A DNA stretch of 64,000 bases, taken from assembly GCF_029017505.1 (NCBI RefSeq), contig NZ_JAQGEI010000018.1, positions 1-64,000 on the forward strand. The letters run 5' to 3'. Positions 1-64,000 of this stretch are shown in pieces. The notes below the pieces were generated by a model. It worked only from the letters and a program-made list of their open reading frames with translations. It did no database searches and was not told where the DNA came from. Numbering within the stretch: the first letter of the stretch is position 1; every line of letters begins with the position of its first letter. Source of the stretch: Sedimenticola hydrogenitrophicus. Its GTDB lineage: Bacteria; Pseudomonadota; Gammaproteobacteria; Chromatiales; Chromatiaceae. A program made the translations under genes and the position numbers.

Positions 1-11
1 TTACTAAAATG

Positions 12-218
12 GTAACTACTTACCCGGTCTGTAAGTGATTGGCCTGCCTTGCCGGCCTCACACGATGGCTTGTTTCCCCGAATCTGGCCCCATTTTCAGC
101 GCCTGCCCAAACTCGCTTCGCTCAAACAAGGGCAGGCTTTAAACTGAAAAAGGGGCCGGATTCGAGGCGCCATCAAGATCGGCCAACAAGGCAGACCAAT
201 CACCCCGTGAGTAGTTAG
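12..218. repeat. MITE-like element, family B copy 1, with 8-bp target duplication
   Basis: A 207-bp imperfect palindrome with ends GTAACTACTTAC (left) and CTAACTACTCAC (right, reverse complement). It is flanked by the direct repeat CTAAAATG at 4-11 and 219-226, as expected for a transposition target duplication. The arms pair along most of their length and the centre is a GCCTGCCC/GGGCAGGC hairpin. It has no coding capacity. A second element with the same ends is at 47038-47254. Confidence 0.75.
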
Positions 219-261
219 CTAAAATGATTCAATCCCGCAACTTTTCAGGAGATATTTACAA

Positions 262-747
262 ATGTCGCTTTGCCTTTGTGGTTCCAGTAAACCGGCAGAT
301 GACTGCTGCAATCCCGTTCTCAATGGTGACCGCCAGGCGGTCACCGCCGAGGACCTGATGCGTGCACGCTACTGCGCCTTTGCCTCGGGAAGGGTCGACT
401 TCCTCAGCAGCAGTCTGCATCCCGAGCACCGGGATGACCACGATGTGGAGGCGACCCGTCGTTGGGCAGAGAATTCAACCTGGCTGGGTCTGCGGATTGT
501 GGCGAGTGAGCGGGGTGGCGAACAGGACGCCGACGGGGTGGTGGAATTTATCGCCACGTTCAAGGAGAAGGGCGTCGTACGCCACCATCACGAACGTAGC
601 AACTTCAGTAGAGTCGACGGGGAGTGGTTTTTTGTCGACGGAGAACCGGTGCTGCCGGAAACCAGAGTCAACCAGTCACCCAAGATCGGCAGAAACGATC
701 CCTGTCCCTGCGGGAGTGGGAAAAAATTTAAAAAGTGTTGCGGATAG
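262..747 (+). CDS. ychJ: YchJ-family SEC-C zinc-binding protein
   Basis: A 161-residue protein of the YchJ (UPF0225) family. A cysteine cluster opens the protein ([13 protein letters not shown], residues 4-16). A middle NTF2-like domain follows (about 30-135), with a conserved HHHERSNF stretch. The C-terminus is a full SEC-C zinc motif, [13 protein letters not shown], near 148-160. SEC-C motifs bind zinc and are known from the SecA tail, but the cellular role of YchJ is not established. An RBS-like AGGAG lies about 7 bases before the ATG. The gene stands alone between a palindromic element and an OmpA-family gene. Family assignment is firm; function is open. Confidence 0.9.
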
Positions 748-1073
748 TCGCCGGTTATTTCAGCCGAAGCGGCTATACTTGGACCCTATGAGAGGCTCGC
801 GCAGCACGATTAAGGGTGCTTTCCATGGCTTGCAGCTACCTCTATCAATGAACGATGAACAAGGGATGCCCCCTGTTATTGGGGAAATACGCGGTTGTAA
901 TGAACGGCTTCATGCCCTGAATAATTGGTAGATGCTGTGGCAGGCTTCTTTATACAGGACAGTTAAAGAGGAAGATTGAGGTAACTTTAGACTACATGTG
1001 TTGGATATATCACTTCAGGGCAGAAGATGTCTGTGCATCAGGCGCCATGGTCAATAATGCGAGGAAAAAAATA
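748..1073. other. Intergenic region without a recognised feature
   Basis: This is 326 bases between ychJ and the OmpA-family gene. It probably holds the promoter of the downstream gene, but no convincing -35/-10 pair, riboswitch or small gene was seen. In-frame ATGs at 996 and 1047 precede the chosen start at 1074 but lack a ribosome binding site. Confidence 0.4.
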
Positions 1074-1835
1074 ATGGCACAATTCAATCACAAAAAACTT
1101 ATTGCAATGTTCATCCCACTGGGTCTGATCGGCGGCATGGCGCTGTCGGTCGAGGGTGTGGCGGACAGTCACAACCGCTATGCCATCGATGCCTCCAAGG
1201 GGGTGGTCAAAAACAGTGCCGGTGAGTGCTGGCTCACCGTGGGTGGCATCAGGGAGAAGTTGGCCGAGTGTGGCGATATGGTGGTGGGTGACGCGGACGG
1301 TGATGGGGTGACCGATGACAAGGACATGTGTCCGGATACGCCCCGGGGTGCACCGGTGGATGCCCGCGGCTGCCCGCTCGATTCCGATGGCGACGGGGTG
1401 CCGGACTATCTGGATAAATGTCCGGGCACCCGGGCCGGAGCCAAGGTTGACAAGGACGGCTGCGAGATCAAGCCGATGGCAAAGATAGAAAAGGTGGTGA
1501 TCGACAACATCCTGCTGTTCGACTTCGACAGCGCCGAGCTGAAGGCGGGCTCCACCGAGGTGCTCAACAGCAGCTATGCCAAGTTCAGGGGCAACGCTGA
1601 GGTCGAGTCGGTCACTATTACCGGCCACACCGACAGCATCGGTTCGGATGCCTATAATCAGGGGTTGTCCGAGCGGCGTGCCAATGCGGTCCGTGAATAC
1701 CTGATCAGTCAGGGCGCGGATGCCAGCAAGCTCCAGGCGCGGGGTGCCGGTGAGTCACAGCCGGCCTTCAGCAATGATACCGACTCGGGACGCGCCATGA
1801 ACCGTCGGGTCGAGTTCGATGTGATGATGAGGTAA
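1074..1835 (+). CDS. OmpA-family peptidoglycan-binding protein with thrombospondin type-3 repeats
   Basis: The start at 1074 follows GAGG at proper spacing and gives 253 residues opening with a signal peptide. Next come acidic calcium-binding repeats of the thrombospondin type-3 kind (DADGDGVTDDKD, then DSDGDGVPDYLDKCP). The C-terminal OmpA domain (about 145-253) contains FDFDSAEL, GHTDSIGSDAYNQGLSERRA and the closing NRRVEF. In such proteins the OmpA domain grips peptidoglycan while the N-terminal part sits at the outer membrane. There is no room for a full eight-stranded barrel, so this is a periplasmic or lipid-independent anchor rather than a porin. A strong terminator follows. Confidence 0.88.
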   Translation: MAQFNHKKLIAMFIPLGLIGGMALSVEGVADSHNRYAIDASKGVVKNSAGECWLTVGGIREKLAECGDMVVGDADGDGVTDDKDMCPDTPRGAPVDARGCPLDSDGDGVPDYLDKCPGTRAGAKVDKDGCEIKPMAKIEKVVIDNILLFDFDSAELKAGSTEVLNSSYAKFRGNAEVESVTITGHTDSIGSDAYNQGLSERRANAVREYLISQGADASKLQARGAGESQPAFSNDTDSGRAMNRRVEFDVMMR

Positions 1836-1871
1836 CCAGGGGCGGTCATAACCTGAGCGCGTCGTAAAAAT

Positions 1872-1905
1872 AAAACCGGGGCTGATGAATCAGCCCCGGT
1901 TTTTT
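1872..1905 (+). terminator. Rho-independent terminator of the OmpA-family gene
   Basis: A GGGGCTGA/TCAGCCCC stem with a 4-base loop is followed by a run of six T. It lies 37 bases after the stop codon. Confidence 0.9.
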
Positions 1906-1909
1906 ATGA

Positions 1910-2003
1910 ATGGCCTACCCCAACGGGCTTATTCGCGTTCATTTGCGGCTCATGTTTTTCCTGAGTACGGCCGGGGTTGGATGGGCAATCAGGAAGAGTT
2001 TTG
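1910..2003. repeat. Dispersed repeat, partial copy
   Basis: The stretch around ACGGGCTTATTCGCGTTCA and the following TTCCTGA...GATGGG is close to 59913-59985. That marks a fragment of the same dispersed repeat, here between the OmpA terminator and the 3' end of purB. Confidence 0.55.
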
Positions 2004-3720
<1,717 letters not shown>

Positions 3721-6309
3721 GTGTTAGAAAGCTATCGCAAACACGTAGAAGAGCGTGCCGCGGAGGGCATTCCCGCGCTCCCACTCAATCCGGAACAGAC
3801 CGCTCAGCTGGTTGAACTGCTGAAGAATCCTCCCGCGGGTGAAGAAGCCTATCTGCTGGACCTGATCACCCATCGCGTGCCGGCCGGTGTCGATCAGTCC
3901 GCCTACGTGAAGGCGGCCTTCCTGGCGGATGTCGCCAAAGGCAATTGCGGCTGTCCCCTGATCGACCGGGTCAAGGCGACCGAACTCCTGGGCACCATGC
4001 TCGGTGGCTATAATATCGCCCCCCTGGTCGAGGCCCTGGATGATGAAGCGCTGGCTCCGACCTCTGTCGCGGCGCTCTCCCACACCCTGCTGGTGTTTGA
4101 CGCCTTCAATGATGTGAAGGAGAAGGCGGATGCCGGTAATGCCCATGCCCAGGCCATTCTGCAATCCTGGGCCGAAGGCGAGTGGTATACCCAGAAGCCT
4201 GAACTGGCGGAAAAGATCACCCTGACCGTGTTCAAGGTGACCGGCGAGACCAATACCGATGACTTGTCACCGGCACCGGACGCCTGGTCGCGCCCGGACA
4301 TCCCGCTGCACGCCAATGCCATGCTGAAGATGGAGCGGGAGGGCATCACCCCCGATCAGCCGGGCGTCATCGGGCCGATCAAGTTCATTCAGGAACTGAA
4401 AGAGAAGGGCCATCCGGTGGCATATGTGGGCGATGTGGTGGGCACCGGCTCATCGCGTAAGTCGGCGACCAACTCGGTGCTGTGGCACATGGGTGACGAT
4501 ATCCCGTTCATCCCCAACAAGCGCGCCGGCGGCTTCTGCCTGGGCGGCAAGATCGCACCCATCTTCTTCAACACCATGGAGGATGCCGGGGCACTGCCGT
4601 TCGAGTGTGACGTTGCCAACCTGAACATGGGCGACGTCATCGACGTCTACCCCTACGAAGGGGTGGTCAAGAGCCACGACAGCGGCAAAGAGCTGTGCCG
4701 TTTCGAGCTGAAGACCGACGTCCTGCTGGACGAGGTGCGTGCTGGTGGACGGATCCCGCTGATCATTGGTCGCGGTCTCACCGCCCGGGCCCGCGAGGCG
4801 CTGGGGTTGGCGCCCTCCACCCTGTTCAAATCACCGGCCCCGGTGGCCGATAGCGGCAAGGGCTTCTCCCTGGCGCAGAAGATGGTCGGCCGTGCCTGCG
4901 GTGTCGAGGGTGTCCGTCCCGGCGCCTATTGTGAGCCGAAGATGACCACGGTTGGTTCCCAGGACACCACCGGTCCGATGACCCGTGATGAGCTGAAGGA
5001 CCTGGCCTGTCTCGGCTTCTCCGCCGATCTGGTAATGCAGTCTTTCTGCCACACGGCGGCCTACCCGAAGCCGGTGGATATCACCACCCATCACACCTTG
5101 CCGGACTTTATCTCCTCCCGTGGCGGTGTGGCGCTGCGTCCGGGGGACGGCATCATCCACTCCTGGCTGAACCGCATGCTGCTGCCCGATACCCTGGGTA
5201 CCGGCGGCGATTCCCACACCCGTTTCCCGATCGGTCTGTCGTTCCCGGCCGGTTCCGGCCTGGTCGCCTTCGCGGCGGCCACCGGGGTGATGCCGCTGGA
5301 TATGCCGGAGTCGGTGCTGGTGCGTTTCAAGGGCCAGATGCAGCCGGGCATCACCCTGCGCGATCTGGTCAATGCGATCCCTTACTACGCCATCAAGCAG
5401 GGCCTGCTGACCGTCGCCAAGGCGGGCAAGAAGAATATCTTCTCCGGTCGTGTGCTGGAGATCGAGGGTCTGCCGGAGCTGAAGGTGGAGCAGGCGTTTG
5501 AACTCTCCGATGCCTCGGCCGAGCGTTCCGCGGCCGGCTGCACCATCAAGCTGGATCAGGCGCCGATCATCGAGTATCTGCACTCCAACATCACCCTGTT
5601 GAAGTGGATGATCGCCAACGACTACCAGGATCCACGCACCCTGCAGCGGCGTATCGAGGGTATGGAGAAGTGGCTGGAGAATCCGCAGCTGCTGGAAGGC
5701 GATGCGGATGCCGAGTACGCGGCGGTGATCGAGATCGACCTGGCCGATGTGAAAGAGCCGATCCTGGCCTGTCCGAACGACCCGGATGATGTGAAGCTGC
5801 TCTCCGAAGTGGCCGGTGAAAAGATCGATGAGGTGTTCATCGGCTCCTGTATGACCAATATTGGTCATTTCCGTGCCGCCGGTAAACTGCTGGAAGGCAA
5901 GCATGATATCCCGACCCGCCTGTGGATGGCGCCGCCGACCAAGATGGATGCCTATGTGCTGAACGAGGAGGGCTATTACGCCATCTTCGGCAAGGCGGGG
6001 GCGCGCATGGAGATGCCGGGCTGCTCCCTGTGCATGGGTAACCAGGCACGGGTGCATGACAATGCTACAGTGGTCTCCACCTCTACGCGAAACTTCCCCA
6101 ATCGGCTTGGTACCGGTGCCAATGTCTACCTCTCGTCAGCGGAACTGGCGGCGGTAGCGGCCATCATCGGCAAGTTGCCGACCGTGGAGGAGTACATGGT
6201 CTACGCCGACCAGATCGACGCCATGTCGGCGGATATCTTCCGCTACATGAACTTCGATCAGATCGAGGCCTACCAGTCGGTGGCCAACCGGGTGGAGTTC
6301 ATCGCCTGA
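3721..6309 (+). CDS. acnB: Aconitate hydratase B
   Basis: Interconverts citrate and isocitrate in the TCA cycle through a [4Fe-4S] cluster; AcnB proteins can also bind mRNA when the cluster is lost. The GTG at 3721 is the start: AGGAGG lies 7 bases upstream and translation gives (M)[19 protein letters not shown], the family N-terminus. The 862 residues cover the HEAT-like domain, the swivel domain and the core. The three cluster cysteines are visible: C710 in GSCMTN, and C768 and C771 in GCSLCMGN, agreeing with E. coli numbering to within one residue. It is monocistronic, with a terminator 24 bases after the stop. Confidence 0.98.
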
Positions 6310-6332
6310 TACGACCACCTGGTCGGAAACAG

Positions 6333-6366
6333 AGAAGCCCCTGGTAAGTCCAGGGGCTTTTTTTTG
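6333..6366 (+). terminator. Rho-independent terminator of acnB
   Basis: AAGCCCCTGG and CCAGGGGCTT pair around a short loop and are followed by eight T. This is a textbook intrinsic terminator. Confidence 0.93.
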
Positions 6367-6770
6367 GCTATGTAGCAGTTAGGTGTTGCATGAGAGGATG
6401 GGTGGAGCACCCCCATGAACTCTCCGCCGGCGCCCTCTCCGGCGCACAACCCATCGCGCACCTGCATCCGCATCCGAAGATGGGTTACGGTGCTCCGACT
6501 GCCGTGAACAGCCGTCAACAATGGTGCCGCGCCTGCACCCATCCTACACGCTCTCGCCAAGACGCCAAGAGCGCAAAGATTAAAGGAAGTAATCAGTTTT
6601 CCTTGGCGTGCTTGGCGGTTTGGCGAGAGACTTCGTAGGGTGATGGGCACGCTTTTTGTGCCCACGCGTTTGCGGCAACGTGTCATAGCAGTTTCGTAGG
6701 GTGGATAAGCCGGTAGGCGCATCCACCGCGGCAATGGTGGATGCGCCGGCGCGGGGAAGGATCGGTCGTT
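6367..6770. repeat. Cluster of short dispersed repeats after acnB
   Basis: No gene is supported here. From left to right: one arm of the repeat family at 7224 (GCAGTTAGGTGTTGCATGAG); a hairpin built from CTCTCGCCAAGACGCCAAG and its inverse (about 6550-6633), a type common in many bacteria; a GGGCACG-CGTGCCC-like hairpin near 6643; and a GTAGGGTGGAT...ATCCACC repeat near 6697-6745. Confidence 0.6.
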
Positions 6771-7196
6771 TCAGATATCCTGGCGGTCGCTCCGTTGCGC
6801 GGGCTGGGTCGCCTGCCGGTAGAGCGATTTTGATTTCTCCGCAATACTGTCGCCCAACGCCCCCGCCTTTTCGGCTACCACCGCGCCTGCCTGCCGGGTC
6901 TTTTTCCAGGCAGTGCGCGAGGTGTCCGCGATCACCTCACCGGCAGCGCTGCCTTTCTCCTTGACGGTCAGATAGATCTGTCGGGATTTCTCCGCGGCCG
7001 CCGAACCCAGCTCCTGACCAGATTCTATAGCGTTCGAACCCGCCTCCCGGGTTTGGTCCCAAACCCCGGTTTCGGCCTGGTCGGTAGCGGCAGGGTGGTT
7101 TGGCTCCTGCGCCGCGCTATCGCCCGCGAGGGCCGCAAGACTCAGCAGTGAAAACCAGAGCAGCAGTATCAGTAGTTGAAACGGTCGTTTATGCAT
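6771..7196 (-). CDS. Secreted alanine-rich amphipathic-helix protein, unknown function
   Basis: 141 residues. An N-terminal signal peptide (about 1-24, hydrophobic LLILLLWFSLLSLAALA ending AGD) precedes a charged, alanine-rich stretch. That stretch has loosely repeated 11-22-residue units (GSAAAEKSRQIYLTVKEKG, GAVVAEKAGALGDSIAEKS). The pattern of small and charged residues predicts long amphipathic helices, as in LEA-like or apolipoprotein-like proteins. The product should be periplasmic. No cysteine, metal or catalytic motif is visible and I do not recognise the family. It is bracketed by repeats on both sides and has no operon partner. Confidence 0.6.
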   Translation of the reverse strand: MHKRPFQLLILLLWFSLLSLAALAGDSAAQEPNHPAATDQAETGVWDQTREAGSNAIESGQELGSAAAEKSRQIYLTVKEKGSAAGEVIADTSRTAWKKTRQAGAVVAEKAGALGDSIAEKSKSLYRQATQPAQRSDRQDI

Positions 7197-7223
7197 GTCG
7201 GTCGGTCCCGGGTTAATTTTTGG

Positions 7224-7360
7224 CTATATACCAGTTAGTTGTTGGTGTTGATCAAGCTTGGTGAATCACCCCGTAGGAGCGCCTCTGGCGCGAAGGTTTT
7301 CGCGGCGAAGCCACTCCTACAAATGCACGGTCCCTCATGCAACACCTAACTGGTACATAG
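7224..7360. repeat. Palindromic element carrying a GTAGGAG...CTCCTAC hairpin
   Basis: The left arm CTATATACCAGTTAGTTGTTG pairs with the right arm (CTATGTACCAGTTAGGTGTTG on the other strand). The interior is a GTAGGAGCGCC/GGCTTCGCCGCGAA hairpin of a kind common in gammaproteobacterial intergenic DNA. One arm recurs at 6370-6395. The right end was later interrupted by the 144-bp element at 7362-7505. Confidence 0.6.
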
Positions 7361-7361
7361 T

Positions 7362-7505
7362 CGAATGGCACTAAGTTAAGGCAGGAATCCATTTTTTCGT
7401 CATTCCGGCGCAGGCCGGAATCCATGAATTCACCGCGGATGCGGGTTCTGGATCCCGGTATTCGCCGGGATGACGGGGACTCTGGGCTTAACTTAGTGCC
7501 ATTCG
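7362..7505. repeat. 144-bp MITE-like element with perfect 19-bp ends and 8-bp target duplication
   Basis: Terminal inverted repeats CGAATGGCACTAAGTTAAG are identical over 19 bases at both ends. The flanking direct repeat TACATAGT occurs at 7354-7361 and 7506-7513. The interior is the widespread GTCATTCCGGCG...CGCCGGGATGACG type of hairpin. It has no coding capacity, so it would need a transposase supplied in trans. Confidence 0.85.
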
Positions 7506-7641
7506 TACATAGTCTTAATTTTTTGCCAGTGTCGCACGCTTCCGAGTCCGGGATTTTCGAATGGTTCCCAATTTTTTCATGGGCGTCGGCAGGTCGGTGC
7601 GGATATGTGATTCACCGCACGAGACCCATGATAAAGAAAGG

Positions 7642-8259
7642 TCAGAGTATGTGCAGCAGGCGGCGTGCCTGTTCGGCGATCTTTTTGCGCCCCAGAACCA
7701 CCTGCCATTTGCCACCTCCGCACTGGCGCCAGAGCATGGCGGAGCGGATTCCGGCCAGCAGCAGGGCACGGATGCGGTTCACATTGTCGGGGTTTTGCAG
7801 ATGCAGCGGCTCCCCCTTGACCATGATGCGTGGCTTGAGGGTACTGATCGTCTGGGTGTAGATATCGGCAAGTTGGGCGATGATGTTGGGGTGCAGCAGA
7901 TGGAAATGGGCAATCCGTCCTTCGGCCACCTGGATGCCCTCGCGTATCTGTTGTTGCAGGGAGCTGTTTTTACTCAGTTTGCGCTCCAGGTGGAGCAGGG
8001 CGATGACATACTGGGTAACCAGCACGTTGTCCGTCCGTTTTTCCCCCAGCTGCCGGTGCAGCAGGCGCAGCCCGGATTCCACCCCCTGCAGGCCGCCGTA
8101 GACGCTATCCACGCTCTCCGCATCGATCGCGAACAGGCTGTGGATGCTGGCCTCCATCGACCGGGTGTCCACAATGCCCTGTTCGGCAATCTTTGCCGCC
8201 ATACTGGCAGCCTGGAAAACGCCTGCCAGGGCGATGCATCGCTCTCTGTCACTCTTCAT
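7642..8259 (-). CDS. hflD: HflD-family protein
   Basis: 205 residues of all-helical HflD type (E. coli HflD is 213). In E. coli HflD is a peripheral membrane protein that counteracts phage lambda CII; its wider role, retained in phage-free lineages, is unclear. Conserved features include the N-terminal [25 protein letters not shown] and the C-terminal [20 protein letters not shown] with [10 protein letters not shown]. It overlaps the mnmA stop by 4 bases (ATGA), so the two are translationally coupled as in E. coli. Identity rests on sequence pattern plus synteny. Confidence 0.93.
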
Positions 8260-9347
8260 TCGAATGCCTGTTCAATTATGCCGCCGCCGAGGCACACCCG
8301 GTCCTGGTAGAAGACCACGGATTGTCCCGGGGTGACGGCGCGTTGTTTTTTGTTAAATAGGACCCGCACATGGCCGTTTTCAAGCGCTGACAGGGTGCAG
8401 GCCTGGAGTGGCTGGCGGTGGCGGATACGGGCCAGGCAGGAGACCGGTAATGACGGTGCGGTACCGGCAACCCAGTGCAGCTGGCTCGCCTCCAGCCCCT
8501 GTTTCAGCAGCAGCGGGTGGTCGTGACCCTGTGCCACAATCAGCCGGTTGGCCGCCAGATCCTTGTCGATGACGAACCAGGGGTTGGCCGCGCTGTCCGC
8601 CCGCCCGCCGATGCCAAGTCCCTTGCGCTGGCCCAGGGTATAGTACATCAGCCCCTGGTGTTCACCGACGTCTGCGCCTTCGGGGGTGACCATCCGGCCC
8701 GGGCTGGCCGGCAGGTAGCGACTGAGGAATTCACTGAATTTGCGCTCACCGATAAAGCAGATACCGGTGCTGTCCTTCTTCTTGTGATTGGGCAGGCCGG
8801 CCTGTTCGGCGATGCGCCGCACCTGCGGTTTCTCCAGGTCGCCCAGGGGGAAGCGGCTGCGGCCGAGCTGCGCCTGGCCCAGCATGTAGAGGAAGTAGGT
8901 CTGGTCCTTGTTTTCGTCGCGCGCCCGCAGCATCCGCCATGCATCACCCCGGCGGTCGATGCTGGCATAGTGTCCGGTGGCGATGGCATCCGCCCCGAGA
9001 TGCAGGGCGTAGTCGAGGAACGCCTTGAATTTGATCTCGCGGTTGCAGAGCACATCGGGATTGGGGGTGCGTCCGGCGCGGTATTCGGCGAGAAAATACT
9101 CGAACACATGATCCCAGTATTCACCGGAGAAGTTGATGGTGTGGAGGCGGATGCCGAGCTGGTCGGCGACGCATTGGGCATCGGCCAGGTCGACGCTGGC
9201 CGAGCAGTATTCCCGGGTGTCGTCCTCCTCCCAGTTCTTCATGAACAGGCCCTCGACCCGGTAGCCCTGCTCGGTCAGCAGCAGGGCGGCCACGGAGGAG
9301 TCAACACCGCCTGACATGCCGACGATAATCTTTTCTTTAGTACGCAT
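8256..9347 (-). CDS. mnmA: tRNA-specific 2-thiouridylase MnmA
   Basis: Adds sulfur to U34 of Lys, Glu and Gln tRNAs using ATP and a persulfide relayed from IscS through Tus proteins. The 363-residue product has the PP-loop SGGVDSS at 12-18. The two catalytic cysteines are C101 in [12 protein letters not shown] and C197 in [10 protein letters not shown], with the expected spacing. Start ATG at 9347 gives [18 protein letters not shown], matching the family. It lies in the run rluE-nudJ-(two paralogues)-mnmA-hflD; the two secreted-protein genes are an insertion relative to E. coli. Confidence 0.97.
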
Positions 9348-9350
9348 GGT

Positions 9351-9914
9351 TCACTTCAGTCTGAAATCCTGTCCCGAGAGCCACGCCTCGATTGGCTGGA
9401 TGACGGGCGCTTGGCCGTTGGCAAAAAACCAGGAGTCCACGGCATACTGCTGCCGGGTCCGGGTATCCATGATGGTGGCGGTCCAGTGGATATTGAACAG
9501 CCAGGGATTGCGTCGCCGCCGCTCCTCTACCCGGTGCCATTTTAACAGGTTGTCCCGTGCCATGAGCTGCAGATAGGTGGTGGTGTTGCGTGACTCGGCG
9601 ATGCAGTCCAGCTGACCGCTCTCGGAGCCTTCGCCGTCGTTTTCCGGCAGGTCACGCCAATTATCCGTCTGTTCGCCCACCAGCTGCTCGAATCGGGCAA
9701 TGGCGGCCCGGATCTGTTGCCGTTCCTCCACGGCCGATCGGCTGGCAGAGAACAGGCTGCGGATCTCCCGCCATTGATCGGGAGGCAGTGTAACAGGCTT
9801 GAGGATGTCACAGTGATAATCGGTGCATGCCTCGAATTGGGGGGGGGAGGCCCAGGCATGCAGTTGACTGCCCGGGTAGAGACAGCATAACAGGGCAATC
9901 ACCCGGCGGTTCAT
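9351..9914 (-). CDS. Secreted cysteine-containing protein, paralogue of the preceding gene
   Basis: 187 residues from the ATG at 9914; this start makes a 4-base ATGA overlap with the stop of the gene before it and gives a good signal peptide (MNRRVIALLCCLYPGSQLHAWA). The mature part shares a clear ground plan with its neighbour at 9911-10687: a C-x4-C pair (CTDYHC), LPPDQWREIRSLF, an RxAIARFEQLVG helix, LDCI with NTTTYLQLM, then KWHRV and YAVDSWFFANGQAP. The pair therefore arose by tandem duplication. I do not recognise the family. Three cysteines and the WHR and DSWF motifs suggest a folded periplasmic domain, possibly an enzyme. Only three bases separate its stop from mnmA. Confidence 0.75.
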   Translation of the reverse strand: MNRRVIALLCCLYPGSQLHAWASPPQFEACTDYHCDILKPVTLPPDQWREIRSLFSASRSAVEERQQIRAAIARFEQLVGEQTDNWRDLPENDGEGSESGQLDCIAESRNTTTYLQLMARDNLLKWHRVEERRRRNPWLFNIHWTATIMDTRTRQQYAVDSWFFANGQAPVIQPIEAWLSGQDFRLK

Positions 9915-10687
9915 CGTGGGTCGGGACTCCACCCCTGCTTCCAATGCTCCAGCGGCAGGATTTCGGGGGCAATGCCGTTGTCATGAAACCAGGAGTCTAC
10001 CGCCCACAGGCGCCGATCCTCCCGCGCCTCGATCACCGCGGTGGTGTGCGGCCAGCCGAAGAAGAAAAAGCCGCGGGTCACCGGGTCCCTGAGCCGGTGC
10101 CAGCGCAGCAGACCGTCCTGCTGCAGCAGGTACAGGTAGCTGGTGGTGTTGGTGGACTCATCGATACAGTCCATGCGGTGGTCCAGCGGATTGTCGCTGG
10201 TTTCGTTGGCCCCCTTGTCGTTGGCGGTGCCGGTCATGCCGCCGATGATCCGCTCCAGCCGGGCCACGGCCTGACCGATCAGTCGGCGCTCCTCCTCGGG
10301 CGAGTGTGCGCCGGCGCGGAAAATGTCCCGGATCTCCTGCCAGCGATGATCCGGCAGGGCCAGCTGGCGGATCGATTGGCAGCTGTTGTCGAAGCAGATG
10401 GAGAAGTTGTCCGGGGTGGGGGTGGTGTTGATCTCCGGGCTGACGAACACCACGGCGTGGGCGCTGCCGGAGCCGGCGAGCAGCCACAGCATGAGGCAGA
10501 GACCGGCCAGTTTAGGACCCGCGCAAGAATAATTCCGTAGTACCGAGGGCGTTCCTGGGCCCCGCTGGCAAGGCACGCTTTGCAGGCAATGGTCGTTCCC
10601 TTGCCAAAAAGTGTAACGCCGCCAGCGGGGCCCAGGGGCGACCGAATACCGGAACTTATTCTTGCGCGGGTCCTTAGGCAAGGTCAC
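9911..10687 (-). CDS. Secreted paralogue whose N-terminus is extended by an in-frame palindromic element
   Basis: The reading frame runs from a GTG at 10687, inside the end of nudJ, to 9911. Codons 1-5 read MTLPK, then about 54 codons come from the element at 10515-10673, and the frame resumes KLAGLCLMLWLLAGSGSAHA. Removing the element and one copy of its TTA duplication rejoins MTLPK to KLAGLC and restores a normal signal peptide. Today either a long N-terminal extension is made, or translation starts at the ATG at 10492. The mature domain matches the neighbour: CFDNSC, LPDHRWQEIRDIF, MDCIDESTNTTSYLYLLQQ, RWHRL and WAVDSWFHDNGIAPEI. Function unknown. Confidence 0.72.
   Translation of the reverse strand: MTLPKDPRKNKFRYSVAPGPRWRRYTFWQGNDHCLQSVPCQRGPGTPSVLRNYSCAGPKLAGLCLMLWLLAGSGSAHAVVFVSPEINTTPTPDNFSICFDNSCQSIRQLALPDHRWQEIRDIFRAGAHSPEEERRLIGQAVARLERIIGGMTGTANDKGANETSDNPLDHRMDCIDESTNTTSYLYLLQQDGLLRWHRLRDPVTRGFFFFGWPHTTAVIEAREDRRLWAVDSWFHDNGIAPEILPLEHWKQGWSPDPR
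10515..10673. repeat. MITE-1 element copy 1 (159 bp), inserted in frame
   Basis: Ends GGACCCGCGCAAGAATAA and its near-inverse, flanked by TTA at 10512-10514 and 10674-10676. The right TTA is the stop codon (TAA) of nudJ on the minus strand. At 159 bases plus 3 duplicated bases it is a multiple of three. It reads open through the frame of the downstream secreted protein. Related copies: 42450-42608, 48234-48444, 57945-58155. Confidence 0.85.
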
Positions 10688-11123
10688 TGAGCAGTTCCAG
10701 GGGATAGCGGCAGCCGGCCAGGTAGTCGTCGATACAGCGCAGCACCATTGGGCTGCGCAGCCGCTGTGGATTGGCCGCCAGCTCCTCCCGGCTCAGCCAG
10801 ACCGCACGCAGGATGCCGTCGTCCAGCGGCAGTTCCGGTTGGTGGTCATGGCCGTTGCCGTGGAAGCAGAAGCGCAGGTAAGTGGTCTCCGCCGGGGGAA
10901 CCTGCCAGCGGTAGATGCCGACCAGGGATTGCGGTGTAAAGCCCCAGCGCGTCTCCTCCCGGGTTTCCCGGATAACGGCAGCGAGCAGGCTTTCCGCCTC
11001 CTCCAGGTGGCCGGCCGGCTGGTTGAATACCCGCTTGCCGTCGCGGGTGAGCTCTTCGACCATGAGAAAGCGCCCGGATCGTTCGATGATCGAGGCGACG
11101 GTGGTGTGGGGTGTCCAGATCAT
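10674..11123 (-). CDS. nudJ: Nudix hydrolase NudJ-like phosphatase
   Basis: 149 residues with a complete Nudix box, GHLEEAESLLAAVIRETREE, which binds Mg and hydrolyses nucleoside diphosphate-linked substrates. The E. coli orthologue in the same place (between rluE and mnmA) acts on thiamine pyrophosphate/HMP-PP and nucleoside di- and triphosphates. Start MIWTPHTTVASIIERSGRFL is typical. Its stop codon TAA coincides with the target duplication of the adjacent element, so the protein end is unchanged by that insertion. Assignment rests on the box and on synteny; substrate is inferred from the family. Confidence 0.92.
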   Translation of the reverse strand: MIWTPHTTVASIIERSGRFLMVEELTRDGKRVFNQPAGHLEEAESLLAAVIRETREETRWGFTPQSLVGIYRWQVPPAETTYLRFCFHGNGHDHQPELPLDDGILRAVWLSREELAANPQRLRSPMVLRCIDDYLAGCRYPLELLSDLA

Positions 11124-11166
11124 GGGTCTATTTTATCCTGAATTCTGTGCCGAGGCAGGGGTACTG

Positions 11167-11751
11167 TCAGCGACGCCTCTTGCCGATGGAGCGGGGGGCG
11201 AGTCCGTCGTCGGGCAACTCGATGAGCTGGGACTGGCCGGGTTGCAGCGCGTCCAGTTCCCAGTCGCCGATAGCGACGCGTACCAGGCGCAACGTGGGAA
11301 AGCCGATGGCCGCGGTCATGCGGCGAACCTGCCGGTTGCGGCCTTCACGTATCTCGATTTCCAGCCACTGGGTCGGGATATTGGCGCGGAACCGCACCGG
11401 TGGATTGCGTTCCCAGAGTATCGGTGGAGCGATCAGCCGGGCCCGTGCCGGCAGGGTTGGACCGTCTTTCAGTTCCAGGCCGTCGCGGAGTTGTTGCAGC
11501 GCTGCCCGGGCGGGGATGCCCTCAACCTCGGCCCAGTAGCGTTTCCAGGTCTTGGCACGCGGATTCGCCAGTCGGTGTTGCAGCTTGCCGTCATCGGTCA
11601 GCAGCAGCAGGCCCTCGCTGTCCCGATCCAGCCGCCCGGCCGGATAGACCCCTTTGGCGTGGATGAAATCGGCCAGTGTCGGGCGCCCTGACGGGTCGGT
11701 AAACTGGGTGAGTACGCCGTAGGGTTTATTGAACAGGATCAATCGGGACAT
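11167..11751 (-). CDS. rluE: 23S rRNA pseudouridine synthase RluE-type
   Basis: Isomerises a uridine of 23S rRNA (U2457 in E. coli) to pseudouridine. The start at 11751 gives 194 residues opening [17 protein letters not shown], the family N-terminus. The catalytic aspartate is D42 in [16 protein letters not shown]. Further conserved parts are [12 protein letters not shown] and the basic [21 protein letters not shown] motif. An in-frame extension to 11895 reads through repeat DNA and is not used. It is first in the rluE-nudJ-mnmA-hflD run. The RluE rather than RluB/F assignment follows from short length, the lack of an S4 domain and neighbours. Confidence 0.93.
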
Positions 11752-12099
11752 TTTCGGTTCATGTAAAGAAAAGGGCCATCCGATTATCGGTGGCCCGGTT
11801 ATTTCGTCAAGATTTTTCAGCCCAAAACACGCTTGCGGCACCGTAGCCCGGATGAAGCCGCTATTCTCCGAACTGGGTAAACCGCATACGCCCACGGCGG
11901 CGGAATCCGGGGCGTGGCACGCCGCTGCCCCGGATTCCGCCCGACTGGGGCTGTGCGCCGATTAAGCTCCCATGGAGCGGGCTCCATCCAGGCTACAAAC
12001 TCATCCAGCCCAAGGTTGGGAGGGGGCTTGTGAACCCCGACAGGGTTTCATCCGTGTGCACCATGATGTTGGGGTTTGTGCCTCACCCCAACCTTGGAC
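11752..12099. repeat. Two palindromic repeats between rluE and a GGDEF gene
   Basis: No gene here. 11843-11997 is a GTAGCCCGGATG...CATCCAGGCTAC repeat with internal GGAATCCGGGGC/GCCCCGGATTCC arms, a class seen again at 47278-47440 and 51162-51318. 12009-12101 is a second palindrome with CCCAAGGTTGGGAG and CCCCAACCTTGG arms, ending just at the 3' end of the GGDEF gene. Confidence 0.6.
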
Positions 12100-13026
12100 T
12101 CACCCGTCGGCGGTGGCGCTGACGACAACCCGGTTTCTGCCGCTATTCTTGGCGCGATAGAGGGCGCTATCCATGCGCTGGAACAGGCTGTTCATGTCGT
12201 CGCCCTGTTCCAGGCTGGTGACCCCGAGGCTGACGGTCATCCGGATTGCCTTCTCTGTCTGCGGTGGCATCGCCACCATATTCTGTCGGATGCGCTCCGC
12301 GAGCAGTTCGGCGCCGCGCAGGTCGGTTCCCGTCAACAGAATCAGGAACTCCTCGCCACCGTAGCGGAAGATGATGTCGGATTCGCGGATGCTCCGCTCG
12401 GCGCACTGGGCCGCCGCCTTCAGCGCCTGGTCGCCATACAGGTGTCCGTAGCGATCATTGATCGATTTGAAGTGGTCCAGATCCATCAGGATGATAGAGA
12501 GCGGGGTGTTGTGGCGCAGGGCCAGACCGATCTCACGCTTCATCGAGCTGTCCATGGCGGCCCGGTTTCTCACCCCGGTCAGGGGATCGATGGTGGCCGA
12601 CTCCACCGCCCGCTGATAGAGCAGGGTATTGCGCAGCGGGTAGAGCAGCCCGGCCAGCAGGTTTTCGATCGCCTCCAGTTCCGATACCTCAAATGGATAG
12701 TGACGGAAAAATTGCAGGTCACCCAGGTGATCGCCGGCGACCACCAACTCATAGGCGCAGTTGTTGGTCGGCTGATCGCCGAGCTTGATATCTATTTTCA
12801 GTGAGGGAAAGCTGTAGGTGAGGCCATCGTATTTGATGAACTCGCGGATCTCTTTGGCAAACAGCGCCAGCAGTTCATTGATCTCCAGGGTACTTTGCAG
12901 AATACCACTGAGGGCCAGTATCTTTGATGCAAACCGGTAATGCGACTCTTCATTCCGGTCGGGATGTGACGGGTGCGGTGTGACCCTTCTGGTGTTGCCT
13001 GAAACATGCTGCATCTGGTTTGTCAT
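12100..13026 (-). CDS. GAF-like diguanylate cyclase
   Basis: 308 residues from the ATG at 13026 (a TTG at 13041 is an alternative). Residues about 25-140 resemble a GAF-type sensory domain; a C-terminal GGDEF domain follows (about 145-300). The active site GGEEF (223-227) is intact, as are DLDHFKSIND and DPLTGVRNR, so c-di-GMP synthesis from two GTP is expected. RESD at 214-217, five residues before the active site, is the RxxD inhibitory site for product feedback. No membrane segment is visible, so the protein is soluble. It is transcribed alone; the ligand of the sensory domain cannot be read from sequence. Confidence 0.9.
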   Translation of the reverse strand: MTNQMQHVSGNTRRVTPHPSHPDRNEESHYRFASKILALSGILQSTLEINELLALFAKEIREFIKYDGLTYSFPSLKIDIKLGDQPTNNCAYELVVAGDHLGDLQFFRHYPFEVSELEAIENLLAGLLYPLRNTLLYQRAVESATIDPLTGVRNRAAMDSSMKREIGLALRHNTPLSIILMDLDHFKSINDRYGHLYGDQALKAAAQCAERSIRESDIIFRYGGEEFLILLTGTDLRGAELLAERIRQNMVAMPPQTEKAIRMTVSLGVTSLEQGDDMNSLFQRMDSALYRAKNSGRNRVVVSATADG

Positions 13027-13155
13027 AGTCAGTGTTTCCAACTTTATTTTTTTGTCACAAGATAGCTGCGATTATTCAAGCGATATTCGTGCCATATTAA
13101 AATAAAATATAAAAAACAAGCAGATAAATTTATTAATGTGACGGAGGACAAAAAA

Positions 13156-13224
13156 ATGACGCATATTGGCGGCTATTTGTTGCCGCTTGCCGCCACCCGG
13201 GCGGCAGTATTGGCCGCCCGTTAG
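13156..13224 (+). CDS. Possible 22-residue small protein
   Basis: An ATG at 13156 is preceded at good spacing by GGAGG (13143-13147), itself downstream of an AT-rich stretch that could hold a promoter. It encodes MTHIGGYLLPLAATRAAVLA plus two residues and overlaps the antisense 3' end of yciK. The strong ribosome site is the only evidence. The same bases also form the GGGCGGC/GCCGCCC hairpin likely to end yciK transcription, so this may not be a gene. Confidence 0.25.
   Translation: MTHIGGYLLPLAATRAAVLAAR
13198..13219 (-). terminator. Probable hairpin terminator of yciK
   Basis: GGGCGGC and GCCGCCC pair around a 7-base loop immediately after the yciK stop codon on the minus strand. No T-run follows directly, so efficiency is uncertain. 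Confidence 0.45.
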
Positions 13225-13961
13225 CGGTATTCCAGTGCCTGGCCGCTGGTGCCGATGCTGTCCGGCCCCATGAGCCAGAGGTAGTCGGGAACCAGGCTGT
13301 CGGCCGTCTTGAGGGTTTCTGTATCCTCGCCGGGAAAGGCGAGCAGACGCAATTTGGTGCGGGTGGGGCCGGGTGCGAAGCTGTTGACCCGGATGTTGCT
13401 GCTGTCCCGGGTCTCCTCGGCGAGCAGCTGCATCAGGCCCTCCAGGCCGAATTTCGCAACCCCGTAGGCGCCCCAGTAGGCCTTCGCCTGACGTCCCACC
13501 TGGTCTCCGGTGAATACCACCGAGGCATCCTTTGCCTTACGCAGCAGCGGCAGGCAGGCCTGGGTCAGCAGGAACGGCGCGTTGAGGTTGACCTGCATCA
13601 CCTGATACCAGGTCTCGGGATCGTAATCATCGATTCGGCTCAACAGGCGCAGCTGGGCGGCGTTGTGCAGCAGCCCCTCCAGCGAGCCGAACTCCTTGTC
13701 CAGCGTCTCGGCCAGTTCGCCATAGTCGTGGGGCGTGGCGCCCTCCAGGTTCATCGGGTAGATCGCGGGCTGAACCCCGCCGGCGGCCTCGATGGTATCG
13801 TAGACCGCTTCGAGTTTGGCGATGGTTCTTCCCAGCAGCACCACGGTGGCCCCGTGAGCCGCAAAAGCGATGGCAGCGGTCCGGCCGATCCCGTCGCCGG
13901 CACCGGTGACGAGAATGGTGCGTCCGCTCAGCAGGTCTTTCGGGGGGTGGTAGTCACGCAT
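13221..13961 (-). CDS. yciK: YciK-family short-chain dehydrogenase/reductase
   Basis: 246 residues with a Rossmann fold: TGAGDGIGR dinucleotide motif, LHNAA, and YGVAK as the Tyr-Lys pair. Start MRDYHPPKDLLSGRTILVTG matches YciK proteins. The position of the catalytic serine, 13 residues before the tyrosine, is aspartate here (FTGDQVGRQAKAYWGAY), where E. coli YciK has SSS. The active site is therefore not canonical, and activity should not be assumed. It sits downstream of ubiG and mupP as in Pseudomonas. The physiological substrate of YciK is not known. Confidence 0.9.
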   Translation of the reverse strand: MRDYHPPKDLLSGRTILVTGAGDGIGRTAAIAFAAHGATVVLLGRTIAKLEAVYDTIEAAGGVQPAIYPMNLEGATPHDYGELAETLDKEFGSLEGLLHNAAQLRLLSRIDDYDPETWYQVMQVNLNAPFLLTQACLPLLRKAKDASVVFTGDQVGRQAKAYWGAYGVAKFGLEGLMQLLAEETRDSSNIRVNSFAPGPTRTKLRLLAFPGEDTETLKTADSLVPDYLWLMGPDSIGTSGQALEYR

Positions 13962-14041
13962 ATCGGGATCCTGAAGCTGATGGTGTCCGGCTATTCTAAC
14001 CGGGTGTCGCCCGGTATTCGAGCTGTGATAGTGGTTTATTG

Positions 14042-14105
14042 ACCCAAGTTTCGGAGTTCACAAGGCGTCGTTCAGGGCGTTTGGAACTGAACTCCGAAAC
14101 TTGAG
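14042..14105. repeat. Palindromic element, family D, short copy
   Basis: A 64-bp element with ends ACCCAAGTTTCGGAGTT and CTCAAGTTTCGGAGTT (other strand). It is flanked by TTATTG at 14036-14041 and 14106-14111. The right-hand duplication contains the stop codon of mupP. The longer relative is at 40395-40558, flanked by TTATAA on both sides. Confidence 0.75.
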
Positions 14106-14816
14106 TTATTGGCCGGCCCCAAGGCCGAGTTTTTCCAGGATCTGGGCCGGCGTGGCGACGCTGTCGTCGGCTCCCCAGCTGTCCGGGCGGTCCTGCTCGT
14201 CCAGGTAGCCGAACAGGGCGGTGAGGGTAGTGGTGCCCGCCGCCCGCCCGGCGATGATGTCGCGCTCGGCATCACCGATAAACAGGCACTCCCGCGGCGC
14301 GGTGTCGGCGACTTCACAGGCGTGCAGAATCGGTCCGGGATGGGGTTTGCTGTTGGCGGTGGTGTCGCCGCTGACGATGCAGGCGGCACGCCGGGTAAGT
14401 CCCAGACCGGCCATCAGCGGGTCGGTCAACCAGGCCGGCTTGTTGGTGACAACCCCCCAGCCGACGCCATGCCGTTCCAGCTGTTCAAGCACCTCCGCCA
14501 TGCCGGGAAACAGCGTGGTCTCACGGGCGATATTGGCCTGATAGACGGCCAGCAGGTCCTTCCGGTAGCGCTGGAACTCCGGATGGTCCGGTTCGATGGC
14601 GAAGCCGGCACGGATCAGGGCGATGCCGCCGTGGGAGACGTGGGGGCGTATCCGCTCAAAGGGGAGGGCATCACGACCATGTCGGAGCAGTGTCTGATTC
14701 AGCGCATAGGCGAGGTCCGGGGCGGTGTCGGCCAGGGTGCCGTCCAGATCGAACAGCACCAGCCTGACCGGGCGGCCGTGGAAGCGGATGCCGTCAGGCA
14801 TCACTCGACTCATCAC
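14106..14816 (-). CDS. mupP: HAD-family phosphatase, probable N-acetylmuramic acid 6-phosphate phosphatase
   Basis: 236 residues of the Gph-like HAD family: nucleophile motif [20 protein letters not shown] (motif II), KPHPGP (motif III lysine) and [10 protein letters not shown] (motif IV). A generic name would be phosphoglycolate phosphatase. However, the order ubiG-this gene-yciK is that of Pseudomonas, where the gene between them is MupP, which dephosphorylates MurNAc-6-phosphate in cell-wall recycling. The conserved VSHGG after the cap entry also fits. It overlaps ubiG by 23 bases. Its stop codon lies in the target duplication of the adjacent element. The MupP role is inferred from synteny. 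Confidence 0.85.
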
Positions 14817-15525
14817 TCGCTTTACGGCAGCTCACCATGTAATTGACATCCACGTCACCCGGCACCAGCCGATACTGGCCGGTCAGGGGGTTGTAGGTCA
14901 GTCCGATCATCTCCTGCGCCTGCAGCTCCGCGCGGCGGATCCAGCGCTCCAGCTCGGAGGGTTTGATAAACTTGGAGAAGTCGTGGGTCCCCTTCGGCAG
15001 CAGGCGCAGCAGGTATTCGGCGCCGACGATGGCGAACAGGTAGGATTTGGGGTTGCGGTTCAGGGTGGAGAAGAAAAGGTGGCCGCCCGGTTTGGCCAGT
15101 CGGGCACAGGCTTCCACCACCGACGACGGGTCGGGTACGTGTTCCAGCATCTCCATGCAGGTGACCACATCGAAGGTGCCGGGCTCCTGTTGCGCCAGCT
15201 GCTCCACCGGGATGCGCCGGTAGTCCACCTCCAGGCCCGATTCCAGCAGGTGCAGCCGGGCCACCTGCAGGGGCGCCTCGCCCAGGTCGATGCCGGTCAC
15301 CGTGGCGCCGGCCTGCGCCATGCTCTCGGAGAGGATGCCGCCACCACAGCCCACATCCAGGACCCGTTTGCCGTTCAGGCCGGCAATCCGGTCGATATAG
15401 CCCAGGCGTAGCGGGTTGATCTCGTGGAGCGGTTTGAACTCGCTGTGGGGGTCCCACCAGCGGGCTGCCAGCTCCTCGAATTTACTGATTTCGGCGTGAT
15501 CGACATTGATGCTGCTGTCAGTCAT
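14794..15525 (-). CDS. ubiG: Ubiquinone biosynthesis O-methyltransferase
   Basis: SAM-dependent methyltransferase catalysing both O-methylations of ubiquinone synthesis, at the inner face of the cytoplasmic membrane. 243 residues; the SAM site is [13 protein letters not shown], followed by [27 protein letters not shown] and the membrane-contact segment with [12 protein letters not shown]. Start [20 protein letters not shown] is typical of UbiG. It is coupled to mupP by overlap; a DUF302 gene lies upstream on the same strand. Confidence 0.97.
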
Positions 15526-15602
15526 GTTGTCTTGGCCCTTTATTGATTACCAGGCGTCACGTTTTCGGCCGATCGGGTCGGCAGGCGAGAGTATAACCCA
15601 GA

Positions 15603-16076
15603 TTACTCCAGCGCCTCTTCGATAATGCCCTGGTAGAGCTCGGTAAGCGCCTGTTCCGCCGCCGCCGATTCGCCCAGCATCAGCGGGCGGCGGTAGCTGA
15701 GGAAGAGCTCACCCGGCTGCCCCTGCAGGGTATAGATGCCGATGGTGAGCGGGCAGATCGACAGGTTGGCGGGGTGGGCGTCGGACATCTGCCAGGAGAG
15801 CTTGAGGTTGCAGAACTCGAACGCCTCGGCCTTGTCGTACAGGGTGTTGGCCAGGCCGGTGTCGGCGGCGGTGCGCTTGAACATGTCGCTGATATGCAGG
15901 GTGCTGCTGATCAGCATGCCGCGCCCGGTGATGGCCAATTCCAGGTTCGAGCGGATGGCGTCGTATTCATCCTGGACCTGGTAGACCGCGATCGGCGCGT
16001 CCGCCGGGGTGATGGGGTCCTGGGCCAGGGCCGGGCCGGCCAAAAGCAGGATCAGTAACAGGTTGATTCGGCTCAT
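15603..16076 (-). CDS. Secreted DUF302 protein
   Basis: 157 residues from the ATG at 16076, which has AAGGAG at ideal spacing; the longer frame to 16172 is not used. A signal peptide (MSRINLLLILLLAGPALAQ) precedes a DUF302 domain. That domain includes the typical C-terminal block FEFCNLKLSWQMSDAHP and NLSICPLTIGIY. DUF302 proteins are small periplasmic or membrane-linked proteins of unknown function, sometimes with metal or thiol links. It is inserted between ubiG and mtaD relative to Pseudomonas. Confidence 0.85.
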   Translation of the reverse strand: MSRINLLLILLLAGPALAQDPITPADAPIAVYQVQDEYDAIRSNLELAITGRGMLISSTLHISDMFKRTAADTGLANTLYDKAEAFEFCNLKLSWQMSDAHPANLSICPLTIGIYTLQGQPGELFLSYRRPLMLGESAAAEQALTELYQGIIEEALE

Positions 16077-16141
16077 ACTTGACTCCTTGATGTTGCCGTG
16101 GATCGGTCTGCGGGTGGCCAGGCCACCCCGGGAGGTGGTGG

Positions 16142-17458
16142 TTACTCGAATTCGGCAATCCGCACTTGCCACTCCGCCGCCCGCGCCACGATCTCGCGCG
16201 GGTCCAGGGTGGTGAGGCGGCCGCCGTGCAGTACCGGCTTGCCGGCTATCCAGACATCGGTCACCTTGTCGCGGCCGGTGGCGTAGACCAGTTGCGAGAT
16301 CGGATGATAGACCGGCTGGGTCTCCAGGCTACCCAGGTCCACGGCAGTGATGTCGGCGGCCTTCCCCGGCTCCAGTGAGCCGGTGCGCTCGCCCAGGCCC
16401 AGGGCGATGGCGCCGTTGAGCGTGGCCATGCGCAGGGCGGTGTGGGCCGGGATGGCGCTGGCGTCATCGGCCACCCCCTTGGCCAGCAGCGCGGCGCTGC
16501 GCATCTCGCTGAACATGTCCAGGTCGTTGTTGCTGGCCGCGCCGTCGGTGCCGATGGCGATATTGATCCCGGCCCGATGCAGCTTCTCCACCGGACAGAA
16601 ACCGGAGGCCAGTTTCAGGTTGGATTCGGGGCAGTGGACCACGCTGGCGCCGCTCTCGGCGAACAGTTCGATCTCTGCCTCTTCCAGCTGGGTCATGTGC
16701 ACCGCGCTGAGGGCGGGGGAGATCAGGCCCAGTTGCCGCAGGCGCTCGATCGGCCGCTTGCCGTAACGACCGATGCCCTGATGGATCTCGTCCCGGGTCT
16801 CGTGCACATGCATGTGGATCGGGATCTCCAGCTCATCCGCCAGCATGCGGATGCGCTCGAACGGCTGGTCGGAGACGGTATAGGGGGCATGGGGGGCGAA
16901 GGCGGTGCTGATCAGGCCGTGGTTGCGAAACTGGTCATGTACCTCCAGGCCCCGGCTGATGTATTCGTCCGGACCGCTGGCCCAGGCCGAGGGGAAATCG
17001 ATGGTGATCAGGCCCACCACGGCGCGCATCCCGGCGGCGGCACACACCATGCCGGTCACTTCCGGGAAGAAATACATGTCGTTGAAGCAGGTGGTGCCGC
17101 CGCGCAGCATCTCGGCCACTGCCAGGCGGGTGCCGTCGGCAATGAACTCCTCGCTCACCCAGCGCCCCTCGGCCGGCCAGATGTGTTCGTTGAGCCAGGA
17201 CATCAGCGGCAGATCGTCCGCCAAGCCGCGCATCAGGCTCATGCTGGCGTGGGTGTGGGCGTTGATCAGGCCGGGGATCAGGGCGTGCCGGGGCAGTTCG
17301 TGGATACTGCTCGGCTGGTATTTGGCGCGCGCCTGCTGCGCCGGCAGAATCTCCAGGATATTTCCGCCATGGACCGCCAGGGCATGGTCCTGCAACACCT
17401 GCTGATCGGGAACCACGGGGATGATCCACTGGGCAAAGATAAGGGTATCGATAATCAA
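16142..17458 (-). CDS. mtaD: 5-methylthioadenosine / S-adenosylhomocysteine deaminase (TRZ/ATZ family)
   Basis: 438-residue metal-dependent amidohydrolase. Metal ligands appear as NAHTH, HVHE, VHMTQLE and [12 protein letters not shown]. The family deaminates methylthioadenosine to methylthioinosine. In Pseudomonas the gene in this position feeds a variant methionine salvage: methylthioinosine is phosphorolysed by MtiP and the sugar phosphate goes to MtnA. Here mtnA starts 60 bases away in the opposite direction, which supports that role. No mtiP is in the window. Substrate preference within the TRZ/ATZ family is inferred from context. Confidence 0.9.
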
Positions 17459-17518
17459 GTTGCTGTCCGTTTGAATGCGTCTGGGTCAGGTTATCGGGTA
17501 GAATCAGGTGAATTTGCC

Positions 17519-18595
<1,077 letters not shown>

Positions 18596-18607
18596 GCTGA
18601 GAGTGGC

Positions 18608-18637
18608 GAAAAGCCGTTTTCAGCGGCTTTTTTTTCA
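18608..18637 (+). terminator. Rho-independent terminator of mtnA
   Basis: AAAGCCG and CGGCTTT pair around a TTTTCAG loop and are followed by a run of T, about 12 bases after the mtnA stop. Confidence 0.88.
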
Positions 18638-18782
18638 GGCGGTACCTTCCCGGAATGTGTTACTATAAGCGGCTTAAAATGCGTAGCCCGGGCTGTGTGG
18701 ACGACGTCCCGGACGATGCCCTCTTGGGTTGCGCTAATCAGATTGTAAGTCGTCATAAAACAAGAAGGTTAATGAACCGCCT

Positions 18783-21368
18783 ATGACCGAATTTGCCAAA
18801 GAAGTCCTGCCGGTCAATCTCGAAGATGAGATGCAGACGTCCTACCTCGATTACGCCATGAGCGTGATCGTCGGGCGTGCCCTGCCGGATGTGCGCGATG
18901 GATTGAAGCCGGTCCATCGTCGCGTACTCTACGCCATGAGCGTGCTGGGAAACGACTGGAACAAACCCTACAAGAAATCCGCCCGTGTGGTGGGTGACGT
19001 GATCGGTAAGTATCACCCGCATGGCGACACCGCGGTGTATGACACCATCGTGCGCATGGCCCAGCCGTTCTCCATGCGTTATATGCTGGTGGATGGTCAG
19101 GGCAACTTCGGGTCGGTTGATGGTGACGCCCCGGCTGCCATGCGTTATACCGAGGTACGGATGGCCCGGATAGCCCACAGCATGCTGGACGATCTGGACA
19201 AGGAGACCGTCGATTTCATCCCCAACTACGATGAATCCGAGCACGAACCGGCGGTACTGCCGGCGCGCATACCCAATCTGCTGGTGAACGGTTCCACCGG
19301 CATTGCGGTGGGCATGGCAACCAACATCCCGCCGCATAATCTGACCGAGATCGTCAACGGCTGTGTCGCCCTGATCGATGATCCCGCCCTCACCATCGAC
19401 GGCCTGATGGAGTACATCCCCGGTCCGGACTTTCCAACCGCCGCCCTGATCAATGGCGCCCGGGGCATCCACGAGGCCTACAAGACCGGTCGTGGGCGCA
19501 TCTATGTGCGCGCCCGTACCGGGATCGAGACCAACGACAAGACCGGCCGCCAGACCATCGTGGTGCACGAACTGCCCTACCAGGTGAACAAGGCGCGTCT
19601 GCTGGAGAAGATTGCCGAGCTGGTCAAGGAGAAGCGCATCGAGGGGATCAGCGAGCTGCGTGACGAGTCCGACAAGGACGGCATGCGCATGGTGATCGAG
19701 CTGCGCCGCGGCGAGGTGGCGGAGGTGGTGCTCAATAACCTCTATCAGCACACCCAGATGCAGAATGTGTTCGGCATCAACATGGTCTCCCTGGTGGATG
19801 GTCAGCCCCGTCTGCTCAACATCAAGCAGATGCTGGAGTACTTCATTCGCCATCGGCGTGAGGTGGTGACCCGCCGCACCCTGTTCGAGCTGCGCAAGGC
19901 GCGCGACCGCGCCCATGTGCTGGAGGGTCTGGCGGTCGCCCTGGCCAATATCGACGAGGTGATCAAGCTGATCCGCGAGGCCGCCAGCCCGGCGGATGCG
20001 AAACGGGAACTGCTGGCACGCCCGTGGAAGTCGGGGGCGGTCGAGGCGATGCTGGGCCGGGCCGGTTCGGACGCTTCCAGGCCCCAGGGACTGGCCCCCG
20101 AGTTTGGCCTCAGCGAACAGGGATATCGGCTCACCGATACCCAGGCCCAGGCGATCCTGGATCTGCGCCTGCACCGCCTGACCGGGCTTGAGCAGGAAAA
20201 AATACTTAGTGAATACAGCGAGATAATAGAGAAAATTAAGGATTTACTTGATATTCTCTCCAGCCCCGATCGACTGATGCAGGTGATCCGGGATGAGCTG
20301 ATCGCGATCCGTGATCAGTATGCCGACGCCCGGCGTACCGAGATCATCAGCAATCGGCTGGATCTGACCCTGGAAGACCTGATCACCGAGGAGGACGTGG
20401 TGGTCACGCTCTCCCATACCGGTTACGCCAAGGCCCAGACCCTGGATAACTATCAGGCGCAACGGCGCGGCGGCAAGGGCAAGAGCGCCACCAGCACCAA
20501 GGACGAAGATTTTGTCGATCAGCTGTTCGTCGCCAGTACCCACGACACCATCCTCTGCTTTTCCAGCCGTGGCCGGGTCTACTGGATGAAGGTGTACGAA
20601 CTGCCCCAGGCGAGCCGCAACGCCCGCGGCAAGCCGATTGTCAATCTGCTGCCGCTGGAGAAGGATGAACGGATCAACGCGGTGCTGCCGATCCGTGTCT
20701 ATTCGGAGGACAAGTACATCTTCATGGCCACCAGCTCCGGTACCGTGAAGAAGACCCCGCTAATCAACTTCTCCCGCCAGCGGGCCAGCGGCATTATCGC
20801 CGTGGACCTGCGGGATGACGATCAACTGGTGGGGGTCGCGGTGACCGACGGCGATCAGGATGTCATGCTGTTCACGTCCGCCAGCAAGGCGATCCGTTTC
20901 AATGAATCCCAGGTACGCCCCATGGGCCGGACCGCCTGCGGCGTGCGCGGCGTGAAGCTGGGGCCGGGGCAGCGGGTGATCTCGCTGATGATCGCCGAAC
21001 CGGGCCGGAGCGTGTTGACCGTGACTGAGAACGGTTATGGCAAGCGCACGCCGGTCGAGCAGTTCCCGCTACGTGGCCGGGGCGGCATGGGCGTCATCTC
21101 CATCAAGGCCTCCGAGCGCAACGGCCAGCAGGTCGGTGCGGTGCTGGTGGAAGAGGGGGACGAGGTGATGCTGATCACCAATGGCGGTACCCTGGTACGC
21201 ACCCCCATTTCCGACGTATCGGTGATGGGACGGGATACCCAGGGGGTCACCATGATCCGCCTCTCCAAAAAGGAGAAACTGGTGGGTATCGAGCGTATCG
21301 AGTCCCTGGGGGGCGAGGAGCAGGAAGAGGCGGAAGCCGAAGTCGACACGGAATCTACCGGGGAGTGA
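18783..21368 (+). CDS. gyrA: DNA gyrase subunit A
   Basis: Breakage-reunion subunit of DNA gyrase. 861 residues; catalytic tyrosine Y122 in MRYTEVRM. Quinolone-determining residues read HGDTAVYD, giving T83 and D87 in E. coli numbering. Threonine at 83 is the wild-type state in Pseudomonas, so it is not by itself a resistance mutation. The GyrA box QRRGGKG is present in the C-terminal wrapping domain, and the tail is acidic ([19 protein letters not shown]). AAGAAGG lies about 12 bases upstream of the start. It leads the run gyrA-serC-serA-pheA-hisC-tyrA. Confidence 0.98.
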
Positions 21369-21412
21369 GCCACTTCTCGTTCTGTAAAATATAGAGAGCT
21401 GGAGAGTTAATC

Positions 21413-22504
21413 ATGTCGAGAGTCTACAATTTCAGCGCCGGGCCAGCCGCCCTGCCGGAAGAGGTACTGAAACAGGCCCAGGAAGAGATGCTTGATTGGC
21501 AGGGCTGCGGCATGTCCGTCATGGAGATGAGCCACCGCGGCAAGGAGTTCATGTCCATCGCCGCCCAGGCCGAGAGCGATCTGCGCGAGCTGATGGCGAT
21601 TCCGGACAACTACAAGGTGCTGTTCCTGCAGGGTGGCGCCTCCAGCCAGTTCTCCATGGTGCCGATGAATCTGCTGCGCGGTAAGGGGAGCGCCGACTAC
21701 ATCAATACCGGCTCCTGGTCGAAGAAGGCGATTGGCGAGGCGAAGAAATATTGTCAGGTGAATGTGGTGGGAGAGACCCCCGCCGGTGAGTTCACCGTGC
21801 CGGCGGCCGATACCCTGACGCTCAACCCGGATGCGGCCTACCTGCACTACACCCCGAACGAGACCATCCAGGGTGTCGAATTTCCCTATGTTCCGGCCGA
21901 TGCTCCGGAGAGTGGCGCGGTGCCGCTGGTGGGCGATTTCTCCTCCACTATTCTCTCCCGTCCGGTGGATGTGAGCAAATACGGGGTGATCTACGCCGGC
22001 GCCCAGAAAAACATTGGACCGGCCGGGCTCACGGTGGTGATCGTCCGCGACGATCTGATCGGGGAAACCGTGGCCGGGACCCCGGCCATGTTCGACTATA
22101 AGATCCAGGCGGATGGCGAATCCATGTACAACACGCCGCCCACCTATAGCTGGTATCTGGCCGGGCTGGTGTTCCAGTGGCTGAAGCGCAACGGCGGCCT
22201 GGTGGCCATGGCCGCGACCAACCAGCGCAAGGCGGCCGCCCTGTACGCCGCCATCGATGGTTCCGGTTTCTATAACAACCCGGTGGAGGTGAGCTGTCGC
22301 TCCTGGATGAACGTGCCCTTTACCCTGGTCGATGCCGAACTGGACGGCAAATTCCTGGCCGAGGCCAAGGAGGCGGGGCTGGTGACGCTGAAAGGCCACC
22401 GCTCGGTGGGCGGCATGCGCGCCAGCATCTACAACGCCATGCCGGAGGCGGGGGTGCAGGCCCTGATCGACTTCATGGCCGATTTCGAGAAACGCAACGG
22501 CTGA
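21413..22504 (+). CDS. serC: Phosphoserine aminotransferase
   Basis: PLP enzyme converting 3-phosphohydroxypyruvate and glutamate to phosphoserine, and serving pyridoxine synthesis in many proteobacteria. 363 residues; start MSRVYNFSAGPAALPEEVL is the classic SerC N-terminus. The PLP lysine is K199 in AGAQKNIGPAG. GHRSVGGMRASIYNAMP near the end binds substrate phosphate. It follows gyrA by 44 bases, with a GGAGAG ribosome site, and precedes a phosphoglycerate dehydrogenase gene. Confidence 0.97.
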   Translation: MSRVYNFSAGPAALPEEVLKQAQEEMLDWQGCGMSVMEMSHRGKEFMSIAAQAESDLRELMAIPDNYKVLFLQGGASSQFSMVPMNLLRGKGSADYINTGSWSKKAIGEAKKYCQVNVVGETPAGEFTVPAADTLTLNPDAAYLHYTPNETIQGVEFPYVPADAPESGAVPLVGDFSSTILSRPVDVSKYGVIYAGAQKNIGPAGLTVVIVRDDLIGETVAGTPAMFDYKIQADGESMYNTPPTYSWYLAGLVFQWLKRNGGLVAMAATNQRKAAALYAAIDGSGFYNNPVEVSCRSWMNVPFTLVDAELDGKFLAEAKEAGLVTLKGHRSVGGMRASIYNAMPEAGVQALIDFMADFEKRNG

Positions 22505-22756
22505 ACAGGCGGGGCGAGGGACCTCTGGAGATGGGGGCGGTTTCGCTTGCGATATCAAATAGATTCTATGTAATTAGCATATAAAACAGATAGTAAAGTA
22601 ATATATATAATCTATTTTGTTAACTATCATAGGGCCTGCCTGCCGCCCGGTAAGCCGCAGGCCGGGGGGCGGATCGCCCCCCGGCGCGGTGGCTGTGAAC
22701 TCCGGCTGTTCCCCGTACCCTCACTACAATACCTATAAGAGAGAGGGAGAACATCT
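22505..22756. promoter_or_regulatory. AT-rich region upstream of the phosphoglycerate dehydrogenase gene
   Basis: About 22555-22632 is strikingly AT-rich (runs such as AGTAATATATATAATC) inside very GC-rich DNA. It is followed by a GC-rich stretch with GGGGGGCGGATCGCCCCCC, a strong hairpin at about 22664-22686. It probably contains a promoter independent of gyrA-serC; exact elements could not be fixed. Confidence 0.45.
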
Positions 22757-23932
22757 ATGCACAAAATCCTGACCCTGAATAACATCTCCGTCGCTGGTCT
22801 GGACCGGCTGCCGCGTGACAGTTACGAGATCGCTTCGGAGATCACCCACCCGGACGCCATCCTGTTGCGCTCCTACAAGATGCACGATATGGAGATACCC
22901 CCTACCGTCAAGGCCATCGGCCGGGCCGGGGCCGGGGTCAACAACATCCCGGTGGAGCGCATGACCCAGCAGGGGGTGGTGGTGTTCAATGCCCCCGGCG
23001 CCAACTCCAACGCGGTCAAGGAGCTGGTGCTGGCCGGCATGCTGATGGCCTCGCGCAACATCGCCCAGGCCTGGGATTTTGCCCGCGGATTGAGCGGTGA
23101 GGATGCGGAGATCAACAAGGCGGTGGAGGCGGGCAAGAAGAACTTCGTCGGCTTCGAACTGCCCGGACGTACCCTGGGGGTGGTCGGCCTGGGGGCAATC
23201 GGCGTCAAGGTGGCCAACGCGGCCCACGCCCTGGGCATGAACGTGATCGGATACGATCCCACCATCACGGTCAGGAGCGCCTGGCAGCTCTCCTCCGACA
23301 TCAAGCAGGCCCTGAGCGTGGACGACCTGGTCTCCCAGTGTGACTACATCACCTTTCATGTCCCGCTGATCGAATCGACCCGGCACATGATCAATGCCGA
23401 GCGCCTGAAAAGCATGAAGAAGCACAGCGTGCTGCTCAACTTCGCCCGCTCCGGGATCATCGACGACCAGGCGGCGCTGGCGGCGCTGGACAGCGGTCAT
23501 CTCTATGCCTACGTCTGTGATTTCCCCAGCAATCTGCTGAAGGATCATCCCCGCTGCATCACCCTGCCGCATCTGGGCGCCTCCACGGCGGAGGCGGAGG
23601 ATAACTGTGCGGTGATGGTGGCGGATCAGCTGCGCAGCTACCTGGAGGACGGCAACATCAGCAATTCGGTCAATTTCCCGGATATCAATCTGCCTAGAAA
23701 TGGCGGCTATCGCCTCGCGGTGGTCAATTCCAATGTGCCCAATATGCTGGGCCAGATCTCCACCGATCTGGCGGAGAGCAACCTCAACATCATCGATATG
23801 CTCAACCGCTCGCGCAACGACGTGGCGGTCACCCTGCTCGATGTGGATCAGGCGCCGGATGAGGCCACGCTGCAGCGCATCGCCGCTATTGCCGGGGTAC
23901 TTTCGGTGCGTAGTCTGGGCCGCTCCGAATAG
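22757..23932 (+). CDS. serA: D-3-phosphoglycerate dehydrogenase (short form with ACT domain)
   Basis: Oxidises 3-phosphoglycerate to 3-phosphohydroxypyruvate, the first step of serine synthesis, one step before SerC. 391 residues: substrate-binding halves flank an NAD Rossmann domain with GRTLGVVGLGAIGVKVA; NFARSGI supplies the catalytic arginine and LPHLGAST the histidine. A C-terminal ACT domain (about 318-391) suggests serine feedback. It lacks the extra intervening domain of long SerA proteins. Beside serC, a role in serine synthesis is well supported. Confidence 0.92.
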   Translation: MHKILTLNNISVAGLDRLPRDSYEIASEITHPDAILLRSYKMHDMEIPPTVKAIGRAGAGVNNIPVERMTQQGVVVFNAPGANSNAVKELVLAGMLMASRNIAQAWDFARGLSGEDAEINKAVEAGKKNFVGFELPGRTLGVVGLGAIGVKVANAAHALGMNVIGYDPTITVRSAWQLSSDIKQALSVDDLVSQCDYITFHVPLIESTRHMINAERLKSMKKHSVLLNFARSGIIDDQAALAALDSGHLYAYVCDFPSNLLKDHPRCITLPHLGASTAEAEDNCAVMVADQLRSYLEDGNISNSVNFPDINLPRNGGYRLAVVNSNVPNMLGQISTDLAESNLNIIDMLNRSRNDVAVTLLDVDQAPDEATLQRIAAIAGVLSVRSLGRSE

Positions 23933-23938
23933 CCCGTT

Positions 23939-23976
23939 GCCCCGCCCACCAGCCTGTTGGTGAGGGTGGGCGGGGT
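23939..23976 (+). terminator. GC-rich hairpin between serA and pheA
   Basis: CCCCGCCCACC and GGTGGGCGGGG form an 11-bp stem just after the serA stop. There is no T-run, so it may be a Rho-assisted terminator, an mRNA stabiliser or an attenuation structure before pheA. Confidence 0.4.
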
Positions 23977-24109
23977 GGATCCGGTCTCATCACGGCGGGC
24001 ACGGGCCACGCCGTGGAAGGTGTGGCGGCGGCTGTGCGGCCTTGCACGCATAAGGTAGAATGCCCCCCTTGGATTTATCATTACTTTCAATCTTACCCGG
24101 CCGACAACT

Positions 24110-25195
24110 ATGAGTGAGCAGGAGAGTCTCCAACAGATCAGGGCACGGATCGATGCACTGGATAACCAGATCCAGGAGTTGATCAATCAGCGTGCCGCGG
24201 CGGCCCAGGCGGTGGCCCGGATCAAGCAGACCGAGGACGCGGACGCCTTTTTCTACCGTCCGGAACGCGAAGCGGCCATTCTCCGGACCATCAAACGCCG
24301 CAATACCGGACCGATGGGCAGCGAGGAGATGGCGCGGCTGTTTCGCGAGATCATGTCCGCCTGCCTGGCCCTGGAATTGCCGTTGCGGGTCGCCTTCCTC
24401 GGCCCCGCCGGGACCTTTACCCAGGCCGCGGCGCTGAAACACTTCGGCCATTCCGTGGAGACGGTACCGATGCACTCCATCCCGGACATCTTCCGCGAGG
24501 TGGAGTCGGGCAACGCGCACTACGGGGTGGTGCCGGTGGAGAACTCCACCGAAGGAGTGATCAATCACACCCTGGACATGTTCATCTCCTCCTCCCTCTC
24601 CATCTGCGGCGAGGTGATGATGCGCATTCACCACCACCTGTTGAGCCTGGAGTCCGACCTGAGCAAGATCGAGCGGGTCTACTCCCACCAGCAATCGCTG
24701 GCCCAGTGCCGGCTCTGGCTGGACCGCAATCTGCCGCAGGCCGAGCAGATCACCGTTGGCAGCAATGCCGAGGCGGCGCGCCTGGCCGGCAAGGAGAGCG
24801 GGAGCGCCGCTATTGCCGGTGAGATGGCAGCCGAGCTGTACCAGCTGAAAGGTCTGGCCCGCAACATCGAGGATGAACCGGACAACACCACCCGTTTTCT
24901 GGTGGTGGGGCGCCAGCTGGCTTCGCCCAGCGGGGAGGACAAGACCACCCTGATGTGCGCCACGCGCAACGTGGCGGGGGGGCTCAATGCCCTGTTGACA
25001 CCGCTGGCCAGGCACGGCATCAGTATGTCGCGTATCGAATCCCGCCCCTCGCGGCAGGGTAACTGGGACTACCTCTTCTTCATCGACATCAACGGGCATC
25101 GGGATGACGAGAATGTCCAGCAGGCGCTGACCGCCCTGGAGTCCGAGTCCAGGCTGCTCAAGGTGCTGGGCTCCTATCCCAATGCCGTGCTTTAG
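24110..25195 (+). CDS. pheA: Bifunctional chorismate mutase / prephenate dehydratase
   Basis: Makes phenylpyruvate from chorismate. 361 residues with three parts: an AroQ-type chorismate mutase (about 1-90, LQQIRARIDALDNQIQELI with later YRPEREAAIL); a prephenate dehydratase (about 95-275, FLGPAGTFTQAA, VPVENSTEG, catalytic DNTTRF); and an ACT domain with the ESRPSRQGNWDY regulatory motif. Phenylalanine feedback is therefore expected. The run pheA-hisC-tyrA is typical of gammaproteobacterial aromatic clusters. Confidence 0.97.
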   Translation: MSEQESLQQIRARIDALDNQIQELINQRAAAAQAVARIKQTEDADAFFYRPEREAAILRTIKRRNTGPMGSEEMARLFREIMSACLALELPLRVAFLGPAGTFTQAAALKHFGHSVETVPMHSIPDIFREVESGNAHYGVVPVENSTEGVINHTLDMFISSSLSICGEVMMRIHHHLLSLESDLSKIERVYSHQQSLAQCRLWLDRNLPQAEQITVGSNAEAARLAGKESGSAAIAGEMAAELYQLKGLARNIEDEPDNTTRFLVVGRQLASPSGEDKTTLMCATRNVAGGLNALLTPLARHGISMSRIESRPSRQGNWDYLFFIDINGHRDDENVQQALTALESESRLLKVLGSYPNAVL

Positions 25196-25228
25196 ACAGA
25201 CCGCAGTTTGAAAACAGGGAAATCCATC

Positions 25229-26341
25229 ATGACCGAGACCGCCAACCGATTTCTGGCCATTGCCGTACCCGGCGTCACCAACCTGAAGCCCTACGTGCCG
25301 GGCAAACCGATCTCCGAACTGGAGCGGGAGCTGGGCATAACCGATTCAGTCAAGCTGGCCTCCAACGAGAACCCGTTGGGCTGCAGTGAACTTGCCAAGG
25401 CGGCGATTAAGGCGGAGCTTGCCCATGTGGGACTCTACCCGGATGGCGGCGGCGTGGAGTTGCGTGCCGCGCTGGCGGCCAAACACGGCATCGCGCCCAA
25501 CCGGATCACCCTGGGCAACGGTTCCAACGATGTGCTGGACATGGTCGCCCGGGTGTTTCTGGCGCCCGGCTATGAGTCGCTGTTCTCCCAATACGCCTTT
25601 GCCGTCTACCCCATCAGCAGCCAGGCGGTGGGGGCCACGCTGAATGTCGTGCCGGCGAAGGATTATGGTCACGACCTGGAGGAGATGCTCAACCGGGTGG
25701 GGGAGAATACCCGGGTGGTGTGGGTCGCCAACCCCAACAACCCGACCGGCACCTGGCTGAACGGAGAAGAGCTGGAGGGCTTTATCGCCGCCGTGCCGGC
25801 CAATGTGATCGTGGTGGTGGACGAGGCCTATATCGAATATGTGGACGAGCCGGACTACCCCGACGCCAGCCAGTGGCTGGACAAGTACCCCAACCTGATC
25901 GTCACCCGCACCTTCTCCAAGAGTTACGGGCTCGCCTCCCTGCGGGTCGGTTACGGCCTGGCCCATGCCGACATCACCGATCTGTTGAACCGGGTGCGCC
26001 AGCCGTTCAATGTCAACAGCATGGCCCTGGCGGCGGCCCGGGCGGCCCTGGAGGACCAGGAGTTTATCCGCCGCTCGGTGGAGTTGAACCGGGCCGGCAT
26101 GGCCCAGCTGACCGGCGCCTTCGCGGCCATGGGGCTGGAATACATCCCCTCGGTGGGCAATTTCGTCACCGTGGATGTGGGGCGGCCGGCGGCCGAGGTG
26201 GACCAGGGGCTGCTGCGGACCGGCTGCATCACCCGGCCGGTGGCCAACTACGGCCTCCCCAATCACCTGCGCATCACCATCGGCACCGAGGGCGAGAACA
26301 GCCGGGTATTGGCGGCGCTGAAGCAGGTGCTGGCCGTATGA
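25229..26341 (+). CDS. hisC: Histidinol-phosphate aminotransferase, aromatic-cluster type
   Basis: PLP aminotransferase, 370 residues from the ATG at 25229; an in-frame TTG at 25208 is not preferred. Key parts are KLASNENPLG, YPDGGG, NPNNPTGTWL, DEAYIEYV and the PLP lysine K231 in TFSKSYGLASLRVGYG. Its place between pheA and tyrA, rather than in a his operon, implies that it also transaminates phenylpyruvate, hydroxyphenylpyruvate or prephenate, as reported for HisC2-type enzymes. It overlaps tyrA by 4 bases (ATGA), so the two are coupled. Confidence 0.95.
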   Translation: MTETANRFLAIAVPGVTNLKPYVPGKPISELERELGITDSVKLASNENPLGCSELAKAAIKAELAHVGLYPDGGGVELRAALAAKHGIAPNRITLGNGSNDVLDMVARVFLAPGYESLFSQYAFAVYPISSQAVGATLNVVPAKDYGHDLEEMLNRVGENTRVVWVANPNNPTGTWLNGEELEGFIAAVPANVIVVVDEAYIEYVDEPDYPDASQWLDKYPNLIVTRTFSKSYGLASLRVGYGLAHADITDLLNRVRQPFNVNSMALAAARAALEDQEFIRRSVELNRAGMAQLTGAFAAMGLEYIPSVGNFVTVDVGRPAAEVDQGLLRTGCITRPVANYGLPNHLRITIGTEGENSRVLAALKQVLAV

Positions 26342-27219
26342 TTATTCGCCGGCTGGCCATCATCGGGGTTGGACTTATCGGTGGTTCGCTGGCGCGGGCG
26401 TTGCGTGCGGCCGGCGCGGTGGGTGAGATCGTCGGTTGCGGCCGGGGTCCGGCCAACCTGGAACGCGCTGTCCAGCTGGGCGTGATCGACCGCTATACCC
26501 ACGACGTGGGTGAAGCGGTGGCGGGGGCCGATATGGTGTTCCTGGCGGTACCGCTGGGCGCCATGCGCGCGACCTTCGCCGCCATGAAGGGGCACCTGGC
26601 GGCCGATGCGGTGATCACTGACGGCGGCAGTGCCAAGTTCAGCGTGGTCGAAGATTGCCGGGCGGTGTTCGGCGAGGTGCTGCCCAATCTGGTGGCGGGT
26701 CATCCCATCGCCGGTACTGAAAACAGTGGCGTTGAGGCCGCGTTCGCCGAACTCTACCAGAACCGGCGGATCATCCTCACCCCCACGGAAGGGACCTCCC
26801 CGGAGGCCCTGGCCCGGGTGCGGGCGATGTGGCAGGCGTGTGGCGGCGAGATCACCCTGATGAGTGTGGCGCATCACGACGAGGTGCTGGCCGCCACTTC
26901 CCATCTGCCCCATATGCTCGCCTTCGGCCTGGTGGATACCCTGGCGCGGATGAAGGAGAACGATGAGATTTTCCGCTACGCCGCCGGCGGGTTCAGGGAC
27001 TTTACCCGGATCGCCTCAAGCAACCCGGTGATGTGGCGCGATGTCTGTGTCGCCAATCGCCGTGCATTGGGGGAGATGATGTCCCACTACCTGAGTGAGA
27101 TGCAGGAGCTGGCGGAGACCATTGAACGCGGGGATGGTGAGCGGCTGCTGGAGATATTTACCCGGGCAAAGTGTGCCCGCGACCGCTATATCGACGGCGT
27201 GCTCGACTCCCCGGAGTGA
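26338..27219 (+). CDS. tyrA: Prephenate / arogenate dehydrogenase
   Basis: 293 residues beginning at the ATG that overlaps the hisC stop. The NAD-binding motif is IIGVGLIGGSLARAL; FLAVPLG, TDGGSAKF, HPIAGTENSGVEAA and the substrate-binding SHLPHMLAF and GGFRDFTRIA follow. It catalyses oxidative decarboxylation toward hydroxyphenylpyruvate. In Pseudomonas this protein is fused to or followed by AroA, then cmk and rpsA. Here it is free-standing and the cluster stops, an apparent break in synteny. Confidence 0.95.
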   Translation: MIIRRLAIIGVGLIGGSLARALRAAGAVGEIVGCGRGPANLERAVQLGVIDRYTHDVGEAVAGADMVFLAVPLGAMRATFAAMKGHLAADAVITDGGSAKFSVVEDCRAVFGEVLPNLVAGHPIAGTENSGVEAAFAELYQNRRIILTPTEGTSPEALARVRAMWQACGGEITLMSVAHHDEVLAATSHLPHMLAFGLVDTLARMKENDEIFRYAAGGFRDFTRIASSNPVMWRDVCVANRRALGEMMSHYLSEMQELAETIERGDGERLLEIFTRAKCARDRYIDGVLDSPE

Positions 27220-27261
27220 GCCGTCGGTCCGCAGCGGGACGGCGCGCCCGCGCCATTCAGG

Positions 27262-27489
27262 TTACCAGTCGCCAAACCGGGGGCGTGCCGCCAGCCGCTC
27301 GCGGCACCGCAGCAGCAGAGCGGCACGGGTACTCTCGCTAAAGGCGGCCCAGCCTTTGATCTCTTCGAGTGAACGCCCGCAGCCGAGACAGACATCATCG
27401 TCATCCAGGGTGCACATACGCACACAGGGCGAGTGCAGGGCCTCATCCTGGCTCATCCGGTATTTCCGCTCGATAAAGTCGCTGCTCAT
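27262..27489 (-). CDS. DUF1289 small cysteine protein
   Basis: 75 residues with the DUF1289 core SPCVRMCTLDDDDVCLGCGR followed by SLEEIKGWAAFS. Four cysteines in C-x3-C and C-x2-C spacing suggest a metal or iron-sulfur site. The function is not known. It is convergent with tyrA. A later in-frame ATG (27456) could also be the start, since the conserved part begins after it. Confidence 0.88.
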   Translation of the reverse strand: MSSDFIERKYRMSQDEALHSPCVRMCTLDDDDVCLGCGRSLEEIKGWAAFSESTRAALLLRCRERLAARPRFGDW

Positions 27490-27559
27490 ACCTAAGAGGG
27501 TAGATCACCCGCGGCAGGGGCCAAACCCTGGAAAGCGCAGGGTCTGGGAGGTGTATTTA

Positions 27560-27782
27560 GGACCTGTCAATAAATAACAGTTACATCTTGCTGGTCTTTT
27601 CGTCCGCCTTCTGCGTTACGGCAAGACTTAAATAGAACGACTATGCGCGCCTTGCCGTGCGACGTGAAGGGATTCACTAATGCCGCGGGGGCAGGGATGC
27701 CCAGGAGCGGCCTTGAAGGCAAACGCCCCTTCAAGTTAAAAAAAACCGGCGCAATATGCGGCAGTTATTTCATTCCAGGCCC
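27560..27782. repeat. 223-bp MITE-like element with TTA target duplication
   Basis: Ends GGACCTGTCAATAAATAAC and GGGCCTGGAATGAAATAAC (other strand), flanked by TTA at 27557-27559 and 27783-27785. The interior holds a GCCGCTCC-type arm and several short palindromes and has no coding capacity. The same TTA target preference is seen for the MITE-1 family. Confidence 0.65.
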
Positions 27783-27789
27783 TTACCGC

Positions 27790-27951
27790 TCAGCTTTTCT
27801 GATGCTCTGAATCGTCGGCCAGTTTTTGCAGGATTCTCCAGCGCCTGTGACGGCCCGAAAGCGGGTTGCGTCTGAGTAGCCGACCCATGCAGTCAATGAA
27901 GTAGGGGCGTTCTCTCTTGTTACTGACTCCAATCTGGATACGTCTCTTCAT
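27790..27951 (-). CDS. Small basic protein downstream of bfd, unknown function
   Basis: A 53-residue frame from the ATG at 27951, which lies 11 bases after the bfd stop codon on the same strand, with GGAAGA upstream. The product begins MKRRIQIGVSNKRERPYF and is strongly basic in its first 40 residues (RLLRRNPLSGRHRRWRIL), with a more acidic tail. Its position behind bfd and a Fur-type box suggests iron-regulated co-expression. I do not recognise it; codon use looks coding, but short length keeps confidence moderate. Confidence 0.5.
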   Translation of the reverse strand: MKRRIQIGVSNKRERPYFIDCMGRLLRRNPLSGRHRRWRILQKLADDSEHQKS

Positions 27952-27962
27952 GGGGTCTTCCC

Positions 27963-28163
27963 TCAGGCCGCCCTGGCGTGATCGGGGCTACAGGCCGGCG
28001 ACTGGATCGCTTCATGCAACACCGCACGGGCGCAATCGGCGCAGCGACCGCAGCAGGTGGCGACATTCAGCTGTTCACTCAGCGCCTCCATAGAGTTGGC
28101 TCCATTACGGGCGGCTGCACGAATGTCCTTGTCGGTGATGCCATGACAAATGCAGACATACAT
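27963..28163 (-). CDS. bfd: Bacterioferritin-associated ferredoxin
   Basis: 66 residues from MYVCICHGITDKDI. The four [2Fe-2S] ligands read C-x-C at the N-terminus and CGRC-type C-x2-C after ATCC, the Bfd pattern. Bfd donates electrons to bacterioferritin so that stored ferric iron can be released under iron limitation. It is divergent from two bacterioferritin genes with a Fur-like box between them, just upstream of its own start. An upstream GTG (28178) is not needed. Confidence 0.95.
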   Translation of the reverse strand: MYVCICHGITDKDIRAAARNGANSMEALSEQLNVATCCGRCADCARAVLHEAIQSPACSPDHARAA

Positions 28164-28187
28164 GGTCGGGTGCTCCACTAGTAGTGC

Positions 28188-28206
28188 AAATGAGAATGAT
28201 TCATAA
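28188..28206. promoter_or_regulatory. Fur-box-like operator between bfd and bfr
   Basis: AAATGAGAATGATTCATAA resembles the 19-bp Fur consensus GATAATGATAATCATTATC, with the central TGA-AAT-ATT-TCA type symmetry. It sits 25-43 bases upstream of the bfd start, where Fur would block bfd transcription in iron-rich cells. Confidence 0.65.
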
Positions 28207-28319
28207 TATATTTAACATCAGGTGATTTGTCCAGTGATATATGTCAATTACTTGATCGCTGGTGTGATGGCGGGTTTGGTCTATAAATTAGGGGATGGTC
28301 AGGTAAGTGGGGGAATAAG

Positions 28320-28787
28320 ATGAAGGGAGACAAACAGGTAATAACCGAGCTAAACGGTGTCTTGCGGGGTCAGTTAACGGCGATCAACCAGTTCTTTCTG
28401 CATGCGCGGATGTTCGGCAACTGGGGGCTTGGCGAACTGAATGAACACGATTATAAGTGGTCCATCAAGGCGATGAAGCAGGCAGATGAGCTGATCGAGC
28501 GAATTCTGTTTCTTGAGGGGCTGCCCAATCTGCAGGACCTGGGCAAGCTGTTGCTGGGCCAGGATGTTGAGGAGATGTTGCAGGGTGATCTGCAGCTGGT
28601 ATCGGACCTCCACGCCGGGCTGCTGGGGGCGATCGCCCTGTGTGAGACAGAGCAGGATTTTGTTTCGCGTGATCTGCTGGAGGATATCCTGGAGGCTGAA
28701 GAGGCACACATCGACTGGCTGGAGAGCCAGCTCTGGCTGATTGCCCATACCGGGCTGGAGAACTACCAGCAGTCCATGGCTTCCTGA
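28320..28787 (+). CDS. bfr: Bacterioferritin, haem-binding subunit lacking a complete ferroxidase site
   Basis: 155 residues of Bfr type. Numbered against E. coli Bfr, the haem ligand M52 is kept (KAMKQAD), as are E127 and H130 (EAEEAHIDW). However, E18 is Q, Y25 is F, E51 is A, H54 is Q and E94 is V, so the di-iron centre cannot form. The neighbour encodes the complementary subunit. Mixed 24-mers with such subunits are known from Pseudomonas putida and others. It stores iron in the cytoplasm; haem assists electron entry from Bfd. Transcribed divergently from bfd. Confidence 0.93.
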
Positions 28788-28813
28788 GGCGGCTACCGCC
28801 GAGGAGAAAAAGA

Positions 28814-29299
28814 ATGAAAGGCAAAAAAAGGGTACTGGAACAGCTACAACAACTGCTGGCGGGTGAACTGGCGGCTCGGGACCAGTATTTCATCCATTCC
28901 CGCATGTACGACGACTGGGGTCTGCATCGGCTCTATGAGCGTATCCATCACGAGATGGAGGACGAAACCGGGCACGCCGATTCCCTGATCAAACGCATCC
29001 TGTTTCTGGAAGGGGTGCCCGATCTTTCCGATCAGGAGAAACTCCATGTCGGCAAAACCGTACCAGAGATGTTGCAAAACGACCTGGATGTGGAGTACCA
29101 GGTGGTCGCCGCGCTGAAGAAGGCCATCGCCATCTGTGAAGAGGAGCGGGATTATCAGACCCGTGAGATCCTGGAGGTGATGCTGGATGACACGGAAGAG
29201 GATCACGCCTACTGGCTGGAGAAGCAGCTCGGATTGATCAAGCGGGTCGGGCTTAAAAACTACCTGCAGTCCCAGATGGGGGACGACGGGGGATCCTAG
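28814..29299 (+). CDS. bfr: Bacterioferritin, ferroxidase subunit lacking the haem methionine
   Basis: 161 residues. The ferroxidase ligands E18, Y25, E51, H54 and E94 are all present, and E128/H131 (DTEEDHAYW) match E127/H130 after a one-residue shift. The haem ligand M52 is threonine (EDETGHAD). It should oxidise ferrous iron but not bind inter-subunit haem in the usual way. It lies 26 bases after the other bacterioferritin with GAGGAGA as ribosome site, so the two are co-expressed and probably co-assembled. Confidence 0.93.
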
Positions 29300-29386
29300 C
29301 CCGTAATTCCATTTATCAAGGCCGGCTTTGCCAATCGCCTGCGTATCCGGTATATAATTGCCCCCTAATGAAGTTTTGGAGGCAGT

Positions 29387-29995
29387 ATGTCCGAGCAGCA
29401 AAAATTTGATAAAGCCACGGCCCTGTTTGATCAGGCGAACAGTGAAGACCCCAACCGAGTAACCGTGGAGGGCAAGGAGTGGCCGAAAGAGTTGCTCTAC
29501 TCCCACCGCATGTCCGAGATGCTGGCGCGCTATGCGCCGGAGACGGACGATGCCATGAAACTGGCGATCCGCGCGCAGCATATCCAGCGCTGGAAGACCC
29601 CCCGGGACTCCTACCCAGAGGGACGTCAGGGTTACTTCCAGTGGCGCACCGGCCTGTATAAATTTCATGCCGAGACGGCCGGCCGGCTGATGGCCGAGGC
29701 GGGCTACGACGCGGCAAGTATCGAGCGGGCAAAAAAGGCGGTTGGCAAGAAGGCCCTGAAGGTGAATCCGGACAGCCAGTTGCTGGAAGATGTGGCGGAC
29801 CTGGTCTTTATCGAACACTACATGCTCGAATTTGCCGAAAAGCATCCCGAATACAGCGAAGAGAAGTGGCTCGATATCGTCCGCAAGACCTGGGCAAAGA
29901 TGTCCGCGGCGGCCCAGGAGTTTGCCCTCTCCGGGGCGCTTAAACTGCCGGAACCCCTGATACCCCTGATTCAGAAGGCGGTCAGCGGGAAATAG
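29387..29995 (+). CDS. DUF4202 family protein
   Basis: 202 residues matching the DUF4202 family over most of their length. Recognisable parts are LLYSHRMSEMLARYAP, LAIRAQHIQRWKTPRDSYP, GYFQWRTGLYKFHAE and EDVADLVFIEHYMLEF. The spaced histidines and aspartates (SHRM, AQHI, H in FHAE, D/E in VADLVFIEH) resemble an HD-type metal hydrolase core, but this is an impression and not a proven fold. The protein should be cytoplasmic. GGAGG lies before the start. No operon partner. Confidence 0.82.
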   Translation: MSEQQKFDKATALFDQANSEDPNRVTVEGKEWPKELLYSHRMSEMLARYAPETDDAMKLAIRAQHIQRWKTPRDSYPEGRQGYFQWRTGLYKFHAETAGRLMAEAGYDAASIERAKKAVGKKALKVNPDSQLLEDVADLVFIEHYMLEFAEKHPEYSEEKWLDIVRKTWAKMSAAAQEFALSGALKLPEPLIPLIQKAVSGK

Positions 29996-30154
29996 CGTAA
30001 CACCGCCTGTCGGGTTGCGCCTTCGGCCAACCCGACCTACCGTAATTCGGGCAGGTCGGATTAGCGTAGCCTTGTAGGCTGGATGCAGCCGCCAGTACCC
30101 CAACTGAAAAAATCACCGGCCTGGCGTAGCGGAATCCGGGAAAAACGGGCCAAA
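29996..30154. repeat. Short palindromic repeats
   Basis: Contains CGGGTTGCGCCTTCGGCCAACCCG (a hairpin near 30011-30035) and a GTAGGCTGGATG/GGAATCCGGG type stretch. Both belong to dispersed repeat classes seen elsewhere in the window. Confidence 0.5.
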
Positions 30155-31348
30155 TCAGAGCGCAATCTCCTCCATGTCATCCAGCCAGCCCGCCTGCTCA
30201 TTCAGCCGGCGAATCATGATCCGCGAGGCCTGGTCCTGCTCTTCGGCGCGGGCGTGGATCTGCTTGAGGATCAGATGGTCGCCGCTGCGGCCGCAGATCT
30301 CGATCTTGCCGATATCGTGACCGAGTATGAACTTGAAGCGTTTGGCGTAGCCGTCCAGGCGGCTGCGCGCCCGATCCACCATGTCCACGCCCTGCTTCAG
30401 CGGCACCTGGAAGTGGTGACGCACCCGTGACACCGGCATGCATTGATAGAGGTAGTAGGGATTGACGCCGATCCGGGTCAGGCCACTCATCAGCTGCACC
30501 AGGGTCTCTTCGTCGTCATTGATTCCGCGCAGCAGCACCGCCTGATTATTGACCGCGATACCGGTGCCGCGCAGCCGTGCCACCGCTTCAGTCGCTTCTG
30601 CGGTGATCTCGTTCGGGTGGTTGAAGTGGGTCGGCACGTAGAGGGTTTTCTCCCGATTGAAATCGGCCAGGTACTCGATCAGTTCATCGTCCTGGAAACG
30701 TAGCGGGTAGACCACCGGCGCCCGGGTGCCGATGCGCACGAAGTTGAGGTGGGGGATTGAGCGTAATCGATCCAGCATGGAGCGGATGATGGAGGTGGGC
30801 AGCATCATCGGATCTCCGCCCGAGACCACCACGTTGCTTATCTCGGGGTGTGCCGCAATGTACTCCGCCGCGGCGCGGAAGTTCTGCACGGTCTGGTCGT
30901 TCGGCAGGCCGACCAGACGCTTGCGGAAGCAGTGACGGCAATACATTGAGCAGTACTCGGTGGCGACGACCAGCGCGGTGTAGCCGTACTTGTGCAGCAC
31001 GCCGTTCCCCTTGTCGTGCTTGTCGTCCCCATAGGGATCGCCCGTGGTCGCGCCCATCTGGCCCGCCACCACCAGTTCGTCGCCCGTCGGCACCGCGAGC
31101 TTGCGGATCGGGTCGTTCGGATCATTCCGGTTGATCAGGTTGAGGTAGTAACGCGGGATATTCATCGGATGCGCCTCGATCACCTGTTCGATATCGCGCT
31201 GCTCCTCAGCAGAGAGGTCGATAAACGCTTTAAGGTCGTCGACACTGCGAATATTGTTCTGCAGCTCCTGTTTCCAGTCCCGGGTTGTCCAGGAGAGCGG
31301 ATTGCTGATTTGATGGGGTGGATTAATAGGTTCGTGTACTAAAGTCAT
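30155..31348 (-). CDS. kamA: KamA-family radical SAM protein (lysine 2,3-aminomutase type)
   Basis: 397 residues. The radical SAM cluster is C133, C137 and C140 in CSMYCRHCFRKR; GGDPMML supplies the SAM contact, and the PLP-region residues fall in the C-terminal third. It is longer than EpmB, which modifies elongation factor P. It could therefore make beta-lysine or act on another amino acid. No acetyltransferase (ablB) for N-epsilon-acetyl-beta-lysine lies nearby, and no epmA, so substrate is unresolved. It is transcribed alone with its own AT-rich promoter region. Confidence 0.85.
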   Translation of the reverse strand: MTLVHEPINPPHQISNPLSWTTRDWKQELQNNIRSVDDLKAFIDLSAEEQRDIEQVIEAHPMNIPRYYLNLINRNDPNDPIRKLAVPTGDELVVAGQMGATTGDPYGDDKHDKGNGVLHKYGYTALVVATEYCSMYCRHCFRKRLVGLPNDQTVQNFRAAAEYIAAHPEISNVVVSGGDPMMLPTSIIRSMLDRLRSIPHLNFVRIGTRAPVVYPLRFQDDELIEYLADFNREKTLYVPTHFNHPNEITAEATEAVARLRGTGIAVNNQAVLLRGINDDEETLVQLMSGLTRIGVNPYYLYQCMPVSRVRHHFQVPLKQGVDMVDRARSRLDGYAKRFKFILGHDIGKIEICGRSGDHLILKQIHARAEEQDQASRIMIRRLNEQAGWLDDMEEIAL

Positions 31349-31601
31349 GATGCTCCATTGTTAAGCTTATTTTTCAATCTATCTATTGAAAATGCTATAA
31401 AAAACAGCGGCCATCATAACATGGTTGGAAAAATATATTTAGAGGACAAATTAATCTGCAGGCATCTGAAACCTCCCGTTCAGTCGGGCGGGCGATCTGC
31501 CTGATCTCTGTGGGCGCGGTTCAGCCTGGCATCGCCCCGGGTTGCGGTGGGGGCTGTGCTATAGTACGGACGGAAAATTGACCAGATAAGTGAGTACATC
31601 G

Positions 31602-31781
31602 ATGCCAAAAGCAAAAAAAATCGTTCTGATGGGGTTGGCCGGATTGTTGGTGCTGCTGGTTACCGGCTGTGCGCCGGAAGTGGGTAGTGAAGAGTGGTGT
31701 CTGGCCATGAAGGAAAAGCCGAAGGGTGACTGGACAGCCAACGAGGCTGCCGATTTTGCCCAGCACTGCATCCTGAAATAA
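31602..31781 (+). CDS. DUF3012 lipoprotein
   Basis: 59 residues from the ATG at 31602. A lipoprotein signal with lipobox LVTGC (lipid-bearing C23) is followed by a DUF3012 domain: GSEEWCLAMKEKPKGDWT, then NEAADFAQHC. After processing only about 37 residues remain, with a probable disulfide between the two remaining cysteines. Function unknown; widespread in marine Gammaproteobacteria. A GTG 12 bases upstream is an alternative start. Confidence 0.85.
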   Translation: MPKAKKIVLMGLAGLLVLLVTGCAPEVGSEEWCLAMKEKPKGDWTANEAADFAQHCILK

Positions 31782-31789
31782 AACCCCTG

Positions 31790-31816
31790 CCGTGGCGACC
31801 AGGAAGGTCGCCACGG
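31790..31816. terminator. Hairpin between convergent genes
   Basis: CCGTGGCGACC and GGTCGCCACGG form a perfect 11-bp stem with an AGGAA loop, between the DUF3012 gene and the convergent lrp-type gene. It could end transcription from both sides; T-runs are weak. Confidence 0.6.
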
Positions 31817-31841
31817 CGAAGGAAGCGCTGGTGCGTCTCGT

Positions 31842-32303
31842 CTACTCCAGCGGATAGGCGGTGCTCTTGCACACGGTACGAATGCCGAAGGCCGTTTTGA
31901 TCCGGGCAACACCGGGAAGACGGGAAAGGTGATGCCTGTGCAGCCGCTCATAATCGGTGGTGCCGGCCGCGGCAACCCGTAGCAGATAATCCGCCTCGCC
32001 GGTCATCAGATAACACTCCATGATTTCGGGGTTCTTGCGTACCGCCGCCTCGAAGGCTTCCTGGCATTCGACGCTCTGGCTGTTCAAGGTGATCTCGACG
32101 AAAATGGTGGTGGGACGACCGATGGCCAGCGGATCCACCAGCATCACATAACCTGCAATGACCCCGCGCTCTTCCAGCTGCCTGACCCGTCTCAGGCAGG
32201 CGGAGGGGGAGAGATTGATCCGCTCCGCCAGTTCGGCGTTGGTCAGCCGTCCGTCGAGCTGGAGCGTCTTCAGGATCTTTCGATCTATCGTATCCAGTTT
32301 CAT
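31842..32303 (-). CDS. Lrp/AsnC-family transcriptional regulator
   Basis: 153 residues from MKLDTIDRKILKTLQLDGRL. An N-terminal winged helix-turn-helix (about 1-60, with LSPSACLRRVRQLEERG as recognition region) is joined to a C-terminal RAM effector domain (YLMTGEADYLLRV). The gene is divergent from dadA, so it is probably the amino-acid-responsive regulator of D-amino acid dehydrogenase (DadR-like). A candidate operator lies between the two genes. Closest named types would be DadR, BkdR or Lrp; the context favours the first. Confidence 0.9.
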   Translation of the reverse strand: MKLDTIDRKILKTLQLDGRLTNAELAERINLSPSACLRRVRQLEERGVIAGYVMLVDPLAIGRPTTIFVEITLNSQSVECQEAFEAAVRKNPEIMECYLMTGEADYLLRVAAAGTTDYERLHRHHLSRLPGVARIKTAFGIRTVCKSTAYPLE

Positions 32304-32336
32304 GTCCAGCATATTATTCTAATTAATGTAGTAAAA

Positions 32337-32356
32337 AAAGCATAAAGTTGTGCTTT
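32337..32356. promoter_or_regulatory. Candidate Lrp-type operator in the lrp/dadA intergenic region
   Basis: AAAGCA and TGCTTT form an exact inverted repeat around eight AT-rich bases, between the divergent regulator and dadA. Symmetry and position suit an Lrp/AsnC dimer site. Confidence 0.45.
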
Positions 32357-32451
32357 ATCTCCTCTGGTTGACTGTTTTTGCAAGCACTTGTCGACCGCTT
32401 TCACGTATGCTTTTGGCTGTTTACAGGCACTTCATCACGGAGCGGAAACCC

Positions 32452-33708
32452 ATGAAGGTGATTATTCTTGGCAGTGGCGTCATCGGCGTAACCAACGCTT
32501 ATTATCTGGCTCGGGAAGGTCACGAGGTGACGGTGATCGACCGACAGCCGGAAGCGGCCCTGGAAACCAGCTTTGCCAATGCCGGTGAGGTCTCTCCCGG
32601 TTATTCGGCACCCTGGGCCGCCCCGGGCATCCCGCTGAAGGCGATCAAGTGGCTGATGATGAAACACAGTCCGCTGGTGATCCGCCCGCAGCTGGACCCG
32701 GCGCTGTGGTCCTGGAGCCTGCGGATGCTGCGCAACTGCACCGCGGCACGCTATGAACAGAACAAGGGTCGCATGGTACGCCTGGCTGAATACAGCCGCG
32801 ATGCCATCAAGCAGCTGCGTGCGGAAACGGGGATTCAGTACGACGAACGCAGTCGTGGCACCCTGCAGATGTTCCGTACGCAGAAACAGCTGGATGCCGC
32901 ACAGACCGACATGGCCATTCTCGACCGCTATGGCGTCCCCTACGAGCTGCTGGATCGGGAAGGGTGCCTGGCGGTGGAGCCGGGCCTGGTGCACGCCAGG
33001 GAGAAGGTGTCAGGGGGGCTGCGGCTGGTGAACGATGAGACCGGCGACTGTTTCCTGTTTACCCAGCGTCTGGCCAGGGAGGCCGAACGGCTCGGCGTGG
33101 AGTTCCGTATGGGGGTCAATATCCGCCGCCTGCTGATGGAGCAGGACAACATCAGCGGGGTGGAGACCGATGCCGGGACCTTCACCGGCGACGGTTACGT
33201 GATGGCGCTGGGGAGTTACTCGCCGCTGTTGCTGAAGGCGGTCGGCATCAAGGTGCCGATCTACCCGGTCAAGGGCTACTCCATCACCCTGCCGATCGTG
33301 GATGCCGCGGCGGCCCCGGTCTCCACCCTGATGGACGAGACCCACAAGGTGGCGATCACCCGTTTGGGTGAGCGGATCCGGGTGGCGGGCACGGCGGAAC
33401 TGGCCGGCTATGACCTGGGGCTGGACGAGCGCCGCGGGGAGACGGTGAAGTTTGTCGTCTCCGATCTGTTTCCCCGAGGAGGCGATCTCTCCAGGACCGA
33501 GTTCTGGTGCGGATTGCGCCCGATGACGCCGGATGGCACGCCCTGTGTCGGCGCCACCCGCATCCCCAATCTCTACCTCAACACCGGACACGGCACCCTC
33601 GGCTGGACCATGGCCTGCGGCTCGGGGCGTCTGTTGACCGATCTGATCAGCCGCAAGATTCCCGAGATCGATACCGAAGGGCTCTCCATCGACCGCTATG
33701 CAGCCTAA
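32452..33708 (+). CDS. dadA: D-amino acid dehydrogenase, FAD subunit
   Basis: Oxidises D-amino acids (mainly D-alanine) to keto acids, passing electrons to the quinone pool at the inner membrane. 418 residues from [20 protein letters not shown], with the FAD dinucleotide fold at the N-terminus. [19 protein letters not shown] and [19 protein letters not shown] are DadA signatures. The long open frame upstream to 32350 is not used. It is divergent from an Lrp-type regulator; no alanine racemase gene (dadX) follows. The stop codon abuts a truncated MITE-1 fragment. Confidence 0.94.
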
Positions 33709-33849
33709 TAATTCCGTAGTACCGAGGGCGTTCGTTTCGTAGGGTGGGTTAGCGGCGCACAGGCACCACACTTTCAGACTACGACAATACCCGGGCGCTG
33801 TGTAACCCACCGACATCCCGACCGCCAAACGGTGGGTTACGGCGCGCGC
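33709..33849. repeat. Truncated MITE-1 end joined to a GTAGGGTGGGTT repeat
   Basis: 33709-33732 (TAATTCCGTAGTACCGAGGGCG) is the subterminal part of a MITE-1 element without its outer 15 or so bases, directly at the dadA stop. From 33737 a GTAGGGTGGGTTAG...TAACCCACC palindrome follows and continues into the 3' end of the next gene at about 33860. Confidence 0.65.
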
Positions 33850-34278
33850 CTAACCCACCCGACAAAACTGTCCCTCGTTGTTCCTTGATTCAGGGCCGCG
33901 TAGCGGGGGGAACGTGCTCATGAAGAACGTCCCCCCCACGGGCGTGCGCTGTTCCACAGTTTGTGAAAGAGATTCGACCGCCTGCTGGATCTCCCGGTAG
34001 GCGGTTTCGACCTCCGTCACCCGATCCTCTCCCGGTGCCTGCAGCAGGGAGAGACAGGTCTGGTGATAGGCGGCGAGCGCCTGCCTGAGCAGATCCAGAC
34101 TTCCGCCCTCCTTTGAACTACCTTCACTCCGGCTGTTCAGCAGATCGACAGTCGCCGCCCGCATGATCGATCTCGGTTTGCCGGTTGTCGTATCCGTGGC
34201 CTGAAGCGGCCCGCTCTTCTCCAACTCGATACCTTTGTAACTAAATCGCTGGCCAATATTCAGATCGCTGAATTTCAT
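33850..34278 (-). CDS. Conserved small protein, unknown function
   Basis: 142 residues from the ATG at 34278; the longer frame to 34461 is unlikely. The N-terminus MKFSDLNIGQRFSYKGIELE with SGPLQATDTTTGKPRSIMR looks like a small beta domain found in several uncharacterised proteobacterial proteins. A helical stretch follows (RVTEVETAYREIQQAVESLS). No signal peptide or catalytic motif. The last dozen residues (RNNEGQFCRVG) run into repeat DNA, so the original C-terminus may have been altered. Confidence 0.6.
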   Translation of the reverse strand: MKFSDLNIGQRFSYKGIELEKSGPLQATDTTTGKPRSIMRAATVDLLNSRSEGSSKEGGSLDLLRQALAAYHQTCLSLLQAPGEDRVTEVETAYREIQQAVESLSQTVEQRTPVGGTFFMSTFPPLRGPESRNNEGQFCRVG

Positions 34279-34546
34279 AAGCAGGCCCGTGCTCCCGGGT
34301 TGATTGTCATAATTACCCAGCATTTTACCTTGTAAAATACCGGTGAGGGTATTTACTTTAGGTGGTGCGCATTGCTGAAAAAAATTGAGATAAGTCAATA
34401 AAGCAAGTGTGCTTCTCACAATAAAGAAGGGTGTTCCCGGGTTTTTTTCGCAAGACTCCAATTTTTTACTGTTTTGTGTTGCGGACAGGAAAAACCCTAT
34501 CTAGAGTATGCCAACTTTATGCATAACCCAGTAGCGATAGCTCCCG

Positions 34547-35914
34547 ATGGATCAGTTTAACCAGGCGCACATACTGCTTGCCGGACAGGCGGATAGTGCT
34601 GGCGAGTTTTTCAGGCGTGCCGTTCAGGCGATTGCCGTGGCCAGCGAATGCCGTTGGGCCGGGGTCGGTTTCAGTCGGCCGGAATCCGGCGAACTTGAAG
34701 TGGTGGCGTTCTGGGATGGCAAGGGCCTGGGTCAGGGCTTTCGTTTCGATATCGCCGGCTCCCCTTGTGAACGGGTCTATCAGGCGGCCCCTGCGAATGC
34801 GCATGTCTACTATGCCGAAGATATTCAACAAACCTTCAGTACCTGTGATCTGCTGCGCCAACTGGGCGTCGAAAGTTATCGGGGACAGGCATTCTATTGC
34901 GAAGACCGGCAGGTGATCGGGCATATCTTTGCCCTGGACGACAAACCGCAGGACGATCGACCCGAAGTTCGTTTCTTTTTTGAGCTGCTGAGTCAACGGA
35001 TGGGTGCGGAATGCCGCCGCTTCAATCAGCGGGATGCACTGCAGAAGCTCTCACTGGCCATTACCCACAGTCCGGTACTGACGGTGATCACCGACCCGAA
35101 CGGAATTATCGAGTATGTCAGTCCGATCGTTGAGAAGATCACCGGCTATCGCCCGGAAGAGGTGATCGGTAAGACTCCCAGTATGTTCAAGTCCGGCAGG
35201 ACCGACCGCAAGCTTTATCGTGAACTCTGGAGCGCCATCAAGGACAAGCGGGCGTGGCAGGGCGAGCTGGAGAATCGGCGCAAGAACGGTGAATATTACT
35301 GGGAAAGCATCTCCATCGCCCCGGTGCTGAATCAGCGGGACGAGCTGGTTGCATTTGTCGGTATCAGCATGGATATCTCGGAACGCAAACAGATGGAACA
35401 GCAGCTCAAGGAGTTGGCCTCCACCGACCCGTTGACGGGTATTTTCAATCGGCGTCATTTCATGGAGGAGGTGGATTCCCAGCTGGCCTATTCAAAACGC
35501 TATGGCACACCGCTTTCGTTCATGATTATCGACATCGATCATTTCAAACAGCTCAATGACCAGGGAGGGCATGCGTTGGGTGATGAAGCGATCCTGAGAT
35601 TTACCCGGGCCGCGCAGGAGACGATCCGCGTCGTCGATATATTCGGCCGCTTGGGCGGGGATGAGTTCGCCATAGCCCTGCCGGATACCGGTGATGCGGA
35701 GGCGCTGGTACTGGCGCAGCGGTTGAAGGATAAGGTCAGCAGGTTGATGATCAGAAATGATATGCACTCTTCGCAAATGACCATCAGTATCGGCTTGGCC
35801 ACCTTCCGGAACCGGGTGCATGACGGTGAATCGGTGCATACATTGTTGCGTCGCGCGGACAAGGCGTTATACGAGGCCAAGCGGGGTGGCCGGAATCTGA
35901 TCGGTGTTTCGTAA
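34547..35914 (+). CDS. GAF-PAS-GGDEF diguanylate cyclase
   Basis: 455 residues, soluble. A GAF domain (about 1-155), a PAS domain (about 168-285, with ITDPNGIIEYVSPIVEKITGY and a following PAC) and a GGDEF domain (about 290-455). The active site GGDEF is at 370-374 and intact; RVVD at 361-364 is the feedback inhibitory RxxD. c-di-GMP synthesis controlled by two input domains is expected. The ligands are unknown; no haem or flavin residue stands out in the PAS part. It is monocistronic and convergent with ppnN. Confidence 0.93.
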   Translation: MDQFNQAHILLAGQADSAGEFFRRAVQAIAVASECRWAGVGFSRPESGELEVVAFWDGKGLGQGFRFDIAGSPCERVYQAAPANAHVYYAEDIQQTFSTCDLLRQLGVESYRGQAFYCEDRQVIGHIFALDDKPQDDRPEVRFFFELLSQRMGAECRRFNQRDALQKLSLAITHSPVLTVITDPNGIIEYVSPIVEKITGYRPEEVIGKTPSMFKSGRTDRKLYRELWSAIKDKRAWQGELENRRKNGEYYWESISIAPVLNQRDELVAFVGISMDISERKQMEQQLKELASTDPLTGIFNRRHFMEEVDSQLAYSKRYGTPLSFMIIDIDHFKQLNDQGGHALGDEAILRFTRAAQETIRVVDIFGRLGGDEFAIALPDTGDAEALVLAQRLKDKVSRLMIRNDMHSSQMTISIGLATFRNRVHDGESVHTLLRRADKALYEAKRGGRNLIGVS

Positions 35915-35926
35915 GGATACCGCCAG

Positions 35927-35956
35927 GAGTCTGTCGGCCAGGCCCGACAGACTCCT
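35927..35956. terminator. Palindrome between convergent genes, terminator or repeat end pair
   Basis: GGAGTCTGTCGG and its near-perfect inverse pair around a short loop; the right edge overlaps the ppnN stop. The same end sequence (AGGAGCCTGTCGGG) bounds the element at 52422-52654, so this may be a minimal relic of that element now serving as a terminator. Confidence 0.6.
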
Positions 35957-37388
35957 AGTGTGTGGTCTCCGGTTCAATAGCCCTGGCCCGGGTCAGGGTC
36001 GCCGCTTCGGCCGACTTCACGATCTCGTAGCAGGGCAGATAGTCGCCCTTGACCTTCATCCGTCCCTGACGGGTGAATGAGGTCAGCAGCTCGTCCATGG
36101 CGTTCATCAGCTCCGGCTCGCCGGTGATCTGGAACGGACCGCGTTCGCGAATGGCGTTGATGCCCGGTTCCTTGACATTGCCGGTGACGATGCCGGAGAG
36201 GGCGCGGCGCAGGTTGGCCGCCAGTTCCTGGGTCGGCAGATCCCGGGACAGTTGCAGTTTCGCCATGGATTCATGATCCGGCACGAAGGGTTCCTGAAAC
36301 TCCTGTTCGATATGCAGCGACCAGTTGTAGTGGAAGGAGTCATCGCGCTGGCGTCGCTCCTTGGTGACATGCAGCAGGGCATCATTGACCAGCTTGGCGA
36401 CCAGGCCGGGGTTGCCGATCACTTTTCTCACCAGGTTCAGCGCCGTGCTGCCCAGGGTCATCTCAATGAAGCGGATCACCGAATCGAAATAACCGCTGGA
36501 GGATTCCGGGCCGGTGAGAAAGATAGGCAATTCGATGTCGAGGTTGTCCGGATGAGAGAGCACGCCGAGGACGAACAGCAGTTCCTCCATGGTGCCCACC
36601 CCGCCGGGGAAGATGATCAGCACATGCCCCAGGCGGATGAAGGCCTCCAGGCGCTTCTCGATATCGGGCATCACGATCAGCTCATTGACAATGGCGTTGG
36701 GTGCCTCCGCGGCGATGATGCCGGGTTCGGTCAGGCCGATATGCCGCCCCTTGGTGTGCCGCTGTTTGGCATGGGCGATCGCCGCACCCTTCATGGGTCC
36801 CTTCATGGCGCCGGCGCCGCAGCCGGTGCAGATGTCAATCCCGCGCAGCCCCAGGTAGTAACCGATCTCCTTGGTATAGTCGTACTCCTCGACCGGGATG
36901 GCGTGACCACCCCAGCAGACCACGGTGTTGGGTTTCTTGCCGGGATGGAAGGCGCCGGCGTGACGCAGCCGGTAGAAGATCTCGTGACTGATCTGCATGT
37001 TGGGCGCAAGGTGCTTGTGATTGCTGGCGGTGTCGCGCAGGTAGAGAATATCCCGCAGCACCGAGAACAGGTGGTAGCGGATACCTTCAATCAGCTGATC
37101 GTCAACAAACGCCTCCGCCGGTGCGTTGGAAACCTCCAGCACAATGCCCTGATGCCGCTCCCTGACCTGGATATCGAAATCCGGGTACATGGACATCAGC
37201 TCCTCGCAGTTGTCCACCTGAGAGCCGGAACTGAGCACCGCCAGGGCGCATTTGCGGAACAGCCGGTGCAGGCCGGTGCCGGTGACGTCTCGCAGTTGTT
37301 CGATCTCCCGCCGGGAGAGGACGGCCATGTGGGAGGCGGGGCGGATGGTGCTATTGACTACTTTGTTAATTACTCTCTTTTTTAACAT
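35955..37388 (-). CDS. ppnN: Pyrimidine/purine nucleotide 5'-monophosphate nucleosidase PpnN
   Basis: 477 residues of the YgdH/PpnN type with a LOG-like Rossmann core. GCGAGAMKGPMKGA and PGGVGTMEELLFVLG are the nucleotide and catalytic motifs. In E. coli PpnN cleaves nucleoside monophosphates to base and ribose-5-phosphate and is stimulated by (p)ppGpp, linking nucleotide breakdown to the stringent response. Flanking N- and C-terminal domains are present, as in the full-length enzyme. Transcribed alone. Confidence 0.94.
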   Translation of the reverse strand: MLKKRVINKVVNSTIRPASHMAVLSRREIEQLRDVTGTGLHRLFRKCALAVLSSGSQVDNCEELMSMYPDFDIQVRERHQGIVLEVSNAPAEAFVDDQLIEGIRYHLFSVLRDILYLRDTASNHKHLAPNMQISHEIFYRLRHAGAFHPGKKPNTVVCWGGHAIPVEEYDYTKEIGYYLGLRGIDICTGCGAGAMKGPMKGAAIAHAKQRHTKGRHIGLTEPGIIAAEAPNAIVNELIVMPDIEKRLEAFIRLGHVLIIFPGGVGTMEELLFVLGVLSHPDNLDIELPIFLTGPESSSGYFDSVIRFIEMTLGSTALNLVRKVIGNPGLVAKLVNDALLHVTKERRQRDDSFHYNWSLHIEQEFQEPFVPDHESMAKLQLSRDLPTQELAANLRRALSGIVTGNVKEPGINAIRERGPFQITGEPELMNAMDELLTSFTRQGRMKVKGDYLPCYEIVKSAEAATLTRARAIEPETTH

Positions 37389-37650
37389 TGGACTTCCTGA
37401 CGGGCCGGCATTACCCAGCCACTAAGAATGTGTTTTTTGGTGGATACAGGGAACGGTCAACTGTTCGGAACGGGTCGGTGTGAGACCTTTGCCAACGGTC
37501 GGATCCCCGCGATCCCCTTGTTTTTCTGTAATGGTTTAAGCATAGCCGATTACGGCGCAACCGTCCCGAATCCTTGGGCTACCGGTGTCCGAAGCTTATC
37601 GCCGATTATTTGCATTTTTATGAATCGACTTCCCCGGATCCCTGACGTTG

Positions 37651-38826
37651 TTACTGGCTCAGCAGTTTCATGCCTCGCTCCAGCCCCTCCAGGGTCAGCG
37701 GAAACATGCGGTTCATCATGATCTCGCGCAGCAACTGGATCGAATCGATGTAGGGCCATTGATGTTCCGGCTGCGGATTGATCCAGATGGCGTTGGGGTA
37801 GGCCCCGAGCAGCCGGCCCATCCAGACCATGCCGGTCTCCTGATTCCAGTGCTCCACCGAGCCGCCGGCATAGGTGATCTCGTAGGGACTCATGGTGGCG
37901 TCGCCGACAAAGATCAACTGGTAGTCCGCGCCGTAGGTGTGGATCACGTCCCAGGTGGAGAGAGGTTCGGAGCGACGGGTGCGGCTGTCCTTCCAGACCG
38001 CCTCGTAGACGCAGTTGTGGAAATAGAAGTGCTCCAGGTGCTTGAACTCCGAGTGGGCCGCCGAGAACAGCTCCTCGCAGACCTGGACATGGTCGTCCAT
38101 GGAGCCGCCGACATCGAGAAACAGCAGCACCTTGGCCTTGTTGTGGCGCTCCGACACCATCTTCAGATCCAGCAGGCCGCCGTGATGGGCGGTGGAGCGG
38201 ATGGTGGCCTCCAGGTCCAGCTCCTCCGGCGCGCCGCTGCGGGCGAAGCGGCGCAGCCGTTTCAGCGCCACCTTGATGTTGCGGGTGCCCAGTTCCACCG
38301 AATCGTCCAGATTGCGGAACTCGCGTCTGTCCCACACCTTCACCGCCTTGCGATGACGTGAGCGCTCCTGTCCGATCCGCACCCCTTCCGGATTGTAACC
38401 GTAGGCGCCGAACGGGGAGGTGCCGCCGGTACCGATCCATTTACTGCCGCCCTGATGCCTTTCCCGCTGCTCCTCCAGGCGTTTTTTCAGGGTCTCCATC
38501 AGCTTCTGCCAGCCCATGGCATCGAGCTTTTGCTTCTCCTCTTCACTGAGGTATTTCTCCAGCTGCTTGCGCAGCCACTCCTCGGGAATCGCGGCGGTGA
38601 TGTTCTCCCCGCTATCGGTAATCCCCTTGAAATAGCCGCCGAAGGCCTGGTCAAAGCGATCGAACAGTCGCTCATCCTTGATCAGGCAGGTGCGGGAGAG
38701 ATAGTAGAAATCGTCCACGCTGGAGAAGATGACCCGCGCCTGCATGGCTGCCAGCAGATCCAGGAACTCGCGGATGGTGACGGGCAGTCCGGCCTCCTTC
38801 AGGTGATAGAAGAACTCAACCAGCAT
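37651..38826 (-). CDS. VWA-domain protein (CoxE-like) paired with a MoxR ATPase
   Basis: 391 residues. The N-terminal half is helical and charged; the VWA domain occupies about 230-391. The metal-ion-dependent adhesion site reads D238-V-G-G-S242 (DVGGSMDDH), with a later D in VGDATMSPYE. It follows a MoxR-type AAA+ gene by 6 bases. Such MoxR/VWA pairs act as chaperones that insert cofactors or remodel protein complexes. The client is not evident here; neighbours are ppnN and yebG. Confidence 0.88.
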   Translation of the reverse strand: MLVEFFYHLKEAGLPVTIREFLDLLAAMQARVIFSSVDDFYYLSRTCLIKDERLFDRFDQAFGGYFKGITDSGENITAAIPEEWLRKQLEKYLSEEEKQKLDAMGWQKLMETLKKRLEEQRERHQGGSKWIGTGGTSPFGAYGYNPEGVRIGQERSRHRKAVKVWDRREFRNLDDSVELGTRNIKVALKRLRRFARSGAPEELDLEATIRSTAHHGGLLDLKMVSERHNKAKVLLFLDVGGSMDDHVQVCEELFSAAHSEFKHLEHFYFHNCVYEAVWKDSRTRRSEPLSTWDVIHTYGADYQLIFVGDATMSPYEITYAGGSVEHWNQETGMVWMGRLLGAYPNAIWINPQPEHQWPYIDSIQLLREIMMNRMFPLTLEGLERGMKLLSQ

Positions 38827-38832
38827 GGCGGA

Positions 38833-39678
38833 TCAGGAGCGGCTGCGACGGTGCATGAAGGCGAGGCGCTCGAACAGATGGACATCCTGCTCGTTTTTCA
38901 GCAGCGCCCCGTGCAGCGGCGGGATGGCCTGCCGCGGGTCGCCGCTGTGCAACGCCTCCGGGGGGATGTCCTCGGCCATCAGCAGCTTCAGCCAGTCGAG
39001 CAGTTCCGAAGTGGAGGGTTTCTTTTTCAGCCCGGGCACCTCACGCAGCTCGAAGAACACCTCCAGGGCCTGTTGCAACAGCTGTTTTTTCAGGTCCGGG
39101 TAGTGCACCGCGACGATCTGTTCCATGGTCGTCTTGTCGGGGAAGCGGATGTAGTGGAAGAAGCAGCGGCGCAGGAAGGCGTCAGGCAGCTCTTTCTCAT
39201 TGTTGCTGGTGATGATGATCAGCGGCCGCTGTTTCGCCTTGATCAACTGCTGGGTTTCATAGACATAAAACTCCATGCGGTCGAGTTCCCGTAGCAGGTC
39301 ATTGGGAAATTCGATATCCGCCTTGTCCACCTCATCGATCAGCACCACGGAACGGCCTTCATGGGCAAAGGCATCCCACAGCTTGCCCCTGACGATGTAG
39401 TTGCCGATATCGTGCACCCGGTCGTCACCCAGTTGCGAATCGCGCAGCCGGGAGACCGCATCGTACTCGTACAGCCCGTGCTGCGCCTTGGTGGTGGATT
39501 TGATGTGCCACTGAAACAGCGGCTGGTCGAGTGCCTTGGCCACCTCTTCGGCCAGCATGGTCTTGCCGGTTCCCGGCTCACCCTTGATCAGCAGCGGACG
39601 CTCCAGCTGGATCGCGGCATTCACGGCGAGCATCAGATCATCGGTGGCCACGTAGGTATCTGTTCCGTTGAATCGCAT
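38833..39678 (-). CDS. MoxR-family AAA+ ATPase
   Basis: 281 residues. Walker A is G33-EPGTGK-T40 and Walker B is VVLIDEVDKAD with D115/E116; sensor 1 is ITSNNEKELPDAFLRRCFF. The protein is the ATPase partner of the VWA protein encoded immediately downstream. MoxR proteins form hexamers and help mature enzymes or complexes. Start MRFNGTDTYVATDDLMLAV is supported by family alignment from memory. No periplasmic or membrane segment. Confidence 0.92.
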   Translation of the reverse strand: MRFNGTDTYVATDDLMLAVNAAIQLERPLLIKGEPGTGKTMLAEEVAKALDQPLFQWHIKSTTKAQHGLYEYDAVSRLRDSQLGDDRVHDIGNYIVRGKLWDAFAHEGRSVVLIDEVDKADIEFPNDLLRELDRMEFYVYETQQLIKAKQRPLIIITSNNEKELPDAFLRRCFFHYIRFPDKTTMEQIVAVHYPDLKKQLLQQALEVFFELREVPGLKKKPSTSELLDWLKLLMAEDIPPEALHSGDPRQAIPPLHGALLKNEQDVHLFERLAFMHRRSRS

Positions 39679-39965
39679 ATCGGTTTCCGGGTGCTCTGCT
39701 GGGTAATTGCGCTATTCTCCAACAAACTCGTTGCAATTGAAATAAAAGTGGCGGGTGCCGATTGGATAAAGCGGCACGGCTCACGAGCACATCCCGCTTG
39801 ACGTTCTATATAAGTTCTCTGTATGATGTCTCCGACTTCAACGAAACCCGACTGATCTGGGTCGATCAGAACCGGTCGGGATTAAAGGGTCATTAATCCC
39901 GTCCGTTCTTCCGTGACTCTCGGTAGGTGGGATTTCATTAAGGTTCAGCGCAGGGTGAAGAGACT

Positions 39966-40247
39966 ATGGCCGTTATTGCAATGTGGAAATGTGACCGGGA
40001 CAACAGCATGTTCGAAGACAAAAAGACGGCGGATGCCCATGACCGGATGCTGGAGCTGGGCGAGCAGTTCGCGCATTTGCTGGAGCAGGTGATCCCCGGG
40101 GTCGATGAGAAGGCCGCCGAAGAGTTCGGGCTGGTGCTGGCAAGAAACAAGGAGTTGATCATCCAGGCCTGCAAGGGAAGGCCGGAGGCGCTGGCTGAAA
40201 TAGAGCTGCAGGATGGGAAGGTCACCCGGTTGAACGCCTCCCGTTGA
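39966..40247 (+). CDS. yebG: YebG-family protein
   Basis: 93 residues. MAVIAMWKCDRDNSMFEDKK followed by TADAHDRMLELGEQ is the YebG pattern; in E. coli yebG is an SOS-induced gene of unclear role. I looked for a LexA box (CTGT-N8-ACAG) upstream and did not find a clear one, so SOS control is not shown here. The second half (EEFGLVLARNKELIIQACKG) is a plain helix. Cytoplasmic, single gene. Confidence 0.85.
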   Translation: MAVIAMWKCDRDNSMFEDKKTADAHDRMLELGEQFAHLLEQVIPGVDEKAAEEFGLVLARNKELIIQACKGRPEALAEIELQDGKVTRLNASR

Positions 40248-40700
40248 CGATTTCGGAAGCCGGTGGCACCGCGACCTCCCCCATACCCACTCGCTACCGG
40301 CTTCCACCTATCCGCCGTTTTATCCGCAGTATAGTGACACCAAGATAGAACACGCCCGTATCCGCGGCCACCGACCATCGGGATGGTTTTATAACTCAAG
40401 TTTTGGGGTTCACAAGGCGTCGTTCAGGGCGGGCTACTCCCTTTCCGGGACCGTCGGAGGCACGGATGCCGACGCCGAGCGTACAGGGACGTATTTACAG
40501 CGTGTCTCGGAAAGGGGGCGGCCCGCCCGACGTTTGGAACTAAACTCCGAAACTTGAGTTATAACTCACCCTGTAGTAAATCTCATGATCCGGCGCTATG
40601 CGCGAGTTCGCAGAGATCATCCCATGCGCCCGCCTGGTTGCCCCCGCTATATACATCGCGTATAAGCGGTAGCAACCTAACAATAATCGCTACCGTTCCC
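40248..40700. other. Intergenic region containing one palindromic element
   Basis: Apart from the family D element at 40395-40558 no gene is seen in these 453 bases. The reading frame of the following membrane protein is open back to 40554, but that part encodes element and non-family sequence; the family start is 40701. Confidence 0.6.
40395..40558. repeat. Palindromic element, family D, long copy
   Basis: A 164-bp element with ends CTCAAGTTTTGGGGTT and CTCAAGTTTCGGAGTT (other strand), flanked by TTATAA at 40389-40394 and 40559-40564. Inside, GCCCGCCC-type arms pair around a GCCGACGCCGAGCG centre. The short relative (14042-14105) lacks this middle. Confidence 0.75.
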
Positions 40701-41999
40701 ATGAATGTCGTCTTTTTCCTGCTGGTACTTATTGCCTTTCTGACCGCCGCCTGGCGGCAGTTCAGCCTCCCCGCGGCCGATATCACTCCCATGGATGCAC
40801 TCTCCCGGGCGTTGATCGATTCGGCTACCGGCGCGGTGGAGCTGGCGTTGGGCCTGGTGGGTGTGATGGCGCTGTTCCTCGGCCTGATGAAGATCGCCGA
40901 ACAGGGCGGCCTGCTGAAGATCCTGGCCCGTCTGATCCGGCCGTTGATGGTCAGGCTGTTTCCCGATGTGCCGGCAGATCACTCCGCCATGGGGGCAATG
41001 ATCCTGAACATGTCGGCGAATATGCTGGGGCTGGGGAATGCCGCCACGCCATTCGGCATCAAGGCGATGCAGGAGCTCGACCGCCTGAACCCCTGCAAGG
41101 GGAGTGCAACCGATTCGATGGTGCTGTTCCTCGCCATCAACACCTCAAGCATTACCCTGCTGCCCACCGGCGTGATCGCCCTGCGGGCCTCGGCCGGCTC
41201 GGCCGACCCGGCCGGTATTCTGCCGACCACCTTGTTCGCCACAGTCTGCTCGACCCTGGCCGCGATTCTGGCGGTCAAAGGCTATCGGCGGTTTTTTCCG
41301 CTCACCGGGGAAGCGGTAGAGCGGCAAGCGGCAGATTCGGATGAAGCCGGGCAGAACAACGCGCAGCCGGACATTGCGCTGGCGGAGGATGCAGGCAGCG
41401 GTTACCCGGCCTGGGTCTCCCTGACGGCACTGATCGGTTTTTTGCTGCTGATACCGCTGATGGTACTCTATGGCCAGGTCGTCTCTCCCTGGATCCTGCC
41501 GGGACTGATGCTCGGTTTCCTGCTGTTCGGTATGCTGCGCAGGGTGCCGATCTACGAGAGTTTTGTCGAGGGGGCGAAGGACGGCTTCCAGGTGGCGCTG
41601 AAGATCATCCCTTATCTGGTGGCCATCCTGGTTGCGGTCGGCATGTTCCGGGCCAGCGGCGCCATGGAGTGGCTGGTGGGGCAGATCGGCCAGCTCACCA
41701 GCCTGTTCGGACTGCCCGCCGAGGCGTTACCGATGGCACTGCTGCGGCCGCTCTCCGGATCGGGTGCCTACGGGGTGATGGCCTCCATCATCAACGACCC
41801 CGCAATCGGTCCGGACAGCTACATCGGCTACCTGGTATCCACCCTGCAGGGCTCGACCGAAACCACCTTCTATGTGCTGGCCGTCTACTTCGGGGCGGTC
41901 CAGGTGAGACGCATCCGCCATGCCCTGGCGGCCGGACTGACAGCAGATATCGTGGGGGTGATCGCGGCGGTGGTGGCGGTGTCGTTTCTCTATGGCTAA
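40701..41999 (+). CDS. Fused SpmA-SpmB type membrane protein (nucleoside-recognition/Gate domains)
   Basis: 432 residues with about ten hydrophobic segments. The first half is SpmA-like (MILNMSANMLGLGNAATPFG with KAMQELD). The second half is SpmB-like (RPLSGSGAYGVMASII and TLQGSTETTFYVLAVYFGAV). Both carry Gate-type domains. In Bacillus SpmA and SpmB are separate proteins for spore maturation; in non-spore-formers such as this one the fused form is common and its transport role is unknown. It overlaps nothing; arfB follows 9 bases later. Confidence 0.87.
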   Translation: MNVVFFLLVLIAFLTAAWRQFSLPAADITPMDALSRALIDSATGAVELALGLVGVMALFLGLMKIAEQGGLLKILARLIRPLMVRLFPDVPADHSAMGAMILNMSANMLGLGNAATPFGIKAMQELDRLNPCKGSATDSMVLFLAINTSSITLLPTGVIALRASAGSADPAGILPTTLFATVCSTLAAILAVKGYRRFFPLTGEAVERQAADSDEAGQNNAQPDIALAEDAGSGYPAWVSLTALIGFLLLIPLMVLYGQVVSPWILPGLMLGFLLFGMLRRVPIYESFVEGAKDGFQVALKIIPYLVAILVAVGMFRASGAMEWLVGQIGQLTSLFGLPAEALPMALLRPLSGSGAYGVMASIINDPAIGPDSYIGYLVSTLQGSTETTFYVLAVYFGAVQVRRIRHALAAGLTADIVGVIAAVVAVSFLYG

Positions 42000-42008
42000 A
42001 CTGATCCC

Positions 42009-42422
42009 ATGCTGCATATCATCAATAGCGTAACCATCTCCGAGAACGAGGTCGAGATCAGCGCCATCCGTGCCCAGGGCGCGGGCGGCCAGAACGTGAA
42101 CAAGGTCTCCACCGCCGTCCATCTGCGTTTCGATATCAAGGCCTCCTCCCTGCCACCCTTCTACAAGGAGCGGTTGCTACACTTCAAGGATCAGCGCATC
42201 TCCAAGGAGGGGGTGGTGATCATCAAGGCACAGCGTTTCCGCAGCCAGGAGAAAAACCGCGAGGAGGCGCTGTCGCGTCTCAGGGAGCTGATCCTGGCGG
42301 CGACCCGGATACAGAAACCGCGTAAACCGACCCGGCCCACCCGCAGTTCGCAGAAAAGGCGCCTGGAGAGCAAGGATAAACGGGGCAGGATCAAGGCGCT
42401 GCGGGGGCGGGTGGATGAGTGA
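42009..42422 (+). CDS. arfB: Alternative ribosome-rescue factor ArfB
   Basis: 137 residues. The catalytic GGQ is at 26-28 in QGAGGQNVNKV, and the strongly basic C-terminal tail (PRKPTRPTRSSQKRRLESKD) inserts in the empty mRNA channel. It hydrolyses peptidyl-tRNA on ribosomes stalled at truncated mRNAs, independently of tmRNA. It follows the membrane gene closely and may share its promoter. A MITE-1 element begins 28 bases after the stop. Confidence 0.95.
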   Translation: MLHIINSVTISENEVEISAIRAQGAGGQNVNKVSTAVHLRFDIKASSLPPFYKERLLHFKDQRISKEGVVIIKAQRFRSQEKNREEALSRLRELILAATRIQKPRKPTRPTRSSQKRRLESKDKRGRIKALRGRVDE

Positions 42423-42449
42423 GGTAATTTGCCGGCACGGGTTGATTTA

Positions 42450-42608
42450 GGGCTCGCGCAAAAATAAGTTCCGGTATTCGGTCGCCACTGAACCCCTCCA
42501 TCGGCGTTACGCTTTTTGGCAAGGGAGCGGCCATAGCCTGCAAAGCGTGCCTTGCCGGCGTGGCCCAGTGACGCCCACGGTACTACGAAATTATTCTTGC
42601 GCGAGCCC
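42450..42608. repeat. MITE-1 element copy 2 (159 bp)
   Basis: Ends GGGCTCGCGCAA on both sides, flanked by TTA (42447-42449) and TTC (42609-42611), an imperfect duplication. It is opposite in orientation to copy 1. The interior shows the shared CAAAGCGTGCCTTGCC core. Confidence 0.82.
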
Positions 42609-42691
42609 TTCGCGCAAACCCCGGCCATTAACGGTTGTTGTGGCGGTCCGGTTCGGGGCATCATGCAAGCTCGATCGGGAGATGAGGCGTT

Positions 42692-43570
42692 ATGGGCAAC
42701 AAAAAGAAATCGAACAACCAGGGTGGGCGCGGTGAGGAGCGGAATCCCTACGTTGAAGAGTCACTGGATGAAGTGGCCGACGCGCCGATCCTGAAAATCA
42801 AGAACTCGGTGTATGAGGAGGAGCTGTTCCGGCTGCAGTTGGAACTGGTGAAGCTGCAGGCCTGGATCGCCCAGGAGAAACTCAAGGTTGTGGTCATCTT
42901 CGAGGGCCGCGACGCGGCCGGAAAGGGCGGCGTGATCAAGCGCATCACCCAACACCTCAATCCGCGTATCTGCCGGGTGGTGGCACTGCCGGCACCGACC
43001 GAGCGGGAGACCACCCAGTGGTATTTTCAGCGTTATGTCACCCATCTACCCGCCGGCGGCGAGATGGTGTTGCTCGATCGCAGTTGGTACAACCGCGCGG
43101 GTGTCGAGCGGGTGATGGGATACTGCGATAACGAGGAGTACAGCGAATTTCTCCGCTCCTGCCCCGAGTTCGAGCGCATGCTGGTGCGTTCCGGCATCAT
43201 CCTGATCAAGTACTGGTTCTCGGTATCGGACGAGGAGCAGGAGCGGCGTTTCCAGAGCCGTCTGGAAGAGCCGCACAAACGTTGGAAACTGAGCCCGATG
43301 GATCTGGAGTCACGCTCCCGCTGGGTAGAGTATTCCCGGGCCAAGGATATGATGTTCGCCCATACCGACATCAAGCAGGCGCCCTGGTACGTGGTCAAGT
43401 CCGATATCAAGAAGCATGCCCGGCTCAACTGTATTGCCCATCTGCTGAGCATGATCCCTTATGAGGACCTGACGCCGCGGGAGATCGTCCTGCCGGAACG
43501 CAAGGAGAGTCTGGGTTATGTGCGTCCGCCGATGTCGGACCAGACCTTCGTGCCGGAGATCTATCCCTGA
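42692..43570 (+). CDS. ppk2: Polyphosphate kinase 2
   Basis: 292 residues. Walker A is GRDAAGKGG (72-80) and the second motif DRSWYNRAGVERVMG (D129 onward), both diagnostic for PPK2. These enzymes use polyphosphate to phosphorylate ADP or GDP (class I) or AMP (class II); the single-domain form here with the TER motif in PAPTERETTQWYFQRY fits class I. The N-terminal 30 residues are charged and likely disordered. Single gene; start by the ATG with GGGAGATGAGGC upstream. Confidence 0.94.
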   Translation: MGNKKKSNNQGGRGEERNPYVEESLDEVADAPILKIKNSVYEEELFRLQLELVKLQAWIAQEKLKVVVIFEGRDAAGKGGVIKRITQHLNPRICRVVALPAPTERETTQWYFQRYVTHLPAGGEMVLLDRSWYNRAGVERVMGYCDNEEYSEFLRSCPEFERMLVRSGIILIKYWFSVSDEEQERRFQSRLEEPHKRWKLSPMDLESRSRWVEYSRAKDMMFAHTDIKQAPWYVVKSDIKKHARLNCIAHLLSMIPYEDLTPREIVLPERKESLGYVRPPMSDQTFVPEIYP

Positions 43571-43664
43571 GACAGTGGGGGATGCGTACCACAATGAAGG
43601 CAAATGAACACGACCCTGGCCGACTTTATCCCCTTGGTCCACACCCGGGCGGATTCGCGGGCCC

Positions 43665-44561
43665 TCAGCTCCGTTCAAGAACCCTGGCGGGATTGCGGAT
43701 CACCAGAAAGACCCCGTAGGCGGTCAGGCTGATCCCGGCGATACCCCAGACGGTAAGCCGTTCATCAAACAGGATCCAGGCGATCAGGGCCGTCACCGGG
43801 GGCGTCAGGTAGAAATAGGCCGCCACCTTGGTGGCCTCGCCCTCCCGAATCATCAGCATCAGCAGCAAGATGGCGCTGAGCGAAAGGCCGAAAACCAGCC
43901 ATAGCAGTGCGGCGACGAACTGCGGTTGCCAGTCGATCTCCCGGGTTTCAAACAGCAGTGCCAGCAGGCTCATGATGAGGGCGTTGGCCAGATACTGATA
44001 AAAGGTGCCGGTCAGGAGATCGATCTTGGCACAGTAACGCTTCTGCAACAGGGTGCCGAAGGTGATACCGAACAACGCCATCAGGGCAAACAGCAGGGAG
44101 AGGTAACTGAACTGCAGGGCATGACTGTTGGCCTTTCCCAGCAGCAGTACCATGGCCACACCGAGGATGCCCAGCAGCAGTCCGGTGAGCTGTTTGCCGC
44201 TGATACGGGCCCCCATCCAGAGCCAGGCGATCAGGGCGGTCAGTATCGGCTGCAGCCCCACCAGCAGCGAGGTCAGCCCGGCCGCCATGCCGGCGTTGAT
44301 CGCGGCAAACACACCGCCGAGGTAGGCAGCGTGGACCAGCGATCCCACCAGCATGGAGTGCAGCGCCCCCTGGCGCGTGGGCCATTGCGGCCGGTAGAGG
44401 CGGATCAGGACCAGGAACACCCCCAGGGTGATGTACATGCGGATGGCGAGCAGGGTGAAGGGCTCGGCAAAGGGCAGCGCGTACTTGGCGCCGATAAACC
44501 CGGTTGCCCACAACAGGACAAACAGAATGGGGATCCAGCGCAGCAGTTGGGGTGAGGGCAT
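43665..44561 (-). CDS. EamA/DMT-family transporter
   Basis: 298 residues from the ATG at 44561, giving MPSPQLLRWIPILFVLLWAT. About ten hydrophobic segments in two EamA repeats, with GFIGAKYALP in the first and LTPPVTALIAWILFDERLT in the second. Members export amino acids or metabolites; substrate cannot be told. A longer frame to 44681 reads through the adjacent element and is rejected. Confidence 0.9.
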   Translation of the reverse strand: MPSPQLLRWIPILFVLLWATGFIGAKYALPFAEPFTLLAIRMYITLGVFLVLIRLYRPQWPTRQGALHSMLVGSLVHAAYLGGVFAAINAGMAAGLTSLLVGLQPILTALIAWLWMGARISGKQLTGLLLGILGVAMVLLLGKANSHALQFSYLSLLFALMALFGITFGTLLQKRYCAKIDLLTGTFYQYLANALIMSLLALLFETREIDWQPQFVAALLWLVFGLSLSAILLLMLMIREGEATKVAAYFYLTPPVTALIAWILFDERLTVWGIAGISLTAYGVFLVIRNPARVLERS

Positions 44562-44578
44562 AGTCGGCTTCCAGGTTA

Positions 44579-44738
44579 GGGTCGCGGTAAAAATTAAAGT
44601 ATTCCAAGATCGCACAGCTATCGGTTTGCTCACAAGGCGTGCAAAGGGGCGCATAGCGGGCCTATGTAACCCTTTGCACAACGCCGTGAGCAGGCCGAGA
44701 GCGAAGCGAGATGGGATAGTTTATTTTTTTAGCGGCCC
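44579..44738. repeat. MITE-1-related element (160 bp) with TTA target duplication
   Basis: Ends GGGTCGCGGTAAAAATTAA and GGGCCGCTAAAAAAATAAA (other strand), flanked by TTA at 44576-44578 and 44739-44741. The end sequence and target resemble MITE-1, and the centre also has a GTGCAAAGGG-type palindrome, so it looks like a diverged subfamily. Confidence 0.7.
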
Positions 44739-44827
44739 TTAAGTCAGGCATGAATATATAGGGCCTGGAGCGGTGGTTATAGGGGCAGATAGGGCCAAAA
44801 ACAGCGGGTACAGATTCGCCGCAAGAT

Positions 44828-44852
44828 AAATAATTTGCGTATTAAATTATTT
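44828..44852. promoter_or_regulatory. Candidate MocR operator
   Basis: AAATAATTT and AAATTATTT form an exact 9-bp inverted repeat with a 7-base spacer, 45 bases before the MocR start and in AT-rich DNA. A GntR/MocR dimer could bind here for autoregulation. Confidence 0.5.
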
Positions 44853-44897
44853 GTACCTATCCTGAAAGTCTGATTAATTCCCGCCCCGGGGGGGCCG

Positions 44898-46325
44898 ATG
44901 TACCTCTACCGGCGTCTCATGACCCAGCTGGCGCATCAGATCGAGACGGGTGTGCTCAGACCGGGGCAGACACTGCCGTCGATCCGCGAGCTGGCGCTGC
45001 AGCGCTCGGTCAGCCGTAACACGGTGATCCAGGCCTATGACCGGCTGGCCGAGCTGGGGCTGATCGCGCCCCGGGACCGGTCCGGTTTTTATGTCCTCTG
45101 CTCCACTGCCAGAACCGAGCCGGCCACTGCCATCGATGAACTGATGCCGTCGACCCCGGGGCGGGATCACCTGGCATTTTCGGTGGTGCGTTCCGCCGGT
45201 TCCAGCCTGCTGGCGCCGCTCGGCAGCGCCCATCCGAGTGGGGAATTCCCGGCGCTCCAGTCCTTTCGGCGAATCTACAATCGCCAGCAGCGGATTGCCC
45301 GCCGGGAGGAGGTGCGACTCACCCAGTATGAGGTACCGCCCGGCCACGCGGGACTGCGTCGGCAATTGGTGCGCCACATGGCGCGATCGGGGACGGTGGT
45401 CGACGCGGAGGAGATTGTCATCACCAACGGCTGTCAGGAGGCTCTGAGCCTGGCGCTGCAGACCGTGGCCGCCGCGGGCGATATCGTGGCGATCGAGTCG
45501 CCCGGCTTCTATGGCACCCTGCAGTGCCTGGAGGTGCTGGGGATGCGAATCCTGGAAATTCCCTCCGACCCGCTGCACGGCATCAATCTGGAGCTGCTGT
45601 CCAAGGCGTTGGAGCGCTGGCCGATACGGGTGATCCTGGTCAACCCGCTGTTCAGCAACCCGCAGGGGCACGTGATGCCCGAAAACGCGGCGCGACGGCT
45701 GTTGTCGCTGGCCGAGCGCTATGATCTGCCAATAATCGAGGACGACGTCTTCGGCGACCTGAGTTATGAGAAGGGACGGCCGCGAACGGTGCGCTCCTGG
45801 GATACCCAGGGGCGGGTGTTGCTCTGTTCATCCTTGTCGAAAAGCCTGGATTCCGATCTCAGGCTGGGTTGGGTTGCCGCCGGGCGTTACAGCGAACCGC
45901 TCTGTTATCGAAAATATGTGACGACCATGGCCTGTCGCGGTCAGATCCAGGCCGCCGCCGCGGAGTTTCTCTCCGGCAGCCGTTTCGGCCGGCATATCAG
46001 GACGGTCACTCGCTGCTACCGGGAGCGACGGGATTTCGCCCTGGAGGCGATTAACCGCTTTTTCCCCGATCCGACCCATGTAAATATGCCGCTTGGCGGA
46101 TTCCACTGCTGGGTCGAGTTGCCGGCGGCGGTCAATTCGACCCGGCTCTATAGCGAGTTGATGCAGCAGGGGATCAACGCCACCCCGGGGTCGCTGTTCG
46201 GGACCCGGGGACAGTTCGACCATTTTCTCAGGATCAACTATTCGTGTATTAATGATCGTGAAAAATATACTAAAATATTCAACAAGATAGGTAATACTAT
46301 TAATTCTATTTGTGATACTGTTTAA
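44898..46325 (+). CDS. MocR/GntR-family transcriptional regulator with aminotransferase domain
   Basis: 475 residues: a GntR winged helix (about 1-70, LPSIRELALQRSVSRNTVIQ) joined to a fold-type I aminotransferase domain with NPLFSNPQGHVMP, EDDVFGDLSY and the PLP lysine K315 in SSLSKSLDSDLRLGW. MocR proteins use PLP or an amino acid as effector. The last 25 codons are markedly AT-rich compared with the rest. The downstream gene, 30 bases away, may be its target; the adjacent divergent EamA transporter is another candidate. Confidence 0.92.
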   Translation: MYLYRRLMTQLAHQIETGVLRPGQTLPSIRELALQRSVSRNTVIQAYDRLAELGLIAPRDRSGFYVLCSTARTEPATAIDELMPSTPGRDHLAFSVVRSAGSSLLAPLGSAHPSGEFPALQSFRRIYNRQQRIARREEVRLTQYEVPPGHAGLRRQLVRHMARSGTVVDAEEIVITNGCQEALSLALQTVAAAGDIVAIESPGFYGTLQCLEVLGMRILEIPSDPLHGINLELLSKALERWPIRVILVNPLFSNPQGHVMPENAARRLLSLAERYDLPIIEDDVFGDLSYEKGRPRTVRSWDTQGRVLLCSSLSKSLDSDLRLGWVAAGRYSEPLCYRKYVTTMACRGQIQAAAAEFLSGSRFGRHIRTVTRCYRERRDFALEAINRFFPDPTHVNMPLGGFHCWVELPAAVNSTRLYSELMQQGINATPGSLFGTRGQFDHFLRINYSCINDREKYTKIFNKIGNTINSICDTV

Positions 46326-46354
46326 GCGGTATTCCCTATCAAGGGCGGTAGTCG

Positions 46355-47026
46355 ATGGCGAAAGAAGATGCACGTATTCCAGCCGAGATCGGCTGTCTTG
46401 ATACCGAGAACCTGCGGGTCACCCTGATTTCTACCCAGGGGGCCCACTGTGACGTGTGGCAAACGGCCGGATATCACTTTGAGCGGGAGAAGAATCGCGC
46501 CTTCGATATGGTGATAAAACGCCACACCCTGACCTGTCATTCCCTCGAAGTGATGATCTATCGGCGTGACTATGGGATGCTGAAAAAAAAGCTGCACGAT
46601 ATTATCCCCGAGGCCATTTTTGTGCGCACCCGCATCGATGGCGAGGAGAATATGCTGGTCCTGGCACAGGCTTTTACCCCCTGGTTCAATCTGGCCAATC
46701 CGGCCATCGCCGATGACGCTATCCCACTGCTGGCTAAGCTGCACAAGGCGAGGCTGCAACTTGGGCTGTTCATTCAGACAGCCAAGGAGATCCGGTATGA
46801 ACAGCAGAAGGTGATAGATCTATACGGTCTGGATAATCTGGTGCTGGATAAAAACAAGGAGGTCCGTTACCTGGACAGCTTCGAGGTGTTTTTTCACGAG
46901 GACCTGCTCTATATAATCGATGACCCCGGCGAGGATCTGCGGGAAAAGATCGATGTTTCAGTCAAACGGCTTGCCTACCTGGAGTTCCTGCTGGCGAGAG
47001 CCAATGAACTGGCGGCCACTATTTAG
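46355..47026 (+). CDS. Protein of unknown function downstream of a MocR regulator
   Basis: 223 residues, cytoplasmic, no signal peptide. Blocks such as VTLISTQGAHCDVWQTAGYHFEREK, LVLDKNKEVRYLDSFEVFFHEDLL and IDDPGEDLREKI are reminiscent of a degenerate kinase-like fold, but no catalytic HxD or DFG equivalent can be named. Probably in one transcript with the MocR gene. Its TAG stop coincides with the first bases of a MITE-1 end, so the native C-terminus could have been trimmed. Confidence 0.6.
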   Translation: MAKEDARIPAEIGCLDTENLRVTLISTQGAHCDVWQTAGYHFEREKNRAFDMVIKRHTLTCHSLEVMIYRRDYGMLKKKLHDIIPEAIFVRTRIDGEENMLVLAQAFTPWFNLANPAIADDAIPLLAKLHKARLQLGLFIQTAKEIRYEQQKVIDLYGLDNLVLDKNKEVRYLDSFEVFFHEDLLYIIDDPGEDLREKIDVSVKRLAYLEFLLARANELAATI

Positions 47027-47474
47027 GCTCGCGCAAGGTAACTACTCACCCAAGGTGTCCATTAAAGCCCCTCCAGTGCACCACGGAGGCACAGAGGACA
47101 CAGAGGTTAACTGAACAACATAGCGTGGCGGGTAATTGGAGCCGACCCCCCCTCGATCCTGGAATACACCGCTTACAGACCACAGGATGGGAGACACGGG
47201 AGAATCTTGTGGTTTCTCTGTGTCTCCGTGGTGTGGATAGGGGGGAGTAGTTACCGCGCGAGAATAATTCTGTAGTTCGTAGCCTGGATGAAGCCCACCC
47301 CACGAATACCCTGTGATACAAAACTCCGGGCGGGCGGAATCCGGGCAACGCACAACGTCTGCTTTGCTCCCCGGATTACGCCGCGATGAGCGCATGGGGT
47401 AATTCCTGTTTCGGTGCCAGCGGCTTCATCCGGGCTACGGTGCCGGTACCGCTCGGCGGCACCGCTGTTCGAGG
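47027..47474. repeat. Nested repeats between two genes
   Basis: No gene. 47026-47037 and 47263-47275 are the two halves of a MITE-1 end, split by the element at 47038-47254. From 47278 a GTAGCCTGGATGAAGCCC...GGCTTCATCCGGGCTAC palindrome runs to about 47440, truncating the rest of the MITE-1 copy. Confidence 0.7.
47038..47254. repeat. Family B element copy 2 (217 bp) inserted in a MITE-1 end
   Basis: Ends GTAACTACTCACCC and GTAACTACTCCCCC (other strand). Flanking repeats CGCGCAAG (47030-47037) and CGCGCGAG (47255-47262) form an 8-bp duplication with one mismatch. CGCGCAAG is exactly the sequence present in uninterrupted MITE-1 ends. The interior has CCACGGAGGCACAGAG and its inverse. Confidence 0.8.
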
Positions 47475-48158
47475 CTAGATACCCAGTTCGTCCAGCAGGC
47501 TGTCGGAATCACTGCGGTCATCGCCGGAGGTAGCTTGCGCCGCGGCCGCCCTTTTATTCGCCTCGCCTTCCAGGATGTCGTCGGGATCAAAATCGCCCTG
47601 CTGCTCGAATTCATGCAGCTGGATAAACTCGGTTTTATCCATGGCAAGCTCAAGATAAAAAATATTGTTGCGCTGGGTGGTGAAGGTGACCCGACGCGCC
47701 TGCGGCCGGTCCAGATTGGTGTTGATGGAGAGCAGTACTTCCTTGTTGATGGTCAGCATCTTGGGCTGATTCTGATTGATCGGGGTCAGCAACTGTTTGC
47801 CCACATTGCTGATGAAATCGCCGATCATCTGGTTCATCAGTTCGCCCAGCACGTTGCCGACCTCATCCGAGGTGTGGCTGACCGCCAGCTCCTCGCGCGG
47901 GATGCCCATGTTCGAGAGGTAAGCCTGATAGAGTTCGAGGGCGGCGGCGGCGGTAAAATTGATCACCACCAGTCCGGAGAAGCCGCCATCGAACAGGACA
48001 AAACAGCCGATGTCCGGTTTCAGGCAGGTGCGGTTGATCTTCTGTACCATGGCCGAGTAGTTGATCTCGTTGTGCGTGGCGGTGGTGAGTACCGAAGTGA
48101 CCGACTTGCAGAGCATGATCAGGATATCATCCGTGGTGACAATTTTTGTCTTCGCCAT
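47475..48158 (-). CDS. DUF3334 protein, CheX/CheC-like
   Basis: 227 residues matching the DUF3334 family of Vibrio, Shewanella and relatives over nearly the full length (TTDDILIMLCKSV, YSAMVQKINRTCLKPDIGCFV, ARRVTFTTQRNNIFYLELAMDKTEF is split across two conserved blocks). The segment SDEVGNVLGELMNQMIGDF has the E-x2-N spacing of CheC/CheX phosphatases, which remove phosphate from CheY. Whether it is a phosphatase is not known. The C-terminus is acidic and low-complexity. Confidence 0.85.
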   Translation of the reverse strand: MAKTKIVTTDDILIMLCKSVTSVLTTATHNEINYSAMVQKINRTCLKPDIGCFVLFDGGFSGLVVINFTAAAALELYQAYLSNMGIPREELAVSHTSDEVGNVLGELMNQMIGDFISNVGKQLLTPINQNQPKMLTINKEVLLSINTNLDRPQARRVTFTTQRNNIFYLELAMDKTEFIQLHEFEQQGDFDPDDILEGEANKRAAAAQATSGDDRSDSDSLLDELGI

Positions 48159-48233
48159 CGAGTAGAGCCTCGTGTTTTTATGTTTTTGTTATGTAGTTGA
48201 AATTAACTTATCGACCATTGTTCATACAACTTA

Positions 48234-48444
48234 GGGCCCGCGCAAGAATAATTCCGTAGTACCGAGGGCGTCACTGGGCCACGCCGGCAAGGCACGCTTT
48301 GCAGGCAATGGCCGCTCCCGGCCATCCATGGCCTCCGCGGCATAAGTCCATCCATGGACAAACCTGTTCCCTTGGCAAAAAGCGTAACGCTGGCGGCGGG
48401 GTTCAGTGGCGACCGAATACAGGAACTTATTTTTGCGCGAGCCC
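48234..48444. repeat. MITE-1 element copy 3 (211-bp form)
   Basis: Ends GGGCCCGCGCAAGAATAA and GGGCTCGCGCAAAAATAA (other strand), flanked by TTA at 48231-48233 and 48445-48447. Compared with the 159-bp form it has an extra 52 bases in the middle, containing CCATCCATGG palindromes. Same orientation as copy 1. Confidence 0.85.
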
Positions 48445-48465
48445 TTAATAACCATACTGCACTCC

Positions 48466-48590
48466 ATGACACCACGGCAACTGATCCGCGATGACGGTGA
48501 TCTCGCATCCCGCCCGGAGATCCGTATTCGCATCCATCAGCTGGTTGATGATCCGGCAAGTTCCGCAGAGGAAATCTACTCAATCAGCCC
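48466..48590 (+). pseudogene. 5' fragment of an HDOD-domain gene
   Basis: A frame starting ATG at 48466 reads MTPRQLIRDDGDLASRPEIR and on through IRIHQLVDDPASSAEEIYSI. This is the usual opening of HDOD signalling proteins (L-x-S-x-PEV-x-R-x-x-LVDDP-x-SAEEI). The match ends at about 48590, where the convergent phosphoribosyltransferase gene begins its 3' end. Only about 40 codons of a gene normally over 250 codons remain, so it is a truncated relic next to a MITE-1 copy. Confidence 0.6.
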
Positions 48591-49145
48591 CTTGCTGCGA
48601 AACAGCACTTCCATCTCCGGTTTGTTGGCCAGTATCTCCTGCTGGTCCAGGCCCTTCATCTCATGGGGAAACACCAGCCACTGATCCGTCTCATGGATAT
48701 AGTAATCGGGCGTCAGCGCGGTCCGGTTGTTGCCCGGTTTGTACCAGGGGGTGGCGATGCGGATCTGTTCCGGCATGTTGCGCCGGCTCTTCTCCCGCAG
48801 GGAGTCCAGGATCGCCTGCAGGCTCAGGCCGGAGTCGAATACATCATCGACGATCAGCAGGGAGCTGTCCCAGTCCATGTTGCGTATCAGGTAGCCGAGG
48901 CCGTGTACCCGTACCTCCTTGTTGCGCTCGCCGATGCCGGTGTAGGAGGAGGTGCGGATGGCGATATGATCCGATGGTACACCAAAGTAGTCCAGGATCT
49001 CCTGTACCGCGATACCGACCGGCGTACCGCCGCGCCAGACGCCGACGATAAAGTCGGGCCGGAAGCCGCTTTGCAGGATCTCCAGTCCCAGGCGGAAGGA
49101 ATCGGTCAGCAGCTGTTGGGCGGTTATGTAGTATTTATCACTCAT
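48576..49145 (-). CDS. Phosphoribosyltransferase, hypoxanthine/xanthine-guanine type
   Basis: 189 residues from the ATG at 49145 (MSDKYYITAQQLLTDSFRLG). The PRPP-binding loop is SLLIVDDVFDSGLSLQ; FIVGVWRGGTPVG and TPWYKPGNNRTALTPDYYI are further family parts. It salvages a 6-oxopurine to its nucleotide; whether hypoxanthine, guanine or xanthine is preferred cannot be read. An upstream frame to 49232 is not supported. Its 3' end overlaps the relic of an HDOD gene on the other strand. Confidence 0.88.
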   Translation of the reverse strand: MSDKYYITAQQLLTDSFRLGLEILQSGFRPDFIVGVWRGGTPVGIAVQEILDYFGVPSDHIAIRTSSYTGIGERNKEVRVHGLGYLIRNMDWDSSLLIVDDVFDSGLSLQAILDSLREKSRRNMPEQIRIATPWYKPGNNRTALTPDYYIHETDQWLVFPHEMKGLDQQEILANKPEMEVLFRSKGLIE

Positions 49146-49234
49146 AGGGAAGGGTTCTGTGTGCCGGGTTATTGCGGGACCTGTTTTGCATCCCTGCGAG
49201 AATAATTCGTGCCGGCCGGCAAAGGCAACCATTT

Positions 49235-50158
49235 TCAGGCGGTTTCACGTGCCGGCTGCTCTTCATCCCGGGGCGGGGCAGGTGGTTTGCCCAGTTGTTG
49301 CAGCACATTACCGGCAATAATCAGCAACAGCCCGGCACCGCTGGACCAGTGGATCTCTTCGCCGACGATGAAATGAATCAGGAACAGCGAGAGGATCGGC
49401 GAGAGGAAGATCAGATTGGCCACCTTGGCGGTGCTCTCGGTCAGGCGCAACGCCTTTAGCCAGAGTACAAAGGTGATACCCATCTCGAACAGGCCCACAT
49501 AGGCCGCACCGTACAGTCCCTTTATCGAGTCAAACCCGAACCCGGCGGTAAGCCAGGTAATCAGGGCAATCACCGGAATGGCGAACAGGAAATTGAGGAA
49601 CAGCCCGACCACCGGTTCCATGCGGCCGCGGGTGTTGAAGATCCAGAACAGCGACCAGATCAGGGTGCTGCCAAGGGCCAGCAGGACCCCGTAACCGTTG
49701 CTGAAGCGGAGTTCCAGGGGGGCGCCGTGGGTGGCGATCACCAGGATACCGAAATAACTGATGCCGATGGCCAGCAGGTCGAGCCGGCGCAGATGCTGCT
49801 TGAGCAGGGGGACCGCCAGGATGGAGAGGGTGATGGCCCAGGTGTAGTTGAGCGGCTGTGCCTCCTGGGCCGGCAGCAGGTCATAGGCCTTGAACAGCAC
49901 CCAGTAGTAGAGGCAGGGATTGAGCAGGCCCAGCGTGGCGCACAGTAGCAGGTCGCGGCGCGAGGTCTGCAGCAGCAGCCGTAAATGGCCCTGCCATAGC
50001 AACACCACGAGCAGTACCAGCAACGAGGCGATGCTGGCGTAAAACAGCAGCTGTATCGGTTCCAGGTGGCGCAGCGACAGTTTGAAGGCGGTGGCCACCG
50101 TGGACCAGAGCAACACGGCGCTGCCCCCGTAGAGGTAGGCTTTGGCTTGCCGGGTCAT
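49235..50158 (-). CDS. EamA/DMT-family transporter
   Basis: 307 residues with about ten hydrophobic segments in two EamA repeats: GGSAVLLWSTVATAFKLSL opens the first, LGSTLIWSLFWIFNTRGR the second, and IVGEEIHWSSGAGLLLIIAG closes it. Exporter of unknown substrate; distinct from the DMT gene at 43665-44561. The C-terminal tail is charged and cytoplasmic. The alpha/beta hydrolase gene lies 47 bases upstream on the same strand, so they may be co-transcribed. Confidence 0.9.
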   Translation of the reverse strand: MTRQAKAYLYGGSAVLLWSTVATAFKLSLRHLEPIQLLFYASIASLLVLLVVLLWQGHLRLLLQTSRRDLLLCATLGLLNPCLYYWVLFKAYDLLPAQEAQPLNYTWAITLSILAVPLLKQHLRRLDLLAIGISYFGILVIATHGAPLELRFSNGYGVLLALGSTLIWSLFWIFNTRGRMEPVVGLFLNFLFAIPVIALITWLTAGFGFDSIKGLYGAAYVGLFEMGITFVLWLKALRLTESTAKVANLIFLSPILSLFLIHFIVGEEIHWSSGAGLLLIIAGNVLQQLGKPPAPPRDEEQPARETA

Positions 50159-50205
50159 GCGCTACCAAATCCGACCGACGGCCCGGGTTGTGGCGCCGGC
50201 AGCCA

Positions 50206-50955
50206 TCAAAGCTGTTCCAGGGAGTTGAGGATCAGGCGCAGATCGGCCGCCTCGGAGAGCCGGTGATCCCCCTGTTTGATCAGGGTGAGGGTGGCGTCTC
50301 CGCTCTCCAACCGTTCGCAGGTCTGGCGGCTGAACGCCCAGGCTACATCCGGGTCCCGCATGCCGTGAAACATCCGCACCGGGCAGTGGATGGGGATGGG
50401 CCTGTCCAGCAGGCAGTGGTTCTCTCCCTCTTCGATCAGTTTTCGGGTGATGGGATAGGGCTGTTGATCATCATAGTCGCAGGGGATCAACACGCGTCCC
50501 TCGTCGCTCAATTGCTGTTTCTGCTCTTCCGTGAACATAGCCAGCAGCAGCCGCCGGGTGAAATCGGTGGCGCAGGCGAGGGTGATCAGGGCGTGTACCC
50601 GTTGCGGCCGGGCGATGGTGGCCAGCAGCGCGAGCCAGCCGCCCATGCTGGAGCCGACGATGATCTGCGGCCCTTCGGTCAGCCGGTCGATAACCGTCAG
50701 GGTGTCAGCCAGCCACTCGCCGATGGTCCCGGTTTCAAAATCGCCGCTGGACTGGCCATGTCCGGAATAGTCGAAACGGATAAAGGCGCGTCCCTGTTCC
50801 CGGCACCACTGCTCCAGGGTGACCGCCTTGGTGCCGGTCATGTCCGATTTGAACCCGCCAAGGAAGAGCACGCCGGGTCCCGTCCCCTCCAGCTTATGGT
50901 AGGCGATCCGTTTGCCGTCGGGCAGATTGAGGAGACGGAGCATAGCGGTAGTCAC
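50206..50955 (-). CDS. Alpha/beta hydrolase
   Basis: 249 residues. The nucleophile elbow is GSSMGG with S103; the acid is in HGMRDPDV and the histidine in KQGDHRLS near the end, completing a catalytic triad. FDYSGHGQSSG is the oxyanion-side motif. It resembles the family that includes mammalian ABHD10 thioesterase and bacterial carboxylesterases. Cytoplasmic. Substrate unknown. Confidence 0.88.
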   Translation of the reverse strand: MTTAMLRLLNLPDGKRIAYHKLEGTGPGVLFLGGFKSDMTGTKAVTLEQWCREQGRAFIRFDYSGHGQSSGDFETGTIGEWLADTLTVIDRLTEGPQIIVGSSMGGWLALLATIARPQRVHALITLACATDFTRRLLLAMFTEEQKQQLSDEGRVLIPCDYDDQQPYPITRKLIEEGENHCLLDRPIPIHCPVRMFHGMRDPDVAWAFSRQTCERLESGDATLTLIKQGDHRLSEAADLRLILNSLEQL

Positions 50956-51399
50956 CGGGGTTGATCCCGTACCTGCAAAAACAACCGATGATACCCCGCG
51001 GAGGCGCTATTGCAACCGAGAAAAATCCACGGCCATGTCAAGTCGTGCGGCGTATCCGTCGGATCGCCACGCCCCATATCATTCACCCGCTCCGCTTCGT
51101 GCTGCCGCGAGGCTGTTAAATCACACTTCGCTGTTGCAGAATAGACGAGTCACACAGATTGGTAGCCTGGATGTAGCCCGCCGCATGGGATTTGAGACAT
51201 CTGCGCTCTTCGCGGGCGGAATCCGGGATTGTGGCGGGGGCGGCCTGGTTCCCGGATTGCGCCGCGCTGTTCATGTGGTTGTTTCCGTTTGAGAGTGGCG
51301 GCTGCATCCAGGCTACGGTGATCCCAGGTGTCAAACCACACCACCCTGTTGCAGAATAGCCCATCTCAATAAGTGCTCAATGGAAGTCAGGATAATCCA
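50956..51399. repeat. Repeat-filled region before galE
   Basis: No gene. 51162-51318 is a GTAGCCTGGATGTAGCCCGC...GCATCCAGGCTAC palindrome with GGAATCCGGGA/TCCCGGATTGCGCC arms. It is framed by two direct copies of CTGTTGCAGAATAG (51133-51146 and 51346-51359), 14 identical bases, which may be an extended target duplication. The start region of galE, with CAGGA ahead of 51400, closes the stretch. Confidence 0.6.
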
Positions 51400-52410
51400 A
51401 TGAAAGTACTGGTTACCGGCGGTGCCGGTTACATCGGATCTCACACCTGTGTGGAGCTCCTGGAGGCCGGCCATCAGGTGGTGGTTATCGATAACCTCTG
51501 CAACAGCAGCCGGATCTCCCTGGACCGGGTAGCCGCCATCACCGGTCGGCGCGTCTCTTTTGTCGAGGGGGATATCCGGGACCGGGAGACACTGACCCGG
51601 CTCTTCTCCCGGGAGGGGATCGATGCCGTGATCCATTTTGCCGGCCTGAAGGCGGTTGGAGAGTCCGTCAAATTGCCGCTGGCCTATTACCAGAACAATA
51701 TCACCGGCAGCCTGACGCTACTGGAATCGATGGCGGCGGCGGGTATAAAGCGCCTGGTGTTCAGCTCCTCTGCGACGGTCTATGGTGATCCGGACTCCCT
51801 GCCCATCCCCGAGGATTTCGCCCTGTCGGCATCCAATCCCTACGGTCGGTCAAAGTTGATGATCGAGGAGATGCTGCGGGATCTCCATGCTGCCGATGAT
51901 GCCTGGGATATCTCCATCCTGCGCTATTTCAACCCGGTGGGTGCCCATGAGAGCGGCCTGATCGGGGAAGACCCGGGCGGTATCCCGAATAACCTGATGC
52001 CCTGTATCTCACAGGTGGCAGCGGGCCGGCTGGAACGGTTGTCGATTTTTGGCGGCGATTATCCGACCGCCGATGGTACCGGGGTGCGGGACTATATTCA
52101 CGTGGTCGATCTTGCCCGGGGGCATCTCGCGGCGCTGGATAAACTGGCCGGGCACCCCGGGGTGATCACCCATAATCTCGGAACCGGTCGTGGTTACTCG
52201 GTGCTGGAGGTGGTGCGGGCATTTGAGCAGGCAAGCGGCCGGCCGGTGCCCTACCGGATTGGTGATCGCCGGCCCGGGGATATCGCTGCCTGCTATGCCG
52301 ACCCGGCGCGGGCGTCGGTCGAGCTCGGCTGGCGTGCGGAACGCGGACTGGAGCAGATGTGCCGGGACAGCTGGCGATGGCAGCGCGCCAATCCGGAAGG
52401 TTTCCAGTGA
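51400..52410 (+). CDS. galE: UDP-glucose 4-epimerase
   Basis: 336 residues. The NAD motif is [10 protein letters not shown], followed by DNLCNSS; catalytic residues are S124 in SSSATVYG and Y148/K152 in NPYGRSK. It interconverts UDP-glucose and UDP-galactose, supplying galactose units for lipopolysaccharide and exopolysaccharide. It lies about 12 kb before an EPS export gene and may serve that cluster. A frame open to 51373 adds nothing recognisable; the ATG at 51400 has a CAGGA ribosome site. Confidence 0.95.
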
Positions 52411-52421
52411 TCCGATTTCCG

Positions 52422-52654
52422 CTAGGAGCCTGTCGGGTTTGACCGGCCGTAGCGAGGGAAAGCCGATTTGTTCCGCACATCCCTGTGCTTCACCCCTTCG
52501 GGGTTGGCACGTCAATCGCTCCCGGCGATTGAATGAGCCAGATTTTTCGATCTTTCGAGGCGAATAGTGGGCTTATTTAACGAGAAAGATCGGGAAATAT
52601 GGCCAAATTCGGCTTTTCCGCAGTAGGTCAGTGTTAAACCCGACAGGCTCCTAG
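52422..52654. repeat. Palindromic element bounded by CTAGGAGCCTGTCGGGTTT
   Basis: The left end CTAGGAGCCTGTCGGGTTTG matches the inverse of the right end. Both ends carry CTAG, which could be a 4-base palindromic target. The 233-bp element starts 12 bases after the galE stop. A condensed pair of the same ends lies at 35927-35956. No coding capacity. Confidence 0.7.
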
Positions 52655-52655
52655 G

Positions 52656-52865
52656 TTATGGTGCTGAATTCGATTTCCGGTAGATCAGCTCCACCTTCAT
52701 CAGGATAGCCAGCACCATGAGGGCGACCCCTGTATTGAGCAGGGTCATCGATTCGAAACCGGCCAGGTAATAGAACCCCCCGAGTCTGGCCAGCCCCGCT
52801 ATCAGGCAGACCAGAATACCGATTATTCCCGCGACCGTTCCAATGTTTGCCAAGAGTGTATTCAT
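52656..52865 (-). CDS. Small inner-membrane protein, unknown function
   Basis: 69 residues from the ATG at 52865, preceded by AGGGGAG at ideal spacing. Two hydrophobic segments (IGTVAGIIGILVCLIAGLA and LLNTGVALMVLAILMKVELI) with a short FYYLAGFE loop predict a two-helix membrane hairpin. I recognise no named family. It starts at the divergent region before the PqqD-like gene. The strong ribosome site and hydrophobic pattern make it a likely real gene. Confidence 0.7.
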   Translation of the reverse strand: MNTLLANIGTVAGIIGILVCLIAGLARLGGFYYLAGFESMTLLNTGVALMVLAILMKVELIYRKSNSAP

Positions 52866-53179
52866 CTCGCTCCCCTTTGTGACCCGGAAGACAGACGCGA
52901 GCGTCGATTGCACTAAATGATTGTGACCATAATACACTGAACAGGTAATCGACCGGCTGTCTAAGCGTAATCATAGGCAGCGAGCGTAAGGCTGCCCAGG
53001 AGTTTGTCGGTCAAACAGCCAGATCCACGCTCACAAGTAGTTGCATGTTTAGATGGCGTGGCCCTGCCGGGATAGCCGATCGACGGGACAGAACGATAAA
53101 AACCGGGTATGCTAACAGCTGCTCCTGTTTGTATATAACTACTTGATATTACAGGTAACAGGTGATAGTGATCAGCGCT
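52866..53179. promoter_or_regulatory. Divergent intergenic region before the PqqD/HprK-like cluster
   Basis: About 310 bases between a small membrane-protein gene and the divergent cluster. It contains GACGCGAGCGTC, a 12-base perfect palindrome at about 52892-52903, and an AT-rich stretch near 53130-53158 (TGTATATAACTACTTGATATTACAGG) that could be a promoter. No operator could be named. Confidence 0.4.
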
Positions 53180-53497
53180 ATGAGTGGGATGGACCGAGCC
53201 GAAAAAATGGAGAGGAGATGGTTTGCCAATGCCCCGGAACAGTTTTGCTGGAGCATCTGGCCAGATGAGGAGGAGGCGGTACTTTTTCATCAGGGGTCCG
53301 GCGATACCCTGATGCTGAATCCTCTGGGTGAGTTTCTGCTCAAGCGGCTGCAGCTGGAACGCCAGACTCCCTCCGAGCTGATGCGATCCGCCGCCGATTA
53401 CTTTGAGATTGACGCCAACGGCGAGTTGGCGGATGCCGTCCACCTCTCGCTGCTTACCTTCCGCTCCCTGGGCCTGGTTATCTCAGACTCGCTGTGA
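53180..53497 (+). CDS. PqqD-like protein of an HPr-rel-A type system
   Basis: About 105 residues; start choices are ATG 53180, 53189 or 53207 and GTG 53162, none with a strong ribosome site. The core (VLFHQGSGDTLMLNPLGEFL, then a helix and LSLLTFRSLGLVI) is the winged-helix PqqD fold. In peptide-modification pathways PqqD proteins bind leader peptides. Here it overlaps by 4 bases (GTGA) with an HprK-related kinase gene, the arrangement called HPr-rel-A, often near exosortase/EPS loci. No radical SAM enzyme is adjacent. Confidence 0.8.
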   Translation: MSGMDRAEKMERRWFANAPEQFCWSIWPDEEEAVLFHQGSGDTLMLNPLGEFLLKRLQLERQTPSELMRSAADYFEIDANGELADAVHLSLLTFRSLGLVISDSL

Positions 53498-54417
53498 AAG
53501 TAGCCGATCTCAGCCAGCGCGACATGGCCGGCCTATTGACCGGGAAGGGGTTACCGATACAGATCGGGCCTTTCTGGATCAATTTGCACTCCACTATTCC
53601 CGATCTCCTGCGACACGTAACCTTTTTTTACGCCGGGTACGAGACCACGGAATCGGCGCGGTTCTTTGATTTTCATATCACGCTGAAAAACGCCGGCGGT
53701 CTGCGGCGCTGGGTAAAACCCCAGGTACATTTTCTGCTGGATGAATATGCCCCGTTCAAGCCGCTGCCCTATATCCATGCCTTCGCCATGTTCGAGTGGG
53801 GTCTCAACTGGTGCATCGCCACCACCGCGCATCGCTATCTGATTATCCACGCCGCGGTGCTCGAGAAAGCGGGCCGCGGGGTCATCATGCCGGGCGTGCC
53901 GGGCTCCGGTAAGAGTACGCTCTGTGCGGCCATGGCGCTGCGTGGCTGGCGCCTGTTGTCGGATGAGATGGTACTGCTGGATCCGGCAACACGGGAGATC
54001 ACCCCGGTGCCGAGGCCCGTCAGCCTGAAAAATGAATCGATAGGGATTATTCGGGATTTCTCGGCTACGGCGGAAATCGGGCCGGCGGCGGAAGATACGG
54101 CGAAGGGAACGGTGGCGCACCTGAAGCCATCGGAAACGAGCATCCGGCTGGCCAGGGCAACCAGCCGGCCGCATGCGATCGTGTTCCCTAAATACCAAGC
54201 GGACAGCCGTACCCGTCTGACCGAGAAAGCCAAGAACAGCGCGCTACTGGAGATACAGGAGAACGCGTTCAACACCCATATCCTGGGTAAGGTCGGATTT
54301 GAGTCGGCAACATCACTGATCAACGGCTGTCCGGTCTTCTCGCTGGAGTATTCGCAACTGGAGGAGGCGTTGCCGATCATGGAACGGCTGGTTGCTGATT
54401 CGGAGGTCCCCGCCTGA
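53494..54417 (+). CDS. HprK-related kinase A
   Basis: 307 residues from a GTG overlapping the previous stop. The Walker A motif is G134-VPGSGKS-T142 with K140, followed by LLSDEMVLLDP, as in HPr kinase/phosphorylases. The phosphotransferase target serine protein HPr is not encoded nearby, so the substrate must be something else, possibly a protein handled by the PqqD-like partner. No membrane segment. It forms one operon with the PqqD-like gene and the nucleotidyltransferase that starts 2 bases after its stop. Confidence 0.85.
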   Translation: MKVADLSQRDMAGLLTGKGLPIQIGPFWINLHSTIPDLLRHVTFFYAGYETTESARFFDFHITLKNAGGLRRWVKPQVHFLLDEYAPFKPLPYIHAFAMFEWGLNWCIATTAHRYLIIHAAVLEKAGRGVIMPGVPGSGKSTLCAAMALRGWRLLSDEMVLLDPATREITPVPRPVSLKNESIGIIRDFSATAEIGPAAEDTAKGTVAHLKPSETSIRLARATSRPHAIVFPKYQADSRTRLTEKAKNSALLEIQENAFNTHILGKVGFESATSLINGCPVFSLEYSQLEEALPIMERLVADSEVPA

Positions 54418-54419
54418 TC

Positions 54420-55553
54420 ATGGCTGAGCCACTTATCGTACAGGTCCTGGTGTCACCGGAAAGGATAACCCGGTTCTCCGCGGCCGAATGGGATCTCCTG
54501 ATGCGCCAGGCAAAGGCGGCAAACCTGCTTGCCCATCTTCACCAGGTGTTACAGGACCGGGTGCTGGGGGACGGCATACCGGAAGGGCCGGCCCATCACC
54601 TGAGGGCCGCGAACCTGATCACCCAGCGGAGCGTACTGGCGGTCCGCTGGGAGATCTCGCAGCTGCAGGAGGCGCTGTACAGCCTCGCCATCCCTATTGT
54701 CCTGCTCAAGGGGGCCGCCTATGTCATGGCGGATCTGCCGATCAGCCGCGGGCGGCTGTTTCATGATATCGATATCCTGGTGCCCAGGTCGGCGGTCGAG
54801 GATGTAGAGAAGCGACTGTTGACGTGGGGGTGGCGTACAACCCCTGGCAGCGCATACGATCAACGCTACTATCGTACCTGGATGCACGAAATCCCCCCGA
54901 TGAGACATATCAAGCGCCAGACGGTGCTGGATATTCACCACTCAATCCTGCCGCTGACGGCGAGACTCAAGCCCGACCCGCAAAAACTCCTGGCGCAGGC
55001 AACCAACGATGGGGGGCAGGGGGATCTCTACTGGTTGTGTGACCTGGACCTGATCCTGCACAGCGCAACGCACCTGTTCCATGATGGCGAACTGGAGCAT
55101 GGGCTGCGGGATCTGGTGGATATCGCCGAGCTGCTGCGGCACTTTGCGGGGCGAGCCGGCTTCTGGCCGGCGCTGTGTGACCGGGCGCAGGAGATGGACT
55201 TGGTGCGTCCACTGATTTATGGGTTACGTTATGTCCAGCTCCTGTTGGCAGTGGACATTCCCGATGATGTGACATTGTGGATGCGTGACCGGCTTCCGGG
55301 GAGCTTGCTCGATTCGACCATGGACAGTCTGTTTCTCCGCGCCTTGCGACCGGATCATGCAAGTTGCGGGATGTGGGGCACCGGACTGGCGCGCTGGGCG
55401 CTCTATGTGCGTTCGCACTATCTGCGCATGCCGCTGAAACTGCTCATCCCCCATCTGGTGAGGAAGGCGCTGACCGGGGAAGATGAGGGGGAGCTGCCGG
55501 GGGAAGTACAGCGCTTTATCGCCAATAATCCGCGCAACCGGGATCCCGGCTGA
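54420..55553 (+). CDS. Nucleotidyltransferase-family protein
   Basis: 377 residues. The nucleotidyltransferase core LLKGAAYVMADLPISRGRL leads to FHDIDILVP, giving the G-x-x-x-D-x-D metal site. Later DLDLILHSATHLFHD and a helical C-terminal half follow. Such proteins occur beside HprK-related kinases in exosortase/EPS regions and are thought to modify a protein or a small molecule with a nucleotide. It is tightly coupled to the kinase gene (2-base gap). The substrate is unknown. Confidence 0.82.
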   Translation: MAEPLIVQVLVSPERITRFSAAEWDLLMRQAKAANLLAHLHQVLQDRVLGDGIPEGPAHHLRAANLITQRSVLAVRWEISQLQEALYSLAIPIVLLKGAAYVMADLPISRGRLFHDIDILVPRSAVEDVEKRLLTWGWRTTPGSAYDQRYYRTWMHEIPPMRHIKRQTVLDIHHSILPLTARLKPDPQKLLAQATNDGGQGDLYWLCDLDLILHSATHLFHDGELEHGLRDLVDIAELLRHFAGRAGFWPALCDRAQEMDLVRPLIYGLRYVQLLLAVDIPDDVTLWMRDRLPGSLLDSTMDSLFLRALRPDHASCGMWGTGLARWALYVRSHYLRMPLKLLIPHLVRKALTGEDEGELPGEVQRFIANNPRNRDPG

Positions 55554-55603
55554 CTTGAGCCTTATCCGGCACTCGCGGCCAGACAAAATCGTGCGACAGA
55601 CCG

Positions 55604-56203
55604 TCAGGCCCAGGTGCTGTTCAGGAACGACTGGAAGTCGGCGATTTGACCGCCCAACGTCGGATCGGCCCAGAGCGTCATTACCTGTTCCACGCTCAGG
55701 ACGTAGTTGGAGTCAGTCATGGCATTCAACAGGGCGGTAATGATCAGGAACTCGTCACTGCTCCCGTCGGTGCAGAGTATTTCGTACATCGAGCGGTTGA
55801 GCGCGTCCTGCGGCCCGGAGAGGAAGTAATCGTTGAACAGAGCCCCTCCCTCGCATTTCCAGTTGCCATTGCCATTGCCGTTACCGTTGATACAGTCACT
55901 GCAGGAACTGGGTGGGGTGCCCTCCGGTGTGAAACCGGCCGCAATGGGCCAAGCCCCCGGGTTCTCCAGCCAGTACTCCGGGTTCAGCCCCAGATTACAT
56001 TCGCCACGATTCGGATCGGACAGGTTGCCGGAGAGCATATTCGAGAGGCAACCCACACCGAACACGGGGCGCGATACCACCGACATCAATACAGGGGAGG
56101 CGAGCAGGCTCGCCTTGGTAAATTGCCTGCGACTCGATGAGATGCCTTTCTCAATCGGACTATCCAACTTTGATTCCTTGTTTGTCTCTCGATTCTTCGA
56201 CAT
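55604..56203 (-). CDS. Tat-exported six-cysteine protein facing the PqqD/HprK-like operon
   Basis: 199 residues. A twin-arginine signal SRRQFTK (24-30) precedes a hydrophobic stretch ending RPVFG. The mature part has six cysteines (52, 69, 101, 104, 117, 144), a low-complexity NGNGNGNGN run (107-115) following CSDC, and the helical end EQVMTLWADPTLGG. Tat export implies it folds in the cytoplasm before export, possibly with a cofactor or modification. It is convergent with the PqqD-like operon, its stop only about 50 bases from the operon end. I propose but cannot show that it is a substrate of that system. Confidence 0.75.
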   Translation of the reverse strand: MSKNRETNKESKLDSPIEKGISSSRRQFTKASLLASPVLMSVVSRPVFGVGCLSNMLSGNLSDPNRGECNLGLNPEYWLENPGAWPIAAGFTPEGTPPSSCSDCINGNGNGNGNWKCEGGALFNDYFLSGPQDALNRSMYEILCTDGSSDEFLIITALLNAMTDSNYVLSVEQVMTLWADPTLGGQIADFQSFLNSTWA

Positions 56204-57122
56204 TACTTGTTACTCTATGGTTATCTGAGCTTCAAATCGAGTTGCTTCTCGAGCCTGTTCCTGAGCTGGGCTCAGGATTGTCCCTCATGTTGTAGAAGGT
56301 AGCACTTATTCAGCGCTTGGAAAATGTTCGCGGAATAAGTGTAAAAATATCCAATAGAATCAAATAGTTCCTTATGGGTTTCAATGTCTCGGAGTAGGGT
56401 ATTCGCGCACGATTATATAATCTCCCAAATAACCGGTGGTTAGCGACACCAGGCAACCAGTTATGCGGTTAAGGCATGGCAAGTTTTTAACCTGACTTTA
56501 AGCACCGAAGTCGTAAACATTCCCCCACCTCTGCCTGTATTAGGCGGCCGCGCCAGCTGTCAATAGTAATGCAAATACCAAGCCACCAGATTTATTGTAA
56601 ATATTAACAATGGCTTGGAGAGTAGTTGTTTGTGAGCCCGGTGTACTGTGTAAAAAAAATCGACAGGTGTAGGGCGTAGCGGAATGAGTCAGGTTTCAAG
56701 TTGGTCTGGCTAAAACTTTCAGGGTGTTGCCGCCATCCGTGGCTAAACTATAAATGATTTTTACAACCGGTTGAAAAGGCCCGGGGAGTGGTTGGGTGGC
56801 TGGATGACGTGTATCCCCGTTGACCTTCGGCTGACGTGTGGTCCCGGTACGGATGGTTTTGGTTGTTCACGAACTGCGATACCTTTCTCGGCGCCTTAGG
56901 ATTAATGCCTGCATAATCAACGAGATACCTATTTTCTGAAATGGGTTCACCGACTTGCCTAATGTGGCTGGAGAGAGTGTGTCCCGGATCAGGCGTGGGA
57001 TGCCTGATGAAAAAATGGCAGTTAAATAAATCAACTTGCAATACATTCAAGTAGTTATAGAATGTTTCAGATATGGATTATTAAGAGAGCCGGTCGGTTC
57101 TCGTCAAGGCAGAAGCGGAACC
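56204..57122. other. Long AT-richer intergenic region
   Basis: 919 bases with no convincing gene on either strand and lower GC than the neighbours. Upstream regions of both the Tat protein (minus strand) and the LolA-like gene (plus strand) lie here. I looked for -24/-12 sigma-54 promoters and saw none that fits. It may be the remains of decayed genes or hold an undetected small RNA. Confidence 0.45.
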
Positions 57123-57944
57123 ATGGTCACAAAAGGCATAGCCCGACGGATGATTGCAGCCTGTTTGCTGATTTCGCCTGTTGCCGTTCTTGGGAGTGAA
57201 CCCTTGAGCAATGCTGAGGGGGCGGCGTTGGCCCAGGCGGTTTACGATCGACCCAATGGCAATGATTTAAGTGCCCTCGTGGTGATGACACTTCAGGGAA
57301 AGGAGAGTCAATCCAGACGGCGGGTGCTCTACAGCTACGCGAAGGAGAAGGGCGCCGGAGAGCGCTGGACCCTGATGCGCTTCATTCAGCCGGATGATAT
57401 CGCGGGAACCGGGCTGCTGACCCAGGATCACCCCGGGGATGCGAGTGATCAATGGCTCTATCTGCCGGCTCTGAAAAAGGTCCGGCGAATTTCATCTTCA
57501 CGAAAAGGCGGCCGCTTCGTCGGTTCCGACTTTTTTTATGAAGACCTGCTCGACAGGGAAGTCGACATGGATCATCACTACCTACAGGGTAAGGGCAGCG
57601 TGGGAAAGGTGCCCTGCGAGATCCTGGTCAGTACCCCCAGGGATCCGGATAACTCGGTCTATTCAAAACGGGTCAGCTGTATCTACCGCAAGATTCTGAT
57701 CCCGTTGAAAGTGGAACTGTTCGAGCGGGGCAGGGAGAAACCGAGCAAAATGCTCTCCGCCAGAAGAATCAAGAAAATCCAGGGCTACTGGAGCATCCTG
57801 GAGAGTACCATGTATGATCTGAACTCCGGGCACCGTACCCAGCTGCTGACCGAAAAGATCAAGTACGACCAGGGTCTGCCCGATCGGCTCTTCACCCAAC
57901 GTGATCTTACCGACGATACCAATGAAAAGGCCTACCGCCCCTAA
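57123..57944 (+). CDS. LolA-like outer-membrane lipoprotein-sorting family protein
   Basis: 273 residues from the ATG at 57123; a signal peptide (about 1-25, MIAACLLISPVAVLGSE) leads to a LolA-like single domain. Conserved stretches: GTGLLTQDHPG, DQWLYLPALKKVRRISSSRK, FVGSDFFYEDL, and YDLNSGHRTQLLTEKIKYDQ. Such proteins occur beside RND transporters of the MMPL type and are thought to carry a lipid or lipoprotein cargo across the periplasm. Here an outer-membrane barrel and an RND protein follow. Its TAA stop is duplicated at both sides of a MITE-1 element. Confidence 0.9.
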   Translation: MVTKGIARRMIAACLLISPVAVLGSEPLSNAEGAALAQAVYDRPNGNDLSALVVMTLQGKESQSRRRVLYSYAKEKGAGERWTLMRFIQPDDIAGTGLLTQDHPGDASDQWLYLPALKKVRRISSSRKGGRFVGSDFFYEDLLDREVDMDHHYLQGKGSVGKVPCEILVSTPRDPDNSVYSKRVSCIYRKILIPLKVELFERGREKPSKMLSARRIKKIQGYWSILESTMYDLNSGHRTQLLTEKIKYDQGLPDRLFTQRDLTDDTNEKAYRP

Positions 57945-58155
57945 GGGCTCGCGCAAAAATAAGTTCCGGTATTCGGTCGCCACTGGACCCCGTCGGCGGC
58001 GTTACGCTTTTTGCCAAGGGAACGGCTTTGTCCATGGATGGACTTATGCCGCGGAGGCCATGGATGGCCGGGAGCGGCCATTGCCTGCAAAGCGTGCCTT
58101 GCCGACATGGCCCAGTGACGCCCTCGGTACTGCGGAATTATTCTTGCGCGAGCCC
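57945..58155. repeat. MITE-1 element copy 4 (211-bp form)
   Basis: Ends GGGCTCGCGCAAAAATAA and GGGCTCGCGCAAGAATAA (other strand), flanked by TAA at 57942-57944 and 58156-58158. The left TAA is the stop codon of the LolA-like gene. Same orientation as copy 2. It separates the LolA-like gene from the barrel gene. Confidence 0.87.
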
Positions 58156-58195
58156 TAAACCGGGGCAGTCATCTTGAACAGGGGAACCTAGCCGT

Positions 58196-59662
58196 ATGGC
58201 ACACATCAATAATAAATTCGACAGCACCACGCTGTTGGCCTGGCTCTGTATTGCACTGTCGCCACTGGCCACGTCGGCCGCGGAACATGCGCCGGATGAG
58301 GAGCTTTTGATCATTGAAGAGGAGCCGGCGATTGATCAAGGTCGGCCTGCCGTACCGTCGGAAGAGCTTTTGATCATTGAAGAGTCGGGGAGTGACGGGA
58401 TTCTGCTTGAGTCGGAAGAGCAGACGCCCATCCCGGAGAGTGACCAGGCTATTGCCGGGGACAGCGATCTCTCCCTCAAGCTGGATGAGTTGCGGGCCGA
58501 ATACGGGGTGTTCAACCGTTCGGCCTCGAATGCCAATGGCCAGGGCTATCTGCATGGCCAGGCGACGGCGCTCTGGAGTCCCGCCGGTCGCTGGGACCTG
58601 CAGGCCTCCGTCCGGCTGGACGGCTATTTCCAGCACGGCAGCCGGGATTGGGAACATGCCACGCTTGATTATGGCGAGACCTTCATCCGTTATCGTGCGG
58701 ATAACTTCAGGCTGACCGCCGGGGCGCAGAAAATAGTCTGGGGGCGGATTGATGAATTTCCCCCTACCGATCGACTCAGTACCCACGACCTGACCCGCTA
58801 TATCCTGGATGATCTGGCCGATCGCAAGCGGGCCTCGCCGGCGATCCGCTATGAACACTTCTTCGGCGAGAACAAACTGGACGTGGTCTTTCTACCCTAT
58901 TTCAGGGAAGCGGAGTTACCGGGGGTCGACAGTGTCTGGTTCCCGGTTGACCGGGAATCGGGCCAGATTTTTGGTTTGAAATCCACGCCGGCCAGTGCGG
59001 CACTGATCCAGAGTGCCCCGGTGGATGTCAAGGCGGCGGATTCGGATGGTGGTTTCGGTATTCGTTATAGCGGCACGGGGGAGGGGTTGGACTACGCCCT
59101 GACCGTGCAGAAGGTCCGGCAATCGATCCCCTATTTCAGCTTCAACAGTTCCCGTGGGGTGCTCGAGGCAAGATACCCGCGCAGTTGGTTGCTCGGCGGC
59201 GATCTCGGTGTGGAGGCGCTGGGGGCGATCTGGCGTCTTGAGGCCGGCTGGCTGAGTGATGCCCCGGTTACCCGCACCGACGGCTCCTTCGATACGGTCA
59301 GGAGCCTGAACTGGGGTGCCGGCGTGGAGTTCTTTCCGGGGGATGGCGATGCCCGGGTCAATCTGCAGTTGACCGGCATCAACCATCTCGATGCGCCGGC
59401 TGTCATAGACCGGACCGAGGTCTACCTGTTTGGCGGCTCGTTAGAGGTCCCCTTTGCCCGTGATCAATGGCGGGTGAAGGCGCGATTCTATAAGGGGCTG
59501 GATACCCATGATCTCTATCTCAATCCCGAAATTGCCTACACCGGCTGGGACTCCCAGGAGGTGTATCTGGAGGCGCACTACTTTGAGGGTTCCGCCGGTA
59601 CGCCCGGCGCCTTCCATCAGGATAATTCACTGCTCGCCGTCGGGTGGCGAGCAAAGTTCTGA
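58196..59662 (+). CDS. Outer-membrane beta-barrel protein of DUF1302-like type
   Basis: 488 residues with a signal peptide (about 1-28). A duplicated acidic segment follows: EELLIIEEEPAI and, 20 residues on, EELLIIEESGSD, encoded by a direct repeat of GAGCTTTTGATCATTGAAGA. The rest alternates hydrophobic and polar residues with aromatic girdles (FFGENKLDVVFLPYFRE, RWRLEAGW-type strands) and ends in a phenylalanine (VGWRAKF), the outer-membrane signature. It lies between a LolA-like gene and an RND gene and probably forms their outer-membrane partner. Porin specificity unknown. Confidence 0.82.
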   Translation: MAHINNKFDSTTLLAWLCIALSPLATSAAEHAPDEELLIIEEEPAIDQGRPAVPSEELLIIEESGSDGILLESEEQTPIPESDQAIAGDSDLSLKLDELRAEYGVFNRSASNANGQGYLHGQATALWSPAGRWDLQASVRLDGYFQHGSRDWEHATLDYGETFIRYRADNFRLTAGAQKIVWGRIDEFPPTDRLSTHDLTRYILDDLADRKRASPAIRYEHFFGENKLDVVFLPYFREAELPGVDSVWFPVDRESGQIFGLKSTPASAALIQSAPVDVKAADSDGGFGIRYSGTGEGLDYALTVQKVRQSIPYFSFNSSRGVLEARYPRSWLLGGDLGVEALGAIWRLEAGWLSDAPVTRTDGSFDTVRSLNWGAGVEFFPGDGDARVNLQLTGINHLDAPAVIDRTEVYLFGGSLEVPFARDQWRVKARFYKGLDTHDLYLNPEIAYTGWDSQEVYLEAHYFEGSAGTPGAFHQDNSLLAVGWRAKF

Positions 59663-60069
59663 CCCCAAGATTTTATGAATTTGCCTGATTACCCATCAGA
59701 CTACTGCTAAAGTCAGATACCGTTTATAAAGCCGCGAATGAACGCGAATAAACGCAAATAACGCGGTTAATCCTGTTGGGGGAATGGCCGCTTCATCCAG
59801 ACCACGGTGCTTGCCGGTAACGTAGGATACCGGTGAGCTTGCGAACCGCATCGTTCGCGGTAGGGTTTGATGCGGTTCGTGCCTCACCGGCTTCCTACCC
59901 CGAGGAACGGGCTTATTCGTGTTCACTTGCGTTTATTCGCGGCTAAGGTTGTTCCTGATGATGGCTGAATTAGATGGGTAATAAGGTAGATTTGTGCAGA
60001 GGTCGTGCCGAATTTGAATCAATATTGCAGGAGTGTATTCCAATGACCTGGTCTCACATCTGACTTCGC
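59663..60069. repeat. Palindromic repeat region and leader of the RND gene
   Basis: 59729-59948 is bounded by AAGCCGCGAATGAACGCGAA and its approximate inverse; inside is a GTAGGATACCGGTGAG...CTCACCGGCTTCCTAC hairpin (59822-59898). A partial copy of the outer repeat is at 1910-2003. No gene except the short frame at 60043-60063. Confidence 0.65.
60043..60063 (+). other. Six-codon frame MTWSHI before the PAS-RND gene
   Basis: ATG at 60043 has AGGAG 9 bases upstream, the best ribosome site in the region. It reads MTWSHI and stops at TGA. The stop is in the same frame as the RND gene, whose next ATG follows 6 bases later (60070). Either it is a leader allowing re-initiation, or TGA replaced a sense codon. 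Confidence 0.5.
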
Positions 60070-62766
60070 ATGCAAGCTGACACCACCCTATACGCCCGCT
60101 ATGATCACGATCGCAAACCGATAGCGATTCAACATGATGGCATGTTTGTCTATGCCAATCCGGCCTTTCTCAGGCTCCTGGGCTATCGATCTTTCAGTGA
60201 ACTTGAAGCTGTACCGGTTCTCGACCTGGTGGTTGACCGTCACAAGGAGCGGCTGCGGGAGCACTTTTCCGAAGCCGGGCAGGTGCCCCGCAGCGCCAGG
60301 GAATATCCCCGGGCCAAAGTGACCTTGCTGAAGAGTGATGGTGACCGTCTGGTGGCCATCATGAATTCCTGCTCTACCCTGGTCGATGGCGAGGAGTCGA
60401 TCGAGTTCTCGCTCACCACCGAAGCGGACGTGCAGTTGAAGTATATTTTTCTGCATCTGCCCTGGAAATACTACTTCAGTGTGCTGTTCCTGTTTTTATT
60501 CACGGTACTGCCCAATGGGCTGCTGTTGAATCTCAACATCAACAACGCCCCGAGGGTCTACCTGCCGGCGGATGCGCCTTCGGTGATTATTGATGATGAA
60601 CTGCGGCGCCATTTTCCCAGCGATCAGGTCGTCCTGCTGCTGTTCGAAGGAGTGGCGCTCTATTCGGACGGATTCGCCCGGGCATTCAAAGACCTGGCCG
60701 AGGCGCTGGCTGCCCATCCGCTGATTGATGACGTGGTGAATATGACCACGCAGGATCATATCCACGGGACCGACGAGGGCTTTCTGGTTGAGCCGCTGCT
60801 CAGTGTCCGGGATCTGGAGAAAACCAGGCCGCCACAGCGGTTGGAGCGGGTACTCTCCGACCGCTTTGCCAGAAACGCCCTGGTGGCAGCGGACGGCAGC
60901 GCGGTTGCGATGCTGGTGATACCTGTCGCGATCGATTCGAGCCTCGAACGGTTGGCCCTGGAGGACGCCATTCTCGAGCAGGTCCGCAAGGCCAGGCTGG
61001 CTGGCTATCTGACCAGTATGGCCGGGCAGATCACCACCGATGTGGCGCAGATGAGATCGATGTTGCGGGATAACATGATCTTCATACCCGCCACCACGCT
61101 GATCGGCCTGTTCCTGATATGGTGGCTATTCCATCGCTGGCTTGCGGTGATAGTGGCCGGCGTGGTCATCGGGGTAGTGGTCAGCTCCACCGTGGCGTTT
61201 TATGTGGTTTTCAATCAACCGTTCAACCTGATTTCCAGTATTATTCCGCCGCTGCTGTCGGCCTTGACGGTGGCTGCGCTGGTGCATCTGTTCAACGCCC
61301 TTCACTATGCCTCGAAACGTGGATTGACCGGACCGCGCCGGGTACGCAGTGCACTCAACGAAGTGCGGCGGCCCGCGCTGTACACCGCCCTGACCACGGT
61401 CGCCGGCCTCTCCTCACTCGGCCTGAGTCCGATCCCGCCGATCAAGGTGTTCGGGCTGATCTCGGCCGCCGGGGTGGCGCTGATCTATTTTGTGGTGATC
61501 CACCTGGTGCCAAATATCTTTGCCCGGTTTGACTATGCGCCCTGGCCCAGCCGGAAATCGGGGCTGGCCGGCCTGGACCGACTGGTCGGCAGACTGTTCC
61601 GTATCGGTGTCCGCTATCCGCTCTATGTGGTCGGTGTGATCGGTGTGGGGTTTGGGCTACTGTTGCCCCAGCTCGGCAATATTGTTGTGGAGACCAATCT
61701 CCAGGAGTTTTTCTATCCTCACCATCCGCTTCGCCAGGCCACGCAACACATCGAGGAGAAGCTGGTTGGCACCGCCTCCCTGGATATTGTCTTCACGGCA
61801 AAACAGCGGGGCGGGTTGAAGCAGCCCAGGGTGCTGAATGCCATGCGGGCGTTTCAGCGCTGGGCGGAGGCGCAACCCGAGGTGGATAAGAGTATCTCCA
61901 TGGCCGATTTCGTCGAGGAGATGCACTGGGGCTTCAATGCGGAGGATCCCGAGTACCGGCGCATTCCGGATAACATTGAGTTGATCAGCCAGTATCTGCT
62001 GGTCTATGACGGGGAGGATCTGTTTGATTTTGTCGATCAAGAGTATCGCATCGCCCATGTGAGCCTTAATGTGAATGTGCACGGTGCCAATGCGCTTTCC
62101 GAGCTGATGGGGCGAATCAGGACCTATCTCGGCGATCATCCCGCAAATGGCGTCGAATGGGAGATAGCGGGGTTCGGCCGGCTGTTTGCGGATCAGGAGG
62201 ATCTGCTGATAGAGGGGCAGGTGAAGAGTCTGATTGGGGCGTTGGGGCTGATATTCCTGCTGATGCTGATACAGTGGCGTTCCATTGGCAGTGCACTGCT
62301 CTGCATGATACCGAATCTGTCTCCTATCCTGTTGATTTTTATCATCATGGGGATGTTTGGTCTATGGCTGGATATGGCAACCGCCATGATTGCCAGTGTC
62401 GCGGTCGGCATCGCCGTGGATGACACTATCCATGTCTATCACGGTTTCATCAGTCGTGTGCGCAGGGGTATCAGTCCGATCACCGCCCTGGTTAAGACCT
62501 ATAAGCAGGCGGGCAGGGCGGTCATGACCACGACGATAATCCTGAGCGCCCAATTCATCGTGCTGACGCTCTCGGAATTTGTGCCGACGACACATTTCGG
62601 GCTTCTGACCAGTATCGGTCTGGTCACCGCGCTGCTCTTTGACCTGCTGCTCCTGCCCGCGCTGCTGGTTCTGATATACGCCCGGCGTCCGTCCGCTAAG
62701 ATGCGGGAGGGGCTGTTCATGAAACGGCGGGTCGCCAGGGACAAGGGAGGGGATAACGAGGGTTGA
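60070..62766 (+). CDS. RND/MMPL-type transporter with an N-terminal PAS domain
   Basis: 898 residues. Residues about 10-125 form a PAS domain (GMFVYANPAFLRLLGYRSF, then a core with KVTLLKSDGDRL). The transporter follows: a first membrane helix near 128-150, a periplasmic loop (VYLPADAPSV, LRRHFPSDQ), a helix bundle with a Patched-like NLISSIIPPLLSALTVAA, a second loop, and a final bundle with SVAVGIAVDDTIHVYHGF and the RND signature. Likely exports a lipid or large amphiphile with its LolA-like and barrel partners. A PAS domain fused to an RND pump is unusual. The best ribosome site serves a frame that stops just ahead (60043-60063). Confidence 0.9.
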   Translation: MQADTTLYARYDHDRKPIAIQHDGMFVYANPAFLRLLGYRSFSELEAVPVLDLVVDRHKERLREHFSEAGQVPRSAREYPRAKVTLLKSDGDRLVAIMNSCSTLVDGEESIEFSLTTEADVQLKYIFLHLPWKYYFSVLFLFLFTVLPNGLLLNLNINNAPRVYLPADAPSVIIDDELRRHFPSDQVVLLLFEGVALYSDGFARAFKDLAEALAAHPLIDDVVNMTTQDHIHGTDEGFLVEPLLSVRDLEKTRPPQRLERVLSDRFARNALVAADGSAVAMLVIPVAIDSSLERLALEDAILEQVRKARLAGYLTSMAGQITTDVAQMRSMLRDNMIFIPATTLIGLFLIWWLFHRWLAVIVAGVVIGVVVSSTVAFYVVFNQPFNLISSIIPPLLSALTVAALVHLFNALHYASKRGLTGPRRVRSALNEVRRPALYTALTTVAGLSSLGLSPIPPIKVFGLISAAGVALIYFVVIHLVPNIFARFDYAPWPSRKSGLAGLDRLVGRLFRIGVRYPLYVVGVIGVGFGLLLPQLGNIVVETNLQEFFYPHHPLRQATQHIEEKLVGTASLDIVFTAKQRGGLKQPRVLNAMRAFQRWAEAQPEVDKSISMADFVEEMHWGFNAEDPEYRRIPDNIELISQYLLVYDGEDLFDFVDQEYRIAHVSLNVNVHGANALSELMGRIRTYLGDHPANGVEWEIAGFGRLFADQEDLLIEGQVKSLIGALGLIFLLMLIQWRSIGSALLCMIPNLSPILLIFIIMGMFGLWLDMATAMIASVAVGIAVDDTIHVYHGFISRVRRGISPITALVKTYKQAGRAVMTTTIILSAQFIVLTLSEFVPTTHFGLLTSIGLVTALLFDLLLLPALLVLIYARRPSAKMREGLFMKRRVARDKGGDNEG

Positions 62767-63265
62767 GCGTAGGTGCGACTGCGGTCACGGCCAGCCTTGT
62801 TCGGTGCAGAGCCGCTTGGTTCGGGGCCTCGCTGCCGTGGTAATCGGTAAGCCTTTTGTTCGTGGTGGTAATTATACGCATAAGCGACTGTTTTAAAGAG
62901 CAAACAGGAACTAAACTTGGTTTGTAGCGCTGAACCCTGGATCTGTGACGAGAATGGTGTTGGATTTTGCCGTTCACATGTTAGGATCAGTTTATTTATA
63001 GTTGGCCCGACGGACAACAGTGGGGTAATATAAACCACTGATTTATTAACAAACCCAGATGGTTGGATTGTTATCTTCAGGTTTTGGGTGAATCTATACC
63101 GGCTGGAGCCCGGCCGATCTTCCATCGTTCTGACGGTTGATGTGGCGAATAGGAATGTAATCGGAACCGGGGAGCGGCGTGAGTCTGTGACGGGACTATC
63201 AGGTCATTTCTTGTCTTGGCAAGGTGCTGGATAAACGGTTATACAACAATAGCGTAAGGGAGAAC
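62767..63265. other. Intergenic region before an EPS export gene
   Basis: 499 bases without a supported gene. The GC content falls to near 45 percent in places. It should contain the promoter of the polysaccharide export operon; sigma-54 and other motifs were searched by eye without a convincing match. Frames on the minus strand here show no family signature. Confidence 0.45.
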
Positions 63266-63910
63266 ATGCTCGTGCCTATCAATAAATCACTACCATCTCG
63301 TCGATTGTTAACCCAATGTCTTTCAATACTACTGGTTCTGCTGCTTGCCGGTTGTGCATCGAAATATCCTCAGGTCACCAGTGATCAGTTGAATGTGGAA
63401 GAGGATTTCGACTACATCATCGGGCCTGGAGACGAATTGAATATCTTCGTCTGGGGAAATCAGGAGCTGACGGTGACGGTTCCCGTGCGTCCGGATGGCA
63501 AGATCACGACCCGTCTGGTGGAAGATATCCCGGCCAGTGGCAAGACACCCACCCAATTGGCCAGGGACGTTGAGAAGGCCTATTCCGAATATGTGAAAAA
63601 TGCCGTTGTCACGGTCATTGTAGATGAGTTTGTCGGCATTCCCACGCAACAGGTCCGGGTTGTGGGGGAGGCGGCGGAACCGCTTTCGGTGCCGTTCAGA
63701 AAACACATGACCCTGCTTGATCTGATGATTGACGTCGGTGGTTTGACGGAATTTGCCGACGGCAACAAGTCGGTGCTGATAAGAAATGTTGGTGGTGAGC
63801 AGCAGGTGTATAACGTCCGGCTGGAAGATCTGGTAAAAGACGGTGATATCTCCGCAAATCTTGCACTGATGCCCGGCGATATCATGATCATCCCCGAGGC
63901 CTGGTTCTAG
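63266..63910 (+). CDS. XrtA/PEP-CTERM-type polysaccharide export outer-membrane lipoprotein
   Basis: 214 residues from the ATG at 63266 (GGGAGA upstream). A lipoprotein signal ends LLLAGC with C30. The Poly_export domain follows: YIIGPGDELNIFVWGN, VPVRPDGKITTRLVEDI and a SLBB-like segment (QVRVVGEAAEPLSVPF, LALMPGDIMIIPE). Such proteins gate polysaccharide export in Wza/KpsD-like systems; this short form is the one found first in exosortase A (PEP-CTERM) EPS operons. The operon continues past the window end, so subunits such as the chain-length protein are not seen. Confidence 0.93.
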   Translation: MLVPINKSLPSRRLLTQCLSILLVLLLAGCASKYPQVTSDQLNVEEDFDYIIGPGDELNIFVWGNQELTVTVPVRPDGKITTRLVEDIPASGKTPTQLARDVEKAYSEYVKNAVVTVIVDEFVGIPTQQVRVVGEAAEPLSVPFRKHMTLLDLMIDVGGLTEFADGNKSVLIRNVGGEQQVYNVRLEDLVKDGDISANLALMPGDIMIIPEAWF

Positions 63911-64000
63911 ACCGGCTATACGGACCTTCTGGCGGATTGGTATGTGCCTGAGTCAGATCGGGTCACGGTCGCTAGTCAACCGAGGCCCGGTCTGACAAGC

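What the first reader, a model, noticed from the sequence alone, without database searches (positions are those of the whole stretch)
10515..10673. Palindromic element inserted in frame near the start of a secreted protein, exactly at the neighbour's stop codon
Seen: the 159-bp element is flanked by TTA duplications. Deleting the element and one duplication rejoins MTLPK with KLAGLCLMLWLLAG into a normal signal peptide starting at a GTG in nudJ. Element plus duplication equals 54 codons, so the frame is kept, and the nudJ stop codon is regenerated by the duplication. The insertion thus changed one protein and left the overlapping one intact. It recalls Rickettsia palindromic elements that insert inside genes. 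Whether the extended N-terminus is translated, or the internal ATG at 10492 took over, is open.
Basis: seen in the sequence. Interest (0 to 1): 0.78.

Follow-up and report, generated by a model that had tools for sequence, protein, structure and literature searches.

The report
Mobile hairpin extends exported proteins' signals
A small hairpin-forming mobile DNA element jumped exactly into the shared end and start of two overlapping genes of a sulfur bacterium, leaving the first protein whole and adding 54 amino acids in front of the export signal of the second; copies of it did the same in other genes, including one usually essential for building the outer membrane.

Summary
Three other genomes of the genus Sedimenticola have the empty site, the distance from the Nudix stop to the host's FVS motif being shorter by exactly 162 nt; the sister S. 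hydrogenitrophicus shares insertion and open frame. It is one of 78 TIR-bounded copies found in this genome, 58 with a 159-bp core. Ends and TAA/TTA duplications resemble those of some ISAzo13-family insertion sequences (PF07592), yet PF07592 was found in 0 of 9 genus genomes: an orphan MITE. By my curation six copies here lie inside coding sequence, all in frame and open: five between start codon and signal-peptide core, one in a ferredoxin. In lptA (single-copy; usually essential, recalled) the target was again the upstream gene's stop codon (lptC), and no ATG/GTG/TTG remains in frame between old start and signal core, so translation through the element is the simplest reading. Best description: an ISAzo13-type MITE behaving like a Rickettsia palindromic element; new variant of a known kind.

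The parts
10515..10673 (-). MITE core, 159 bp; '-' is the strand on which the host gene reads it
10512..10514 (.). target-site duplication TTA, host-gene side
10674..10676 (.). target-site duplication TTA = TAA stop codon of the Nudix gene
10515..10532 (+). terminal inverted repeat, ISAzo13-like (GGACCCGCGCAAGAATAA)
10656..10673 (-). terminal inverted repeat, other end
10563..10627 (-). central hairpin module with conserved internal loops, shared with other palindromes of Gammaproteobacteria
9911..10687 (-). host gene: secreted protein of unknown family, GTG start at 10687; 54 of its codons come from the element plus the duplicated site
   Evidence: no Pfam or NCBIfam hit
10454..10510 (-). signal-peptide core and C-region of the host protein (LAGLCLMLWLLAGSGSAHA)
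   Evidence: judged by eye, no signal-peptide predictor run
10490..10492 (-). internal in-frame ATG, inside the hydrophobic core; poor candidate start
10674..11123 (-).
42450..42608 (+). further copy of the element in the window, 159-bp core
48234..48444 (-). 211-bp variant of the element
57945..58155 (+). 211-bp variant of the element, in the TAA stop codon of a predicted gene

Best explanation
A non-autonomous transposon (MITE) with ISAzo13-type ends, moved in trans by an ISAzo13-family transposase not found in the genus drafts, inserted into a C-TAA-A target in an ancestor shared by this strain and S. hydrogenitrophicus. The target was at once the TAA stop of a Nudix gene and part of codons 4/5 of the overlapping secreted gene. 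The 3-bp duplication restored the stop; 159+3 nt = 54 codons, open in this frame, were added to the second protein between start and signal-peptide core. The host is now most likely made from the old GTG with a 54-residue basic extension of the signal peptide's n-region, removed with it on export. Shown: insertion, duplication, empty sites, frame, copy family, parallel cases. Inferred: ISAzo13 as mover, translation through the element, removal by signal peptidase. Survival is explained by tolerance: n-regions accept a positively charged extension, and the element's open frames encode basic peptides.
For: Copies: 78 TIR pairs, 58 with 159-bp cores. Empty sites in 3 genomes and the same insertion in the sister. 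ISAzo13 link: GGGTTCGCGCAAGAATAAGT (0 mismatches to the degenerate MITE end) 28 nt behind the C-terminal part of a PF07592 gene in G117, and GGGCCCGCGAAAAAGTAACTCCC+TAA (4 mismatches) behind a partial PF07592 gene in G074; among 29 PF07592 loci, L138, L156 and L161 have weaker end pairs (4-6 mismatches of 20) about 1.3 kb apart with direct TAA or TTA duplications, L133 and L134 a pair without a demonstrable direct repeat. Parallel in-frame insertions before signal cores: lptA, an M16 peptidase, a TlpA-like redoxin, an EB_dh-domain protein; in the sister one likely (L209) and one possible (L197) more. lptA: TIGR03002 over cutoff, single copy, G001, G003, G004 without insert, inserted at the stop of a TIGR04409 lptC, no ATG/GTG/TTG in frame between old start and core. 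The six copies judged to lie in coding sequence keep an open frame. In the five signal-peptide cases of this genome the n-region charge from the old start is +9 to +15.
Against: PF07592 in 0 of 9 genus genomes (drafts, some incomplete), so mobilisation is inferred from relatives, and 24 of 29 PF07592 loci scanned showed no clear end pair of this kind. No detectable selection for open frames (stop-making private mutations 5 against 3.3 expected); element codons differ 2 synonymous / 4 non-synonymous between the two species, pN/pS about 0.66 against 0.22 and 0.14 for host and Nudix codons. The very stable mRNA hairpin just behind the start could hamper translation or be cut by RNase III. No expression data. 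Start codons were inferred from ORFs, upstream sequence and relatives; starts other than ATG/GTG/TTG were not examined.
Confidence: 0.78

Rival explanations
1. A MITE as above, but translation of the host restarts inside or after the element (GTG 22 codons before the core, or ATG 10492), so the N-terminus is not extended, or the hairpin silences the gene.
For: An in-frame GTG in the element gives an n-region of 22 residues, charge +3; the hairpin is extremely stable; element codons look relaxed.
Against: No Shine-Dalgarno-like sequence is visible before the inner GTG; ATG 10492 would leave no basic n-region; in lptA no inner ATG/GTG/TTG exists; the frame is open in both species.
Confidence: 0.22
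2. The extension has been recruited: the element-coded peptide or the mRNA hairpin regulates export or synthesis of the host protein.
For: Recurrence at signal-peptide n-regions; a structured central module found across genera.
Against: No sign of purifying selection on the element codons; lptA and TlpA insertions are absent from the sister; tolerance explains the distribution.
Confidence: 0.1
3. The element is not DNA of the ISAzo13 type but a REP-like or otherwise spreading palindrome.
For: No PF07592 gene found in the genus; the central module occurs in palindromes with different ends; only 5 of 29 PF07592 loci show a comparable end pair.
Against: Identical 3-bp flanks at 59 of 78 copies and defined terminal repeats, as in some PF07592 elements, and similar ends behind PF07592 genes in G117 and G074.
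Confidence: 0.12
4. Assembly or strain artefact.
For: Draft genome of 116 contigs.
Against: The same insertion is in another assembly, of S. hydrogenitrophicus, with 6 substitutions in 162 nt.
Confidence: 0.01

Closest known systems
Rickettsia palindromic elements (RPE)
   Same: About 150 bp, inserted in frame into coding sequences (PMC10969869, passages); palindromic by name.
   Different: Here ISAzo13-like ends and TAA/TTA duplications, a gammaproteobacterial host; most copies lie outside coding sequence; the coding insertions are mainly in signal-peptide n-regions; no selection for the frame detected. RPE sequences were not compared.
ISAzo13 family insertion sequences (Pfam PF07592)
   Same: Similar terminal repeats and TAA/TTA duplications in some members.
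   Different: No transposase gene; cores of 77-283 bp instead of about 1.3 kb; no PF07592 gene found in the genus.
QMITE1/QMITE2 of Coxiella burnetii
   Same: MITEs whose insertions alter protein ends and sometimes lie in frame inside ORFs (PMC5896051, passages).
   Different: Not compared in sequence; there an in-frame C-terminal extension of enhC is described, here N-terminal extensions before signal peptides.
Chunjie MITE of Geobacter uraniireducens
   Same: Insertion in an operon without disturbing it (title only, seen in a reference list).
   Different: Paper not read, sequence not compared.

Membership tests
ISAzo13-type MITE | terminal inverted repeats like those of PF07592 elements | tested here: met
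   ends behind PF07592 genes in G117 (0 mismatches) and G074 (4); weaker related pairs (4-6 mismatches of 20) in 5 of 29 PF07592 loci, none clear in 24
ISAzo13-type MITE | same target duplication (TAA/TTA) | tested here: met
   59 of 78 copies have identical 3-bp flanks; TAA or TTA direct repeats at L138, L156, L161; TAA/TTA, not direct, at L134; flank cut at L133
ISAzo13-type MITE | autonomous copy or transposase in the same genome | tested here: not met
   PF07592 in 0 of 9 genus genomes, drafts
MITE in general | short, multicopy, no transposase gene, TIRs, TSD | tested here: met
Rickettsia palindromic elements | palindromic, about 150 bp, inserted in frame in genes | tested here: met
Rickettsia palindromic elements | sequence membership in an RPE family | not tested
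   no RPE sequence was fetched
Rickettsia palindromic elements | encodes a conserved peptide | tested here: inconclusive
   52 of 58 copies are open in the window gene's frame, but private mutations show no avoidance of stops (5 against 3.3 expected; 55 mutations only)
Rfam-listed RNA family | match over gathering score | tested here: not met
   (window 9500-11500): 0 matches; (4 other loci): 2 weak matches below gathering

The most novel reading that the evidence does not exclude
An orphan ISAzo13-type MITE acts as a mobile in-frame N-terminal segment: it repeatedly lands in overlapping stop/start junctions and signal-peptide n-regions, and several exported proteins, LptA among them, are now made with a transposon-coded 54-71-residue basic n-region. 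Its central three-stem module is a structured unit shared by palindromes with different ends across Gammaproteobacteria and may be what the element carries for its own spread.
Probability: 0.45. Interest if true: 0.72.

Novelty: new variant of a known kind. Interest (0 to 1): 0.6.

Why it matters
A review passage calls in-frame insertion into genes unusually frequent for the Rickettsia elements and leaves its effect unexplored (PMC10969869). Here a gammaproteobacterium outside the Rickettsiales (free-living as far as I recall for the genus) shows the same with a recognisable type of transposon end, exact empty sites in close relatives, and lptA as a case in which no usual alternative start codon is available. 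That makes the question whether such inserted peptides are translated directly testable by N-terminal proteomics, and points to signal-peptide n-regions and overlapping gene junctions as permissive landing places.

Tried and rejected
Selection for an open frame in the family: a first simulation found fewer stop-bearing copies than expected in three of four frames tested and more in the fourth, but it ignored shared ancestry; with private mutations only the signal vanished (window frame: 5 observed, 3.3 expected), so it is not claimed.

Helper transposase in the own genome: neighbouring TIR ends up to 2500 bp apart were paired in the fetched stretches; the longest pair was 285 bp. PF07592 negative. 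L108, L113, L114, L118, L119, L120 carry single TIR-like sites without a recognised element and were not used.

Stop-codon targeting as a by-product of the C-TWA-G preference: the pentamer-matched null gives 4.5 against 21, but it rests on my own gene calls, and at CTWAG alone the background share is 4 of 27 non-internal sites; selection against other intergenic sites could also produce it. The lptC stop was missed by the gene caller, so 21 is a minimum.

Of the 23 copies classed 'inside', 5 are plain stop-codon cases; the other 18 went into. Ten of these were set aside because a likelier start lies behind the element (C4:14620, C8:104346, C12:41369, C12:67550, C22:78258, C21:54119, C26:47211, C34:29008, C37:22410, C23:63031), judged by eye; for the two C12 sites the script gave no read-through result, and C23:63031 (77-bp core, 80 nt inserted, frame lost) is the least certain. 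Two lie at 3' ends (C3:134890, C6:117548; in the latter the last residues change). In the sister, L211 and L212 are near 3' ends and L192 and L208 upstream of likelier starts.

Papers: searches for ISAzo13 (9 papers), MITE in-frame terms (6), palindromic element and signal peptide (46, 15 listed), Sedimenticola with MITE (0), the loop motif CGCGCCTTG (76, 10 listed, none relevant by title), N-terminal extension by MITE (8). Only passages of PMC9208149, PMC5896051 and PMC10969869 were seen; the rest as listings.

Full report
What was checked. The strand folds into one long hairpin of -107.1 kcal/mol, z -11.8.

Where it is. The genome (5.13 Mb, 116 contigs) belongs to the genus Sedimenticola by its relatives: named records holding the host gene are S. 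hydrogenitrophicus SB48 (97% identical protein, same insertion), S. selenatireducens DSM 17993 and BK-1, a BK-3 MAG filed as S. thiotaurini and two N3M bins, besides two distant alphaproteobacterial MAGs.

Empty site. From the Nudix stop codon to the conserved FVS motif there are 226 nt in this genome and G001 and 64 nt in G003, G004 and G007, exactly 162 less. In G003 the start reads MTLSKAASLCLLLWQLTGSGGANAVVFVS, against VTLPK[54]LAGLCLMLWLLAGSGSAHAVVFVS here. Of eight loci given to five gave a usable junction; G002 shows a host start without element but its Nudix end was not recognised, G008 gave no anchor, G005 is cut by its contig. G006 gave only a 38% match.

Family. A TIR-core pattern (one mismatch allowed) hits 166 times in the genome against 0 for the reversed control. 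In 74 fetched loci plus the window the ends were paired: 78 elements, 58 with a 159-bp core, the others 77-283 bp. The two flanking trinucleotides are identical in 59 of 78; in the orientable copies TAA/TAA occurs 39 times and TTA/TTA 14. The target consensus is C-TWA-G (C in 46, G in 50 of 78). With the stricter pattern the sister G001 has as many ends (66+65) as G000 (66+62), G003 one, and G002, G004 and G008 none; with the whole element G002 and G004-G008 also gave none. Similar elements of about 157 bp are in other genera of the same family: G032, G074, G099 and G139.

What moves it. In G117 a matching end (GGGTTCGCGCAAGAATAAGT) lies 28 nt behind the C-terminal part of a PF07592 gene, and in G074 GGGCCCGCGAAAAAGTAACTCCC followed by TAA lies behind another partial one. 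Of 29 further PF07592 loci scanned, five show end pairs of the same pattern about 1.3 kb apart (4-6 mismatches of 20, a loose threshold that also gives scattered chance hits): L138, L156 and L161 with TAA or TTA direct repeats, L134 with TAA/TTA, L133 with one flank cut; the other 24 show no clear pair. PF07592 was found in 54 of 194 family genomes but in 0 of 9 of the genus. So: a MITE with ends like those of one part of the ISAzo13 family, orphan in the drafts seen.

Where the copies sit. With a simple codon-model gene call, 21 of 78 insertions lie exactly in the TAA stop of a predicted gene; against a null matched for the five-base target the expectation is 4.5 (sd 2.0) among 59 non-internal sites with an exact TWA; in G001 it is 7 of 31 examined copies (40 of 136 candidates had been scored). 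The duplication then restores the stop, as here.

In-frame insertions. Eighteen insertions looked ORF-internal in the reconstructed empty sites. By my curation six are inside coding sequence and all six keep an open frame: the window gene; lptA (C9:26623); an M16 peptidase (C17:28514); a TlpA-like redoxin (C4:80213, 213 nt = 71 codons); an ethylbenzene-dehydrogenase-domain protein (C8:78593); and a 2Fe-2S ferredoxin (C24:6898), where the 54 codons fall between CGEGK and CGNC (families). The first five lie between start codon and hydrophobic core. Relatives: lptA and TlpA sites are empty in G001, G003 and G004; M16 is filled in G001 and empty in G003 and G004; the ferredoxin is uninterrupted in G001 and gave no match of its own in G003 and G004; the EB_dh protein had no match in these three genomes. 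The sister adds one likely case (L209) and one possible (L197); no relative was checked for these and neither piece has a Pfam hit. In lptA the target was the TAA stop of lptC (TIGR04409 over cutoff) overlapping the lptA start, the same geometry as in the window.

Is the extension translated? For the window gene a second in-frame GTG lies in the element, without visible Shine-Dalgarno; ATG 10492 is inside the core. For lptA no ATG, GTG or TTG in frame remains between the old ATG and the core, lptA is single-copy, its protein is over the LptA cutoff, and LptA is essential in many Gram-negatives (recalled, not tested here). If LptA is needed here, it is made through the element unless an unusual start is used. 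This is the strongest, though indirect, argument for the window gene. Between the two species the element codons differ at 6 of 162 nt (2 synonymous, 4 not; pN/pS about 0.66), in the M16 copy at 3 (1 and 2), against pN/pS of 0.14-0.22 for Nudix, host and M16 codons: a tolerated, not a conserved, stretch. The family shows no selection for an open frame.

Reading. The insertion looks like a by-product of a MITE's preference for C-TWA-G and stop codons; it survives where a gene end is restored by the duplication and where an overlapping or nearby frame can carry 54 more, mostly basic, residues. Signal-peptide n-regions are such places. This works like a Rickettsia palindromic element; membership in those families was not tested and is unlikely.

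Noticed in passing
window 10563-10627 (-), 42496-42560, 48282-48398, 57991-58107, and weakly 44627-44689: The MITE's centre is a three-stem hairpin module with variable stems and fixed internal loops (GTTGC ... CTTGNCAA ... CTGC ... CGCGCCTTG). Thirteen hand-picked, hand-trimmed examples show covariation (score 0.510, shuffled mean 0.167; slid by one column 0.325; middle helix 88% paired, outer only 53%). A model from them hits 36 of 114 gammaproteobacterial genomes, own included, some with over 40 hits, in palindromes with quite different ends (CTAGTG..CACTAG, three-way-junction shapes). No Rfam family over gathering in the loci tested.
   Followed up: partly
L084 (G000:C24:6898): The element sits in frame inside the cluster-binding loop of a 2Fe-2S ferredoxin, between CGEGK and CGNC; the sister genome's copy is uninterrupted.
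   Followed up: partly
own genome, 21 of 78 copies, e.g. window 57945-58155: Copies lie in TAA stop codons between four and five times more often than a pentamer-matched null predicts (21 against 4.5); cause unknown.
   Followed up: partly
window 9351-9944 (-): A tandem paralogue of the host gene (39% identical) lies next to it in 8 of 9 genus genomes; neither has a Pfam family.
   Followed up: no
C4:53431, C4:81177, C37:49695 (L062, L063, L097): Longer variants of the element (265-283 bp) carry extra hairpins inside the central part, as if smaller units were nested in it.
   Followed up: no
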